From Geobacter sp. SVR (lineage in GTDB: Bacteria > Desulfobacterota > Desulfuromonadia > Geobacterales > Pseudopelobacteraceae), in NCBI RefSeq assembly GCF_016865365.1, contig NZ_AP024469.1:2138501-2202500 (forward strand): DNA of 64,000 bases, given 5' to 3'. Each line of letters starts with the position of its first letter. Position 1 is the stretch's first letter. The translations under genes were made by a program, and so were the position numbers. Of the stretch, positions 1-64,000 are shown in pieces. The notes under the pieces were generated by a model that ran no database searches, was not told the origin of the DNA, and worked only from the letters and a program-made list of their open reading frames with translations.

Positions 1-358
1 GCCCCGGTTTGTCACTGCGGGGATAGACTTTCAAATAACGTGATACGTGCACCACAACTCCTTGGGTAGATTTTTGTGACTCCCTCTATTCCTCATATGA
101 TCTCAGGGAGTGCCAAACCTCAGTCCTCGATTATTGCCACCACGCTCTGTTCGAGCAAAAAGAGCGGGGAGAGTTACCCCTCCCCGCTTGTGCGCTTACC
201 TGATTGAAGCCGTGCTTGTTCCGCCGGTGCAACAATTGACCACCACGCCTACTTCGTGCCCCTCTTCCAGCACCATCAAATCGTTCTGCATACAACTCAC
301 CCCCTCTTTTTGTAGATATCGCAATAGAACTATGGACAATAGCAGAATAGGTGTGTTA
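1..358. other. Non-coding stretch upstream of the TonB receptor gene
   Basis: No convincing gene is seen here. A 9-bp perfect stem (163-171 with 180-188, GC rich) is flanked on its left by an A-run, so it would act as a terminator for transcription running leftward and not for the receptor gene. I searched by eye for a cobalamin riboswitch, common upstream of TonB receptors, and saw no B12-box-like sequence. The first bases may belong to a feature outside the window. Confidence 0.5.
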
Positions 359-2194
359 ATGAAAAGCTCGAATTTTATGAAACCATCCACATTTTCATAT
401 AGCTTCTGTGCGTTCGTAGCGATTTTCAGTTTTGCCACTTGGCTCGTACCAGGGGCGGCCAGGGGCGCGGATGACACAGAGACCCTGGAGCTGCTGAACG
501 CTTGGCAGGAGCAGTCTGCTACTGCATCCCGCGCCCCCAAACCGCTCTCCCGCACGGCCGAGAACGTCACCGTCGTAACCAGTGCCGATGTGGAGGCCCT
601 CAATGCCCACACCCTGGCCGATGTCCTGGCCACCATCCCCGGCATTCAGATCGACCAGCGGGGTGGTCCCGGCGGATTGTCCTTCATTAACATCCAGAGT
701 TCAAACTTCAATCATGTGCTAGTGCTGGTGGACGGGGTACCGATCAACACAAGCGGCAACTTCTCCGATACTGCTCTGATCCCGGCGCGGGTTATCGAGC
801 GGATCGAAATTGTCAAGGGGGCCGCTTCCTCCAGTTGGGGCCAAGCTTTGGGTGGAGTGATCAGCGTCACCACCAAGACGCCGGAACCGGGGCGCAGGGT
901 CGGCGGAGCCGCGGACGCCTCCTTGGGAGAGCGAGGCACCGATGATACCGGTGTCTCCTTGTCCGGCACCAGTGGCCGGCTGGGGTACTTCCTGTCCGGC
1001 GGCTACTTTGGTTCGGCCGGACTTATTCCTTATCACTCCTTTTACAGCCGTAATCTTTTCAGCCGTCTCACTTGGGACCTGCCGGACAAGGGGCAGGTAT
1101 GGGGGACCTTTGGCTACACAAAGTCCGACAACCGGGGAGACGCCTACGTTCCCCTTATAGACTTTCAGGAAAAGCAGGACGTCAAGCAGCTCATTGCCTC
1201 GGTCGGACTACGGAAGTCTCTTGCCAATAACATTGAACTGGAGATCGCCGGCCGTCATTTAGCCAGTAGCTCCGACTACCTTTCCAGCACCATCAGCACC
1301 GGTATGGAGGACCCGGTACAAAACTTCCGGGACCGGCTCTACGGTGGCTGGGCTAAGCTGACCTGGCGAGAAAAAAACAACCTGCTGGTCATGGGGGGCG
1401 AATACGATCACATCGAGTCGGACCTACCCACGCCAGCCTTTGTCAAAATCAAGCACTGGGGGGTATTCCTCAACGATACCCTGGACCTGGGGCCGATTTC
1501 CCTCATTCCCGGTGTCCGCTTCGATCGCACCACCGGGCGCAGCGATGCCTTCAGTCCATCAATGGGCATTGTCTGGCGCATTACGGATGAGACCCTAGTG
1601 AGGGGCTACACCGGCCTGGGCTACAGCCTGGTTGATGTTGCCAACACGAATGTGGAGCGAATCTGGACCACCCAGGTGGGCATGGAGAGCCAGGCAATTC
1701 CTTACGTTTGGCTCAAGGGAACCCTGTTCCGTAACCAGATGTGGCACATTCAGACGTGGGACTTCACCAGCTTGGCGTATCGCCCGGAAAAACAGATCGC
1801 CCTGGGGGCCGAGATCGAGGCCCGCACCGTGCCGGTTTGGAACACCTCCCTGTCCTCGGGCTACACCTTCACCGACACCACCCGCAGCAACGGCTCTCAG
1901 GTCTTTGGTGCTCCGCGTCATACCGTGCAGCTGGCCCTTCGCTACGACGACAAAACCTACCGGGGCATGCTGACCGGCCGCCACATTTGGTGGAACGCCG
2001 ATCCTGCCTTTGAGGCCCGTTACTTTGGCCTGATCTGGGATCTGCACCTGGGGGCGGTCCTCTACAAGCGCGAGGATTGTGCCTTGGAACTTTTCTTCTC
2101 CGGCCACAATCTGTTCAACGGCGCCCAATTCTCTGACTCATTCCTCCTCAAGCCCTCCCGCTGGTTCGAAGGCGGCGTAAAGGTGCGATTCTGA
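359..2194 (+). CDS. TonB-dependent outer-membrane receptor
   Basis: Outer-membrane gated channel of the BtuB/FepA class; the ligand is unknown. From the ATG at 359 it has 611 residues: a signal peptide of about 35 residues ending near AARGA, a plug domain of roughly residues 45-160 (an LADVLATIPGI-like stretch and a VLVDGVPIN motif, then the IERIEIVKGAASSSWG motif typical of plugs), and a beta-barrel ending in aromatic Phe. The frame stays open upstream to 110, but the ATG at 359 follows an AGG-containing site and begins just before the signal peptide, so I prefer it. Its stop overlaps the start of the substrate-binding protein gene by one base, and a sensor kinase follows: a receptor/binding-protein/kinase set. 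Because the second gene is broken by an IS, the uptake or sensing pathway may be impaired. Confidence 0.88.
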   Translation: MKSSNFMKPSTFSYSFCAFVAIFSFATWLVPGAARGADDTETLELLNAWQEQSATASRAPKPLSRTAENVTVVTSADVEALNAHTLADVLATIPGIQIDQRGGPGGLSFINIQSSNFNHVLVLVDGVPINTSGNFSDTALIPARVIERIEIVKGAASSSWGQALGGVISVTTKTPEPGRRVGGAADASLGERGTDDTGVSLSGTSGRLGYFLSGGYFGSAGLIPYHSFYSRNLFSRLTWDLPDKGQVWGTFGYTKSDNRGDAYVPLIDFQEKQDVKQLIASVGLRKSLANNIELEIAGRHLASSSDYLSSTISTGMEDPVQNFRDRLYGGWAKLTWREKNNLLVMGGEYDHIESDLPTPAFVKIKHWGVFLNDTLDLGPISLIPGVRFDRTTGRSDAFSPSMGIVWRITDETLVRGYTGLGYSLVDVANTNVERIWTTQVGMESQAIPYVWLKGTLFRNQMWHIQTWDFTSLAYRPEKQIALGAEIEARTVPVWNTSLSSGYTFTDTTRSNGSQVFGAPRHTVQLALRYDDKTYRGMLTGRHIWWNADPAFEARYFGLIWDLHLGAVLYKREDCALELFFSGHNLFNGAQFSDSFLLKPSRWFEGGVKVRF

Positions 2195-2430
2195 TGAGAC
2201 GTCTGCTCCTCATCATACTCGCCCTGGCGATACTGCTCCCTTCCCTGGCGCAGGCCTACGACGTGCTGGTGCTGCAAGGACGGCGCGATCCGGCCTACGA
2301 CGAGGTGCTGAAAGGCTTCCGTACTGCGCGCGGCATTTCGCAGCGGCTGGTCGTGCTGACTGATTTCCTTAGGGTAAACCCCCGGCTCTGCCGGGGGACC
2401 CCAATAGTTTGACAGTTCCTGAAATATGTA

Positions 2431-2478
2431 GAAGCCTCCCTAACGTGAACCGCTCAAAGTACACGAAAAGGAGGCTTC
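2431..2478 (+). promoter_or_regulatory. Stem-loop that can sequester the tnpA ribosome-binding site
   Basis: GAAGCCTCC (2431-2439) is the exact complement of GGAGGCTTC (2470-2478), which contains the tnpA Shine-Dalgarno GGAGG five bases before the ATG. In the mRNA this stem would hide the ribosome-binding site. This is the known self-limiting arrangement of IS200 elements (family knowledge); the pairing is seen directly. Confidence 0.7.
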
Positions 2479-2479
2479 A

Positions 2480-2917
2480 ATGGACGACACACAAAGTTTA
2501 TGCCACACGAAATGGGATTGCAAGTATCACGTTGTATGGATTCCAAAATGTCGCCGCAAGGTGCTGTTTGGTCGAATCCGGAAATATCTTGCCGACTTGT
2601 TTCATAGTCTAGCCAGGCAGAAAGAGTGCAAGATAGTGGAAGGGCACCTTCAACCTGATCATATTCACATATTGATATCGATCCCACCAAAATACTCCGT
2701 TGCACAGGTGATCGGTTTCATCAAGGGCAAAAGTGCAATCCATATTGCGCGAATGTACCTTGGTCAGAAGAAGAACTTTGCTGGTATGAGCTTTTGGGCA
2801 CGTGGCTACTTTGTATCCACTGTCGGTGCTGACGAGGAAACAATTGCCAACTACATCAGGAACCAGGAAGACGAAGACAAACGTCTGGATCAATTGACAT
2901 TTTTGCCCGAAGAATGA
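2480..2917 (+). CDS. tnpA: IS200-type Y1 HUH transposase TnpA
   Basis: 145 residues, the usual length for IS200/IS605 TnpA. It nicks and rejoins single-stranded DNA through a tyrosine. The HUH pair is visible as HIH in QPDHIHILISIPP (about residues 60-70). The catalytic tyrosine lies in the C-terminal helix in ETIANYIRNQ (about residue 127). The protein is intact and opens with WDCKYHVVWIPKCRRK, the family's typical first strand. The ATG follows GGAGG by five bases. Insertion has broken the substrate-binding protein gene around it. Since no tnpB is present, mobility would depend on TnpA alone. Confidence 0.93.
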   Translation: MDDTQSLCHTKWDCKYHVVWIPKCRRKVLFGRIRKYLADLFHSLARQKECKIVEGHLQPDHIHILISIPPKYSVAQVIGFIKGKSAIHIARMYLGQKKNFAGMSFWARGYFVSTVGADEETIANYIRNQEDEDKRLDQLTFLPEE

Positions 2918-3717
2918 CCACCACTCGTGGTGGTCAGATAATCTTTTGAAAAAACCGCTTCGAGCGGTTCACGACTTTGAAAGCCCCCGGCTTTGCCGGG
3001 GGATGCTTACTATGCCGAAGTGGATGTTGAACGCATCGTGCGCGAGGACCGCCCCGGCCTGGTGCTGGCCATCGGAGACAGCGCCCTGTCCGCCGCCCGC
3101 AGGATCCGGCAAACGCCGGTGGTGGCGGTCATGGCCTTCGGCCTCTACACCGGCCAGGCAGCCCCCTACAACCTGACCGGCATCAGCATGTTCGCCACCC
3201 CGGAACGCTATGTCGGCATGCTCCAGACCATGAAAGTGCGCCGCGTGGGGATCATCCACAATCATGACCGGACCGGCTGGTACCTGCGCCAGGCCCGGCA
3301 GGCGGCCGAAAAAGTGGGACTGGAGCTGGTGGTGCGTGAGGTGAAGAACTCCCGCGAAACCCTGGCACAGCTCGATGTGCTCTCCGGCAAGGTGGATGCA
3401 CTCTGGATGTTGCCCGACCTGACGGCGGTCAGCCGCGAAAATGCGGAGGCATTTTTCCGGTTCGGACAGGAAAATGCCGTGCCGGTAATTTCCTTCGCTT
3501 CCAGCTATCTTGGCCTGGGAGCCGCAGCGGTGGTCGATATCGACCGGAGCGAGCTGGGACGCCAGGCTGCCGATACGGTCATGTCCCTGCTTAATGGCGG
3601 CAGGATCGGGGAGGTACCTTTCGTGTACCCCCGCACCACTTCGATCAAAACCAATCCAAACGTTCTGAAGCGGCTCGGGCACCCGATTGAAATGGCAAGA
3701 CCGCTGTCCACGAGAGA

Positions 3718-6105
3718 ATGAATCCCATGTCTCTGTCACGACTGGCACGCTTCAGATCGAGTTTCCAATTCAGGCTGTTCCTGATCTTCACCATCCTTAC
3801 CGCACTCATCTCCTTTCTCTTCTGCACGCTCTACATCTTCAGCGAAATCCGCGAAAAACGTGCCTCAGCCAATTACGAACTGCGGTTGATGGCAAGGCAC
3901 CTGGCCAGTTCGATCCGTCTGCCCATGTATGCCGAAAACCGGGAGGTGCTCAGACAGCAGGCCGAAGAATCCATGCGCTTCAGCGATCTGGAGGCAGTGC
4001 AGATTACATCGACCGACGGCCGCATTCTGCTCGATCTTCATTCCCCCGATTTTTTCCGCTCACCCGAAACCATCAGCCAGACGGTAGAGGTCCGCAGCAT
4101 GCCTCTCGGGATGGCGCTGGAAACGGCCATTGCCGACGATAAAGGTGCCTCCGGTGCGCTGCTCGGCACCGTTCGCCTGTACAAGAGTACTGCGGACCTG
4201 TCACGCAAAATCTTGCGGGTTACCCTTCTGTCGTTCGCTCTGGCCGCCGGGTTCTGGCTGGTGGTCTCCTATCTGTGCCACCTGGTGCTGAGGCAGGTGA
4301 CACGCTCCTTCAATGCTTTGATGCGCGGCGTCGAGTCGATGCAGCAGGGGGACTATCTTTCCAGAATCGAGGTCTTTTCCGACGATGAACCGGCCAAGGC
4401 GGCCATTGCCATCAACCAGCTGGCGGAATCCCTGAAACAGCGCGATGAAGAGAATCGTCTCCTGAATGAAGGATTGATCGAAGCCGTGCAGATGGAAGTG
4501 CGCTCTAAAGATGCCCTGGTTGAGGTGAACAGGTCACTTGAAACGGAGATCGACGAGCGCATCAAGGCCGAGCAGAGCGTGCGCGAGAGTGAGCAGACCC
4601 TGAGAAGCCTGATGGATTTCATGCCGGTGGGGGTGGCCTGGACCGATCTGGAGGGCAGGATCGAGTACCTGAATCATTTCTTCGTGGAAACCTTCGGGTA
4701 TGACCGCCAGGACATAAAGACCTTTGACGACTGGTTTCATCTGGCCTATCCCGACCCGGCCTACCGCCTGCAGATGGAAACCACCAGCCGTGAAATCATC
4801 GGCCTGGCGCAAAGCGGCGAGGCTGACAGGTCCGAATCCTTCCGGTACGAAGGGCGGATCACCTGCAAGGACGGCACTGTCCGGCACATCATTTTCAGGC
4901 ACCAGTTCTCCAGCAACCGGCTCATCACCGTCATGTTCGACATCACCGACCGGGAATTGCTGCAGGAGAAGATCGCCAGGAACCAGAAGCTCGAGTCCCT
5001 TGCCGTGCTGGCCGGCGGCATTGCCCATAACTTCAATAACGTGCTCACCGGGATCATGGGCTATATCTCCTATGCCCGGAAATTCCTGGACGAGTCCCAC
5101 AAGACCTACACGCTACTGGGGCATGCCGAGGCAGCCTCCAAGCGGGCGGCAGGGATGGCCAACCAGCTTCTGACCTTTGCACGCGGCGGCGCCATGGTCC
5201 TGAAACCGGTTCTGGTCCGCAAGCTGATCGACGAGTGCGTCTCGTTGTCCCTGAACAGGAGCGACGTGCACTGCCTGGTGGAAACGGCTGTCGACCTGCA
5301 TGCCGTCAAAGGGGACGAGGGGCAACTCAGCCAGGTGTTCACCAACATTATTATCAATGCGGCCCAGGCCATGCCCAACGGGGGGAAACTGATCATTCGG
5401 GCCGAGAATGTCGCCATGCCCGGCACCCGTCATGCCAGCCCGACCTATGTCAATTACGTCCGGCTGACCTTCAGCGATGAAGGGGTGGGAATTGATCAGG
5501 ATGACCTGGGCAGGATTTTCGATCCCTATTTCACTACCAAGCCTGCCGGCACAGGTCTGGGGCTCGCCTCGGTCTATTCGATCGTGCAGAAGCATGGTGG
5601 CCAGATACATGTCGATTCAACCAGGGGCCAGGGCACCACGTTCACCCTGTCTCTTCCCGCTGCCGGCCGCGTCAGGCCTGCTGAATCAGATTCGGCCCGG
5701 GATCACCTCAGTTCTCCGGGCAAGGCCGGCGGAGCCATCCTGATCATGGACGACGAGGAGATGATCAGGGGGCTTACCAAGGAAACGTTGGGATTCCTGG
5801 GGTACACGGTCGTGTCGTGCGCCAATGGCGAGGAGGCGGTTGAGCTGTACCGGAAGGCCTACGAGGCGGGCTCCCCCTTCTTTGCGGTGATACTGGATCT
5901 CACCGTTTCCAACGGCATGGGGGGCAAGGAGGCGGCCCAGGCGATTCTGGCCATCGATGCCGAAGCCAAGCTCGTCGTCTCAAGCGGCTATTTCCACCAT
6001 CCGGTCATGGCAGAGTACGAGGAACACGGATTCATCGCAGCCGTGACCAAACCCTACAAAGCCGATGAACTCTGCCGGGAGTTGAATCGCCTGCAGTACC
6101 TGTGA
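3718..6105 (+). CDS. Membrane hybrid sensor histidine kinase (HAMP-PAS-HisKA-HATPase-REC)
   Basis: 795 residues. A membrane helix at about 17-42, a periplasmic sensor loop, a second helix at about 169-190, a HAMP-like segment and coiled coil, one PAS domain (about 290-415), a dimerisation/phosphoacceptor domain with His in GGIAHNFNN (near residue 437), and an ATPase domain with [15 protein letters not shown] and [12 protein letters not shown]-terminal receiver (about 675-793) has acidic residues MDDEE and phosphoacceptor Asp in ILDLT near 727. There is no DNA-binding output, so phosphate must pass to another protein. Its start overlaps the stop of the broken substrate-binding gene (ATGA), so the two are translationally coupled; this binding protein may have presented ligand to the kinase. 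The IS upstream may reduce its expression. Confidence 0.9.
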
Positions 6106-6175
6106 CCCGTTTTTTTCGTTGCCAGGAAAAAAACTTGTATCCCACGGGCTGAGATGGTATAAATACTTCCTTTGT

Positions 6176-6252
6176 CGGGGAGTAGCGCAGCCTGGTAGCG
6201 CACCTGCCTTGGGAGCAGGGGGTCGCTGGTTCGAATCCAGTCTCCCCGACCA
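6176..6252 (+). tRNA. tRNA-Pro (anticodon UGG)
   Basis: 77-nt cloverleaf. The acceptor arm pairs 6176-6182 with 6242-6248, and the discriminator A and CCA are encoded (6249-6252). The anticodon loop CTTGGGA is closed by a CCTGC/GCAGG stem, giving anticodon TGG. The T arm has the GGTTCGAATCC core. Confidence 0.97.
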
Positions 6253-6331
6253 TACAACAAGGGGTTACGGCAGTGCCGTATCATCCTTGTGAGCTAAAGA
6301 CAGATGATTTCAGAGGTGTTTTTGCTCTATC

Positions 6332-6369
6332 AAAGGGGTTATGCCATCAGCGGTGTAGCCCCTTTTTTG
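6332..6369 (+). terminator. Rho-independent terminator after tRNA-Pro
   Basis: Stem AAGGGGTTA/TAGCCCCTT with one G-T pair, followed by a T-run (6363-6368). A smaller ACGGCAGTGCCGT dyad lies between it and the tRNA and may be part of 3' processing. Confidence 0.75.
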
Positions 6370-6453
6370 TTGGACAGTGGCGCTGCACGACATAAAAGCG
6401 TATAGTGTGCGCCTCGGCATTGGCGGCGAATTTTAGCAAGCAGGGAGACTTGG

Positions 6454-8136
6454 GTGAGGAGCGGCAACCAGACCGACAGTGCTGTTATCGAACAGATGCA
6501 GCAGACCATGGACGACGAAAAGGCGTTCTTCAGCAGCCTGATCCAGAACGCCGCTATCCCCATGTTTGTCATCGACCATACCCACACCATCATTTTCTGG
6601 AACAATGCCCTGGCGCGGCTCACCGGCAGGAGTTCCCAGCAGATGGTGGGAACCAGGCGGCAATGGGAGCCTTTCTACCCCTCCGAGCGGCCTGTTCTGG
6701 CCGATCTGATACTGGACCGGAAGCTGCAGTCCATTTCCGGTCTCTATCCTTATTCCCGTTCCTCGAACCTGCTGGATGACGCCTACCGTGCCGAGGGCTG
6801 GTTCGACAATCTGGGGGGAGAGCGCCGGTACATCTACTTCGAGGCTGCTCCGATCACCGATGCCCGCAAGGAGATTGTCGCGGCGGTGGAAATCATACAG
6901 GACATCACCCACCGCAAGCTGGCCCAGGAAGAGCTCGATCGCGCCAAGCGGGAATGGGAGGAGACGCTCGACAGTCTGAATGACTTCGTGATCCTTACGG
7001 ACCCGCACCATCGGGTGCGCCGCTGCAACCGGCTGTTGTGCGACATTACCGGCAGACAGTTCGATCAACTGGTCGGTCATGATTGGCGCGAGCTGCTGAC
7101 CGGTTCCGGCTTCGCCTTCATCAACTTTGACGGCAGCCGCGGAGAGTTGCTGCATAACGGTTCTCATCGCATGTACGACCTGAACATCTACACCGTGAAT
7201 TCCCCCGGCAACCGCGAGGTTTCCGGGCTGGTCATCTCCATCAACGACACCACCGAGATCCGTGCCATCACCGAGAAGCTGCAGCAGACCTCCGATGAAT
7301 TGAGCACGGCGCAGCGCGCTATCTACCAGCAGGAGAAGATGGCCTCCATCGGGCAGCTTGCTGCCGGTGTGGCGCACGAGATCAACAATCCCATCGGTTT
7401 CATTTCCAGCAATCTCTCCACCCTCAAAAAATACCTCAGTCGTTTCAAGGAGTTCATCGCCCTGCAGGATCAGATCATCGATGCGGCAGGCGATGATGGC
7501 GGCAATATGGAACGGATCCGCCAGTTGCGCCAAAAACTGAAGGTCGATCCGATTCTGGACGATATCGACCAGCTCATTGTCGAATCCCTTGATGGCGCCA
7601 CCCGTGTGAATCGCATTGTGCAGGACCTGAAAAACTTTTCCCGTGTTGATCAGGCCGAATGTTCCAGTGTCAATATCAACGACTGCCTCGATGCAACCAT
7701 CAATATCGCCTGGAACGAGATCAAATACCTGGCCGTGCTCAACCGGGAGTATGGTGAGCTGCCCCGCCTGAAATGCTTTCCGCAGCAGTTGAACCAGGTC
7801 TTTCTGAACCTGCTGGTCAATGCCGCCCAGGCACTGGAAACGCAGGGGGAAATTACCGTCAGGACCTGGGCGGATGGAGGGAACATTTTCGTCAGCATCA
7901 GGGATACGGGTGTCGGAATACCGCCGGAAATAGCGGATCGCATCTTTGAACCCTTCTTCACCACCAAGGAGGTCGGACAAGGGGTCGGTCTCGGACTGGC
8001 GACCAGCTACGAAATCGTCAGAAAACATCGCGGCGACCTCAGCGTCGAGAGCGGGCCGGGTATTGGTGCCACGTTTACGGTACGCCTGCCCCTCGACGGG
8101 ATATCATGTCAGCCGGGACACGTGCCGGGGAAGTGA
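6454..8136 (+). CDS. Cytosolic PAS-PAS sensor histidine kinase
   Basis: 560 residues with no membrane segment. Two PAS domains (about 20-150 and 165-270) are followed by a kinase core: phosphoacceptor His near 306 in LAAGVAHEINNPIGF, an N box with NLLVNAAQAL, RDTGVGIPPEIADRIFEPF, and a GLGLATSY G2 box. The HEINNP form is typical of the NtrB/ZraS-like class. A GTG start at 6454 is chosen because AGGGAG lies six bases upstream and no better in-frame start is seen. It is followed by two response regulators (8182, 9143) that are likely partners, one of them cyclic-di-GMP related. The signal is unknown; a soluble PAS pair suggests an intracellular redox or ligand cue (inference). Confidence 0.9.
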   Translation: MRSGNQTDSAVIEQMQQTMDDEKAFFSSLIQNAAIPMFVIDHTHTIIFWNNALARLTGRSSQQMVGTRRQWEPFYPSERPVLADLILDRKLQSISGLYPYSRSSNLLDDAYRAEGWFDNLGGERRYIYFEAAPITDARKEIVAAVEIIQDITHRKLAQEELDRAKREWEETLDSLNDFVILTDPHHRVRRCNRLLCDITGRQFDQLVGHDWRELLTGSGFAFINFDGSRGELLHNGSHRMYDLNIYTVNSPGNREVSGLVISINDTTEIRAITEKLQQTSDELSTAQRAIYQQEKMASIGQLAAGVAHEINNPIGFISSNLSTLKKYLSRFKEFIALQDQIIDAAGDDGGNMERIRQLRQKLKVDPILDDIDQLIVESLDGATRVNRIVQDLKNFSRVDQAECSSVNINDCLDATINIAWNEIKYLAVLNREYGELPRLKCFPQQLNQVFLNLLVNAAQALETQGEITVRTWADGGNIFVSIRDTGVGIPPEIADRIFEPFFTTKEVGQGVGLGLATSYEIVRKHRGDLSVESGPGIGATFTVRLPLDGISCQPGHVPGK

Positions 8137-8181
8137 CTCCGGAAGCATAGCTGCCCGACACACGGCAACAGGGGAACTGCC

Positions 8182-8997
8182 ATGCCCGATAACGAGAAGG
8201 TCAAGATCCTGTGCGTGGATGACGAAAAAAATGTCCTGCATGCCCTGGAACGGTTCTTTCTGGACGATGACTACGAGATCCTGACAGCCGGTTCGGGCGA
8301 TGAAGGATTGCGGATGCTTGTCGAAGAGCAGCCGGTCCAGGTCGTGATCTCCGACTATCGCATGCCGGTGATGAACGGGGTCGATTTCCTCAAGGAGGTA
8401 TATCTGCGCTGGCCGGAAACGATCCGCATCGTGCTTTCCGGTTATGCCGATGCCGGCGTCATAGTGGCCGCCATAAACGAAGGGCATATCTACAAGTTCA
8501 TTCCCAAGCCGTGGAACGAGGATGAGCTGCGTTTCACGGTGAGCAATTCTCTGGAGCGCTATCATCTGCAGCGGCACAACCGCGAGTTGGTGGCCGCTCT
8601 GGCCCACTACAACGAGATGCTGGAAAAGATGGTACAGGAGCGGACCGCAGACCTTGAGCTGCGCAACGGCGCCTTGGCCATTGCCCAAAGCATGCTGCAT
8701 TCGTTGCCGTTCCCCGTGATCGGCATTGACACGGCCGGTATGATGGTACAGGGCAACCAGAAGGCGGTCGAGCTGTTCAGGGAGGTGGAATCCGCTCTTC
8801 TGGGGACTGACTGCCGCGACGTGCTGCCGCAGGATGTCTGCCGGCTGTTGCCGGATCTCGCGGGTGATGACGTGGCGTGCCTGAGCTGGATCCGCCACGG
8901 TACACACTATGATGTTCACATCACCCCGTTCGGCAGGTACGGCCAGCGGGGAACGGTTATCATGCTGATCGAGAAGGACCGCCACACAGTCGAGTGA
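8182..8997 (+). CDS. Response regulator with C-terminal PAS-like domain
   Basis: 271 residues. An N-terminal receiver (about 8-122) has acidic pair DDE, phosphoacceptor Asp in VISDYRMP and the conserved Lys in PKPWNEDEL. A coiled-coil linker follows (about 130-165, LEKMVQERTADLELRN), then a PAS-like region (about 170-265, VIGIDTAGMMVQGN). There is no recognised enzymatic or DNA-binding output. The receiver resembles those of the RpfG-like class (SGYADA, KPW), as does the next gene, so both may be fed by the upstream kinase. It may act as an adaptor through PAS-mediated contacts; this is inference. Confidence 0.86.
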   Translation: MPDNEKVKILCVDDEKNVLHALERFFLDDDYEILTAGSGDEGLRMLVEEQPVQVVISDYRMPVMNGVDFLKEVYLRWPETIRIVLSGYADAGVIVAAINEGHIYKFIPKPWNEDELRFTVSNSLERYHLQRHNRELVAALAHYNEMLEKMVQERTADLELRNGALAIAQSMLHSLPFPVIGIDTAGMMVQGNQKAVELFREVESALLGTDCRDVLPQDVCRLLPDLAGDDVACLSWIRHGTHYDVHITPFGRYGQRGTVIMLIEKDRHTVE

Positions 8998-9010
8998 AAT
9001 GTGTCGGCTG

Positions 9011-9055
9011 AGTTCTTCGACGCAAGAACTATTGACAGAACATCAAAGGATGTTC
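9011..9055 (+). promoter_or_regulatory. Two adjacent dyads and a TTGACA box between response-regulator genes
   Basis: A perfect stem AGTTCTT/AAGAACT (9011-9017 with 9024-9030), then TTGACA at 9032-9037, then GAACAT-N6-ATGTTC at 9038-9055. No T-run follows the first stem and no clear -10 box is at the right spacing, so this may be an operator pair or a processing site. The role is open. Confidence 0.35.
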
Positions 9056-9142
9056 ACCATTCTGAATGCCAACATTACCTTGAAATCGACTCTGATCCCG
9101 TTTTTAGGTTCGAAAAATTCAATGGCGTGCAAGGAATGACCA

Positions 9143-10450
9143 ATGTCCATATCGAGCGATAACATTGCCGTAGTTCTGGTTGATGACGAGGAGAACATAC
9201 TGCGTTCGCTGCAGCGCCTCCTGAGGGATGAACCGTTCGAACTCCATACGGCCGCTTCCGGTGAGCAGGGGCTTGATCTGCTCGGTCAGATTCCGGAGGT
9301 TGCGGTGATCGTCTCGGATCAGCGCATGCCCGGCATGAACGGCGCCGAATTTCTCAGTCACTCGCAGGAGGTTGCCCCGCATGCCCTGCGCATCCTGCTG
9401 ACCGGATATTCCGATATCAACGCCACCATCGACGCCATCAACAAGGGGGGAGCCTATCGCTATATCTCCAAACCTTGGGACGAGGATGATTTGGTGCGTA
9501 CGGTCAGGGAGGCCGTGACGCTGTACCTCCGCACCAGGGAAAGCAGACGTCTGAGCGAGATCATCAACGAGCAGAACAAGGACTTGGAAGCCTGGAACGA
9601 GAACCTCAAAAAACGCCTGCTGCAGACCACCAGTACGATCCGGGCACAGAGCGAGGCCCTGAAAAGCTTTGATAAGAAGCATCCGGTGGCGGTGCTGAGC
9701 CGTGCTTTTGACGCATTCTTCGAAACCATGTGCGATTTCCCGGCCGTCCATGCCCGCACGGTCAGCACGCTGGTGACCGATGCGGCCCGCAAGATGGGGC
9801 TGGATGCCGAAACCATCGGCAGGTTCAGGCTGGCAGCCCTGCTGCACGATGCCGGCAAATTCAGCAGTCTCTCGCACTCGCCGGGCAAGTATCTCGATGA
9901 GATGTCAGAGAACGAGCTGCGCGATTATCGTCAGCACCCGCTGAGGGGGGAGGAGATGTTCTCCCGGATGGAGGAGCTTCAGGATGTGCTGCCCCTGATC
10001 CGTGGCCATCATGAAGCCTATGACGGCAGCGGTTTCCCGGACGGTCTCAAGGGGGAGGGTATCCCGCTGGGGGCACGTTTGATCGCCATTGCCGATCTGA
10101 TCGAGAAATCTGCCCGTTCGGTGGAGCAGGGCCGGGCCGACTATGCCATCATGTCGGCCCGCTTTCATTGCGGCACGCTGCTTGATCCCCAGTTGGTGAC
10201 CCTGTTCCACAGCATCACGCAGATCGTGTATTTCGAAGGCAAGAAGATCGGCGTGGTTTCGGAGGTGGAGATTGCGCCCCGGGAGCTGATGTCCGGAATG
10301 CGGTTGGCCCGCGATGTAGAAAGTGCTTCCGGAGTGCTGCTGATGCAGCGTGACACTGTGCTGGATGTTGCCGCGGTGGCGTTGATCCGCAGTCATTACG
10401 GCAAAAATCCCCCTTCTCATGGCATCTTCATCCAGGTGACGGATGAGTAG
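9143..10450 (+). CDS. RpfG-type response regulator with HD-GYP-like phosphodiesterase domain
   Basis: 435 residues. The receiver (about 6-125) has DDEE, Asp in VIVSDQRMPG and Lys in SKPWDEDDL. A coiled coil comes next, then an HD domain (about 190-330) with metal ligands in LLHDAGK near residue 233 and the HD-GYP signature region HHEAYDGSGFPDGL near 289-302. The usual GYP is GFP here; the HHE and HD residues are kept, so cyclic-di-GMP hydrolysis is plausible but not certain. About 100 C-terminal residues form an extra region of unknown role. ATG 9143 has AAGGAA seven bases upstream. It probably serves as the output of the kinase at 6454. Confidence 0.88.
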   Translation: MSISSDNIAVVLVDDEENILRSLQRLLRDEPFELHTAASGEQGLDLLGQIPEVAVIVSDQRMPGMNGAEFLSHSQEVAPHALRILLTGYSDINATIDAINKGGAYRYISKPWDEDDLVRTVREAVTLYLRTRESRRLSEIINEQNKDLEAWNENLKKRLLQTTSTIRAQSEALKSFDKKHPVAVLSRAFDAFFETMCDFPAVHARTVSTLVTDAARKMGLDAETIGRFRLAALLHDAGKFSSLSHSPGKYLDEMSENELRDYRQHPLRGEEMFSRMEELQDVLPLIRGHHEAYDGSGFPDGLKGEGIPLGARLIAIADLIEKSARSVEQGRADYAIMSARFHCGTLLDPQLVTLFHSITQIVYFEGKKIGVVSEVEIAPRELMSGMRLARDVESASGVLLMQRDTVLDVAAVALIRSHYGKNPPSHGIFIQVTDE

Positions 10451-10489
10451 CGGTCTCGCCGTCACCGGCAGCATGTCGGGGTGCAACAT

Positions 10490-10750
10490 ATGGTGAGCGT
10501 GGCCAGGCAGACGAAATTCGATGATCTCCAAAGCCGGGTGGAGATCAATCCACTCATCTATCAGCACTGGGTGGATGCCCTGGGTGAGTTTGCATCGTCA
10601 GTCCGCATCAGGGAAGGACTCCAGCAGGTTGTCACCATTGACGAGGAGTCGTGGGATCTCAATGATGCCGGAGACCTGGTAATCACCGCCTCTATCAGCC
10701 AGGAGGTTATTCAGATGATCGTTCCCCGGGGGCTGTGGGAGTGGTTGTGA
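10490..10750 (+). CDS. Small protein of unknown function
   Basis: 86 residues from ATG 10490 (a GTG at 10481 is an alternative, adding three residues); GGGGTG lies just upstream. The protein is acidic and soluble, with no membrane helix or cysteine pair, and ends in VPRGLWEWL. I do not recognise the family. It follows the HD-GYP-like regulator by about 40 bases in the same direction, so it is likely the last gene of that signalling operon. The coding frame is supported by position and composition only. About 235 bases of non-coding sequence follow before lepA. Confidence 0.55.
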   Translation: MVSVARQTKFDDLQSRVEINPLIYQHWVDALGEFASSVRIREGLQQVVTIDEESWDLNDAGDLVITASISQEVIQMIVPRGLWEWL

Positions 10751-10986
10751 TGCAACCCGCAGCAGCCCTTTGCGCATGCGGCCCTCGTGTTGTTGCTGCG
10801 GTTCCGTTCCCTTTCTTCGCCGATCTTTCCGCCAGTCATCCTTCCTGTCGAACTCCTGCACGAATCTCATGACATCCACGCTGTCCTGCCACCGCCGGGG
10901 CAGCTCCGAGCCCATTTCTCCTTTACATTCGCAGGAGTTTTATTTATCCTTCAATATTACACTTTCCCGGCAGACCCAAGGAATTC

Positions 10987-12783
<1,797 letters not shown>

Positions 12784-12834
12784 AATCGGCCTGCCCGAAC
12801 GCTTCCGCAACGTTAACCTTTTAAAGGAACCACT

Positions 12835-13515
12835 ATGGAAGAACATACCGAGATACCGGAAAAAAGTGTGAACAACGAATCTCCCGGACCTGCCTGCGAG
12901 CAGGGGGCCAGGAGAAAAGGCATAATCCGCGAATACGCGGAATCGATCGTTATTGCCATACTGCTGGCGCTGGTCATCCGCACCTACCTGGTCCAGGCCT
13001 TCAAGATCCCTTCCGGGTCCATGGAGGATACGCTGGCAATCGGCGACCATCTGCTGGTCAACAAGTTCATTTACGGCACCAGGATTCCGTTTTCGGGCGC
13101 CACTTTCCTGAAGTTGCGCGATCCGCACCAAGGGGATGTCATCGTCTTCGAATATCCCGAAGATCCCAGCAAGGACTTTATCAAGCGCATTGTCGGCGCA
13201 CCGGGGGACGTGGTGGAAGGGAAGGGGAAGAAGGTCTTCGTGAATGGGAAGCCCTACGAAAACCCCCATGAGGTACACAAGGAAAAAGAGGTCATTCCAA
13301 AGGAGATGAATCCCCGCGATACCTTCGGGCCCGTTACCGTGCCGCCCAATTCTTACTTCGTGATGGGGGACAACCGTGACCGCTCCTATGACAGCCGCTT
13401 CTGGGGCTTTGTGTCGCGGGACAAGATCAAGGGGCTGGCCTTCATCAAATACTGGTCCTGGGACCGGGAGAAATTCCGGCCGCGCTTCGGCAATATCGGG
13501 CGGCTTATCAACTGA
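12835..13515 (+). CDS. lepB: Signal peptidase I
   Basis: 226 residues. It is an inner-membrane serine protease with a Ser/Lys dyad that removes signal peptides. A cytosolic N-terminal tail of about 33 residues is followed by one membrane helix (about 35-55). Box B is IPSGSMEDTL with nucleophile Ser62. Box D is FIKRIVGAPGD with general base Lys117. Box E is GDNRDRSYDSRFWG. AAAGGAACC precedes the ATG. It lies 51 bases after lepA, probably co-transcribed. Confidence 0.97.
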   Translation: MEEHTEIPEKSVNNESPGPACEQGARRKGIIREYAESIVIAILLALVIRTYLVQAFKIPSGSMEDTLAIGDHLLVNKFIYGTRIPFSGATFLKLRDPHQGDVIVFEYPEDPSKDFIKRIVGAPGDVVEGKGKKVFVNGKPYENPHEVHKEKEVIPKEMNPRDTFGPVTVPPNSYFVMGDNRDRSYDSRFWGFVSRDKIKGLAFIKYWSWDREKFRPRFGNIGRLIN

Positions 13516-13567
13516 CGCATTCAAAAGCAAATTTACCACTGAGACACTGAGAAGCTAAAAGGCGATT

Positions 13568-13690
13568 TACCACGGAGGACACGGAGGTAACAGAGGAAAA
13601 ACGAGGAAGGCAAACGCAAAAGAATGATCCAAAATTGTTAAGCCTTGATGTTGCTTTTTCTCTGAGCCCTCCTTGTCCTCCCGTGGTGAT
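13568..13690. repeat. MITE-like imperfect inverted repeat between lepB and aspS
   Basis: The left arm at 13568-13601 and the right arm at 13656-13690 are reverse complements over about 35 bases with a few mismatches and one or two gaps (arms begin TACCACGGAGGACACGGAGG on the left). About 54 bases of AT-richer sequence separate them. The purine-rich CACGGAGGACACGGAGG pattern resembles dispersed intergenic repeats seen in several environmental genomes. A related ACCACTGAGACACTGAGA stretch begins just before it (about 13536). No ORF is inside. Confidence 0.7.
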
Positions 13691-13743
13691 GGCTTTTGGT
13701 TTTCAGTGCAACAGCTTTATTTGAAATATTAATGGAGGATACT

Positions 13744-15528
13744 ATGGATACGCTGGGCAGTTGGAAACGGACTCATTACTGTGGCGATTTGACGGCAAAG
13801 GATGTCGGCAGTGAAGTGATCCTGATGGGATGGTCGCTGCGCCGCCGCGATCATGGTGGGTTGATCTTCATCGATCTGCGCGATCGCGAGGGCATAGCCC
13901 AGGTTGTCTTCGATCCGGAGCTGAGCAGCCAGGCCCACGCAGTGGCCGAGTCGGTGCGCAGCGAGTTCGTACTGGCTATCAAGGGTAAGGTCATCCCGAG
14001 GCCGGAGGGGACGGTCAATCCGAACATGAAGACCGGTGAAGTGGAAATCCAGGTCAGCGAGTGCAAGCTGCTGAACCGCTCTAAGCCGCTTCCCTTCATG
14101 CTCGACGAATACAGCGACATCAACGAGAACATCCGGCTGAAACACCGCTATCTCGATCTGCGCCGTCCGCAGCTCCAGCACAACCTCATCCTCCGTTCGA
14201 AGGTAGCCCAGGTAACGCGCAGTTACCTGACGGAAAACGGCTTCCTTGAGCTGGAAACCCCTTTCCTGACGAAATCCACGCCGGAAGGTGCCCGTGACTT
14301 CCTGGTGCCCTCCCGCATCAACCAGGGCTGTTTCTACGCTCTGCCCCAGTCCCCCCAGATATTCAAGCAGATCCTGATGATCTCTGGATTTGACCGGTAT
14401 TTCCAGGTGGTGCGCTGCTTCCGCGACGAGGACCTGCGGGCCGACCGCCAGCCGGAGTTTACCCAGATCGATTGCGAGATGTCGTTCATCGACCGCGAAG
14501 ACATCATTACCGTGATGGAGGGCTTGATCGCCCGCATCTTCAAGGAGGCCAAAGGGGTCGAAGTGCAGTTGCCGGTCGAGCGGATCACCTATGCCGAGGC
14601 CATCAGGCGTTTCGGCGTCGATAACCCGGACATGCGCTTCGGCATGGAGCTGTGCGAACTGACCGATCTGGTCAAAGGCTCGGGTTTCAAGGTGTTTGCC
14701 GATGTTGCCGCAAAAGGGGGATGCATCCGGGGGATCAATGCCAAGGGATGCGCCAGGTTCTCCCGCAAGGAGATCGACGATCTGACGGAATTCGTCAAGA
14801 TCTACGGCGCCAAGGGACTGGCCTACGTCAAGATAGAAAACGGCGAGTGGCATTCCCCCATAGCCAAATTTTTCACCTCCGACGAGATTGCGGCCATGAA
14901 CGCAGCGTTCGGTGCCGAGGAAGGCGACCTGCTGTTCTTCGTGGCCGACAAGCCCAAGGTGGTCAACGACTCGCTGGGCAAGCTGCGCAATCACCTTGCC
15001 GGCATCCTGCAACTGACCAGCAAGGACGACTACCGCTTCGTGTGGGTTACCGATTTTCCGCTGCTGGAGTGGGACGAGGAGGAAAAACGCTGGGCTGCGG
15101 TGCATCATCCCTTTACCGCTCCCATGGATGAGGATCTGCCGTTTGTGGAATCCGATCCCGGCCGTTGCCGCGCCAAGGCCTACGACTTGGTGCTCAATGG
15201 CAACGAAATCGGCGGAGGCTCCATCAGGATTCACCAGGAGCAGGTGCAGTCGCTGATGTTCAGGCTGCTCGGGCTCTCGGAAGAGTCGGCCCGCAGCAAG
15301 TTCGGCTTCCTGCTGGATGCCCTCGAATTCGGTACTCCCCCTCACGGCGGCATCGCCTTCGGAATGGATCGCCTGATCATGCTGCTGACCGGCAGCGACT
15401 CGATCCGCGACGTCATCGCCTTTCCCAAGACCCAGAAAGGCGCCTGCCTGATGTCCGAGGCCCCCTCGCTGGTAGAGAACAAGCAACTGCGGGAGTTGGG
15501 AATCCGGCTGGCTGAAAAGCAGGGGTAA
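13744..15528 (+). CDS. aspS: Aspartyl-tRNA synthetase
   Basis: 594 residues, class II synthetase of bacterial type. An N-terminal OB-fold anticodon domain (about 1-110), a class II core with motif 2 ([18 protein letters not shown]) and motif 3 ([15 protein letters not shown]), and the bacterial GAD insertion between (about 290-410). ATG 13744 is chosen since GGAGG lies five bases upstream and the protein then begins [16 protein letters not shown] as in homologues. An upstream in-frame start at 13696 would only add residues inside the repeat flank. Whether it also charges tRNA-Asn cannot be told here. Confidence 0.97.
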
Positions 15529-15539
15529 ACGATACAGAC

Positions 15540-16214
15540 GTGAGCCGCCTGATTGCTCTGATATTGGTGGGCTGTCTGCTGAACGCCTGTTCTGCGGCAC
15601 CGGCCCCTAATTGGCGCAATCAGGCTACGGCACTGGTCGATGACCTCGGAGGGCAGGGTGCCTCCGAGGCTTTCCCGCAGGAATTCGAAAACCTGGTCGA
15701 GACGTTCGAGCACGGTGAAGCAGTGCTTCATGTGCAGGGCGACCGGGAAAAGGCTGACAGCTACTATCTGCTGGCCCTCCAGAAGGGGGACCTGCTCAGG
15801 CAGGAGCTGAAGCAAAGAATTGAATTGCAGCAGGCCGAAGAGCGCCAGCGTGCCGCCGAGCAGGCGGCACGCGCCGAACAGGAACGCCTTTCGCGCGAGA
15901 CTGAAGAGCGGTTGCGCAAGCTCGAAAGACAGAAGGCGGAAAAAGGGGCCGCGCCCTCCAGGGCTGAAGGCCAATCACGGGACAGTCAGGCGCTGCCCTT
16001 ATCCCATACCGTCCGCAGGGGAGAGACGCTGCCCCAGATCGCGGCCCGCACCGAAATTTACAACGACTCCTCCCTCTGGCCCATCATCTACCGGGCCAAC
16101 CGCGACCAGATCAGAGACCCCAAGCAGCTCTGGCCCGGTCAGACCCTCAAGATTCCCCGCCATTTCACCCGCGAAGAGGCTTCGGAAGCCAGACGCTATT
16201 CCACCAGAAAATAA
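15540..16214 (+). CDS. LysM-domain lipoprotein
   Basis: 224 residues from GTG 15540. A short hydrophobic leader ends in the lipobox LLNAC, with lipidated Cys at 17. The middle is a long charged coiled coil (about 80-140, QQAEERQRAAEQAARAEQE-like). A C-terminal LysM domain (about 155-210) has the TVRRGETLPQIAARTEIYND start and an NRDQIRDPKQLWPGQTLKIP end, so it likely binds peptidoglycan while anchored in the outer membrane. It starts 12 bases after aspS and is probably co-transcribed. The partner in envelope function is unknown. Confidence 0.85.
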   Translation: MSRLIALILVGCLLNACSAAPAPNWRNQATALVDDLGGQGASEAFPQEFENLVETFEHGEAVLHVQGDREKADSYYLLALQKGDLLRQELKQRIELQQAEERQRAAEQAARAEQERLSRETEERLRKLERQKAEKGAAPSRAEGQSRDSQALPLSHTVRRGETLPQIAARTEIYNDSSLWPIIYRANRDQIRDPKQLWPGQTLKIPRHFTREEASEARRYSTRK

Positions 16215-16270
16215 ATCTGACAAATTCGGCCCGAACCGGCTCTATATTATCGTTTGCACAATGTTTTCCC

Positions 16271-16307
16271 TTGACAGTCCCAAGTGTTTTTGTATACTGT
16301 ATACAAA
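16271..16307 (+). promoter_or_regulatory. Sigma-70 promoter overlapped by a perfect 19-bp palindrome, upstream of isocitrate dehydrogenase
   Basis: TTGACA (16271-16276), a 16-base spacer and TATACT (16293-16298) form a strong promoter. The -10 lies inside a perfect palindrome TTTGTATACTGTATACAAA (16289-16307, single central base). A repressor bound here would block the promoter. TTGTATAC-type dyads are recognised by some GntR/FCD-family regulators (family knowledge), but the actual regulator is unknown. The start codon is about 170 bases downstream, leaving a leader. Confidence 0.72.
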
Positions 16308-16355
16308 CTTTCGTAAACCGAGATAAAGTCAAATAAATACAAATATTTGCATTGA

Positions 16356-18698
<2,343 letters not shown>

Positions 18699-18704
18699 AA
18701 CAAT

Positions 18705-18746
18705 GGGCCTGGCCGGCTTCACTGGCTGACCAGGCCCGCTTTTTTC
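18705..18746 (+). terminator. Terminator after monomeric isocitrate dehydrogenase
   Basis: GGGCCTGG (18705-18712) pairs with CCAGGCCC (18730-18737) and a run of six Ts follows. Confidence 0.85.
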
Positions 18747-18781
18747 GTATCACAGCAGTACCATCCATGAAGTGAGGTTGG

Positions 18782-20194
<1,413 letters not shown>

Positions 20195-20239
20195 TTCGAC
20201 TGCTATCGAAGGGGCGGCGCAGTGGTGCCGCCACTCTGA

Positions 20240-21229
<990 letters not shown>

Positions 21230-21260
21230 TCCTTAAAACGGCTTCAGGCTTTGTCTGTGC

Positions 21261-21288
21261 AAAAGAAGGGTTTTCCGGCCCTTCTTTT
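21261..21288 (+). terminator. Terminator after mdh
   Basis: AAAAGAAGGG pairs with CCCTTCTTTT around an 8-base loop; symmetric, so it may work in both directions. Confidence 0.85.
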
Positions 21289-21349
21289 GCCACATTTAAG
21301 GCTTGAGAATTTCACACCTTTAACTACGGGTAAAAAGGAGTCTTTTCAG

Positions 21350-21547
21350 ATGGAGAAAAAATTGCCGAAAATTGAAATTATTGAAAAGTATTGCAAGGGA
21401 TGCCACATCTGCGTGGAATTCTGCCCCACCAAGGTGCTGGAAATGAAGGGGTTCTACGCCACCGTAAAAAATCTGGAAGCATGTATCAAGTGTATGCAAT
21501 GCGAACTGAGATGCCCGGATTTCGCCATCAAGGTCACAGCTGAATAA
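21350..21547 (+). CDS. korD: 2-oxoglutarate:ferredoxin oxidoreductase, delta (ferredoxin) subunit
   Basis: 65 residues, two [4Fe-4S] motifs: CKGCHICVEFCP (about residues 14-25) and CIKCMQCELRCP. It carries electrons from the thiamine site to ferredoxin. ATG 21350 follows AAAAAGGAG; an upstream start at 21251 would add 33 residues overlapping the mdh terminator and is rejected. First gene of korDABC, with a 21-base gap to korA. Confidence 0.93.
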   Translation: MEKKLPKIEIIEKYCKGCHICVEFCPTKVLEMKGFYATVKNLEACIKCMQCELRCPDFAIKVTAE

Positions 21548-21568
21548 ATCAATGGGAGGAAATGAACA

Positions 21569-22702
21569 GTGGCAAAAAAAGTAGCGTTTCTTCAGGGTAA
21601 CGAGGCCGCAGCACACGGCGCCATCTACGCCGGCTGCAACTTTTTCGGCGGCTACCCAATCACACCCTCGACAGAGGTTGCTGAGGTCATGTCTGTCGAG
21701 CTTCCTAAAATCGGCGGAAAATTCATTCAGATGGAAGACGAGATCGGTGCCATGGCTGCCATTTTGGGCGCCTCACTGGCCGGCTCCAAGGTTCTTACAT
21801 CGACATCCGGCCCCGGTTTGTCTCTCAAGCAGGAACTGATCGGCTACGGCTGCATTGCCGAAATCCCCTGCGTCGTCTACAACGTCATGCGCGGCGGTCC
21901 CTCCACCGGTATGCCGACCGGTCCCAGCCAGTCGGACGTTATGGCTGCAAAATGGGGCACCCACGGTGACCACCCGGCCATCTGCCTGGTGCCTGCTTCG
22001 GTTCAGGAGACCTACGAAGAAGTCATTCGTGCCTTCAATCTCTCTGAAAAATACCGTACCCCGGTTATGGTCATGCCGGATGAGATCGTTGCCCACATGC
22101 GTGAGCGCATCGTTTTCCCAGAAACTGGCGAGATCGAAGTCGTTCCGCGTAAAACTCCGACCGTCGCACCGGACCAGTACAAACCCTATGACACCAGCTT
22201 CGGCGATGTACCGCCGCTGGCCGCCTTCGGCAGCGGTTACAAATTCCATGTGACCGGTCTCAACAAGATGCAGGATGGTTTCCCGACAACCAAGGCCGAA
22301 ATCGTTCAGGCCGAGGAAGAGCGCCAAGTGCGCAAGGTTGAAGCCAATGTTGACGATATCGTCACCTTCGAAGAATACCAGTTGGACGACGCCCAAGTGG
22401 TGGTCATTGCTTACGGCTCGACCTCCCGTTCGGCTCGTTATGCTGTCAATGCTGCCCGCGAGCAGGGCATCAAGGCCGGCATGTTCCGCATCAAGACCTT
22501 CTGGCCGTTCCCGGATAAGCAGATCAAGGCTTTGGCCGGCAAGGTCAAAGGTTTTGTCGTACCTGAGATGAACCTGGGTATGTGTGCCAATGAAGTGGAG
22601 CGCTGCGCTCAAGGCAAAGCCCCGATCCTCGGAATCTTCCGTGTTGACGGCGAGCCGATTAATCCCGACCAGATACTCGAGAAGATGAAGGAGGTTAAGT
22701 AA
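21569..22702 (+). CDS. korA: 2-oxoglutarate:ferredoxin oxidoreductase, alpha subunit
   Basis: 377 residues. It belongs to the pyruvate/2-oxoacid:ferredoxin oxidoreductase family: GGYPITPSTEVAEVMS near the N-terminus, then the transketolase C-like region (RTPVMVMPDEIVAHMRERI and VVVIAYGSTSRSARYAV). With KorB, KorC and KorD it makes succinyl-CoA from 2-oxoglutarate and CoA with reduction of ferredoxin, giving the anaerobic TCA cycle its low-potential electrons. GTG start at 21569 with GGGAGGA eight bases upstream. Stop and korB ATG are separated by two bases. Confidence 0.95.
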   Translation: MAKKVAFLQGNEAAAHGAIYAGCNFFGGYPITPSTEVAEVMSVELPKIGGKFIQMEDEIGAMAAILGASLAGSKVLTSTSGPGLSLKQELIGYGCIAEIPCVVYNVMRGGPSTGMPTGPSQSDVMAAKWGTHGDHPAICLVPASVQETYEEVIRAFNLSEKYRTPVMVMPDEIVAHMRERIVFPETGEIEVVPRKTPTVAPDQYKPYDTSFGDVPPLAAFGSGYKFHVTGLNKMQDGFPTTKAEIVQAEEERQVRKVEANVDDIVTFEEYQLDDAQVVVIAYGSTSRSARYAVNAAREQGIKAGMFRIKTFWPFPDKQIKALAGKVKGFVVPEMNLGMCANEVERCAQGKAPILGIFRVDGEPINPDQILEKMKEVK

Positions 22703-22704
22703 CC

Positions 22705-23523
22705 ATGGCTTTTGAATATGAAAAGTACATTCGTCCGGGCAAGCTGCCCCATATCTGGTGCCCGGGCTGCGGTCACGGCATCGTTATGAAGGGCTTGATC
22801 CGCGCAATGGATACTCTTGGTCTCAAGAAGGAAAATACGGCCATTGTGTCCGGTATCGGCTGCGCTTCCCGACTCCCCGGCTACATTGACTGCTGCACCC
22901 TGCACACCGCCCACGGCCGTGCCGCTGCTTTTGCAACCGGCGTGAAGCTGGCCAAGCCGGAAATGAACGTGATCCTGTGCGGCGGCGACGGCGACGGTAC
23001 CGCCATCGGCGGCAACCACTTCATCCATGCCTGCCGCCGTAACATCGACATGACCTACATCATCATGAACAACTACATCTACGGCATGACCGGCGGCCAG
23101 TTCTCCCCGGCCACCCCGACCGGCCACAAGGCCTCCACCACGCCGTACGGTAACCCTGATCCGAACTTCGACATCGCCAAACTGGCCATCGGAGCCGGCG
23201 CCACCTTCGTGGCCCGCGGCACCGCTTTCCATGCCAACCAGATCGACAAGCTGATCGTGGAAGCCATCCAGCACAAAGGTTTCTCCGTGGTCGAGATCCT
23301 GGACGACTGCCCCACAACCTACGGCCGTCGCAACAAGTACAAGTCGGTTATCGAGATGATGAACCGCCTGAAGGAAGTTGCCGTACCGATCAAGGCTGCC
23401 GAGAAGATGACCGCCGAGCAGCTGCAGGGCAAGGTCCTGACCGGTGTTCTCTACAAAGAGGAAAAACCCGAATATACCGCCGAGTATGCCAAGGTTATCG
23501 AGCGCGCCCAGGCCGCCAAGTAA
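22705..23523 (+). CDS. korB: 2-oxoglutarate:ferredoxin oxidoreductase, beta (thiamine-binding) subunit
   Basis: 272 residues. It holds the thiamine diphosphate site: HIWCPGCGHGIVMKG, the GDGDGTAIGGNHFIHACRRNIDMTYI stretch with a GDG-x-NN-like metal/cofactor motif (NNYIYGMTGGQFSPATP), and VEILDDCPTTYG. This layout is the standard KorB pattern and distinguishes it from pyruvate enzymes, although substrate choice (2-oxoglutarate versus other 2-oxoacids) rests mainly on the TCA context. It runs to 23523, 26 bases before korC. Confidence 0.95.
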   Translation: MAFEYEKYIRPGKLPHIWCPGCGHGIVMKGLIRAMDTLGLKKENTAIVSGIGCASRLPGYIDCCTLHTAHGRAAAFATGVKLAKPEMNVILCGGDGDGTAIGGNHFIHACRRNIDMTYIIMNNYIYGMTGGQFSPATPTGHKASTTPYGNPDPNFDIAKLAIGAGATFVARGTAFHANQIDKLIVEAIQHKGFSVVEILDDCPTTYGRRNKYKSVIEMMNRLKEVAVPIKAAEKMTAEQLQGKVLTGVLYKEEKPEYTAEYAKVIERAQAAK

Positions 23524-23549
23524 TTCACTAAGGAAAAGGAGAGATATAG

Positions 23550-24095
23550 ATGTCCAGATATGAACTCAGATTTTCCGGCGCAGGGGGGCAGGGGCTCATC
23601 ACCGCCGGCATCATCATGGCTAAGGCCGCCTCCATCTACGAGGGAAAACAGGCCGTCCAGTCGCAGAGCTACGGTCCCGAGGCCCGTGGCGGCGCTTCCA
23701 AGTCGGAAGTCATCATCTCCGACGGCGCCATCGACTACCCCAAGGTAACCCAGTGCGATGCGCTTCTGGCCATGACCCAGGAAGCAGCCAACAAGTACTC
23801 CCATGACCTGAAAGAGGGTGGGGTGCTGCTGATCGATTCCGATCTGGTCAAAAACGTACCGCCGGGGAATTTCAAGACCGTTGCATTCCCGATTATCAAC
23901 ACGGCCAAAAACGATGTGGGACGTGAAATCGTTGCCAATATCGTTGCCCTGGGCGCCATGGTTGCCCTGACCGGCCAGGTGACCCGCGAAAATGCCGAGA
24001 AAGCCGTGCTTTCCAGCGTTCCCGAAGCATTCCTGGAGCTGAACAAGAAGGCCTTCAGCATGGGATACGATAAGGCAATCGCAGCCAGCGCCTGA
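23550..24095 (+). CDS. korC: 2-oxoglutarate:ferredoxin oxidoreductase, gamma subunit
   Basis: 181 residues, POR gamma family: FSGAGGQGLITAGIIMAKAA, QSYGPEARGGASKSEVIIS and a central GVLLIDSDLV stretch. It completes the four-subunit enzyme. AAAGGAGAGA lies before the ATG. The gene is followed by a strong terminator, which closes the korDABC unit. Confidence 0.95.
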   Translation: MSRYELRFSGAGGQGLITAGIIMAKAASIYEGKQAVQSQSYGPEARGGASKSEVIISDGAIDYPKVTQCDALLAMTQEAANKYSHDLKEGGVLLIDSDLVKNVPPGNFKTVAFPIINTAKNDVGREIVANIVALGAMVALTGQVTRENAEKAVLSSVPEAFLELNKKAFSMGYDKAIAASA

Positions 24096-24117
24096 CAGTT
24101 CCGAGCATTTGATTCGG

Positions 24118-24151
24118 AAAAGGCCCGGCACTTCGTTGCCGGGCCTTTTTT
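24118..24151 (+). terminator. Terminator after korDABC
   Basis: AAGGCCCGGCA pairs with TGCCGGGCCTT (24120-24130 with 24137-24147), with a T-run after it. Confidence 0.9.
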
Positions 24152-24227
24152 GTTGTGCACATCCGAGGCATGCCCGCTCAAGTGCGGGCGGAGCGGATTC
24201 ATGAATGCCTTTTGGGCTACTCCTCCT

Positions 24228-24256
24228 TTGACAATCGCCGCAAATTGAGTCATAGT
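24228..24256 (+). promoter_or_regulatory. Probable sigma-70 promoter of ruvB unit
   Basis: TTGACA (24228-24233), a 17-base spacer and CATAGT (24251-24256), about 35 bases before the ruvB ATG. The -35 is perfect and the -10 is a moderate match. Confidence 0.6.
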
Positions 24257-24290
24257 TCCCCCCTCGGCAAGCGTTCGCTACGGAGATCCG

Positions 24291-25310
24291 ATGAATTCCC
24301 GCACCATTGCTCCCCAAAAAAACGACGACGATTTTCAGTACGATGCAACCCTGCGTCCCCGGGCACTCGGCGAATATATCGGCCAGGAAAAGATCAAGCA
24401 GAACCTGGGTCTTTTCATCGATGCAGCCAAGGGGAGGGGGGAGGCGCTTGATCATGTGCTGCTGTATGGCCCTCCCGGCCTGGGCAAGACCACCCTGGCC
24501 AACATCGTGGCCTGCGAAATGGGGGTGAACATCAAGTCCACCTCCGGTCCCGTGATCGAGCGCCCGGGAGACCTGGCTGCCATTCTCACCAATCTGGAAG
24601 CACATGACGTTCTGTTCATCGACGAAATCCACCGGCTGTCCCACGTTGTCGAAGAGGTGCTTTACCCGGCCATGGAGGACTTTCAGCTGGACATCGTGAT
24701 CGGCCAGGGGCCCAGCGCCCGTTCGATCAAGCTGGACCTGCCCCGTTTCACCCTGGTCGGTGCCACCACCCGTGCCGGGCTGCTCTCCTCGCCACTGCGT
24801 GATCGCTTCGGCGTCATCTCCCGGTTGGAATTCTATACCGACAGCGAACTGGCGACCATCATCACCCGCTCTTCACACATCCTGGGGATGGAGATCGAAT
24901 CGCAGGGTGCGCACGAACTGGCCAGGCGCAGCCGCGGGACGCCGCGCATCGCCAACCGGCTGCTGCGTCGGGTGCGTGATTTCGCCCAGGTCAGGGCAAA
25001 CGGCATCATCACCCGGGACGTGGTTCAGGAAACGCTGAGGCTGCTGGACATCGACGAAAAGGGCTTTGATTACATGGATCGCATCATTCTGCTGACGATC
25101 ATCGACAAGTTCAACGGCGGACCGGTGGGGCTGGACACGATTGCCGCCGCCATCAGCGAGGAAAGCGATACGATCGAAGACGTTTACGAGCCCTATCTGA
25201 TACAGAACGGGTTTCTCAACCGTACACCGCGCGGGCGGGTTGCCACCGTCGCAGCCTATCAGCACCTGGGCCGCACCGCGCCGGAATCCTCGCAGGCGCG
25301 GTTATTTTGA
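24291..25310 (+). CDS. ruvB: Holliday junction branch-migration ATPase RuvB
   Basis: 339 residues, the standard length. Walker [10 protein letters not shown], Walker [11 protein letters not shown], sensor and Arg finger region [16 protein letters not shown], and a C-terminal winged helix ([32 protein letters not shown]). ruvA and ruvC are not in the window, so this gene may be their distal neighbour or separate. It is followed two bases later by an AAA+ gene. Confidence 0.97.
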
Positions 25311-25312
25311 CG

Positions 25313-26029
25313 ATGCAGCAGATTTTCGAATTCCCGGTAGCTTCGCTGCTGACCTTCGACAGTTTCATCGGTTGCGACGGCAATTCCGCAGCGGTGCAGT
25401 TCGCCAGGCGAATCGCCGATCCCGCCGACGCGGAGAACCTGCTGTATCTCTACGGTCCTTCCGGCTCCGGAAAAACCCATCTGCTCAAGGCGATCGCCCA
25501 TGCGCTGGGTTCAGCCTGCCATTGTGCGATCCCCTGTCTCTCCTGTCGCGATATCCTTTCCGCCGACCAGTTGTTCGAGGTTCTGAACGATGCTCCCGCC
25601 CTGCTGGTCGACGACCTGCATCTGCTGCGGGACGATCCCTCCCTGAGGGGGGGGCTGTGGCAGGTTTTCAACGATCACTATACCGCCGGCCGGAAGATAG
25701 CTCTGGCCGGGCTGCATAGCCCGCGGGAGTTGCCCCATCTGGACGACCATCTGATCTCGCGTCTGTTATGGGGACTGGTTTCCAGGCTGGACACCTCCGA
25801 TGATGATTCCCGCCGCATGATACTGAAAAAGATCGCCGATGACCGCCAGGTGCGGGTGCCCGACGATGTGGTCGACTATATTCTCATCACCACCAGCCGG
25901 GAGGTAGGTGACCTGATCACTACCTTCGAAACCCTCTATCGCCTTTCCATGGCCCAGAAACGGAAGATTTCTTTGTCGCTCGCCAGGGAATCCCGCGAAT
26001 ATCTGACTGCGGGGGGGAGGCCCCTATGA
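25313..26029 (+). CDS. DnaA/Hda-like AAA+ protein
   Basis: About 238 residues. AAA+ core with Walker A GPSGSGKTH (about residues 46-54), Walker B LLVDDLHLL (about 100), and downstream DDSRRMILKKIADDRQVRVPDDVVDYILITTSREVGDLITTFETLYRLSM, the lid layout of DnaA. The C-terminal DNA-box-binding HTH of DnaA is absent, so it is Hda-like: a possible regulator of replication initiation. ATG 25313 is two bases after the ruvB stop; a TTG at 25307 overlaps it but is less likely. It overlaps the next gene by ATGA. Function in this group is inferred from homology only. Confidence 0.85.
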   Translation: MQQIFEFPVASLLTFDSFIGCDGNSAAVQFARRIADPADAENLLYLYGPSGSGKTHLLKAIAHALGSACHCAIPCLSCRDILSADQLFEVLNDAPALLVDDLHLLRDDPSLRGGLWQVFNDHYTAGRKIALAGLHSPRELPHLDDHLISRLLWGLVSRLDTSDDDSRRMILKKIADDRQVRVPDDVVDYILITTSREVGDLITTFETLYRLSMAQKRKISLSLARESREYLTAGGRPL

Positions 26030-27354
26030 CCCCCTATAAGAATCGTCTCAAGACACCTGAAGAGATCGAACTGGGCAAAAAACGCGATGAGCTTGCCAAG
26101 GCACAACACCGCCTGGCTGAATGGGAGCAGGCCTATACGGAACTCAAATCCGAGATCCGGAGTTTCGAACAGGTCTATGCGCAGGTTCTGGGGGCGCGCA
26201 TCAGCCAGTTGGAAGACCTGGAGTGGCAATTGAACGGGCTGCTGGAGGGGGAGGGGGAAAAAGGCGCATCCGTTTCCTCACTGAATGAAGAAGGCTTTAC
26301 GCAGTTTCAGCACCGTACCGATCTCTTGGACGACGATTTCGCACCCATGCCGGGTGGATCGCAGAAAAGCCTGAAAAGCCTGTACCGCGAGGTCGCCAAA
26401 GCCATCCATCCCGATCTCGCATCCGACGACGAGGAGCGCCTGCGCCGGCAGGAGCTGATGACCGAGGCCAACCGGGCCTATTCGGCCGGTGACCGCACGG
26501 TGCTGGAAGAGATCCTCAGTGAGTGGGAACAGGGTCCTGAAATGGTCTCGGGCCTGGACGTAGCCATGGAGCTGGTGCGGGTCATCCGGCTGATAGCCCG
26601 GGCGGAGCAGAATACCCAAGCCCTGATTCGACAGATCAAAGAACTCAAGGCCAGCGATATCTACAGTTTCAAGATAAGGGTCGATGAGGCTGCGGCTGAC
26701 GGTATTGACCTGATGGCCGAGATGGCCGCCACGGTTGACCTCGATATCGCCAAAACCAGACGGCGCCTGGCGGTATTGAGAGGTGACGGGGAGAAAACGG
26801 AGGGAACTGACGGCCCTCCCCTGGAAACCCGCCTGATACGCTTTCCGTCAGAATATTCCTGCGGTATGCTCTACGAACGCAGCAGCGGTTCGGTCGACTA
26901 CCGGGACTGGCACCGTCTGGGGGGCGCCCGCGGTGTGCGGGAGGTGTTTCTCGACAAGGCGGTACGGCTGGATGTCAAAGGCACGACCGAAAATGAAATG
27001 CGTTTCCTCCAGGCCTTGCAGCCCGACGATCTGCAGGCGCTTTTCCTGTACGATATCAACGACAGCTCTCTGGCATATCTGTCGCACCTGAGCGGCCTGC
27101 AGGAGCTCTATCTCTCCAATACCTCCGTTACCGACGAGGGGTTGTGCCAGCTGCAGGCACTGCATGGCCTGCGCCGCCTCTACATCTATCACAGCGCCAT
27201 CAGCGACTCCGGTCTGCTCAATCTGACGCAGTTGAGCGGCCTCAAATGGCTGACCTGCAGTGGCACAGCCATTACCGAAGAGGGGTTGTCCGTTTTCCGC
27301 GAACTGCTGCCCGCCTGCAAGGCGGTCAGCTTCGAATGGCGGCACGGCAAATAG
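26026..27354 (+). CDS. J-domain plus leucine-rich-repeat protein of unknown function
   Basis: 442 residues. N-terminal coiled coil (about 10-60), then a J-like region (about 113-165) with SLKSLYREVAKAIHPDLASDDEERLRRQELMTEANRAY, where the HPD tripeptide of DnaJ is intact near residue 128. A helical middle follows (about 180-270). The C-terminus (about 330-430) has four leucine-rich repeats of the bacterial type (LQELYLSNTSVTDEGLCQL, LRRLYIYHSAISDSGLLNL). Start overlaps the preceding AAA+ gene by ATGA, so the two are coupled. I know no named family with this pair; a Hsp70 co-chaperone with an LRR client arm is inference. Confidence 0.8.
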   Translation: MTPYKNRLKTPEEIELGKKRDELAKAQHRLAEWEQAYTELKSEIRSFEQVYAQVLGARISQLEDLEWQLNGLLEGEGEKGASVSSLNEEGFTQFQHRTDLLDDDFAPMPGGSQKSLKSLYREVAKAIHPDLASDDEERLRRQELMTEANRAYSAGDRTVLEEILSEWEQGPEMVSGLDVAMELVRVIRLIARAEQNTQALIRQIKELKASDIYSFKIRVDEAAADGIDLMAEMAATVDLDIAKTRRRLAVLRGDGEKTEGTDGPPLETRLIRFPSEYSCGMLYERSSGSVDYRDWHRLGGARGVREVFLDKAVRLDVKGTTENEMRFLQALQPDDLQALFLYDINDSSLAYLSHLSGLQELYLSNTSVTDEGLCQLQALHGLRRLYIYHSAISDSGLLNLTQLSGLKWLTCSGTAITEEGLSVFRELLPACKAVSFEWRHGK

Positions 27355-27766
27355 CACCTCTTTGAAGTCGGTTATCAGGCTCTGGACATCAGTACGAGTT
27401 GCCCGAAGCCTATTAATACATGCCAGCCTGTTCAGGCACCTGTTACCCAGACCTGCCGATGGGGCCATGACGCTCTCCATGATTTTTCCATTCTTATTCC
27501 TCTCCTTAAGCCGGCACCTTTCGCCGAATTGACGCTTTTGTTTCCTTTGGTATAAAGATTAAGTCGGTTCAATTATGTTCCCGCCTGAGGCTGCCGACCT
27601 TCAGCGATGCGAAGGGGTGGTGCGGTCCGGCATGATCTTTTCCTTCACCCTTGTCCCCATATGGTACGACCTATCACTGCGCAGCAGCTTCATGTCTGCG
27701 GCCGGGTGTCTGCCGGCACGCTGGATGAACGGTTTTTATACCCGATCTCGAAGTGGAGGAACGTGA
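27355..27766 (+). other. Intergenic stretch and long leader before nucleotide-sugar dehydrogenase
   Basis: Holds a clear promoter at 27529-27556 and then about 200 bases of untranslated leader. A 63-codon frame (27575-27766) ends directly at the next start but lacks an RBS. No riboswitch-like fold was identified by eye, and I see nothing else in the first 170 bases. Confidence 0.5.
27529..27556 (+). promoter_or_regulatory. Sigma-70 promoter of the nucleotide-sugar dehydrogenase gene
   Basis: TTGACG (27529-27534), a 16-base spacer and TATAAA (27551-27556). The predicted start near 27563 gives a leader of roughly 200 bases. Confidence 0.65.
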
Positions 27767-29053
27767 ATGAGAAGCGATAGAATCATTTCAGTCATTGGTC
27801 TGGGCTATGTGGGGCTGCCGGTGGCGGTTGCCTTCGGCAAGGTCCGGCGGACAGTCGGTTTCGATATCGATCATTCCAGGATCAGCGAGCTGAAGGCGGG
27901 GTATGATCGCACCGGAGAGGTGTCCTGGGATGACCTCCGGAGCGCGGATATTTTATTTACCGATTCGTTGCAGGAGCTGGCGACGGCTGACTTTCACATT
28001 GTTGCCGTGCCGACGCCGGTGGATGATGCCAATCAGCCGGACCTCTCCCTGGTGTGCAAGGCCTCAGAGTCTGTGGGCAGGGCACTCAAAAAAGGAGACA
28101 TCGTTGTTTACGAGTCGACCGTCTATCCGGGTGTTACGGAGGATGTGTGCGTGCCTGTGCTCGAGCGGGTGTCGGGTCTCAGGAACGGCCCCGATTTTAC
28201 GGTCGGCTACAGCCCCGAAAGGATAAATCCGGGAGACAGGGAGCACACCTTCACCAAAATAAGAAAAGTGGTTTCGGGCCAGGACGAGGAGACCCTGGAA
28301 ATCGTTGCCCGTGTCTACGAATCGGTGGTGACCGCCGGCGTGCACAGGGCTGCCTCCATCAAGGTGGCCGAGGCGGCCAAGGTGATAGAGAACACCCAGC
28401 GGGACCTCAATATCGCCCTGATGAACGAGTTGGCGCTGATCTTCGATCGCCTGGGGATCGACACGAACGAGGTCCTGGAAGCGGCCGGTACGAAATGGAA
28501 TTTTCTCAAATTCAAGCCCGGACTGGTGGGAGGGCACTGCATCGGGGTCGATCCCTATTACCTGACTCACAAGGCGGAAAAAATAGGCTATATCCCCCAG
28601 GTAATCCTGGCTGGGCGACGGATCAACGATGGCATGGGCAAGTTCGTTGCCCAGCGGGCGGTAAAGGAGATGATCAATGCCGGCCACAACATCCTCGGCA
28701 GCACGGTGACCGTCCTGGGATTGACTTTCAAGGAGAACTGCCCTGATCTGCGTAATTCGAGGGTGATAGACATCATCCGGGAGCTTCAGGATTACGGCGT
28801 CGATGTCCAGGTGTGCGATCCGATGGCCTCGCCTGATGAGGCGCGCCATGAATACGGTGTGGAACTGGTGCCCCTGGAGGTTTTAAAGCAGGCTGCTGCC
28901 GTTGTTGCAGCGGTTTCGCACCAGCAGTTTCTGAATCTGTCGGCAGGGGATGTCGCGGCCCTGATGGCAGCTAACCCGGTTCTGATCGATGTCAAAGGCA
29001 TGTATGACCAGTCGGCTCTGACGGATGCCGGAATCCGGGTATGGCGGCTATGA
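27767..29053 (+). CDS. UDP-N-acetyl-hexosamine (GlcNAc/GalNAc-type) 6-dehydrogenase
   Basis: 428 residues, UDP-glucose/GDP-mannose dehydrogenase superfamily, closest in pattern to TviB/WbpO, which oxidise UDP-GalNAc or UDP-GlcNAc to the uronic acid for surface polysaccharides. GLGYVGLPVAVAFGK Rossmann motif, PTPVDDANQPDLS, and catalytic Cys258 in GGHCIGVDPYYL; C-terminal VTVLGLTFKENCPDLRNSRV. GGAGGA precedes ATG 27767. It has no glycan gene next to it in this window; the next gene runs the other way. Exact sugar substrate is uncertain. Confidence 0.9.
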   Translation: MRSDRIISVIGLGYVGLPVAVAFGKVRRTVGFDIDHSRISELKAGYDRTGEVSWDDLRSADILFTDSLQELATADFHIVAVPTPVDDANQPDLSLVCKASESVGRALKKGDIVVYESTVYPGVTEDVCVPVLERVSGLRNGPDFTVGYSPERINPGDREHTFTKIRKVVSGQDEETLEIVARVYESVVTAGVHRAASIKVAEAAKVIENTQRDLNIALMNELALIFDRLGIDTNEVLEAAGTKWNFLKFKPGLVGGHCIGVDPYYLTHKAEKIGYIPQVILAGRRINDGMGKFVAQRAVKEMINAGHNILGSTVTVLGLTFKENCPDLRNSRVIDIIRELQDYGVDVQVCDPMASPDEARHEYGVELVPLEVLKQAAAVVAAVSHQQFLNLSAGDVAALMAANPVLIDVKGMYDQSALTDAGIRVWRL

Positions 29054-29105
29054 TGGCCTGGATGGGCGGGAAGTGACGTGAGCCGGGGAGGGGCAGGATC
29101 TGCGA

Positions 29106-31463
29106 TCAGGGCAACCGCAATGTTTTCCTGGCCTCGGCCAATACCTGCCTGACCTGTGCGTTGCTGCGGCACGCCAGTACTGCATCGGCTAAGGTGCGGC
29201 ACTCCTCTCGGGAATGGTTGCGAATGGTCTGTTTGATCAGGGGAATGCTGGGGGCCGACAGACTGAACTCGGTGATGCCCATTCCCAGCAGCAGCAGGGC
29301 GTTCAGCGGATCGGAAGCCATTTCGCCGCAGACCGAGGCCTTTTTTCCGGCTTGAGCGGCAGCATCGGCAACCCGCTTGATCGAGTGCAGCACGGCAGGG
29401 TGATGCGGATCGTAATAGCTCTTGATGCGGGGATTGTTGCGATCGGCTGCCAGAATGTACTGGATCAGGTCGTTCGTGCCGATGCTGACGTAATCGACCT
29501 CGTTGATCAGCAGTTCCACGGTCTGGACCGCCGCCGGAATCTCGATCATAACCCCCAGGGGAATGTCCCGGCATACCTCATGCCCCTGCTGCTCCAGCTC
29601 TTCCCTGACCGAAGCGAGTATCGATCTGATCTCGATGATCTCATCCACGCACGATACCAGAGGGAACATGATTGTGGGACACCCGTCGGTTGATGCTAGC
29701 AGAATGCCTGCCAACTGCTCCCGAAAGATGTCCTGCCGTTCGAGCGAAACGCGGATTGAGCGCCAGCCCAGAAACGGATTGTCCTCCCGCGGAAAGTCGA
29801 AGTATGGAAGGGACTTGTCGCCGCCGATATCCAGCGTGCGGATGTTCACCGCCAGTCCCGGAAAACCTTTCAGCACCCGGCTGTAGATCCCGGCCTGCTC
29901 CATCCGGTCAGGGAAAGCCGGACGGGCCATGTAGGGGAATTCGGTCCGATAGAGACCGACCCCCTCGGCTCCGTTCAGATTCGCCACCCGTACATCCGAA
30001 ACCAGGCCTATGTTGGCATTCAGAGTAATTCTGGCTCCGTCAGTAGTCACGGCCGGCAGATCCCTCAAACCTTCCATTTCCTTCAACCGGACGGCATGGT
30101 CCCGTTCGAGCCGCTCGTACTCCTGGCGTACGGCATCGTCAGGATTCAGGTAGACAAACCCGGAGCTGCCATCCACGATGATCTCGTCCTTGACCTGAGA
30201 GGCAGCCATCAGCCCGGAAACGCCGAGTACGGCGGGAATTCCCAGCGACTTGGCCATTATGGCGGCATGTGAATAGGCGTTGCCCCGCTCCGTCACGATT
30301 CCCAGGATTTTGTCGTGATCCAGCATCGCCAGGTCCGAAGGAAAAATGTCCTCGGCAACGATGACCCGTTTTTCCTTCAGTTTCAAAGGGGTTTTGCCGT
30401 TACCCTCAAGGGCGTCAATGATCCTGCGGCCGATGTCTTCCATGTCCACGGACCGCTCCCGCAGGTAGGGATCTTCCATGGCGGCAAAGGCCTGGACGTA
30501 ATGATGCACCACTTCGTGAACCGCACGCGTGGCCCCGATGCCCTGATCGATCAGTTCGGTCACCTTGGTGGCAAAACCGCGGTCCTCCAGAATCATCAGA
30601 TGGGTATGGAAGATGGCTGCATCGTCCTCGGAAAGCATTTCACTGACCCGCTTCTCCATGTAGAGCGTCTGGATCTTCACTTTTTCCAGGGCGATGGTGA
30701 ATTTGTGATGCTCCTCGGCATTGGATCCGACCTTGGCAAGCTGGATAACCTTGTCGTTGAAACGGTCAAGGATATAAACCCTGCCTTGGCTGAACCCGGC
30801 CGAGACGGCCGTACCGCCGAGTACGCAGGCCTTTGCGCCCCGCTTCCCCCCCTTTTTGGTCGTTCCGTCAAGTGACGAGGCGTTTTTGACTTTGGCCAGC
30901 TCCTGCTCCAGCCAGGCGCGTTCCTGTTCCTTATGCTGGATTGAATCCAGCAGACGGGCGTTGTGTACGATGCTGCCGATCTGGAAGGTAATGGTGCGCA
31001 GGGTGCTGATTTCGTCCTCGGTAAAGCGGCGGGCCTCGCGGGTCTGAATGACGATCACGCCGATCGGCGATTTCCGTTCGAACAGCGGCAGACCGAGAAA
31101 CGACAGGAACTTTTCTTCCCTGGTTTCCTTGAAATACTTGTACCGCGGGTGGGAGGGGGCGTTGTCGGTCATGACCATGCCGTGGCTCTCAACCACGAGG
31201 CCGGTGAGACCTTCGTGCACTTTCATGGAGGTGCGGTTTACCGATGCTTTGGAGAGGCCCTTGGTGGCTTTGAGGACAAGCGTTTCACCGTCGTTTTCGA
31301 GAAGGTAAATCGAGCAGACATTGGTGTGCATACGTCGAGCCACGATTGTCACTATGTTTTCGAGTGTTTCAGGAAGGTCGTGCGAGTGCAGAATGATGGA
31401 GCTTATGTCTTCCAGGGTGCGCAGTCCCATTGAATGGTGCGTCTCTTTCATCGTAGGTTCCAT
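29106..31463 (-). CDS. ptsP: GAF-containing phosphoenolpyruvate-protein phosphotransferase (PtsP, enzyme I-Ntr type)
   Basis: 785 residues. An N-terminal GAF domain (about 15-165), an enzyme I N-domain region starting VSAGFSQGRVYILD, the active-site His399 in GNAYSHAAIMAKSLGIPAV, and the PEP-binding barrel (LNANIGLVSDVRVANLNGAEGVGLYRTEF, DIGGDKSLPYF, KKASVCGEMASDPL). It moves phosphate from PEP to an HPr/NPr-type carrier, which is not in this window, and probably senses through GAF. A promoter at 31480-31508 places transcription start about 10 bases before the chosen ATG (31463); a second ATG at 31451 would give a fuller leader and is equally possible. Confidence 0.93.
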   Translation of the reverse strand: MEPTMKETHHSMGLRTLEDISSIILHSHDLPETLENIVTIVARRMHTNVCSIYLLENDGETLVLKATKGLSKASVNRTSMKVHEGLTGLVVESHGMVMTDNAPSHPRYKYFKETREEKFLSFLGLPLFERKSPIGVIVIQTREARRFTEDEISTLRTITFQIGSIVHNARLLDSIQHKEQERAWLEQELAKVKNASSLDGTTKKGGKRGAKACVLGGTAVSAGFSQGRVYILDRFNDKVIQLAKVGSNAEEHHKFTIALEKVKIQTLYMEKRVSEMLSEDDAAIFHTHLMILEDRGFATKVTELIDQGIGATRAVHEVVHHYVQAFAAMEDPYLRERSVDMEDIGRRIIDALEGNGKTPLKLKEKRVIVAEDIFPSDLAMLDHDKILGIVTERGNAYSHAAIMAKSLGIPAVLGVSGLMAASQVKDEIIVDGSSGFVYLNPDDAVRQEYERLERDHAVRLKEMEGLRDLPAVTTDGARITLNANIGLVSDVRVANLNGAEGVGLYRTEFPYMARPAFPDRMEQAGIYSRVLKGFPGLAVNIRTLDIGGDKSLPYFDFPREDNPFLGWRSIRVSLERQDIFREQLAGILLASTDGCPTIMFPLVSCVDEIIEIRSILASVREELEQQGHEVCRDIPLGVMIEIPAAVQTVELLINEVDYVSIGTNDLIQYILAADRNNPRIKSYYDPHHPAVLHSIKRVADAAAQAGKKASVCGEMASDPLNALLLLGMGITEFSLSAPSIPLIKQTIRNHSREECRTLADAVLACRSNAQVRQVLAEARKTLRLP

Positions 31464-31479
31464 AACTTAGATTTCGCTA

Positions 31480-31508
31480 AGTATAATGCAGATTTTATTG
31501 AAAGTAAA
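31480..31508 (-). promoter_or_regulatory. Sigma-70 promoter of ptsP
   Basis: On the minus strand TTTACT (31508-31503), 17 bases, then TATACT (31485-31480). Very close to the ptsP start codons, which bears on the choice of start. Confidence 0.6.
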
Positions 31509-31615
31509 AATATTTTGAGAGTTATCCGCTGGAAATGTCCGGGGCGCTCTGGTATCTTCCCTGGATGCTGGAACTCGTATATGCGGCAATCTTTTGAACA
31601 GCAGGAGGAGCAATC

Positions 31616-32410
31616 ATGGATGAAAAGGTGCTGGATGGAGCACTCGTGAGAGGTATCGATCAGATGGAGTCGGGTGATGTCCGCGGCGCGATCGAGACCC
31701 TGGAGGGATACCGGTCAGAACATAAGGATAGTTTCGATGCCTGTTTCTATCTGGGGGATGCCCTGGCCGAGGACGGGCGTATCGATGACGCTATTGCCCG
31801 TTACCGCGAGGGGCTGGCGCTGGCTCCGGACGATATCGATGCCCTGACCACGCTGGGAGACCTGTTGTTCGAGGCAGGGCGGCATGATGAAGCCATTGCC
31901 AGCTACACCCGCGTACGCGAACTCGATCCGGACGATGCCGATGCCCTGGTGAGCATCGGCCTGGTGTACAACAACCGCGAGCAGAGCGACCGCGCCATCG
32001 ACTCCTTTCGACAGGCCCTGGAAATCGACCCTGAAAACGTGTTCGCCCTGAACGCGCTCGGTGACGCCCTGTATGGTCTGGAGGACGTGGAGGGGGCTGT
32101 CGGGGCATACCGCAAGGCAGTTGAGATCGATCCTGACGACCCTGCAGTGCATTTCAATCTGGGCGAAATGTATTACGATATGGAAGAGTTGGAAGAGGCC
32201 GAGAAGGAATGCCGTAAGGCGATCGAGCTCGACCCCGCTTTTACCATGGCGTATCTGACCCTGGGCGGAATCTGCATGGATCAGGAGCGGCTCCGGGATG
32301 CAGTGCGTTACTTCGAGAACTACCTCAAATATGAAAAATCACAGCAGGCGGCAGACATGATCGTCGAGGTGAGGGCGGTCATCGATGGTTTGAAGGCGGA
32401 ACTGGACTGA
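31616..32410 (+). CDS. Tetratricopeptide-repeat protein
   Basis: 264 residues made almost wholly of about six TPR units, for example AIARYREGLALAPDDIDALTTLGDL and AVGAYRKAVEIDPDDPAVHFNLGEM. No signal peptide or membrane helix, so a cytosolic scaffold is likely. AGGAGG sits before ATG 31616. Transcribed away from ptsP and closed by a terminator shared with ackA. Specific partner is not known. Confidence 0.88.
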   Translation: MDEKVLDGALVRGIDQMESGDVRGAIETLEGYRSEHKDSFDACFYLGDALAEDGRIDDAIARYREGLALAPDDIDALTTLGDLLFEAGRHDEAIASYTRVRELDPDDADALVSIGLVYNNREQSDRAIDSFRQALEIDPENVFALNALGDALYGLEDVEGAVGAYRKAVEIDPDDPAVHFNLGEMYYDMEELEEAEKECRKAIELDPAFTMAYLTLGGICMDQERLRDAVRYFENYLKYEKSQQAADMIVEVRAVIDGLKAELD

Positions 32411-32463
32411 TTAACCCGGACCGTAAGCAGGAACCTCTGCCAGAGAAAAATGGAAGTAAACGC

Positions 32464-32491
32464 AAAAAAGCCGGCATCTGCCGGCTTTTTT
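32464..32491. terminator. Bidirectional terminator between TPR gene and ackA
   Basis: AAAAAAGCCGGCA pairs with TGCCGGCTTTTTT around a tiny loop, giving A/T tails on both sides for the convergent genes. Confidence 0.9.
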
Positions 32492-32507
32492 GCGTGTGAA
32501 GCGTGCG

Positions 32508-33773
32508 TCATTTTCTGACGAAATCGGTCCGGGCAAAGGAATACTCGAAATGCATGTGATCGGTGTAAGTACCATTGAGGATGGCAACAACATCTTCGGT
32601 AAAGACCAGTTCCTCGTCGGTGGGAATAACGAAAACCTTTACCGGTGAATCATCGGTGGTGATCAGGGTTTCCCGTTTGCGGGTCATGGCTCCCTTGTTC
32701 CGCTCCCGGTCAAGGATTATGCCGATATGTTCCAGGCCTTCGATGGCTTTTTCCCGGATCGGAGCACCCATCTCGCCAACGCCGGCCGTGAATACTACGG
32801 CATCCAGTTTGCCGACAGCGGCCATGAATGAGCCGATATACTTCTTGAGCCGGTAGGCCTCGATCGCCAGGGAGAGCTGACAGCGTCTGTCACCGGTCAT
32901 GGCATGTTCGATCACGTCCCGGCGGTCGGTAAAGCGTCCGGTGACGCCGAATACGCCGCTCTTCTTGTTCAGGATGCTGTCGATTTCCTTGGCCGAAAGA
33001 TTCTCCTTCTGCATCATGAAAGCCGGTATGGCCGGATCGATGTCGCCGCAGCGGGTTCCCATCACAGCCCCCTCCAGCGGAGTAAGGCCCATGGTGGTAT
33101 CGACGGAGACACCACCTTTGATGGCGCAGTGGGATACCCCGTTGCCGATATGCATGGTAATGATGTTGCACTCGGACGGCTTTTTATTCAGAAGAATGGC
33201 GGCGCGTTTCGATACATAAAGGTGGGAGGTGCCGTGGAAGCCGTACCGCCGCACCTGATGCTTTTCGTACCATTCGTAGGGCAGGGGATAGATGTAGGCG
33301 TGTTCCGGCATGGTCTGGTGGAACGCGGTGTCGAAAATGGCGACGTGAGGAACGGTCGGCATCAGGGCCTGGGCTGCTTCGATGCCTTCGATATTGGGGG
33401 GATTGTGCAGCGGCGCAAGGTGCTGGACCTCCTTGACCGCATCGAGGACCTTGTCGTCGATCATCACCGAGCAGGTGAATTTTTCGCCGCCATGTACCAC
33501 GCGGTGACCGACAGCCGAGATTTCATTCACGCTTTTGAGCACACCGTGCACCGGGTCGGTCACGGTCTTGATGAGCAGGTCTATGGCAGCCTGATGGTTG
33601 GGGCAGTCATGTTCATGGTGAAAGGTCTCCCGACCGGGGACCTCGTGCATGATGAAAGAATCACCGACAATGACCCTTTCCACCATACCCTTGGCAACCA
33701 CCTCCTTGCGCTCCCAGTCAAAGAGCTGGTACTTGACGGATGAGCTTCCGCAGTTCAAAGCCATTATAATCAT
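32508..33773 (-). CDS. ackA: Acetate kinase
   Basis: 421 residues. It interconverts acetate plus ATP with acetyl phosphate, either making ATP or activating acetate. MIIMALNCGSSSVKYQLFD start, HRVVHGGEKF, AIFDTAFHQTMPEHAYIYPLPYEW, RRYGFHGTSH, GNGVSHCAIKGGVSVDTTMGLTPLEG and FTAGVGEMG are all classical. Pta is not next to it here, so the pathway partner lies elsewhere. It is convergent with the TPR gene. Confidence 0.98.
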   Translation of the reverse strand: MIIMALNCGSSSVKYQLFDWERKEVVAKGMVERVIVGDSFIMHEVPGRETFHHEHDCPNHQAAIDLLIKTVTDPVHGVLKSVNEISAVGHRVVHGGEKFTCSVMIDDKVLDAVKEVQHLAPLHNPPNIEGIEAAQALMPTVPHVAIFDTAFHQTMPEHAYIYPLPYEWYEKHQVRRYGFHGTSHLYVSKRAAILLNKKPSECNIITMHIGNGVSHCAIKGGVSVDTTMGLTPLEGAVMGTRCGDIDPAIPAFMMQKENLSAKEIDSILNKKSGVFGVTGRFTDRRDVIEHAMTGDRRCQLSLAIEAYRLKKYIGSFMAAVGKLDAVVFTAGVGEMGAPIREKAIEGLEHIGIILDRERNKGAMTRKRETLITTDDSPVKVFVIPTDEELVFTEDVVAILNGTYTDHMHFEYSFARTDFVRK

Positions 33774-33971
33774 GTTTCCTCCCTGAAATAATGCAAACAG
33801 TTTATATTTTCAGTAAAAAAAGAACATCGAAACTAAAATAACTCACTGAAATAAAACCATTTTTGCTTTATACAATAGACCCGGCGCGAATTCAACAGAA
33901 TTTCTGAACAACCGATTGGGCGGCGGAATCTTGGGCTGGACATGCATCACAATATATGATATCAAATAATG

Positions 33972-33988
33972 GTTTTCCGACGGAAAAC
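33972..33988 (+). promoter_or_regulatory. Perfect 17-bp palindrome in the leader of the ferredoxin gene
   Basis: GTTTTCCGACGGAAAAC, an 8-base inverted repeat around one central A, about 24 bases before the ferredoxin start and just upstream of its strong RBS. Operator, or an RNA hairpin near the ribosome site. No -10/-35 pair is convincing nearby, although TTGGGC-N18-TATGAT just upstream is possible. Confidence 0.55.
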
Positions 33989-34011
33989 TAATCCTAAAAG
34001 GAGGTGAAACC

Positions 34012-34179
34012 GTGGCACATTCAATTACTGACGATTGCACCAACTGTGCAGCATGTGAGGATTCTTGTCCGGTTAACGCCATCAGCGAACAGGGGAGCAA
34101 GCGTGCAATCGACGCAGATACCTGCATCGATTGTGGTGCTTGCGTGGATACCTGTCCCGTAAATGCTATCCATGCCTAA
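34012..34179 (+). CDS. Small 2[4Fe-4S] ferredoxin
   Basis: 55 residues from GTG 34012: MAHSITDDCTNCAACEDSCP and then a second CIDCGACVDTCP motif with the classic PVNAI ending after each. Such ferredoxins carry low-potential electrons, here a plausible acceptor for KorDABC or partner of other 2-oxoacid enzymes. A very strong AAAGGAGGTGA Shine-Dalgarno precedes the GTG. The gene is short enough to be missed by length-filtered calling. It ends with a terminator that also serves the minus-strand gene. Confidence 0.92.
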   Translation: MAHSITDDCTNCAACEDSCPVNAISEQGSKRAIDADTCIDCGACVDTCPVNAIHA

Positions 34180-34204
34180 TTGACAAGAACATCGATGTTG
34201 TACC

Positions 34205-34234
34205 AAAAAAGCCCGTGGCAACACGGGCTTTTTT
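34205..34234. terminator. Bidirectional terminator between ferredoxin and DUF2905 gene
   Basis: AAAAAAGCCCGTG pairs with CACGGGCTTTTTT around a 4-base loop. Confidence 0.9.
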
Positions 34235-34260
34235 GATTTTCAGCGGTATGAGATGATGCT

Positions 34261-34473
34261 TCAGCGCCTGAACAGCCATACAATGAAGGAGATCAGGGCC
34301 GATAGCAGGATGCAGGTTGCCAGGGGAAAGTAGAATGAGAAGTTTTCCCTCTTGATGTAGATGTCGCCCGGCAGCTTGCCCAGCCAGGGGAGGCGGGGGA
34401 CGAGCGAAACGAGAACGCCGATTGCTGCGATAATCAAACCGAGCAGGATCAGAGAACGTCCCAGACCGTTCAC
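34261..34473 (-). CDS. Small membrane protein, DUF2905 family
   Basis: 70 residues with two predicted helices (about 6-26 and 47-66) joined by the family-typical loop WLGKLPGDIYIKRENFSFYFPL. Family function is unknown (established family, unknown role). Its ATG overlaps the stop of queH by four bases (ATGA), making it the last gene of the dCMP deaminase-rib-queH operon on the minus strand. Confidence 0.9.
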   Translation of the reverse strand: MNGLGRSLILLGLIIAAIGVLVSLVPRLPWLGKLPGDIYIKRENFSFYFPLATCILLSALISFIVWLFRR

Positions 34474-35012
34474 GTGTGCCGCTCCCGGGGCAGGTAGCGC
34501 TCCTTTTCACTGTAGATGCAACCGCAATACTGCTGCCGGTACAGTCCCAGTTCCTTGGACAGCCTGATGCCCTCCTGCCAGCCCGGCCGGAAGTCCTCGT
34601 AGTGAAATGCGACGCCGTATTCGCGTCCCGCCTGTTCTCCCAGTTCCCTGATCAGTTCGTGCTGTTGGTAACGGCTGTACAGCAGCGATGCGGTAAAGGC
34701 TTCGAAACCGGCTTCGGCCGCCGTGGCTGCGGCAACACGCAGGCGTGAAGCATAGCAATAGCCGCAGCGCTTTTCCGGGTGCTCTGCCACCCGGGCCAGA
34801 AATTCCTCCAGATCGTAATCGTCACGCACGATCATGGGGAGTGATTCCTGAACGGACATGAGTTTGACCGATTCGAGGCGGCGGGCAAACTCCTGGTATG
34901 GGTGGATGTTGTGATTGTAAAAAAATCCCGTGACCTCGTGGCCGGCTGCACGCAGGGTCTTCAACGGATAGAGGCTGCATGGCCCGCAGCAGGTGTGAAG
35001 CAGGATTCTCAT
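34470..35012 (-). CDS. queH: Epoxyqueuosine reductase QueH
   Basis: 180 residues. It reduces epoxyqueuosine to queuosine in tRNA, the non-cobalamin alternative to QueG. Metal and cluster cysteines are visible: HTCCGPCS at the start, KRCGYCYASRL in the middle and QQYCGCIYS near the end. ATG 35012 starts inside the ribBA stop (TGATG, one-base overlap); a longer upstream frame exists but overlaps ribBA deeply and is rejected. Followed by DUF2905. Confidence 0.92.
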   Translation of the reverse strand: MRILLHTCCGPCSLYPLKTLRAAGHEVTGFFYNHNIHPYQEFARRLESVKLMSVQESLPMIVRDDYDLEEFLARVAEHPEKRCGYCYASRLRVAAATAAEAGFEAFTASLLYSRYQQHELIRELGEQAGREYGVAFHYEDFRPGWQEGIRLSKELGLYRQQYCGCIYSEKERYLPRERHT

Positions 35013-36217
35013 CAGATATTCTCCAGCAGGTGCCCCATCTTGTCGCGTTTTGTCCTGAGGTAGTTCTTGTTGCTTTTGGTTGGAACCGCTTCGATGGCCA
35101 CCCGCTCCACAACATCGATGCCATAGCCTTGCAGGCCGATCAGTTTCCGGGGATTGTTCGTCATCAGGCGCATTTTGCGGATGCCCAGCGACAAAAGGAT
35201 CTGGGCGCCGATGCCGTAGTCCCTGAGATCCGCCTTGAAGCCGAGCTCCAGGTTGGCCTCGACCGTATCCCGTCCCTGGTCCTGCAGTTCGTAGGCCTTC
35301 AACTTGTTGATCAAGCCGATGCCGCGTCCTTCCTGGCGCATGTAAATTATAACACCTTTTCCTTCCCGTTCGATCATGGCCATGGAGCGCTGGAGCTGTT
35401 CGCCGCAGTCGCAGCGCTGGCTGCCGAGCACATCGCCGGTCAGGCATTCCGAGTGCACCCGCACAAGAATCGGATCACCGCTGCGAACTTCGCCCTTTAC
35501 GAGCGCGAGATGGTCCAGCTTGTCCACATCATTCTCAAAGGCAATGGCACGCCAGTCGCCGCCATAGCGGGAAGGGAGACGGGCCTCGGCCACCGTGCGC
35601 ACCAGTATCTCGTTTTTCAGGCGGTAGGCTACCAGATCGGCAATGGTGCAAATCTTGATGCCGTGGTGCTTGGCGAACTTCTTGAGTTCCGGCATGCGGG
35701 CCATGGTTCCGTCGTCGTTCATGATCTCGCAGATCACTCCGGCCGGCTTGAGACCTGCCAGCCGCGCCAGGTCCACCGAGCCTTCCGTCTGGCCGGTGCG
35801 CACCAGTACCCCTCCCGGCTTGGCGCGCAAGGGGAAAATATGGCCCGGGCTCACCAGGTCGCCGGGACCGGCGCCGTCGGCCACGGCAGTAAGGACGGTG
35901 TGGGAACGGTCGGCGGCGGAGATGCCGGTGGTGACGCCATGTTTTGCTTCAATCGAAACCGTGAAGGCGGTTTCGAAGGGAGAAGTATTGTCGCGCACCA
36001 TCGGACGCAACCCCAGTTCATCGCACTTGTCCGGGGTCAGGGTCAGGCAGATCAGACCACGCCCGTACTTGGCCATGAAATTGATCGCCTCGGGTGTGGC
36101 CGCCTCGGCAGCCATGGTGAGATCCCCCTCGTTCTCCCGGTCTTCGTCATCCACCAGGATCACCATCTTGCCCTGACGGATGTCTTCAATCGCTGATTCT
36201 ATGCTTGCTACCGACAT
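35012..36217 (-). CDS. ribBA: Bifunctional DHBP synthase / GTP cyclohydrolase II
   Basis: 401 residues. N-terminal RibB domain (about 1-200) makes the four-carbon unit of riboflavin, with [11 protein letters not shown] and [12 protein letters not shown]-like core. The C-terminal RibA domain (about 205-400) opens GTP; zinc cysteines appear in [19 protein letters not shown], and [16 protein letters not shown] follows. It lies 66 bases after ribE. Overlaps queH by one base. Confidence 0.97.
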
Positions 36218-36283
36218 GGTATCCCTTTCATTGCACTGTTTGGTTGAGAAATGCTCGTGGCGCGGAGGCCTCTGCAGCGGCCG

Positions 36284-36925
36284 TCACAGAAAACCATTTT
36301 CCGCCAGTGTTTTCATCGTCAGTCCGTCGCCGCCTTTCCAGGGTTGTACCAACCGCTCGACGTACTTTCCGATTATATCGGTTTCGATGTTGACCTCCTG
36401 TCCGGTCACAATACCGGCAAGGGTGGTCTGGGCAAAGGTGTGCGGAATGATGTTGACCGAGAAACCGTCTGTCGTGACGGTGTTGACGGTCAGGCTGATG
36501 CCGTCGATCGCGACGGACCCTTTTGTCACCAGGTATCGTGCCGATGCCGGCGGCAGGGTGAATTCCAGGACGCGATTGCCGGAAACCTCGCGCAGACGGG
36601 CCAGTCTGGCAATACAATCCACATGCCCGGTAACGATATGTCCCCCAAGACGGTTACCAAGCGCCATGGCACGCTCGAGATTGACCTGGCTGCCGCAGCG
36701 CAGGTTTCCCAACGTGGTACCGGCCAGCGACTCGGGTGAGGCGTCGAAGCACAGGGTGCCTTCCTGTTTTGTCGTAACGGTCAGGCAGACGCCATTGACC
36801 GCCACGGAATCGCCGATGGCCATTCCGGTGCCGGTCAGGGTGGTTTCGACACGCACAACGGCAGCGGCTCCGCGCCGATCAAAGGAGGCAATGCGTCCGG
36901 TCCCTTCTATCAGTCCTGTAAACAT
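36284..36925 (-). CDS. ribE: Riboflavin synthase alpha chain
   Basis: 213 residues with two lumazine-binding repeats: [13 protein letters not shown] at the start and a second copy beginning near GHIVTGHVDCIARL and KGSVAIDGISLTVN. It makes riboflavin from two lumazine molecules, needing RibH, which is not visible in this window. It overlaps the ribD 3' end by 16 bases. Confidence 0.95.
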   Translation of the reverse strand: MFTGLIEGTGRIASFDRRGAAAVVRVETTLTGTGMAIGDSVAVNGVCLTVTTKQEGTLCFDASPESLAGTTLGNLRCGSQVNLERAMALGNRLGGHIVTGHVDCIARLARLREVSGNRVLEFTLPPASARYLVTKGSVAIDGISLTVNTVTTDGFSVNIIPHTFAQTTLAGIVTGQEVNIETDIIGKYVERLVQPWKGGDGLTMKTLAENGFL

Positions 36926-38016
36926 GGTATCTCCGGCCGTGCGGTGACGACGACGTCAGACGCGATCCGGCGCACATCGACGATCTTGAACGGCAGTGCC
37001 TGTGCCATGCCGGTGATGCCGGTCAGGGCAAATGGTGAGAATCCGTCGCTGCCGACCACCTTGGGGGCATAGAAGAAGAGGCACTCATCGATCAGCCCCT
37101 GCTCCAGGGCTGCTCCGGCAAGGCGGCTGCCCCCTTCCAGCAGGAGCGACTGGATGCCCTGCTGTCCGAGCCGGCGCAGCATGTCCTTCAGATCCACCTT
37201 GCCGTCATGTCCTTCGCACACCAGTATGGCTGCACCGCTCTTTTCGTAGCGGCGGTGTATGATGTTATTGCTTTCCGTGGTGGCGAGGATGGTCCCTTTT
37301 CCAAGAGGGCCGCTCAGCACGCGCGCGCTCTCCGGCGTGCGCAGGGTGCTGTCCACGATTACCCTGAGCGGGCTCCTGCCCCTGACATGCCGTACCGTCA
37401 GTTGCGGATCGTCGGCTATGACGGTGTCGACTCCGACCATTACGGCATCGCAGCGTGAACGCAGGCGATGGACCGTTCTTCGCGACTCTTCACAGCTGAT
37501 CCAGCGCGAATCTCCGGCAGCTGAAGCAATCTTGCCGTCGAGAGTCATGGCGCATTTGTAGATCACGTAGGGCAATCCGGTTGTTACCTGCTTGATGAAG
37601 GCGGGGTTGAGAGCGCGGGCTTCAGCCTCGAGCATGCCGCAGGCTGTTTCTATGCCGGCGTGGGCCAGGGCGCGCAGGCCTCCGCCGTTGACCTGCGGGT
37701 TGGGATCGCCCATGGCGGCAACTACCCGCCGCACACCGGCAGCAATGAGGGCATCCGAGCAGGGGGGGGTTTTTCCGGTGTGGCAGCAGGGTTCCAGGGT
37801 GACATAGACATCGGCGCCGCGCGCTGCCCGGCCGGCCATCTCCAGGGCATGCACCTCGGCGTGCGGTCCTCCGGCCTTGCGGTGCCATCCTTCGCCGACG
37901 ATGACGCCATCCTTCACGATGACGCATCCGACTGCCGGATTGGGAGCCGTGCGGCCGACACCTTTACGGGCCAGTTTCAGCGCCCGCTGCATATATCGAG
38001 AATCCATGTCGATCAT
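36910..38016 (-). CDS. ribD: Bifunctional pyrimidine deaminase/reductase RibD
   Basis: 368 residues. N-terminal zinc deaminase ([33 protein letters not shown], about 1-145) and C-terminal NADPH reductase (about 145-360, [23 protein letters not shown] and [12 protein letters not shown]). ATG 38016 overlaps the nrdR stop by four bases; ATG 38007 is also possible. Acts between RibBA and RibE/RibH in riboflavin synthesis. Confidence 0.95.
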
Positions 38017-38465
38017 TTTTTCAGCAGGTCCTGAAGCTCCTGCATGAACTCGCCGATGTCGCGAAAGGAGCGATAGACCGATGCAAAACGCACGTACGCC
38101 ACTTCATCCTTGTCGTGCAGTTCCTTCATGATCCATTCCCCGATGGTAGTGGTGGAAACTTCCTTTTCCGACGATTCTTGCAGCCTGCCTTCCAGACGGT
38201 CGACCATGCGCTCGATATCCTCGACCGGAATGGGGCGTTTCTCGCAGGCCTTTTTGATACCGGAAATGATCTTCATGCGGTCAAAAGGCTCACGCCGTCC
38301 ATCCTTCTTGAAGACCTGCGGCAGCATCTCCTCAATGCGCTCATGAGTGGTGAAGCGACGGGCGCACTGTTCGCATTCCCGCCGTCGCCGAATGGCTATG
38401 CCCCCCTTGTCGGGGCGCGAATCGACCACCTTGCTGTCCGGATTGCCGCAGAACGGGCATTTCAT
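38013..38465 (-). CDS. nrdR: Transcriptional repressor NrdR
   Basis: 150 residues. N-terminal zinc ribbon (CPFCG and [12 protein letters not shown]) and an ATP-cone domain ([27 protein letters not shown]). It represses ribonucleotide reductase genes in response to ATP/dATP. It overlaps dCMP deaminase and ribD by four bases at each end, so it is tightly coupled. No nrd gene is in the window. Confidence 0.97.
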
Positions 38466-38932
38466 TGTTTTTCGACCTCGCCTCTGGTTTCGCTGAAAGG
38501 AATGACTTCGATGGTGGCTTCGGCGATCATTTGGCGGGCCAGGTCATCGGCATACCCTTCGCCGTAGACAACCCGTCTTATGCCAGCATTGATGAGCATC
38601 TTGGTGCAGATGATACAAGGCATGGTCGTACAGTAGAGCGTCGCACCATCGATATTTACGCCATGACGCGCAGCCTGGATGATGGCGTTCTGCTCGGCGT
38701 GCAGCCCCCGACAGAGTTCGTGCCGCTCGCCCGAAGGCACCTGGAGACGCTCACGCAGGCAGCCCGCCGCATCGCAGTGGGTAATGCCGGTCGGGACACC
38801 ATTGTAGCCGGTGGCCAGGATATTGCGCTCCTTGACCAGCAGGGCTCCGACCTGGCGGCGAAGACAGGTGGAGCGAGTGGCCACGAGCCTGGTGATGTCC
38901 ATGAAGTATTGATCCCACGTCGGACGCTGCAT
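38462..38932 (-). CDS. dCMP/cytidylate deaminase-like protein
   Basis: 156 residues. Zinc site HAEQNAII with [12 protein letters not shown], matching ComE/dCMP deaminases; it converts dCMP to dUMP. Placed first in the operon, before nrdR and the rib genes, so pyrimidine and flavin supply share an operon, as in several relatives. ATG at 38932. Confidence 0.92.
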
Positions 38933-39075
38933 AGGTCTCGTTCTCCAGAATTTGTGAATTACGTAAATTACTCCAATATGCCTGTAAGGTCAACATTCTA
39001 TGGTTGCCGGACGTTCTCTCCCTTTGAGGAAAGCTCGATATCGGAGTACCTGAGCTGAAATATGCGGCAACGCGG

Positions 39076-39089
39076 GTGACAGGTGTCAC
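39076..39089 (+). promoter_or_regulatory. GTGAC-N4-GTCAC dyad upstream of mcp1
   Basis: GTGACAGGTGTCAC, two inverted half-sites, about 190 bases before mcp1. It shares half-sites with the cluster at 42761-42839 in front of cheW. Confidence 0.45.
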
Positions 39090-39191
39090 GACATGATTAG
39101 TAGCCGGTTTCCTCCCGCTTTCAGGCAGCGCTGCGGGACAAAGAGAAAATAGTTCAATGAATATATTTGTTCTGTGTTGAACTGCCATTGT

Positions 39192-39207
39192 TGGCATGAT
39201 CTTTGGT
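39192..39207 (+). promoter_or_regulatory. Sigma-54-like -24/-12 promoter of mcp1
   Basis: TGGCATGATCTTTGGT: GG and the -12 element are spaced by 10 bases as required, but -12 reads GG instead of GC. About 62 bases before the mcp1 start. Confidence 0.45.
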
Positions 39208-39268
39208 TCTGTCATGACACCGGTTGCCGGCTTGTGCTGTGATGACCAAGTCTTTAAGGAGGCGTATG

Positions 39269-40936
39269 ATGTTCAAAAACATGAAGATCGGGAAAAGGCT
39301 GGGACTAGGGTTCGGGATTATTCTGGCCCTGATGGTGGTGCTCGTTTTTATCGGGATCTCCAACATGCAGAAGATTCAGAAAAGCACGGACCATATTGTC
39401 AAGGTCAACAATGTGCGGGTGGAACATTGCAATAACATGGTCGACAAATTCAACGATATCATGACGGCAATGAGAGATCTGCTCCTCACACGAGAGCCGG
39501 AAAAACGGCAGGAGTTGCTGAATGGTATCAAGTCGTCTCGGGAGAAATACGGCGAGAGCTTTAAAAAGATGGAAGAGATGACCAACAAGGATGACAAGAA
39601 GGGGCAGGAACTGATCAGTGGCGTCAAGGCGGCGCTGGAGGTGGCCAAGCCGCTCAACAACAAGGTGGTTGAGCTGACTATGGCCGGCAAAGAGGACGAA
39701 GCGACGGCGCTGCTCAATCGGGAGGCGCTGTCGGCTATCAACAAAGCCTTTGCCCTGATGGAAGAACTTGTCAGGCATAATAACGAGCGCAGCGAAATGC
39801 GGTATGCGGAAGCAGTGGCAGCCTACACCTCCGCACGCAATTTCATGCTCGCGTTCGGAGGGGTTGCCATTCTGGCGGCGGTCCTGACAGCAGTATTCCT
39901 GACACGGAGCATCGTAGCGCCGCTCGACAGAGCGGTCGGTATAGCCAATGCCCTGGCGGCCGGAGACCTGAACATAGCGGTCACGTCGGACAGCAGGGAC
40001 GAAACCGGTGTCATGATGGCCGCCCTGGCACAGATGGTCGACAAGCTCAAGCAGGTGGTTGGTGATGTCATGGTTGCTGCCGACAACGTTGCCAGCGGCA
40101 GCCAGGAACTTTCCGCCACTGCCCAGCAGCTGTCCCAGGGGGCCACCGAACAGGCTGCCAGCGCCGAGGAAATATCGTCTTCGATGGAGGAGATGAGTTC
40201 CAGCATCCGCCAGAATGCGGACAACTCCGGCCAGACCGAAAAGATTGCGGTAAAAAGCGCTGCCGACGCTGCCAATGGTGGTGCGGCGGTAGCCGAAACC
40301 GTGGTGGCCATGAAGGAGATTGCCACCAAGATATCGATCATCGAGGAGATCGCCCGCCAGACCAACCTTCTGGCACTGAACGCCGCCATTGAAGCGGCCC
40401 GTGCTGGCGAGCACGGCAAGGGTTTTGCCGTGGTCGCCTCGGAGGTGCGCAAGCTGGCGGAGCGGAGCCAGGCTGCCGCCGGCGAAATCAGTACCCTTTC
40501 CACGCGCAGCGTCCAGGTGGCGGAGACTGCCGGTGAGATGCTGAACAAGATGGTGCCTGACATCCAGAAGACGGCCGAGCTTGTGCAGGAGATATCTGCC
40601 TCCAGCCGGGAGCAGGACAGCGGTGCCGAGCAGATCAGCAAGGCCATCCAGCAACTGGACAGCGTCATTCAGCAGAACGCCTCCGCCTCCGAGGAGATGG
40701 CCTCCACCTCGGAAGAACTTTCGGGGCAGGCTGAGCAGCTCAAGGACGCGATCGGCTTTTTCCGCATCGACGGCAGAATGCAGGTTGCTGCTGCGCGCCG
40801 TCCCGTGCGGACGGCGGTGCGGATCGCGCCGGTGGTGAAGGGTTCGGACAGGTCCTCCGGGAGGGAATTTTCGGGGATTGCCCTGGATATGGGGAGCGGC
40901 CGGGACCACCTGGACGACGAATTCGAAAGATTTTAG
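39269..40936 (+). CDS. Methyl-accepting chemotaxis protein (chemoreceptor 1)
   Basis: 555 residues. Membrane helix (about 13-33), a periplasmic four-helix-bundle sensor (about 35-190), second helix (about 190-212), HAMP ([15 protein letters not shown] region), and the cytoplasmic coiled coil with the hairpin tip [43 protein letters not shown]. It ends DDEFERF; the last residues E-F-E-R-F fit the aromatic-x-x-aromatic pentapeptide that tethers CheR/CheB in some receptors. ATG 39269 is chosen over 39266 and a longer upstream frame because AAGGAGG sits six bases ahead. The last 301 residues nearly equal chemoreceptor 2. Not in an operon with other che genes. Confidence 0.93.
40034..40936 (+). 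repeat. Direct repeat copy A (cytoplasmic half of chemoreceptor gene)
   Basis: 903 bases that match 44381-45283 with no indel and about 15 substitutions by eye (about 98%), 4347 bases apart. The boundary upstream is sharp: sequence identity ends at the ATG of MVDKLKQ. Confidence 0.9.
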
Positions 40937-41064
40937 AGGGTCGTACCAGATAGCTTCCGGCCCTTTGTTGGCCGAAGCGGTAAATTACCGTTATCTCTGT
41001 TGTTTGCGATTCGTGTTGTGTGCTATAAACGCATGAATTCACGGGCAGGGACAGGGATGACACC

Positions 41065-42759
41065 ATGACAAACGAAGTGCTCCAGCGCATTCTGGTAACG
41101 GATGACGAGGAGGGGGTGCGGCTCACGCTGGCGCGTCTTTTGGAGGCGGAGGGCTATCGGGTCGATACTGCCGGCAGTCGGACGGAAACGCTCGAGCTGC
41201 TGAGCCGCAACGATTACGCCGTGGTCTTCCTCGACATCATGCTGGGTACAGATAACGGGATCGACCTGCTGCGCGAAATTCGCGGATTTTTTCCCGGCAT
41301 TCAGGTTGTGATGATCACCGGCCGGCCTGATGTGGGATCGGCTGCAACTGCGGTGCGTCTGGGGGCATTCGATTATATCGTCAAGCCGGTCAGGTACGAG
41401 ACCCTGGCTGCCATTGCCCGGCACGCCCTTAAAAGTAAATTGCTCGCCGACGAGCAGGAACGCACCCGGGCTAACCTGAATGCCATCTTCAGCAGTGTTT
41501 CCGATGCCATCATCATGGTTGATAACGAACAGCGCCTGATTCAGTACAATTCGGCGGCTGCGGCGATGTGCGGATATCATGACGGGCAGACAGGCTGCTC
41601 GCTCATGGACATCAACTTTGGCTGCGGCGGTGTATGTAGGCATGCATTGATCGAGACGATGACGACCGGCACATCTCAGCAGTTGGATCGTTTCGAGTGC
41701 CGCAAAGCGGGGCATGGCACCAGCCGCATATTGAGCTTCCGGGCCACGCCGGTGACTGAGGCCGATGGCACCATAAAAGGGGCCGTGGCGGTCCTCAGGG
41801 ATGAAACCCGTCTGGATGCCCTGGAGCGGGTTCTCCAGCAGCGGGACCAGTTCCACGGCCTGATTGGGCGCAACGCGGGCATGCAGAAGATCTATTCGCT
41901 GATCGAGGCCCTTTCCGATGTTCACACAACGGTGCTCATAAACGGCGAGAGCGGAACCGGAAAGGAGCTGGTTGCGGCTGCACTTCATGTCAGCGGCCGC
42001 CGCAAGTCGGGCCCGCTGGTAACGGTGAACTGTTCGGCGTTGTCGGAAACCCTGCTGGAGAGCGAGCTGTTCGGACATGTGCGGGGGGCCTTCACCGGGG
42101 CCATTGCCAACAAGGCAGGACGCTTTGAAAAGGCCAATGGCGGTACCCTGCTGCTTGACGAAATCGGCGATATCTCGCCTGCCATGCAGATGCGGTTGCT
42201 GCGGGTGCTTCAGGAGCGGGAGGTCGAGCGGGTGGGGGGCTCTGCGCCGATCAAGGTGGATGTGCGGGTCATTGCCGCAACTAATCAGGATCTGGCGGAA
42301 AAGGTGCGTCAGGGGACCTTTCGCCAGGATCTTTATTTCAGGATCAACGTGGTTCGATTGGAGTTGCCCCCCCTCAGGGACCGCCTCGACGACCTGCCGC
42401 TGCTTGCCGAGCATTTTCTGAAGACGTTCACCTGCGTCTTCGGCAAATCCATACGGGCCTTCTCGGATGATGTCTTTGCACTGTTTCTGCGATACGATTG
42501 GCCCGGCAACGTGCGCCAGTTGGAACATGTTATCGAACATGCCTGCATATTGTGCCGTTCCGATGTCATCACGGTTGACGATCTCCCGCAGGACCTGCGG
42601 AGCGACGTTCGGGCGATCACTGCTTCTCCTGTCCAGCCCGCTCCCCCCTCTGATCTCGGCCTTGATGAAGCCCTCGCCATGGCCGGTGGAAACAAAAGCC
42701 GGGCAGCACGTTTGCTCGGTATCAGCCGCCGCACGGTGTACCGGCGCCTGTCAGGCTAA
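41065..42759 (+). CDS. Sigma-54-dependent response regulator (REC-PAS-AAA-Fis)
   Basis: 564 residues. Receiver (about 8-120, DDEE, Asp in VFLDIMLG, Lys in VKPVRYE). PAS-like segment (about 135-250) with Cys-rich DINFGCGGVCRHALIE, which might bind a metal or redox partner. AAA+ activator domain (about 265-500): GESGTGKE Walker A, GAFTGA loop for sigma-54 contact, GGTLLLDEIGD. C-terminal Fis HTH (AMAGGNKSRAARLLGISRRTVYRRL). It activates sigma-54 promoters. Dyads after it and -24/-12 sites near mcp1 and cheW make those genes plausible targets (inference). Confidence 0.92.
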   Translation: MTNEVLQRILVTDDEEGVRLTLARLLEAEGYRVDTAGSRTETLELLSRNDYAVVFLDIMLGTDNGIDLLREIRGFFPGIQVVMITGRPDVGSAATAVRLGAFDYIVKPVRYETLAAIARHALKSKLLADEQERTRANLNAIFSSVSDAIIMVDNEQRLIQYNSAAAAMCGYHDGQTGCSLMDINFGCGGVCRHALIETMTTGTSQQLDRFECRKAGHGTSRILSFRATPVTEADGTIKGAVAVLRDETRLDALERVLQQRDQFHGLIGRNAGMQKIYSLIEALSDVHTTVLINGESGTGKELVAAALHVSGRRKSGPLVTVNCSALSETLLESELFGHVRGAFTGAIANKAGRFEKANGGTLLLDEIGDISPAMQMRLLRVLQEREVERVGGSAPIKVDVRVIAATNQDLAEKVRQGTFRQDLYFRINVVRLELPPLRDRLDDLPLLAEHFLKTFTCVFGKSIRAFSDDVFALFLRYDWPGNVRQLEHVIEHACILCRSDVITVDDLPQDLRSDVRAITASPVQPAPPSDLGLDEALAMAGGNKSRAARLLGISRRTVYRRLSG

Positions 42760-42760
42760 C

Positions 42761-42839
42761 CTGTCACAGAGGTGTGTTTGTTGTTGTGTGACATGTCATA
42801 TGTGACATTGTGACGTGTCACACATCAGGCTGTGTCACA
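42761..42839 (+). promoter_or_regulatory. Cluster of TGTGAC/GTCACA half-sites (candidate enhancer-binding site)
   Basis: Within 80 bases: CTGTCACAG (42761-42769), TGTGACATGTCA (42787-42798), TGTGACA (42801-42807), TGTGACGTGTCACA (42809-42822) and TGTCACA (42833-42839). Arms are spaced by two bases in the two best copies, unlike CRP sites (six). It lies about 260 bases upstream of cheW and just behind the sigma-54 activator gene. Confidence 0.6.
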
Positions 42840-43042
42840 AGATGTTTCGCCTGCCGGCACATCACATCCACAATCCCATCACCCGCCTTTTCTGAGTCCC
42901 TGGTTCTCCTCCCTCATCCCAGTCGGTCTTTTCTGTCCAGATCCGTAATTCTTCGCTTACCCCGGTTCTGTCCGTGAAATGCCATAAAGATTTCCGACGT
43001 TGTCGGCTCCGTCCTTCCGGAAACCCGCTTCGACCCCCGTTC

Positions 43043-43058
43043 TGGCACAAACATTGGA
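43043..43058 (+). promoter_or_regulatory. Sigma-54-like -24/-12 promoter of cheW-mcp2
   Basis: TGGCACAAACATTGGA: -24 matches TGGCAC; -12 reads TTGG instead of TTGC; GG-to-GG gap is 10 bases as in true sites. About 43 bases before cheW. The rest of 42840-43100 shows no gene. Confidence 0.5.
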
Positions 43059-43100
43059 TAACTGTGGTTGATGACATTTATGTAACAGGGGGGCCTGCCT

Positions 43101-43580
43101 ATGGAAACATCGATTGAGACCAGCCAGTATCTGACGTTCAAGCTGGAAGATGAAGTTTTTGCCCTGGATGTGGCCAAGGTACGTGAAATTCTGGAGGAGA
43201 ACGCGATCACCAAGGTGCCGCAGACGCCGGATTACATGCGGGGGGTCATAAATCTGCGCGGAAGTGTGGTGCCGGTTATTGATCTGCGGCTGAAATTTGG
43301 CATGAGCCGATCGGAAAAAACGGTCAATACCTGCATTATAGTGGTCGAGGTGCAGATGGATGGAGAGGTGATCGTTCTGGGCGCCCTGGCGGACAGTGTG
43401 CAGGAGGTGATCGAGATGGAGCCGGAGCAGATCGCGGCGGCCCCCACCATCGGTACGCGCCTGAACACTGATTTCATCAAAGGCATGGGCAAGATGGACG
43501 GCCGATTTGTGATGATCCTAGACATCGACAAATTGTTTTCCAGTGACGAGCTGGCCGTTGTAGCGCTGGAAGCAGCTTGA
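43101..43580 (+). CDS. cheW: Chemotaxis coupling protein CheW
   Basis: 159 residues, one CheW SH3-like domain: YLTFKLEDEVFALDVAKVREILE, GVINLRGSVVPVIDLR, GALADSVQEVIEM, and a C-terminal MILDIDKLF. It links chemoreceptors to CheA. Followed 35 bases later by chemoreceptor 2 in a pair. A candidate sigma-54 promoter precedes it. Confidence 0.95.
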   Translation: METSIETSQYLTFKLEDEVFALDVAKVREILEENAITKVPQTPDYMRGVINLRGSVVPVIDLRLKFGMSRSEKTVNTCIIVVEVQMDGEVIVLGALADSVQEVIEMEPEQIAAAPTIGTRLNTDFIKGMGKMDGRFVMILDIDKLFSSDELAVVALEAA

Positions 43581-43615
43581 CGAAATTCTGAAGTACCAAC
43601 AGGGGAGGACAGGCC

Positions 43616-45283
43616 ATGCAGCGGTTGAACAACCTTAAAATAGGCACGAAACTGATCGTCGGATTTGTTGCGGTTGCTCTCATCGCCGGGGTAATCGGTA
43701 TGATCGGCATCAGCAAGATTCATCAGATCGGGGAGGCTGATACCAAGCTTTACGAGAGAATCGCAGTGCCGCTGGGTGATCTCGGAGATATCTCCACCAA
43801 CTTCCAGAGGATACGCGTCAATTCACGTGATGTCATCACAGCCGCCACGCTGGATGAAAAACAGAAATTCGCCGAGCGCATAAAGGAATTGAGGGCTGAA
43901 AACAGCACCCATGTTGCGGCGTTCGAGAAGACGATTCTTACCGACGAGGGGCGCAAGCTGTTCGAAGAGTACACGAAACTGCGCGCAGCCTACGGCGCTG
44001 AGCTGGACAAAGTTGTCGCGCTGGCGTTGCAGAACAAGAATGCCGAAGCTCAGGAACTGCTGAAAGGACCTGCAGGCAAGGTCTCGCGCGAATTGCAGAC
44101 CCAGATCGAAAAACTTGTCGAGGCCAAACTGAAACAGGGCCGTCTGATTGCCGCCGAAAATACTGCAATAGTAAAAGCGGCTTCCGGCCTGATGACCGGC
44201 CTGGCGATCGGTGGTGTTCTGCTGGCCGTTGCCCTGGGGGTATTTATTGCCCGTTCCATCACCCGTCCGATCAGTGAGGCGGTTGGTGTTGCCAATGCAT
44301 TGGCCAGCGGCGATCTGACCATGACGGTCGCTTCCCGTTCCAACGACGAAACCGGCCAGATGATGTCAGCCATCTCTACCATGGTCGACAAGCTCAAGCA
44401 GGTGGTTGGTGATGTCATGGTTGCTGCCGACAACGTTGCCAGCGGCAGCCAGGAACTTTCCGCCACTGCCCAGCAGCTGTCTCAAGGGGCCACCGAACAG
44501 GCTGCCAGCGCCGAGGAGATATCGTCTTCGATGGAGGAGATGAGTTCCAGCATCCGACAGAATGCAGACAACTCCGGTCAGACCGAAAAGATTGCGGTAA
44601 AAAGCGCTGCCGACGCTGCCAATGGTGGTGCGGCAGTAGCCGAAACCGTGGTGGCCATGAAGGAGATTGCCACCAAGATATCGATCATCGAGGAGATCGC
44701 CCGCCAGACCAACCTTCTGGCACTGAACGCCGCCATTGAAGCGGCCCGTGCTGGCGAGCACGGCAAGGGTTTTGCCGTGGTCGCCTCGGAGGTGCGCAAG
44801 CTGGCGGAGCGGAGCCAGGCTGCCGCCGGCGAAATCAGTACCCTTTCCACACGCAGCGTCCAGGTGGCGGAGACTGCTGGTGAGATGCTGAACAAGATGG
44901 TGCCTGACATCCAGAAGACGGCCGAGCTTGTGCAGGAGATATCTGCCTCCAGCCGGGAGCAGGACAGCGGTGCCGAGCAGATCAGCAAGGCCATCCAGCA
45001 ACTGGACAGCGTCATTCAGCAGAACGCCTCCGCCTCCGAGGAGATGGCCTCCACCTCGGAAGAACTTTCGGGGCAGGCTGAGCAGCTCAAGGATGCTATC
45101 GGCTTTTTCCGCATCGACAGCAGAATGCAGGTTGCCGCTGCGCGCCGTCCCGTGCGGACGGCGGTGCGGATCGCGTCGGTGGTGAAGGGTTCGGACAGGT
45201 CCTCCGGGAGGGAATTTTCGGGGATTGCCCTGGATATGGGGAGCGGCCGGGACCATCTGGACGACGAATTCGAAAGATTTTAA
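43616..45283 (+). CDS. Methyl-accepting chemotaxis protein (chemoreceptor 2)
   Basis: 555 residues, the same total length as chemoreceptor 1. Membrane helix (about 12-33), a different periplasmic four-helix sensor (about 34-190, [25 protein letters not shown]), second helix, HAMP. From MVDKLKQVV onwards 301 residues differ from chemoreceptor 1 only at two sites (Gly to Ser, Pro to Ser). It also ends DDEFERF. GGGGAGGA precedes the ATG. So two receptors with distinct inputs share one signalling output module, and probably one CheR/CheB/CheA set. Confidence 0.93.
44381..45283 (+). repeat. Direct repeat copy B (cytoplasmic half of chemoreceptor gene)
   Basis: Second copy of the 903-base repeat described at 40034-40936. 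It includes the coding end of the receptor gene to its stop codon. Confidence 0.9.
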
Positions 45284-45430
45284 CGGCTTTTGAAGTAAAA
45301 TTTTATTACTGGTCAGGCTTTGCCATGATAATGTGTCGAAACCGGATCGTCACCCGCAATAGCCCGTCATGGGCGGATTGGTGATGCATCTGTTGATATC
45401 TAATTATGATGGGATGTCAGGAGCATACCA

Positions 45431-47764
45431 GTGACGGCTGCCAGTCAAACTATTCTTCTTGTTGAGGACGATCCCGGACACGTTGAACTAGTCCGTTACG
45501 CATTCGCAACATCTCCGGATGTGATGGAGCTTGTCGTGGCCGGTTCTGTTGCTTCCGCCTGCGAACATCTGGAAGTATCGATGCCGGCCGTGATCCTCTG
45601 CGACTACCGGTTGCCCGACGGTACCGGTCTGGAAATTCTGCGGCGTCATGCCGTGCCTGCCGAAAGGTATTTGCCCAGGCCCCCTTTTGTCCTGCTGACG
45701 AGCCATGGCGACGAAGTTATTGCCGTGGAGGCGATGAAGGCCGGTGCGACCGATTATATCGTGAAAAGCGATGTGTCGCTTTCCTCGCTTCCCGGTCTGT
45801 GCCGCGCACTTGTCCGCGAACATTGCCTGAGAGTGGAAAAGGACCGGGCGCAGGAAGAATTGCGCGAATCCGAAGCCCGCTTCAGATCGATCACTGAAAC
45901 CGCTGCCGATGCCATCATCTCCGTGGATGAAGATGGCAGGATCATCTTCTGCAACCGGTCAGCCGCTGACATGTTCGGGTACGAGCACACTGATCTGCCC
46001 GGGCGGTTATTGGAGGTACTGATACCGGAGAAATCGAGAAAAGCACACCGCGCCGGTGTTGCTGCCTGGAAAGCGGCCGGGGGGGGCTGCTCGGCTGGTC
46101 AGATCAGCACAATGGCTCTGAGGAGTGACGGCAGGGAATTTCCGGTACAGTTCTCCCTGTCGAGCTGGACCGGCCAGGATGGCGCCTACTGCTACACCGC
46201 CATAATCCGCGACATTACCACACTGAAGCATGCTGAGCAGATGCGGCAACTCTCGGAACAGCGGTTCCGGGAGGTACTCAAGAATATCAACCTGGTCGCA
46301 GTGATACTTGATCCCCTCGGGAACATCGAATTCTGTAACGATTTCCTTCTCGATCTCACGGGCTGGAAACATGACGAGGTGATCGGGACGGACTGGTTCG
46401 AGCGATTCGTTTCTACCGACATGCGGGCCACCCGTAAAGGGCTTTTCACGTCGGGCATCCTGAACGGGGATTTGTCGTACAACCTGGAGTACCCGATCCT
46501 GTGCCGCTCCGGGGCCAGCCGCACGATCGTATGGAACAGAACCTTGCTGCGCAATGCGGATAACGTTGTTGCAGGTGTTGCCAGCATCGGTATCGACATA
46601 ACGGACAAGCAGCAGTTGGAAATTCAGTTGCGACATGCCCAAAAGATGGAGGCAATCGGGCAGTTGGCCGGCGGTGTTGCTCACGACTTCAACAACATTC
46701 TCACCGTCATTCTCGGGTACTGTACCCTGATGAGGCAGAATGCCGTTGCCGATTCTGAAACGCGTTTCAATCTGGACCAGGTCATCGTCTCGGCCGAACG
46801 TGCCGCCAACCTGACCCAGGGGTTGCTGGCCTTCAGCAGGAAGGAAACCCTGAATTCCCAGCCCCACAACCTCAATGAAATCGTGCGAAATCTTCAGCGA
46901 TTCCTGATCCGGATCATCGGCGAGGATATCCGGCTTGAGTCGGTCTGCTGCGATAAGCCGCTCAGGGTGTTCGTCGATCAGGCGCAAATCGACCAGGTCC
47001 TGATGAACCTGGCGACCAATGCCCGTGATGCGATGCCCAAAGGGGGATTGCTGAACATAACCACGTCGGAGTGTGATCTCGATGCCGCCTTTGTGGAACG
47101 CCACGGTGAAGGGGTGCCGGGACGCTATGCCCTGATAACCGTTGTGGACACCGGCAGCGGCATGGATGAAGAGATCCGCAAAAGGATCTTCGAACCTTTC
47201 TACACTACCAAGGATGTGGGCAAAGGGACCGGTCTGGGGCTCTCCATCGCTTACGGCGTCATAAAACAGCACAACGGCTTCATCACCGTGTCCAGCGAAC
47301 CCGGCCGGGGCACGACCTTTAAAATCTATCTGCCTCTTCTGGGGCAGGAACCGGTGGCGCACGGGAGGGATTATTCAGCACCCAGTCTCGGCCCGGGGGG
47401 GGAAACCATACTGGTGGTCGAGGATGAACCTGCGGTCCGCAAAATTGTGGAAACGGTCCTCAGGCAATTCAATTTCGAGGTTATCCTGGCAGTGGACGGT
47501 CAGGATGGCATCGAAAAATTTAAAGCCAACCGCGAGAAGGTCGAGCTGGTTCTGATGGACATCATCATGCCCGGGCTCAACGGTCGCGAGGCGGCCGAGA
47601 AAATCCAACAGCTCAAGCCGGGGGTGAAAATTCTGTTCATCAGCGGTTACACATCCGACATCATCCGGCATCGCGGAGATATGGACGATGGTGCCAACAT
47701 CCTCATGAAACCGGTTCAGCCGATTGCGCTTCTGCGAAAGATCAGAGAGATACTAGGTAGTTGA
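45431..47764 (+). CDS. Hybrid sensor kinase (REC-PAS-PAS-HisKA-HATPase-REC)
   Basis: 777 residues, no membrane helix. N-terminal receiver (about 5-125, LLVEDDPGH, Asp in ILCDYRLPDG), two PAS domains (about 150-265 and 275-385), phosphoacceptor His in GGVAHDFNNILTV, ATPase motifs VDTGSGMDEEIRKRIFEPF and GTGLGLSIAYG, and a C-terminal receiver (about 660-775, VVEDEP, Asp in VLMDIIMPG, Lys in MKPVQP). The two receivers flank the kinase, giving a relay inside one chain. GTG start with AGGAG upstream. It stands between chemoreceptor 2 and cytochrome P460-like gene, so it may feed the che pathway or act beside it; output gene unknown. Confidence 0.9.
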   Translation: MTAASQTILLVEDDPGHVELVRYAFATSPDVMELVVAGSVASACEHLEVSMPAVILCDYRLPDGTGLEILRRHAVPAERYLPRPPFVLLTSHGDEVIAVEAMKAGATDYIVKSDVSLSSLPGLCRALVREHCLRVEKDRAQEELRESEARFRSITETAADAIISVDEDGRIIFCNRSAADMFGYEHTDLPGRLLEVLIPEKSRKAHRAGVAAWKAAGGGCSAGQISTMALRSDGREFPVQFSLSSWTGQDGAYCYTAIIRDITTLKHAEQMRQLSEQRFREVLKNINLVAVILDPLGNIEFCNDFLLDLTGWKHDEVIGTDWFERFVSTDMRATRKGLFTSGILNGDLSYNLEYPILCRSGASRTIVWNRTLLRNADNVVAGVASIGIDITDKQQLEIQLRHAQKMEAIGQLAGGVAHDFNNILTVILGYCTLMRQNAVADSETRFNLDQVIVSAERAANLTQGLLAFSRKETLNSQPHNLNEIVRNLQRFLIRIIGEDIRLESVCCDKPLRVFVDQAQIDQVLMNLATNARDAMPKGGLLNITTSECDLDAAFVERHGEGVPGRYALITVVDTGSGMDEEIRKRIFEPFYTTKDVGKGTGLGLSIAYGVIKQHNGFITVSSEPGRGTTFKIYLPLLGQEPVAHGRDYSAPSLGPGGETILVVEDEPAVRKIVETVLRQFNFEVILAVDGQDGIEKFKANREKVELVLMDIIMPGLNGREAAEKIQQLKPGVKILFISGYTSDIIRHRGDMDDGANILMKPVQPIALLRKIREILGS

Positions 47765-47987
47765 TGACGGTTGTTTGAAGAATCACACGAAGAGCACGAT
47801 CCGGCGCCCTGAGTGCCGAAATGCCGCAACCGGTGTGGTTTTCGGACGTTGACAGATTTGTTGCGGTGCATGGTAGAAGTGCCTATCGAAGAACGGAGTG
47901 CCGTCTCCGTGGTGCCGGTTCGCCCCGCACTCCTCCCGGCACTCCGGCGGCAGAGCGACAGAAAAAAAGATCGGAGGACTAATTATT

Positions 47988-48458
47988 ATGAAGAAGATAC
48001 TGATTTCCTGCGCGACCACACTCGCACTGCTCCCTTCCCTGGTTGTGGCGGCTGCGTCCCCCCCCCTTCCGAAGGGTTACGTGCAATGGCAGAAAAGCGA
48101 GCGTAAGGTGGTAACCGAGAAAAGCTCGCTCTTCTATGGCATTCACTACATCTATGCCGATAAAAAGGCCATGCAGGGCTATCGGGCAGGTAACCGCTTC
48201 CCGGAAGGAAGCACGATCGTCGTGGACTTTTACAACATCAAGGATGGTTCTCCGGAGGATGGCGCCAAAAACATGGTCGTCCTGATGCGCAAGGATAAGC
48301 GCGTGAAAGAAACCGGAGGGTGGCTGTTCGCGGGATACGGTGCAGACGGAAAACCGAGCGGAATGAATCCGGTCACCACCTGCTTCGGTTGCCATAAGAA
48401 GGATGCCGCCGAGAAGGACTACGTCATTTCCACCATCAAAGATTTCAAAGTCAAATAG
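47988..48458 (+). CDS. Periplasmic cytochrome P460-like c-type heme protein
   Basis: 156 residues. Signal peptide (about 1-20, MKKILISCATTLALLPSLVVAA), one CxxCH site (CFGCH near the C-terminus), and the cytochrome P460 family pattern (GYVQWQKSERKVVTEKSSL, FPEGSTIVVDFYNI, GWLFAGYG). Known members oxidise hydroxylamine or bind NO, using a heme-Lys cross-link; whether this one does is untested. ATG 47988 has TCGGAGGA nine bases upstream. Its stop and the kinase gene nearly touch (TAG, then GTG overlapping by one base, and ATG 48476), so heme protein and kinase may be coupled. Confidence 0.85.
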   Translation: MKKILISCATTLALLPSLVVAAASPPLPKGYVQWQKSERKVVTEKSSLFYGIHYIYADKKAMQGYRAGNRFPEGSTIVVDFYNIKDGSPEDGAKNMVVLMRKDKRVKETGGWLFAGYGADGKPSGMNPVTTCFGCHKKDAAEKDYVISTIKDFKVK

Positions 48459-48475
48459 TGAAGGCCGGAGCAGGC

Positions 48476-49678
48476 ATGACGGACGGTATCAGGTCACTGA
48501 ACGGCGAACCGGCCAGGATCCTTGTCGTGGATGATGAAGAGGGGATTCTCTGCATACTTGCCCATCACCTCGGTAAATATGGCGCCCCGGTCCGCACGGC
48601 CTCCTGTCCGGCCGAAGCCTATGACGTCATAAGCGAAAGCGAATTCGACGTCATTCTGACCGATGTGACCATGCCGGGTGAAGACGGCATCACCTTTCTG
48701 GGAAAGGTGCACGAACGCTTGCCTGATGTGCCGGTCATCATCATGACCGGATACGCCAAACTTCAGTATGCTGTCGATGCCATCAAGAACGGCGCTTTTG
48801 ATTTTATTCATAAACCGTTCGATTTTGCCCATCTCGACTCAGTGATTGCCAAGGCCATCAAATTCAGCTATTTGCGGCGCCTCGAGAGAAACTACAATGC
48901 AGAGCTTGAAAAGACCGTTATCCGGCGCACCAATGAACTGAAAGAAACCCTTGCGGAACTGGATGCCGCCAGGGAGGCGCTGTTCACGGCAACCCAGCAG
49001 AAAAACCGTTTCATGTCAACGATCACCCACGAGATGCGGACCCCCATGAACGGAGTTATCGGTGCGCTGGAACTGTTGATGGATGAAGAGCTGACAGGCT
49101 CCCGGCGCGAGTATGCCGTGCTTGCGCGGCAGGCCTCCGACAACATGCTTGACCTGATCGACCGGCTGCTTTCCTTTGCCGATGGTACGACGCGTTCCCC
49201 TGTCGTGCCGAATGCCTGGATGGATATCGCCGGCACCATCGGGGCGGTGGCACGTGAGCATCGCCCGCAGTTCGCCGCCAAGGGGCTGGCATTCGACGTG
49301 CTGATTGACTCCGCGTTGCCGGAGCGGATCATGTGCGACCGGGAAAAGTTGTCGCGTCTGCTGGATATCCTGCTGGGGAATTCCCTCAAATTCACCGAGC
49401 AGGGCTTCGTCCGGCTGGATGTTTCGGAGCAGAACAAGGACGGGAGGGGCGCCGTCCGTTTCTGCGTGAGCGACAGCGGTATAGGCATACCTGAGGACAT
49501 GCTTGAGCGCATCTTCGATCCCTTTACCCAGGTGGACAGTTCGCTGACACGCCGGTACGGCGGTGCCGGGCTCGGACTCAGCATCGCGCGCCAGATCTCG
49601 CTGCTACTCAATGGCGACCTCAGCGCCACCAGCGTTGAGGGACAGGGTAGCAGTTTCCATTTCCTGATGCATGTTTGA
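48476..49678 (+). CDS. Receiver-histidine kinase (REC-HisKA-HATPase)
   Basis: 400 residues from ATG 48476 (GGAG six bases upstream); an in-frame GTG at 48458 overlapping the previous stop is the alternative. Receiver (about 10-125, VVDDEEG, Asp in ILTDVTMPGEDG, Lys in HKPFDF), a coiled linker, phosphoacceptor His in FMSTITHEMRTPMNG, and ATPase with SDSGIGIPEDMLERIFDPF and GGAGLGLSIARQ. No periplasmic sensor, so it takes a phosphate or a protein contact as signal. Likely partner of the lone receiver that follows. Confidence 0.88.
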   Translation: MTDGIRSLNGEPARILVVDDEEGILCILAHHLGKYGAPVRTASCPAEAYDVISESEFDVILTDVTMPGEDGITFLGKVHERLPDVPVIIMTGYAKLQYAVDAIKNGAFDFIHKPFDFAHLDSVIAKAIKFSYLRRLERNYNAELEKTVIRRTNELKETLAELDAAREALFTATQQKNRFMSTITHEMRTPMNGVIGALELLMDEELTGSRREYAVLARQASDNMLDLIDRLLSFADGTTRSPVVPNAWMDIAGTIGAVAREHRPQFAAKGLAFDVLIDSALPERIMCDREKLSRLLDILLGNSLKFTEQGFVRLDVSEQNKDGRGAVRFCVSDSGIGIPEDMLERIFDPFTQVDSSLTRRYGGAGLGLSIARQISLLLNGDLSATSVEGQGSSFHFLMHV

Positions 49679-49713
49679 CGAATCTGCACAGTGGCTGTTC
49701 AAAGGAGAAGCAT

Positions 49714-50112
49714 GTGAAATGCCTGATAGCAGAGGATGACTTCATTTCCCGCCGAATACTGAAAGACCTCCTGAGCGGTCATTTCGACTGCGACATCGCC
49801 ATCAACGGGGAAGAGGCCGTGGCCTCCTTCCGCCTGTCCCACGAGGGCAGGCGCCCCTACGACCTGATCTGCATGGATATCATGATGCCCTCCATGGATG
49901 GACAGGAAGCCCTGCGTCAGATCCGGCAGTTCGAGGTTGAAATGGGAGTTCCCCAGCCCCATGAGGTCAAGGTGATCATGACCACTGCCCTGGATGACCC
50001 CCATAGCGTGATCTCTTCCTATTACCGGGGGGGAGCGACCTCATATCTGGTGAAGCCCATCACGAGACAAAAATTGATGCAGGAATTGCGGCAACTCCAA
50101 CTCATTACCTGA
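49714..50112 (+). CDS. Stand-alone receiver domain protein
   Basis: 132 residues, a receiver with acidic AEDD, Asp55 in LICMDIMMPSMDG and Lys in LVKPITRQ. GTG 49714 follows AAAGGAG; an upstream TTG is in frame but overlaps the previous gene's stop. It may be a phosphate carrier from the kinase before it to the MCP-like/CheA system. It has the FRLSHEG insertion near residues 39-45, unlike CheY. Confidence 0.87.
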   Translation: MKCLIAEDDFISRRILKDLLSGHFDCDIAINGEEAVASFRLSHEGRRPYDLICMDIMMPSMDGQEALRQIRQFEVEMGVPQPHEVKVIMTTALDDPHSVISSYYRGGATSYLVKPITRQKLMQELRQLQLIT

Positions 50113-50131
50113 AACCCTACAGGAATCCGAA

Positions 50132-51982
50132 ATGTCTTCAACGCCCCTACAATTCTCTACCGGTTCCCCTTCATCCCAGCCCGATCATACCGATGTGCTG
50201 GCTTCGTGGAAGATGAAGGTTTTGCCTTCCATCGATACTCTTCGCATGGTAGCAGGAACGACTGAAGATGAATTCCTGCAGATCGGTTCCCAGTTACAGG
50301 AATTTTATCTCCGCTCATCGGAGATCGCTTCGATGGCCAATCAACTGGTTGAAACCGTCTCGGGTGAAAGAGCCCATTCGGTTGTTGCCAGGCTCCGTGA
50401 AATGATCGCGGACATGGGGGCCTACTTGGCCGGCGAGCGCGAACAAAGCCAGGCCAATTATGCTGTTCTGGAGAAGATCTCCGGACTGCTTGACCAGGTG
50501 TCCCAGCCACTGGAGGGATTCCAGAAGATGTACAAGGTGCTGCGGATGCTGAGTACCTCCACCAAGATCGAGAGCGCCCGCATTGGCGAGAAGGGCAGCG
50601 GTTTCCTCACGCTTGCGATGGATGTGGAAAAACTCTCCCACTTGGTCAATGACAAATCGGGAAATATCCTCGCTCATCGCCAGGGACTGATAACCATCAT
50701 CAACGACGACCTGCGTATTGTACGATCGACTGAATCCTCCCAAGGCAGCGAGGTCAATTCCGTTCTGAACAATATTTCGGCCTGTCTCGAGCAGTTGAGC
50801 GCGGTCAACGAACAGTGCAGCCGCTCCGGGGAACTCATCTCCTCCGTTTCCGGCGAAATTTCGCGGAACATAGGCGAAGTGGTGGCTTCCCTGCAGGCGC
50901 ACGATATGACCAGGCAGCAGATCGAGCATATTGTCGAAGCGCTGGAGGTGTTGACCGCCGATTATGAGGCCCAGGGGGAGCGTACGGCAGAGGCTGGACA
51001 ATACCGCGGCCTGGTAGTTGAAACAGGCGATGTATGCGAACTCCAGGCAGCTCAGCTGAGTCATGCCTCTGCGGAGCTGTCCGCGGCGGTCGATTCGGTG
51101 AGGGAAAATCTGCTCGATATCGCCAGCAAGCAGTCGCACATGACGACACAAACCCTGTCCGTTACCGGTGCGGCAGGTTCTTCGGGACATTCTTTCATCG
51201 AGGAGATGCGCCGCGGACTTTCGGCCGTAACAGCGGTGCTTGCCCGATGCGCTCAGTCGGACCGTGACATGTCGGCTACTATGAAGAGCGTTGCGGAAAC
51301 CATCGGACAAATTACCGGCTTTGTCACTGATATCGAAGACATCGGTTCCGAAATCGACCTGATCGCACTCAATTCGCAGATAAAAGCAGCCCACACGGGC
51401 ACCGAAGGGGCGGCCCTGGGGGTGCTGGCCGAGGCGATCAAGCGGCTGTCGGTGGATGCGGTTGCCCAGACCGAATCGGTTTCGCAGATACTGATCAGAA
51501 TCAACGAGGAAACCGGTCATCTTTTTGAGGACGCCGGGGACGACGATCAGATTTCCGCAGCACGGATAACCGCTCTGGAAGAGGATCTGACGAAGGTTCT
51601 GGTAACCCTTGAACACATGAATGCCGAGCAGGAAGAACAGCTTTCCGCTCTGAACGGGAAGGTCCTGAGCCTGGGCAGGGATATTGAAAGAACGACCTCC
51701 GGCATCAATGCCCACGAAAAGGCCGCGGCCATGACGGGAGAAGTACTTGCCACCCTGGAGGAAATCAAGGTCCAGGCCAGGGAGCGTGAGCCGGCCAGCA
51801 CCGAATTCAAGAACAACCTGCGCCACTTGCAGGAGCGTTACACCATGCAGAGCGAACGGCATATCCACGAAGCCATCGCTAAAAGCCGGGCCGGTGGGGC
51901 AGGCAGGGAGCCTGTCGCGGTGCAACGGACCGAGCCGAACGGCAGCGAAGCGGAATTTGGTGATAATGTGGACCTTTTTTAG
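50132..51982 (+). CDS. Soluble MCP-like signalling protein with degenerate tip
   Basis: 616 residues, almost all helix, no membrane segment. Two helical regions: an N-terminal part (about 20-300) and a C-terminal MCP-like part (about 320-520). The tip region IDLIALNSQIKAAHTGTEGAALGVLAEAIKRL (about 408-440) matches the chemoreceptor hairpin [21 protein letters not shown] only partly: EAAR has become KAAH. It may still dock to CheA/CheW or may instead be an adaptor. It sits 20 bases after the lone receiver and before a STAS gene and cheY. No known name. Confidence 0.7.
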   Translation: MSSTPLQFSTGSPSSQPDHTDVLASWKMKVLPSIDTLRMVAGTTEDEFLQIGSQLQEFYLRSSEIASMANQLVETVSGERAHSVVARLREMIADMGAYLAGEREQSQANYAVLEKISGLLDQVSQPLEGFQKMYKVLRMLSTSTKIESARIGEKGSGFLTLAMDVEKLSHLVNDKSGNILAHRQGLITIINDDLRIVRSTESSQGSEVNSVLNNISACLEQLSAVNEQCSRSGELISSVSGEISRNIGEVVASLQAHDMTRQQIEHIVEALEVLTADYEAQGERTAEAGQYRGLVVETGDVCELQAAQLSHASAELSAAVDSVRENLLDIASKQSHMTTQTLSVTGAAGSSGHSFIEEMRRGLSAVTAVLARCAQSDRDMSATMKSVAETIGQITGFVTDIEDIGSEIDLIALNSQIKAAHTGTEGAALGVLAEAIKRLSVDAVAQTESVSQILIRINEETGHLFEDAGDDDQISAARITALEEDLTKVLVTLEHMNAEQEEQLSALNGKVLSLGRDIERTTSGINAHEKAAAMTGEVLATLEEIKVQAREREPASTEFKNNLRHLQERYTMQSERHIHEAIAKSRAGGAGREPVAVQRTEPNGSEAEFGDNVDLF

Positions 51983-52042
51983 GAATTGGCTGAAGGGATG
52001 CAGCTTTTTGATTTTCTGTGACTTGCACAGGCGCGGGAGAAG

Positions 52043-52408
52043 ATGATGAAAGATCACAAGATCGTTAAGCATTCGGCAGCCGACGGATCATCTGTGACCG
52101 TATCCCTGAACGGCACCCTGAATATCGAGGATGCGGCCGAATTCCGAGAGGTGCTGACTGCGGCCCTTCGCGATGCCCCGACGGTCCTTCTGGATGCCCG
52201 GCAGCTCGTCCAGGTGGATATATCCATTCTTCAGATTATCTGTTCCGCCTGCAGGACGGCGGCCGAAGGGCGTCTTGCGTTTCAGCCGGAAGACGGACTG
52301 CCCGACAGCATACGGACATTTGTCGGCAATATCGGCGCGCGGATGGGATCAGTCTGCAGCCGGAACAACAATGAACCCTGTACATGGTTTGGAGGAGGGA
52401 AGCAATGA
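52043..52408 (+). CDS. STAS-domain protein (anti-sigma-antagonist/MlaB-like)
   Basis: 121 residues: SVTVSLNGTLNIEDAAEFREVLTAALRDAPTVLLDARQLVQVDISILQIICSACRTA is the STAS fold pattern, with a Ser at DIS in the place of the usual phosphorylatable site. STAS proteins switch partners in other systems; in a che cluster the target is unknown. C-terminus has a Cys-containing tail (SVCSRNNNEPCTWFGGG). ATG 52043 (or 52046) follows GGGAGA. Overlaps cheY by four bases. Confidence 0.82.
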   Translation: MMKDHKIVKHSAADGSSVTVSLNGTLNIEDAAEFREVLTAALRDAPTVLLDARQLVQVDISILQIICSACRTAAEGRLAFQPEDGLPDSIRTFVGNIGARMGSVCSRNNNEPCTWFGGGKQ

Positions 52409-52770
52409 GTAAGGTTATCATGACGGCCGATGACTCGGCCAGTGTGCGTCAGATGGTGTGTTTCACGCTCAAGCAGAACGGTTACGATGTCGTCGAGGCG
52501 GTGGATGGCAGGGATGCGCTTGCCAAACTGGCCGGTCAGAAGGTCGACATGCTGATTACTGACCTCAACATGCCCAACGCGAACGGCCTCGACCTGATCA
52601 AAGGCGTGCGCTCCGGCGGGATCAACAAGTTTATCCCCATCATCATGCTCACCACGGAATCCCAGGACGCGAAGAAAAGCGAGGGCAAGGCGGCCGGGGC
52701 AACGGGCTGGATCGTCAAACCTTTCAAACCCGAACAGTTGATCGCCGTGGTCAAAAAAGTTCTCGGTTGA
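52405..52770 (+). CDS. cheY: Chemotaxis response regulator CheY
   Basis: 121 residues, the length of a CheY. DD near residue 9-10, Asp53 in LITDLNMPNANG, Thr83/Thr84 in MLTTES and Lys104 in WIVKPFKP. ATG 52405 overlaps the STAS stop (ATGA) and has GGAGGAGGGA just upstream; a longer start at 52384 is not needed. It is the likely CheA substrate and the output of the cluster. Confidence 0.93.
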   Translation: MSKVIMTADDSASVRQMVCFTLKQNGYDVVEAVDGRDALAKLAGQKVDMLITDLNMPNANGLDLIKGVRSGGINKFIPIIMLTTESQDAKKSEGKAAGATGWIVKPFKPEQLIAVVKKVLG

Positions 52771-52811
52771 GCGAGCGTACCACCTCGAAAGCTGTACTTT
52801 GAAAGGCTGCC

Positions 52812-54917
52812 ATGATTGAACAGCACATCGCCACGTATCGTGAAGAGGCCGATGAACTCCTGTCCGAATTGGAAACATCGCTTCTTGAGCTTGAAGACAC
52901 TCCCGAGGACATGGAGCTGATCGGACGGGTTTTCAGGGCCATGCATACGATCAAGGGATCGGGGGCCATGTTCGGCTTCGACGAGATAGCAGCCTTTACC
53001 CACGAGGTTGAGACCGTCTTCGATCTGGTGCGCAACGGAAAGATGGCGGTGTCCAAACACCTGCTCAACCTGACTCTGCGCGCCCGTGACCATATCAAGA
53101 CCCTTCTGGATTCTTCAGCGGATCAGAATGGGGTGGACCGTGACGAAGGCGCGGCGATCATCGATGGTCTGCGGCACCTTGTACCGCCGAGTGTCGTCGA
53201 TGCGCCAGTGGATGCCAGGCACGAAGTGTCCGGAGGCGAACAGCCCGGAGATCTGCAGACCTGGCGCATCCGTTTCAGGCCGAATCCGGAAGTGCTTCTG
53301 TGTGGCGCCAATCCGGCAGGGCTCCTGGAGGAACTGTCCGCGCTGGGCAGCTGCCATTTTGTTGCGCATCTGGATAATGTCCCCTCCCTGGAAGACCTCA
53401 ACCCGGAACATTGCTATATTTACTGGGATATCATCCTGACCTCCGCATGCGGAATCGATGCCATCAGGGACGTGTTTATCTTCATCGAGGACGACTGTGA
53501 TCTGAAGATCGACATGGTGGATGACGGCGGTTGCACCGACAGCGACGACAGTTACAAGAAACTGGGCGATATCCTGGTGGAACGGGGGGATCTGAGTCGG
53601 GCGGAGATGCAGAAGATCCTGGGCATGCAGAAACGCTTCGGAGAACTGGCGGTTGCCGCCGGCATCGTGACCCCCGACAAGGTCGAATCGGCACTGGTCG
53701 AGCAACAGCATGTCAAGAGTGTACGTCAGGAACGTGCCATTCAGGAGTCTGCCGGCAGCATCCGCGTGCCGGCAGACAAGCTGGACCAGTTGGTGAACCT
53801 CGTGGGAGAAATGGTGACGGTACAGGCCCGTCTCAGCCAGGTTGCCGCACAGCAGAGCAATTCCGATTTCATATCCATTGCCGAGGAGGTTGAGCGGCTG
53901 ACCAATGAGCTGCGCGATACTGCGCTCAATATCCGCATGCTTCCGATCGGGAGCACCTTCAGCAAATTCAAACGGCTGGTGCGGGATCTCTCCCAGGAAT
54001 TGGGCAAAGAGATCGAGATGGAAACGGAAGGGGCCGACACCGAACTCGATAAAACGGTCATTGAGAGGTTGAACGATCCGCTGGTGCATCTCATCCGCAA
54101 CAGTATCGACCACGGTATCGAGATGCCCGAGGTCCGCAGCGCACTCGGCAAGCCGACCCAAGGAACCGTGCACCTGGGAGCGATCCATTCCGGCGACAGT
54201 GTATTGATCACCATTCGTGACGATGGAGCCGGACTGGACCGGGATGCAATCCGTGCCAAAGCGGTCGAGCGCGGGCTGATTTCAGCTGCGGCCGAACTGA
54301 GCGACAATGAAATCTACAACCTGATCTTTGCCCCGGGATTCTCCACAGCAGCCAGGATCACCAGTGTATCAGGACGCGGAGTCGGGATGGATGTGGTCAA
54401 AAAGGCCATCGAATCCCTGCGGGGAACCATCGATATCACCAGTGTCAAAGGGCTCGGGAGCACCATCACTCTCAAGATCCCCCTGACTCTGGCCATTATC
54501 GAATGTCTGCTGGTTCGGATCGAAGACAGCTACTTCGTTATGCCGCTTGCGATGGTCGAGGAGTGCGTCGAGCTGACGAGGGAGGATATCAGGAACTCCC
54601 ATGGCCGCAATCTGGCCAATGTGCGCGGCGAAATCGTCCCCTACATTCTGTTGCGGGAGCAGTTCGAAATCGGGCAGGATCGGCCGGACATCGAGCAGAT
54701 CGTGATCGTCAGGATCAACGGAGCGAAAGCCGGATTTGTGGTGGATAGCGTCGTGGGTGAGCACCAGACGGTGATCAAGACGCTGGGACGCATGTACCGT
54801 GATGTCAAGGGAATCTCCGGCGCCACCATCCTGGGTGACGGAACCGTGGCGCTGATCCTTGATATGGGGATGCTGTTGCGTTTGGCTGAGATGTTTGAAC
54901 AATCGTTATCAAGGTAG
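52812..54917 (+). CDS. cheA: Chemotaxis histidine kinase CheA with internal MshEN-like repeats
   Basis: 701 residues. P1 Hpt domain (about 1-115) with phosphorylated His45 in AMHTIKGSG. A second conserved domain (about 150-235, TWRIRFRPNPEVLL, YWDIILTS). Then two 24-residue repeats near 249-300, KLGDILVERGDLSRAEMQ and RFGELAVAAGIVTPDKVE, that fit the MshEN pattern found in cyclic-di-GMP sensing proteins. Dimerisation P3 (DKLDQLVNLVGEMVTVQARL), ATPase P4 (HLIRNSIDHGIE, FAPGFSTA) and CheW-like P5 (VRIEDSYFVMPLAMVEECVEL). It autophosphorylates with CheW and receptors and feeds CheY and CheB. Confidence 0.93.
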   Translation: MIEQHIATYREEADELLSELETSLLELEDTPEDMELIGRVFRAMHTIKGSGAMFGFDEIAAFTHEVETVFDLVRNGKMAVSKHLLNLTLRARDHIKTLLDSSADQNGVDRDEGAAIIDGLRHLVPPSVVDAPVDARHEVSGGEQPGDLQTWRIRFRPNPEVLLCGANPAGLLEELSALGSCHFVAHLDNVPSLEDLNPEHCYIYWDIILTSACGIDAIRDVFIFIEDDCDLKIDMVDDGGCTDSDDSYKKLGDILVERGDLSRAEMQKILGMQKRFGELAVAAGIVTPDKVESALVEQQHVKSVRQERAIQESAGSIRVPADKLDQLVNLVGEMVTVQARLSQVAAQQSNSDFISIAEEVERLTNELRDTALNIRMLPIGSTFSKFKRLVRDLSQELGKEIEMETEGADTELDKTVIERLNDPLVHLIRNSIDHGIEMPEVRSALGKPTQGTVHLGAIHSGDSVLITIRDDGAGLDRDAIRAKAVERGLISAAAELSDNEIYNLIFAPGFSTAARITSVSGRGVGMDVVKKAIESLRGTIDITSVKGLGSTITLKIPLTLAIIECLLVRIEDSYFVMPLAMVEECVELTREDIRNSHGRNLANVRGEIVPYILLREQFEIGQDRPDIEQIVIVRINGAKAGFVVDSVVGEHQTVIKTLGRMYRDVKGISGATILGDGTVALILDMGMLLRLAEMFEQSLSR

Positions 54918-54957
54918 AGTCCAGCATGCCTGCTTCCCTTTTTCACTCGTGTGCGAT

Positions 54958-55827
54958 ATGACCTTTCACGGTAAATCTTCCGCAAGCCCCGGATTGCCAG
55001 CGACGCTCAAGGACCGTGAGTTCAAGCTGTTCAGCAGGTTTATCTATGAAGAGGCCGGTATACGGATGCCTCCGGCAAAGCAGACGATGCTGGAGGCGAG
55101 GCTGCAGAAACGGCTCAAGGCGCTGGGACTCGGTTCGTTCGAGGCCTACGCGGATCATGTCTTCAGTGGTGGGGGCAGGGGAGACGAGCTGATACATCTG
55201 ATCGACGTGGTTACCACCAATAAAACCGATTTTTTCCGGGAATCGGCACACTTCGATTATCTGGTGAAATCGGCGATTCCTGCCCTCATGGAAACCCGCG
55301 GATCGGGAATGCACTCGCCGTTCAGGATCTGGAGTGCCGGATGTTCCACCGGCGAGGAGCCCTACACCCTGGCCATGGTTCTGTCGGAATTCTCCGTGGC
55401 CGCCCCCGGTTTCCGCTCCTCGATACTGGCCACCGACATATCGACCGTCGTCCTTTCCAAGGCGCGTGACGCTATCTATGCCGAAGACCGGGTCGATACG
55501 ATCCCGCTGAATCTCAAGAAGAAATATCTGCTGAAAAGCCGGGACCGGCAGAAATCGCTCGTGAGGATCGGACCCCAGTTAAGAGCGATGGTGGAGTTCA
55601 AGCGTTTGAACTTCATGGAGGATTTTGGTCTCCCTGAACAGATGGACGTCATTTTCTGCCGCAATGTCATCATCTATTTCGACAAACCGACCCAGGAACG
55701 GCTTTTGAACAGGTTCAGCCAGCAGCTTGTCAAGGGGGGCTACCTGTTCCTGGGGCATTCGGAAACCCTCAACGGCCTGAATGTACCGTTGCAGCCGGTG
55801 GCTTCGACCGTGTACCGCAAGACATGA
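54958..55827 (+). CDS. cheR: Chemotaxis protein methyltransferase CheR
   Basis: 289 residues. It methylates receptor glutamates with S-adenosylmethionine. N-terminal CheR helix domain (FKLFSRFIYEEAGIRMPPAKQTMLEARLQKRLKALGL), SAM fold with IWSAGCSTGEEPYTLAM, TDIS, CRNVIIYFDKPTQERLLNRF and GYLFLGHSE. ATG 54958 is chosen as the first after the cheA stop with family-typical length; the RBS is weak, and a longer frame overlaps cheA. Whether it has the pentapeptide-docking loop cannot be judged here. Confidence 0.93.
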   Translation: MTFHGKSSASPGLPATLKDREFKLFSRFIYEEAGIRMPPAKQTMLEARLQKRLKALGLGSFEAYADHVFSGGGRGDELIHLIDVVTTNKTDFFRESAHFDYLVKSAIPALMETRGSGMHSPFRIWSAGCSTGEEPYTLAMVLSEFSVAAPGFRSSILATDISTVVLSKARDAIYAEDRVDTIPLNLKKKYLLKSRDRQKSLVRIGPQLRAMVEFKRLNFMEDFGLPEQMDVIFCRNVIIYFDKPTQERLLNRFSQQLVKGGYLFLGHSETLNGLNVPLQPVASTVYRKT

Positions 55828-55907
55828 CGCAATCAACCGGCCGGAATTGCAGAGGCCGATGGAGCCGGCCGGGCAGAGCGACCGCCCGCAGATTTGCAGT
55901 GTGATGG

Positions 55908-56981
55908 ATGCATATGCACCCTAAGATAAAAGTTCTCATTGTGGACGACTCGGCCCTGGTCCGGCAGGCCCTGACCGAAATCCTCTCGTCGGATGCCCGG
56001 ATCGAGGTCATGGCCGCTGCACCTGATCCGTTCGTTGCCGCCGAGAAGATCCGGACCTGCGTTCCGGACGTGATCACGCTGGATGTGGAGATGCCCCGCA
56101 TGGATGGCCTCACTTTCCTGCAGAAGATCATGTCGCAACATCCGATTCCGGTGGTGATGTGCTCGACCCTGACCGGGGCAGGCAGCGAATCCGCGCTGAA
56201 GGCCCTTGAATATGGTGCCGTCGACATCATCGTCAAGCCCAAGCTCGGTACCAGGCAGTTCATCGAGGAATCCCGGGTCAGTATCTGCGACACCGTCAGG
56301 GCCGCTGCCATGACCAAAGGCAGGATCAGGCCGGTGCACAGGCGTGAAATTTCACCCAAACTCACGGCCGATGTCATCATTGAAAAACCGAGCAGCAAGG
56401 CAATGATCCAGACAACGGAAAAGGTGGTTGTCGTGGGGGCATCGACCGGCGGGACCGAAGCGTTGAAGTTGTTTCTGGAAATGCTGCCCGAGGATGCGCC
56501 CGGCACCGTGATCGTGCAGCATATGCCGGAACATTTTACGGCCGCCTTTGCCAGGCGATTGGACGGTCTCTGCCGTGTGAGCGTCAAGGAAGCTGCCGAC
56601 AATGACTCTGTTGTCCGCGGCCGGGTACTCATCGCTCCGGGTAACCATCATGTTTTGCTCAAGCGCAGCGGAGCCAGGTATTATACGGAGATAAAAGAGG
56701 GGCCGCTCGTATCGCGGCATCGCCCCTCGGTGGATGTACTCTTCCGCTCCGCCGCCCGCTATGCGGGCAAGAATGCGGTTGGCGTCATCATGACGGGCAT
56801 GGGGGACGACGGCGCCCGCGGCATGAAGGAAATGTTCGATGCCGGCGCCATTACTCTTGCGCAGGACGAAGCGAGTTGTGTAGTCTATGGAATGCCGCAC
56901 GAGGCGGTCAAACTGGGAGGGGTCCATAAGATTATGCCCTTGCAGGATATTGCCGCCGAAGTATTGCGCTGCTGTTGCTGA
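55908..56981 (+). CDS. cheB: Chemotaxis methylesterase CheB
   Basis: 357 residues. Receiver (about 5-125, VDDSALVRQ, Asp in [12 protein letters not shown], Lys in VKPKLG) and a methylesterase domain (about 170-355) with catalytic Ser in [11 protein letters not shown], His in VQHMPEHFT and Asp in [11 protein letters not shown]. With CheR it adjusts receptor methylation. ATG 55908; the gene is 80 bases after cheR. Confidence 0.94.
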
Positions 56982-57033
56982 AATCCCCTGAACTCGCGAC
57001 GCCGGAGCGCGTTCCCTTGATTCCACCGGGAGA

Positions 57034-58281
57034 ATGATGAAAGACTCGCAGGATAAATTCTTTATCGGTCGCCAGCCGATTCTGGACCGCAAGCAGGAGA
57101 TCGTGGGGTTCGAACTCCTGTTCCGGTCGGCGGACGTGAATTTTGCCGAATTCCAGAGCTACTCCCATGCCAGCGCCAGTGTGATTACCGGTGCGCTGGC
57201 GACCTTCGGCATGCAGGAGGTACTGGGGGGAAAGCTCGGTTTCATCAACGTTCACCTCGGCCTGCTTCTTTCCGAGATGCTGGAGTTGTTGCCGGTCGAC
57301 CGGATCGTTCTCGAACTCCTGGAAATCATCGAGCTGGACGACGAAGTGGTCAAGCGCTGCCGCGAGCTCAAGAAGCTCGGGTTCAGGCTCGCCCTGGACG
57401 ACCACAGCTATTGCCCCGAGTATGAAGAGATCTATGGCATCGTCGATATCGTCAAGATCGACATTCTGCAGACCTCCCTGAAAGAACTGCCCGAGATCGT
57501 GAGCAAGCTGCGCCGCTGGCCGGTGCAGATCCTTGCCGAAAAGGTCGAAACCGTGCAGCAGTTCGAAGCCTGCTTCGAGATGGGATTCGACCTGTTCCAG
57601 GGCTACTTCTTCGAGCGCCCGGTAGTCCTGAACAAACGGCGCATCGATGCATCCTCCATCGCCATGCTGAAGCTCCTGCAGCAGCTCACCCTGGAAGCTA
57701 CGCTGGCCGAGATAGAGCAGACTTTCAAGGAGAACCCGGGTCTTTCCTATAACCTGCTGCACTTGGTCAATTCGGTGTTTATGGGGATGCGGGAAAAGAT
57801 AAAGACGCTGCGTCATGCCATCGTAATGCTCGGCACCAGTCACTTGCGGCGATGGATCCAACTTTCGCTTTTTGCGGGGAACGACTCGCGGGGGATCAAT
57901 CATCCCCTCCTGGAGATGGCGGCGGTGCGCGGGCGCCTGCTGGAGATACTCGTGATGCAGAAAGGCTTTCCGGTCGAGTATGCCGAGGCTGCTTTCATGA
58001 CCGGCATTCTGTCGCTTCTGGATGTGTTGTTCGAGATGCCAATGCAGGAGTTGGTCGAGAGCCTGAATCTGACGGACGAGGTTGGCAATGCCCTGCTGCG
58101 GCGAAAAGGGCCTTTGGGGGGATTGCTGGACCTGGTTGAGAAGGTGGAAGTCACCGATTTCAGGGCCGTGACACCGCTGCTCGTACGCTGCCAGGTAACG
58201 CTCGACCAGTTGGTGGCTGCCCAGTTGGAGGCCTTCAGCTGGCGTGCAAAGGTGCTGGCCGGCTGGACTTTGGCAGAATGA
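57034..58281 (+). CDS. EAL-HDOD (YuxH-type) signalling protein, EAL degenerate
   Basis: 415 residues. N-terminal EAL-like domain (about 8-205): FIGRQPILDRKQEIVGFELLFRS, with the EAL triplet replaced by ELL, and LALDDHS in place of the normal DDFGTG-like site. C-terminal HDOD domain (about 210-400). Loss of the EAL catalytic residues suggests no phosphodiesterase activity, but cyclic-di-GMP or a protein partner could still bind. Follows cheB by 52 bases, so it closes the che cluster, and links it to HDOD-type regulatory functions. No stated role in the literature is claimed here. Confidence 0.88.
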   Translation: MMKDSQDKFFIGRQPILDRKQEIVGFELLFRSADVNFAEFQSYSHASASVITGALATFGMQEVLGGKLGFINVHLGLLLSEMLELLPVDRIVLELLEIIELDDEVVKRCRELKKLGFRLALDDHSYCPEYEEIYGIVDIVKIDILQTSLKELPEIVSKLRRWPVQILAEKVETVQQFEACFEMGFDLFQGYFFERPVVLNKRRIDASSIAMLKLLQQLTLEATLAEIEQTFKENPGLSYNLLHLVNSVFMGMREKIKTLRHAIVMLGTSHLRRWIQLSLFAGNDSRGINHPLLEMAAVRGRLLEILVMQKGFPVEYAEAAFMTGILSLLDVLFEMPMQELVESLNLTDEVGNALLRRKGPLGGLLDLVEKVEVTDFRAVTPLLVRCQVTLDQLVAAQLEAFSWRAKVLAGWTLAE

Positions 58282-58331
58282 TCCTGTAAATCCCGCTCCA
58301 TTTCCCCCTCCGCTTCCCGACTTTTCCTGCC

Positions 58332-58360
58332 TTGACACCCCCAGGCTTTTGATGTAGCTT
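58332..58360 (+). promoter_or_regulatory. Sigma-70 promoter of kdsB-pyrG-kdsA
   Basis: TTGACA (58332-58337), a 17-base spacer and TAGCTT (58355-58360), about 75 bases before kdsB. The -35 is perfect and the -10 weak. Confidence 0.55.
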
Positions 58361-58435
58361 AACACGTCCTACCGCAGGACGATCTGTTGGTTCTATGAGA
58401 ATGCTTCTTCACTCTCTTCACAGGTAATTATCCAC

Positions 58436-59197
58436 ATGGACATCACTGCAGTAATCCCCGCCCGGTACGCTTCGACGCGTTTCCCGGGCAAGGCACTGGC
58501 GGAAATCGCCGGTAAGCCGATGATCCAGCACGTGTACGAGCGTGCCTGTTCTGCTTCCCTGGTCAGCAGGGTCATTGTTGCCACGGACGATCAGCGCATT
58601 CAGCAGGTGGTAACCGACTTTGGCGGATTGTGTCTGATGACGCGGCCGGACCACGAAACCGGCACCGACCGGCTGGCTGAAGTCGCACAAGGGCTGAATG
58701 CCGACATCATCGTCAATGTTCAGGGGGATGAGCCGCTGATCGCCCCGGAAATGATCGAGCAGGCCATCCGTCCGTTTCTGGACGACAGCACCCTGCGCAT
58801 GAGCACGCTCAAGACCCGCATCAAATGTCTGCATGATTTTTTGAGTCCCAACGTTGTCAAGGTCGTCACCGACCAGCAGGGGGATGCGCTGTATTTCTCA
58901 CGTTCTCCGCTGCCGTTTTTCCGGGACAAGTGGCAGGACCTGAAGGACGAATCTTTTGCCAGCGGAAAACTGCTCTGCTACAAACACGTCGGCCTGTACG
59001 TCTATCGCCGTGACTTTCTGATCGAATTCGCGGCCATGAAGCCGACCTTCCTGGAAATATCGGAGAAGCTGGAACAGTTGCGCGCCGTAGAAAACGGGGT
59101 GCGCATACGCGTGGTAGAGACGGAATTCGAATCCATCGGCGTCGATACTCCCGATGACCTGGTCAAGGCCAGGGAACGCTTCAAGGCAGGTTTTTAA
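58436..59197 (+). CDS. kdsB: 3-deoxy-manno-octulosonate cytidylyltransferase (CMP-KDO synthetase)
   Basis: 253 residues. Activates KDO with CTP for lipopolysaccharide core. [37 protein letters not shown] and [10 protein letters not shown] are diagnostic; ends [15 protein letters not shown]. First gene of a three-gene operon in which the next gene makes CTP. Confidence 0.97.
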
Positions 59198-59224
59198 AAT
59201 TTTTTCGCAACAGGAGCAGTCAGC

Positions 59225-60832
59225 ATGAAAACCAAATTCATCTTCATCACCGGCGGAGTCGTATCCTCCATCGGAAAAGGGCTGGCGGCCGCATCGCTGG
59301 GAGCGCTGCTGGAGGCGCGCGGACTGCGGGTCACCATGCAGAAGCTCGACCCCTACATAAACGTCGATCCGGGGACCATGTCCCCCTTCCAGCACGGCGA
59401 GGTTTTCGTAACCGACGACGGAGCCGAAACAGACCTCGACCTGGGGCATTACGAGCGCTACACCAGTGCCCGGCTTTCCAAGAAAAGCAACTTCACCACC
59501 GGACAGGTCTACTTCTCGGTTATCGACAAGGAGCGCCGCGGCGATTACCTGGGGGGGACCGTCCAGGTGATTCCCCACATCACCGATGAAATGAAGTCCA
59601 AGATCATCGATAACGCCAAGGGGGCAGACGTCGCTATCATCGAAGTCGGCGGCACTGTAGGCGACATCGAATCGCTCCCTTTCCTTGAGGCTATCCGTCA
59701 GTTCCGTCACGATCTGGGCGCCGGCAACACCCTTTATATCCATGTCACACTGGTACCGTACATCCGTTCGGCCAGCGAACTGAAGACGAAGCCGACTCAG
59801 CATTCGGTCATGGAGCTGCGCAAGATCGGCATTCAGCCAGATATCCTGCTGTGCCGCTGCGAGCGCGAGCTGCCGCATGAGATGAAGAAGAAGATCTCCC
59901 TGTTCTGCAATGTCGAGGAGGAAGATGTCATCCCCTGTGTGGATTCCGAGCACATCTATGCGGTGCCCCTGGCATTGAACAAGGAAAAACTCGACGACCG
60001 CGTAGTAGAAAAACTCAACATCTGGACCAAGGCGCCCGACCTGACCCAGTGGCAGGACGTGGTGGAAACGCTGCGCCATCCCAGCCATGGCGAGGTGCGC
60101 ATCGCAGTGGTCGGCAAATACGTCAATCTGACCGAATCCTACAAATCCCTGGCTGAAGCCCTGACCCACGGCGGCATTGCCAACGATTGCCGCGTCTACC
60201 TGAAGTATATCGATTCCGAAAAGATGGAACGGGACGGCATCGACGGCCATCTGGACGATGTCGATGGCGTGCTCGTGCCGGGCGGCTTCGGAGAGCGGGG
60301 CACCGAGGGAAAAATCAAGGCGATCGAGTATGCCCGCACCAACAAGATTCCGTTCTTCGGCATCTGTCTCGGCATGCAGATGGCAGTGGTGGAGTTCGCC
60401 CGCAACGTGTGCGGCCTGAAAGAAGCCTGCTCCAGCGAGTTCAAACCTGACGGCGCCGCTCCGCTGATCCACCTGATGGAAGAACAGAAAAGCGTCAGCA
60501 AGAAGGGGGGCACCATGCGCTTGGGAGCAAACCCCTGCTCGCTCACCAAAGGGACCGTGGCGTACGAGGCATACAACAGCACCGAAATTTCGGAGCGCCA
60601 TCGCCACCGTTACGAATTCAACAACAAGTATCGCGAACTGCTGACCGGCAACGGGCTTGTCCTGTCGGGCGTTTACAAGGACAAGGATCTGGTCGAGGTG
60701 GTCGAGATCAGCGATCATCCCTGGTTCCTGGGATGCCAGTTCCATCCTGAATTCAAGTCCAAGCCGCTGGTTCCCCATCCATTGTTCAAGGCCTTCATCG
60801 GTGCGGCTCTGACGCATCGCAACACGAGGTAA
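59225..60832 (+). CDS. pyrG: CTP synthase
   Basis: 535 residues, standard size. It aminates UTP to CTP with glutamine. N-terminal synthase with [19 protein letters not shown]-terminal glutaminase (about 290-530) with PGGFGERG, catalytic Cys in [11 protein letters not shown] and His/Glu in QFHPEF. CAACAGGAG precedes the ATG. Followed by kdsA with a three-base gap. Confidence 0.98.
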
Positions 60833-60835
60833 ACC

Positions 60836-61654
60836 GTGACCCGCGAGATTGTAATCGGAAATGCGAAGATTGGCGGAAACCGCCCCCTGGCACTGATTGC
60901 CGGGCCCTGCGTGATAGAATCGGAAGAGGCCACCCTGAGGCATGCCGAACGGCTGATGGCCATCTGCAACGGCGTGTCCATGCCGCTGATCTTCAAGGCG
61001 TCCTATGACAAGGCCAACCGTACCTCCATCGGGGCCTTCCGGGGCCCCGGCCTGCACGAAGGGCTGCGGATCCTGGCCCGGGTCAAGGAGTCCCTGGGGC
61101 TGCCGGTACTCTCAGATATCCACTCCATTGAGCAGGTCGCTCCTGCCGCGCAGGTGCTGGATGTGCTGCAGATCCCCGCTTTTCTCTGCCGCCAGACCGA
61201 CCTGCTGGTGGCGGCCGCCAACAGCGGACGGGTCGTGAATGTCAAGAAGGGGCAGTTCCTGGCCCCTTGGGATATGAAGAATGTGGCTGGCAAATTGGCT
61301 GCTTCGGGCAATGAGAACATCATCCTCACCGAGCGCGGCGTATCGTTCGGCTATAACAACCTGGTGGTGGACATGCGCAGCTTCCCGGTCATGCGCTCCA
61401 GCGGCTATCCGGTGGTGTTCGACGCAACCCACAGCGTGCAGTTGCCCGGTGGCCAGGGGGCAAGCTCCGGCGGGCAGCGCGAATATGTAGAATACCTTTC
61501 GCGGGCTGCGGTGGCCACCGGCATTGACGGTATCTTCATGGAGGTGCACGAAAATCCGGAGCAGGCTCTGTGCGATGGCCCCAATTCGATCGCGCTGGAC
61601 GATCTGCCGGCGCTGCTCAAGACTCTCAAGGCCATCGATGCTGCCATCAAATGA
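60836..61654 (+). CDS. kdsA: 3-deoxy-8-phosphooctulonate synthase (KDO-8-phosphate synthase)
   Basis: 272 residues. Joins PEP and arabinose-5-phosphate. [41 protein letters not shown] and [15 protein letters not shown] are all family marks. GTG 60836 starts three bases after pyrG. Kds and CTP genes together serve lipid A-KDO synthesis; kdsC and kdsD are not seen in the window. Confidence 0.97.
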
Positions 61655-61686
61655 TTCCATCTCCGCACAGCAGGGGCACCCCTGAA

Positions 61687-61728
61687 AAAACGGGACATCG
61701 TCTTCACGGCGATGTCCCGTTTTGTTTT
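61687..61728 (+). terminator. Terminator after kdsA
   Basis: AAAACGGGACATCG pairs with CGATGTCCCGTTTT (61687-61700 with 61710-61723) around a nine-base loop. Confidence 0.9.
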
Positions 61729-61855
61729 GTATGCCCTGCACGCTTCAGTGCCTGCCGCATTCTGGTATAATGCTATCGGCTGCATAATGGGTTTTTTCGC
61801 ATCCCACCCGTGACTTCTAGGGGTTCAGCAGATATCTCGAAAACGGTAAACCGGC

Positions 61856-62716
61856 ATGAAGAAGAAACCTGACAATTCTGCGGCTGCCATACTGTCCCGA
61901 CGCCTGGACTCGCTGCTCGACGCCAGGAAGGCCTGCCTGAAACACGACGATCTCGAAACCGTGCATGATCTCCGTGTGGCCACGCGCCGGATGCGTGCCG
62001 CTCTGCAGCTGTTCGAGCCATTTTCGCCCGAGCCTGTCAGGGAGATCTACCTGCCGGTCCGGGAACTGACCCGGGAAATAGGACAACTTCGCAATCTGGA
62101 CGAGGCTTTGCTCTTTTTTCTGGATGAGATCGGCCTGCCGGGAGAGGGGAAGGAGTGTCCGGATCTTGTGAAAAGGCTGCGGGCACAGCGCATGCAGGAA
62201 GCGGCCCGAGTGCGGAAACAGCTGAAGGGACTGGGTCTGGCTGCGCTGAAGCACGACCTGGAACTGGTCGCTGCCCGGTTGCCGCTTCCGGAATCCTGCA
62301 ATGGTGGTTCCCGCAAAGGCGCGACCTCTTTGGCGGGGTTTCTTTCGCAGTCGGGCGTCGCCCTTTTTGAGGACATTCATCACCTGTTGCCGATGTCGGT
62401 CATGGCCGAGGCTGTCGAGGTCCGCCACAGGCTGAGAATTGCGATCAAGCGCTGGCGGTATTTCCTGGAGATCGTGGCAGAGTTGACCCGGATCGATTAT
62501 GCCACTGTTCTGGAAACGCTGAAGGAATACCAGACCCTGTTGGGCCGGCTCAATGACCTGTCGGTATTTGCCGCGCTTGTCCGGGAAGGGGGGCTCGACA
62601 GCCGTGAACAGTCCAGGTTCGACAGCGTCAAAGACGGTTGGAGCACCCGGCTTTTTGAAGATTTCCAGGAATTGCTGGAGCGGAAGCCGCTTCGGTACGT
62701 ATTCCTCTACCAGTGA
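61856..62716 (+). CDS. CHAD-domain protein
   Basis: 286 residues of the CHAD fold: VHDLRVATRRMRAALQLFEPF, REIGQLRNLDEALLF, VEVRHRLRIAIKRWRYFLEIVAEL and TLLGRLNDLSVFAALV. CHAD proteins bind polyphosphate through conserved His/Arg/Lys residues (family knowledge). It lies directly before a ppx/gppA gene, eight bases apart, so a polyphosphate link is natural. ATG 61856 with a weak RBS. Confidence 0.92.
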   Translation: MKKKPDNSAAAILSRRLDSLLDARKACLKHDDLETVHDLRVATRRMRAALQLFEPFSPEPVREIYLPVRELTREIGQLRNLDEALLFFLDEIGLPGEGKECPDLVKRLRAQRMQEAARVRKQLKGLGLAALKHDLELVAARLPLPESCNGGSRKGATSLAGFLSQSGVALFEDIHHLLPMSVMAEAVEVRHRLRIAIKRWRYFLEIVAELTRIDYATVLETLKEYQTLLGRLNDLSVFAALVREGGLDSREQSRFDSVKDGWSTRLFEDFQELLERKPLRYVFLYQ

Positions 62717-62724
62717 GGCCCGAG

Positions 62725-64000
62725 ATGAAAAAGACACGGCTGGCAGCCATAGATATAGGTACCAACTCGATCCGCTGTATCGTGGTGGAAGTCGATCAGC
62801 AGGGCAGGTTCACGGTGCTGGATGACGAAAAGGCCACGGTCCGCCTGGGGGAGAATCTGGGCAGGAGCGGGGCTATTTCGCCTGCGGCCTGCGGCCGGGC
62901 CGTGGAAGCTATCTCCCGCATGCGCATGCTGATCGACGGATTCAAGGTCAGCGAGGTGGAAGCCATTGCCACCAGCGCCATCAGGAACGCCTCCAACGGA
63001 CGCGACTTGGTGGAAGAACTGAGCCGCCTGCTGGGCCGGGAGATAAAGGTCATCTCCGGCCAGGAGGAGGCGGAACTGGCAGCCATTTCGGCCCTGCACA
63101 ATTTCGAGATGAGCGGCAAACGCTACGTCATGATCGATATCGGCGGCGGCAGTGTCGAGCTGGTGACGGCGCTGGGAAGCCACATCGAGGAGTGTTTTTC
63201 CGTGGATCTGGGGGCGGTGCTGATGACGGAGCAATTCTTCACCAGCGACCCGATCAGGAGCAGCGATTACCAGAAATTCCGGCGGCATGTCAGAACCGTG
63301 CTCAAGAAGACCTTCAGCGGCGAGAAGATCAGCGCCCAGAACATAATCGGCTCCGGCGGGACCATCACCTCGCTGGGGAACATGGTCATGAGCATGCGCC
63401 GCCAGACTTTTTCCTCGGTGCACGGCTACGAAGTGCTGCGGTCCGAGGTGGTGCATCTGCTGGCAATGCTGATGCGCAAGGATCTCAAGGCCAGAAGGAG
63501 CCTGCCGGGGCTCAATCCGGACCGTGCCGACATCATTGTGGCAGGCTGCGCCGTGGTGGACGAGCTGATGCGCTTTTTCGGCGCCAACCAGCTCAGGGTC
63601 AACGAGCGCGGTATCCGCGAGGGGCTGATCATCAGGACCATCAAGCGGCTGGGACTGATACCGGACAGTACCCCGGCGCGCACGTGGCGCGATTCGGTGC
63701 TGGAATTCGCCAGGTCCTGCCATTACGATGAACCGCATTCGCGGCACGTGGCTTCATTGTCCCTGGCGATCTTCGATCGGCTGGCACAGGAGAACGGCCT
63801 GAAAAAGACCGAGCGCAGGCTGCTGGAGGCAGCTGCCCTGCTGCACGACAGCGGCTATTTCATCGGTTACACCAGCCACCACAAGCATTCCTATCACCTG
63901 ATCCGTCATGCCGAACTGTTCGGACTGACCCCGCGCGAGCGTGAGATCATCGCCCAGGTTGCCCGCTATCACCGCAAGGCCCTGCCAAAGAAAAAACACC
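62725..64000 (+). CDS. Exopolyphosphatase/guanosine pentaphosphatase (Ppx/GppA), cut by window end
   Basis: At least 425 residues, 3' end missing. AAIDIGTNSIRCIVVEV, TVRLGENLG, ATSAIRNASNG, GQEEAELAA, IDIGGGSVELV, GSGGTITSL are the ASKHA phosphatase core (about 1-305). A C-terminal HD domain starts near residue 310 with LEAAALLHDSGYFIGY and HHKHSYHLIRHAEL. It hydrolyses polyphosphate or pppGpp. ATG 62725 follows a GAG; it begins eight bases after the CHAD gene. Confidence 0.95.
   Translation, partial: MKKTRLAAIDIGTNSIRCIVVEVDQQGRFTVLDDEKATVRLGENLGRSGAISPAACGRAVEAISRMRMLIDGFKVSEVEAIATSAIRNASNGRDLVEELSRLLGREIKVISGQEEAELAAISALHNFEMSGKRYVMIDIGGGSVELVTALGSHIEECFSVDLGAVLMTEQFFTSDPIRSSDYQKFRRHVRTVLKKTFSGEKISAQNIIGSGGTITSLGNMVMSMRRQTFSSVHGYEVLRSEVVHLLAMLMRKDLKARRSLPGLNPDRADIIVAGCAVVDELMRFFGANQLRVNERGIREGLIIRTIKRLGLIPDSTPARTWRDSVLEFARSCHYDEPHSRHVASLSLAIFDRLAQENGLKKTERRLLEAAALLHDSGYFIGYTSHHKHSYHLIRHAELFGLTPREREIIAQVARYHRKALPKKKH

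Follow-up and report, generated by a model that had tools for sequence, protein, structure and literature searches.

An Hda-like ATPase gene and a J-domain-like/leucine-rich-repeat gene behind ruvB in Geobacter sp. SVR: probably two separate functions in one operon

Based on the gene order, homology and conserved motifs compared here, the two genes that follow ruvB in the window (the whole stretch of 64,000 nucleotides analysed, from Geobacter sp. SVR, whose 4.72 Mb genome forms one contig) probably serve separate functions that share an operon. The first would be an Hda-like regulator, and the second a co-chaperone in which a J-domain-like part is joined to leucine-rich repeats (J/LRR protein), the fused form of a module that elsewhere is made by two genes. 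Co-translation behind ruvB and hda provides a shared expression slot, and is no proof of a shared pathway. The J/LRR protein and the partners of its relatives appear to be an undescribed kind of co-chaperone; in open-access full text, which leaves most subscription journals outside, we could not find any paper on such a J/repeat module.

The sequence-only reading had described ruvB, an AAA+ gene and a J/LRR gene in this order, with a two-base gap and an ATGA overlap, and the coordinates agree exactly (Table 1). The TGA stop codon of ruvB ends at 25310, the spacer occupies 25311-25312, and the ATG of the AAA+ gene begins at 25313. At the level of sequence the identity of ruvB is unambiguous: its product scores 538.1 bits against NCBIfam PRK00080.1 (cut-off 282), and the RuvB_N, lid and C domains are all present. 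The J gene is linked to the AAA+ gene at 56 distinct loci; ruvB and the AAA+ gene are separated by two bases at 42 of these, and the AAA+ and J genes overlap by four bases at 36, where "distinct", as also for the 76 AAA+ and 111 J frames below, means distinct by sequence or by length and score, not by species. From these two regularities, the layout of the trio is not a matter of chance.

Table 1. Features of the ruvB, Hda-like and J/LRR genes, in window coordinates
Feature	Position	Strand	Description and basis
ruvB	24291..25310	+	339 aa Holliday junction branch-migration helicase; NCBIfam PRK00080.1 and adjacency to the AAA+ gene
Hda-like AAA+ gene	25313..26029	+	238 aa; Pfam/NCBIfam, profile and fold matches
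Clamp-binding-type hexapeptide QQIFEF, residues 2-7	25316..25333	+	Aligns with QLSLPL of E. coli Hda
Walker A GPSGSGKT, residues 48-55	25454..25477	+	Canonical; Walker A in 76/76 frames
Box VII SRLLWG, residues 149-154, with candidate arginine finger R150	25757..25774	+	Conservation and alignment
ATGA overlap of AAA+ stop and J gene start	26026..26029	+	ORF coordinates
J-domain-like/LRR gene	26026..27354	+	442 aa; probable fused form of a two-gene module
N-terminal long helix, probable coiled coil, residues 11-73	26056..26244	+	AlphaFold2, block pLDDT mostly 84-94
J-domain-like segment (helix II, HPD loop, helices III and IV), residues 116-169	26371..26532	+	AlphaFold2 and conservation
HPD tripeptide, residues 128-130	26407..26415	+	Frame conservation
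Helical middle domain of three helices, residues 179-251	26560..26778	+	Also in stand-alone J proteins of other phyla
Beta-rich cap, residues 268-318	26827..26979	+	Shares homology with the N-terminal part of the LRR protein encoded separately at locus L157
Leucine-rich repeats, residues ~335-440	27028..27345	+	Profile matches, Foldseek, modelled solenoid

A total of 141 genomes of the order Geobacterales, 76 in the window's family and 65 elsewhere, were searched with the RuvB, AAA+ and J/LRR proteins; genes were called adjacent when they lay on the same strand with fewer than 1500 bases between match ends, and partial matches at contig ends are included in the counts. Every one of the 134 genomes that possess both ruvB and the AAA+ gene has them side by side, and one genome, G051, has a match to neither. 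The J/LRR protein is less widespread, being present in 86 of the 141 genomes (61/76 in the window's family and 0/4, 2/13 and 23/48 in three others). In the window's family, 61 genomes have both the AAA+ and the J gene, and 59 of these keep J linked behind the AAA+ gene, whereas in the other families this linkage was found in none of the 24 genomes with both, and the neighbours of the J gene vary there. In G081 the J gene lies on a different contig from the AAA+ gene, as does a partial J match in G100. The sequence-only reading had named absence of the trio in relatives as the finding that would speak against it: the complete trio is absent from all 65 genomes of other families and present in 59 of the 76 genomes of the window's own. 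Within the genus, the J/LRR homologue of genome G120 is 65% identical to that of the window.

Eleven members of the window's family have the AAA+ gene and no J match, and the stretch behind the AAA+ gene was fetched for seven of them, that of G084 ending shortly past the gene. In six (G067, G078, G079, G095, G104 and G105), other genes stand behind hda, for example a conserved gene of unknown type and transporter-like genes, and tblastn found no remnant of the J gene there; G066, G082, G084, G103 and G108, with a short remaining contig or a broken match, say little on the absence of J. Since ruvB and hda are paired throughout the order while J is linked to them in one family, ruvB-hda is taken as an old fixed pair and J as a family-specific addition. 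An apparent landing of the J gene behind this pair in a single family is, jointly with the other parts of our reading, the best explanation of the gene orders.

This distribution bears on the single pathway that had been proposed to connect replication control, recombination and Hsp70 recruitment, in which the J/LRR protein would bring DnaK to the Hda-like protein, DnaA or RuvB complexes and so tune replication control and recombination. The frequent four-base overlap and the retention of the linkage in nearly all family genomes with both genes are in keeping with it, and DnaK is described as remodelling replication initiators in other systems (PMC8215388). However, only one family shows the linkage, the J gene is missing behind hda in six or more of its members, and in the stretches around 11 J-only loci of other phyla, where the J relatives adjoin genes for repeat proteins, no match to ruvB or to the Hda-like gene was found. 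We therefore rejected a conserved three-gene pathway, the trio being confined to one family and J being missing or replaced in the six members with enough sequence, and the single pathway is very unlikely.

The AAA+ protein had been read as DnaA/Hda-like, and this identity is borne out by the profile matches. Pfam Bac_DnaA scores 78.8 bits (cut-off 23) and Hda_lid 38 bits (cut-off 27), and the best NCBIfam model is Hda, TIGR03420, with 150.4 bits as against 124.5 bits for the DnaA model; because the TIGR03420 score falls short of its cut-off of 194.8, the protein is named "Hda-like" here. It has no counterpart of DnaA domains I, II and IV, and the host's DnaA is encoded by a separate gene at the start of the chromosome, seen as a second AAA+ match at C1:434-1138. 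The AlphaFold2 model (mean pLDDT 89.9) matches DnaA domain III and Hda structures in fold, and the matches to DnaC and DnaI structures are far weaker (1.6e-11 and 6.1e-06, respectively). An N-terminal Q-x-x-[FL]-x-[FL] string (QQFFDF, QQALDL, QLIFDF and others), which at the motif level is of the clamp-binding type, occurs in all 76 distinct homologue frames, and so does L-x-S-R-[LF], aligned to box VII of E. coli Hda and DnaA; residues S149, R150, W153 and G154 are invariant in the alignment of AAA+ homologues (A2). In E. coli Hda, for which the K-12 reference sequence was taken from NC_000913, QLSLPL is described as required for clamp binding, and R153 of box VII as required to hydrolyse DnaA-bound ATP (PMC3836487).

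By analogy with this system, the likeliest role of the AAA+ protein is that of a beta-clamp-dependent DnaA inactivator. QQIFEF would dock on the beta clamp, the box VII arginine would complete the ATPase site of DnaA-ATP on replicating DNA, and the hydrolysis of DnaA-ATP brought about in this way would block new initiations. The Hda-like identity is well supported by the anatomy, and the activity is one that we infer from E. coli Hda and Caulobacter HdaA. The window protein has G where DnaA and E. coli Hda have R, at a position that we take to be the sensor II arginine of DnaA.

It is unlikely that the protein is instead another DnaA-derived, clamp-bound ATPase, such as a helicase loader of the DnaC/DnaI type or a clamp repair factor linked to RuvB. 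The constant linkage to ruvB and the score under the Hda cut-off would suit such a protein, as would the canonical Walker A and the missing arginine at the presumed sensor II position, both unlike E. coli Hda, and the one genome (G051) that has a match to neither ruvB nor the AAA+ gene. Yet the Hda model outscores the DnaA model, Hda_lid is above its cut-off, the Hda-type hexapeptide and arginine finger are conserved, and the loader structures are distant.

In the AAA+ tree, the branch of E. coli Hda (6.81) carries a long-branch warning and is too long to be placed. In a scan of 148 genomes of the phylum, all listed matches scoring over 300 bits came from the four genomes that belong to this order; outside it, no listed match exceeded 144.4 bits, and most were frames of DnaA length. 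Among the matches listed, no Hda-like homologue was recognised in the 144 genomes outside the order, where distant ones could escape such a scan. The Hda-like gene also makes clamp-linked inactivation of DnaA testable in Geobacterales, a subject on which we found no paper in open-access full text.

The third gene of the trio had been read as a fusion of an intact HPD J-domain with leucine-rich repeats. The fusion, the HPD tripeptide and helices II and III were all recovered, but helix I was not, and on the window protein neither Pfam DnaJ (17.1 bits, cut-off 27.8) nor, for the single sequence, Pfam LRR_4 (23.9 bits, cut-off 27) reached its cut-off; with Pfam DnaJ, the better of two stand-alone J homologues scanned scored 23.2 bits. 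In the AlphaFold2 model (mean pLDDT 79.7), residues 75-113 form a disordered stretch (pLDDT <50) and helix I is absent, and for this reason we call the segment "J-domain-like"; the arrangement of the domains is uncertain because the pTM is 0.43. The helices of the segment span residues 116-127, 135-154 and 157-169, with HPD between the first two. The repeats were identified by profile matches to solved LRR proteins (best E = 2e-22), and Foldseek finds LRR structures.

In our reading, the coiled-coil and helical parts would act as a scaffold, the segment bearing HPD would recruit DnaK and trigger its ATP hydrolysis, and the repeats would pick and hold the client. Stimulation of DnaK by this segment could be weak or absent, given the score under the cut-off and the lack of a modelled helix I. 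These same features, with the segment under both the Pfam and the NCBIfam cut-offs, would also be expected of a relic scaffold that keeps HPD for structure and has lost contact with Hsp70. However, 110 of the 111 distinct frames of the family, which span several phyla, retain HPD (the 111th is a 108-aa fragment at a contig end that stops before the J segment), where a relic would be expected to drift. Residues Y120, R121, V123, A124, K125, H128, P129, D130 and L131 are invariant in 20/20 aligned fused proteins, and the basic residues R121 and K125 of helix II, invariant in alignment A1, have counterparts that are likewise invariant in alignment A3. A relic is thus quite unlikely.

Outside the order, the J part exists as a protein of its own. 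Scanning the named genome collection with the J/LRR protein gave 303 matched stretches, of which 131 were confirmed and 80 kept; 69 of the 80 loci are of the fused type or fragments, and 11 (L151-L161) are J-only. These 11 come from Methylomirabilota, Cyanobacteriota, Acidobacteriota, Chloroflexota, Pseudomonadota and Desulfuromonadales records; their J genes cover only the first ~257 residues of the window protein, and in most of them the gene that follows J overlaps it or begins almost directly after it. In samples from three phyla, J matches at E<=1e-20 occurred in 5/146, 13/149 and 10/247 genomes, six of the 10 in the last sample being of the fused type of the window's family.

Altogether 31 J-only loci were examined, and 25 of them have a downstream ORF; the other six are L154 and L183, both cut by the contig end, and L185, L188, L192 and L196. 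A motif of the LVxRGL type, strictly [LI][VI]xR[GA] within the first 60 aa, occurs in 15 of the 25 downstream ORFs, and a near variant in five (L151, L155, L158, L159 and L181); the downstream ORFs of L182, L191, L194, L195 and L204 are probably not partners. The strict motif was found in 7/904 background ORFs and in 1.3% of shuffles, figures to be read with the facts that the motif was defined after viewing the partner sequences, that several partners are near-copies, and that L157 and L197, both among the 25, are one locus. Nine of the 31 J-only loci, plus two cut by contig ends, are without an adjacent motif partner, and four of the nine form a single clade from the acidobacterial sample, so that the motif partner is not universal. 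In wider stretches around the partner-less loci and L183, we could not find any motif gene on the same strand adjoining J.

The bodies of the partners belong to several repeat classes. Pfam recognised TPR in L151, L152, L161 and L181, WD40 in L153, L155 and L180, Sel1 in L187, L199 and L239, Sel1 together with the DNA-binding domain sigma-70 region 4 in L198, and LRR in L157, and found no domain in the partners of L156 and, at 1e-6, L160. L158 and L159 are near-copies of L155, and by eye the partner of L160 resembles that of L153 and those of L186, L189, L190 and L193 resemble that of L187. On a Granulicella plasmid, a J gene annotated as "hypothetical protein" overlaps an annotated tetratricopeptide repeat gene, which Pfam reads as Sel1. 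A 562-aa gene upstream of J on a Paraburkholderia plasmid contains the string LIARG; because Pfam recognises no domain in it (1e-6) and it belongs to none of the repeat classes found among the partners, it was not counted as a partner.

The one-gene and two-gene forms are connected by L157, from a Desulfuromonadales metagenome-assembled genome of the Desulfobacterota, outside the window's class in the genome sample. There, J (262 aa) and a protein made of cap and LRR (350 aa from the chosen start) are encoded by separate, overlapping genes, and the latter protein aligns with the last 187 aa of the window protein, cap included (BLASTP E = 1e-23, 35% identity over 164 aa). A search of plasmids with the L157 LRR protein gave six records, with general LRR matches only. 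Because J and repeats are separate outside the order, and J and LRR in particular are unfused in L157, the window protein is best seen as the fused form of a two-part co-chaperone. The strict motif is absent from the junction in 20/20 fused proteins, three of which carry chance-like strings elsewhere; a junction without the motif is expected if the job of the motif was to join the two parts.

When 49 J parts are placed in a tree, the 20 fused proteins fall together in a single group (98/92), with the qualification that L066, counted as fused, has a long-branched J half that joins the other fused forms only at a deep branch. On this tree, three label changes are required for the WD40 partners and three for the TPR partners, at least two in each case being forced by starred branches; the tree is midpoint-rooted and includes near-copies, and both limit its strength. 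A single fused group and repeated changes of label make up the pattern expected from one fusion plus repeated exchange of heads.

In the other phyla, the same J scaffold is usually followed by a protein with the N-terminal motif and a body of WD40, TPR, Sel1 or LRR repeats, and the short conserved motif is a probable docking peptide onto the J subunit. More tentatively, with a likelihood that we put somewhat below even, these proteins may make up an Hsp70-targeting system with interchangeable heads, in which a coiled-coil/J subunit is constant, the repeat heads are docked by a peptide, the head of Geobacterales is permanently fused, and the choice of client evolves by swaps of heads. If so, they would constitute a natural experiment on client choice by J proteins, with one Hsp70-recruiting subunit, varied recognition folds and a common peptide, and the fused and unfused J forms could be compared directly.

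Interchangeable repeat heads and a patchy distribution in the three phylum samples would also suit sensors of a chaperone-linked defence or stress system, whose repeats would recognise foreign or damaged proteins, and L156 adjoins AbiEi/AbiEii-like and Eco57I methylase-like genes. Chaperone-linked, NTP-dependent conflict systems with repeats, and in one theme with a J-domain fusion, are described (eLife 2020, PMC7159879), and they are alike in combining chaperone components with superstructure-forming repeats. As described there, however, they are built on a MoxR/vWA or GTPase core, and no such core gene was found among the 10 neighbour ORFs scanned here. The remaining neighbours of J loci that were scanned are ordinary enzyme, transport or peptidase genes, the search of 50,697 phage records with J gave no match, and the fixed place behind ruvB-hda in the window's family is unlike that of a typical mobile defence gene. 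We consider a role in defence or stress highly improbable.

Compared with known systems, the AAA+ protein resembles E. coli Hda and Caulobacter HdaA, which act in the regulatory inactivation of DnaA (RIDA), in being an AAA+ protein like DnaA domain III without domains I, II and IV, and in carrying the box VII arginine and, where E. coli Hda has QLSLPL, an N-terminal hexapeptide. It differs in its score under the TIGR03420 cut-off, in having ruvB upstream, in the G in place of R at the presumed sensor II position, and in a Walker A of canonical sequence, in contrast to AREGAGRS in E. coli Hda. The J/LRR protein shares with class C J proteins such as HscB and DjlA the combination of an HPD segment with unrelated client-binding parts, and the class is described as heterogeneous, with extra interaction domains (PMC8215388). 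However, the window protein differs from these in having no modelled helix I, an N-terminal coiled coil and an LRR fusion specific to Geobacterales. By analogy, the closest tested precedent for a docked J/partner mechanism is AtcJ of Shewanella oneidensis, which is described as binding AtcC, encoded in the same operon, via a 21-residue peptide (PMC6715715). In the AtcJ-AtcC-AtcB system as presented there, a dedicated small J protein likewise links DnaK to an operon partner via a short peptide; AtcJ itself carries this peptide, as its C-terminal tail, whereas here the partner carries the candidate docking motif, at its N-terminus, and has a body that varies (WD40, TPR, Sel1 or LRR) or is fused to the J part.

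Two genomes of the order depart from the usual company of ruvB and the Hda-like gene. In one of them (G051), no ruvB match was found when its genome was searched at 1e-50, and the Hda-like protein was not found either, the only match being of DnaA level; the J/LRR gene is nevertheless present. The assembly comprises 5.1 Mb in one contig, with completeness listed as 100%, and either ruvB and hda may have been lost jointly or the assembly may contain a gap. The other, G018, has ruvB, with a strongest Hda-like match of 9.3e-20, and is the sole genome with a ruvB match that lacks a strong Hda-like one.

Upstream of ruvB in the window, and separated from it by 195 bases, lie genes resembling a 2-oxoacid:ferredoxin oxidoreductase set. 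Behind the Hda-like gene, five members of the window's family (loci L229–L233) carry a conserved gene of about 280 aa at the position of the J gene, followed by genes that, by eye, resemble a metal ABC transporter set.

In the acidobacterial sample, the stand-alone J proteins of L185, L188, L191 and L192 form one clade, and no motif partner adjoins the J gene in these four loci, for which the wider stretches L242–L245 were inspected. Three of the four have a similar oxidoreductase-like gene, judged by eye, on the opposite strand within about 2 kb.

Coordinates of the neighbouring genes and of one J-module partner
Feature	Location	Basis
2-oxoacid:ferredoxin oxidoreductase-like set	window, 21569-24095	TPP-enzyme domain from domain search; remaining assignments by eye
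AbiEi/AbiEii-like toxin-antitoxin genes and Eco57I-type methylase-like gene, flanking J gene and partner	L156, 2191-8086	
J-module partner, Sel1 repeat and sigma-70 region 4 DNA-binding domain	L198, 2286-2756	Pfam

Among the partner genes, that of locus L156 has no assigned type. The combination of domains in the L198 partner suggests that Hsp70 may be directed to a DNA-binding client or site.
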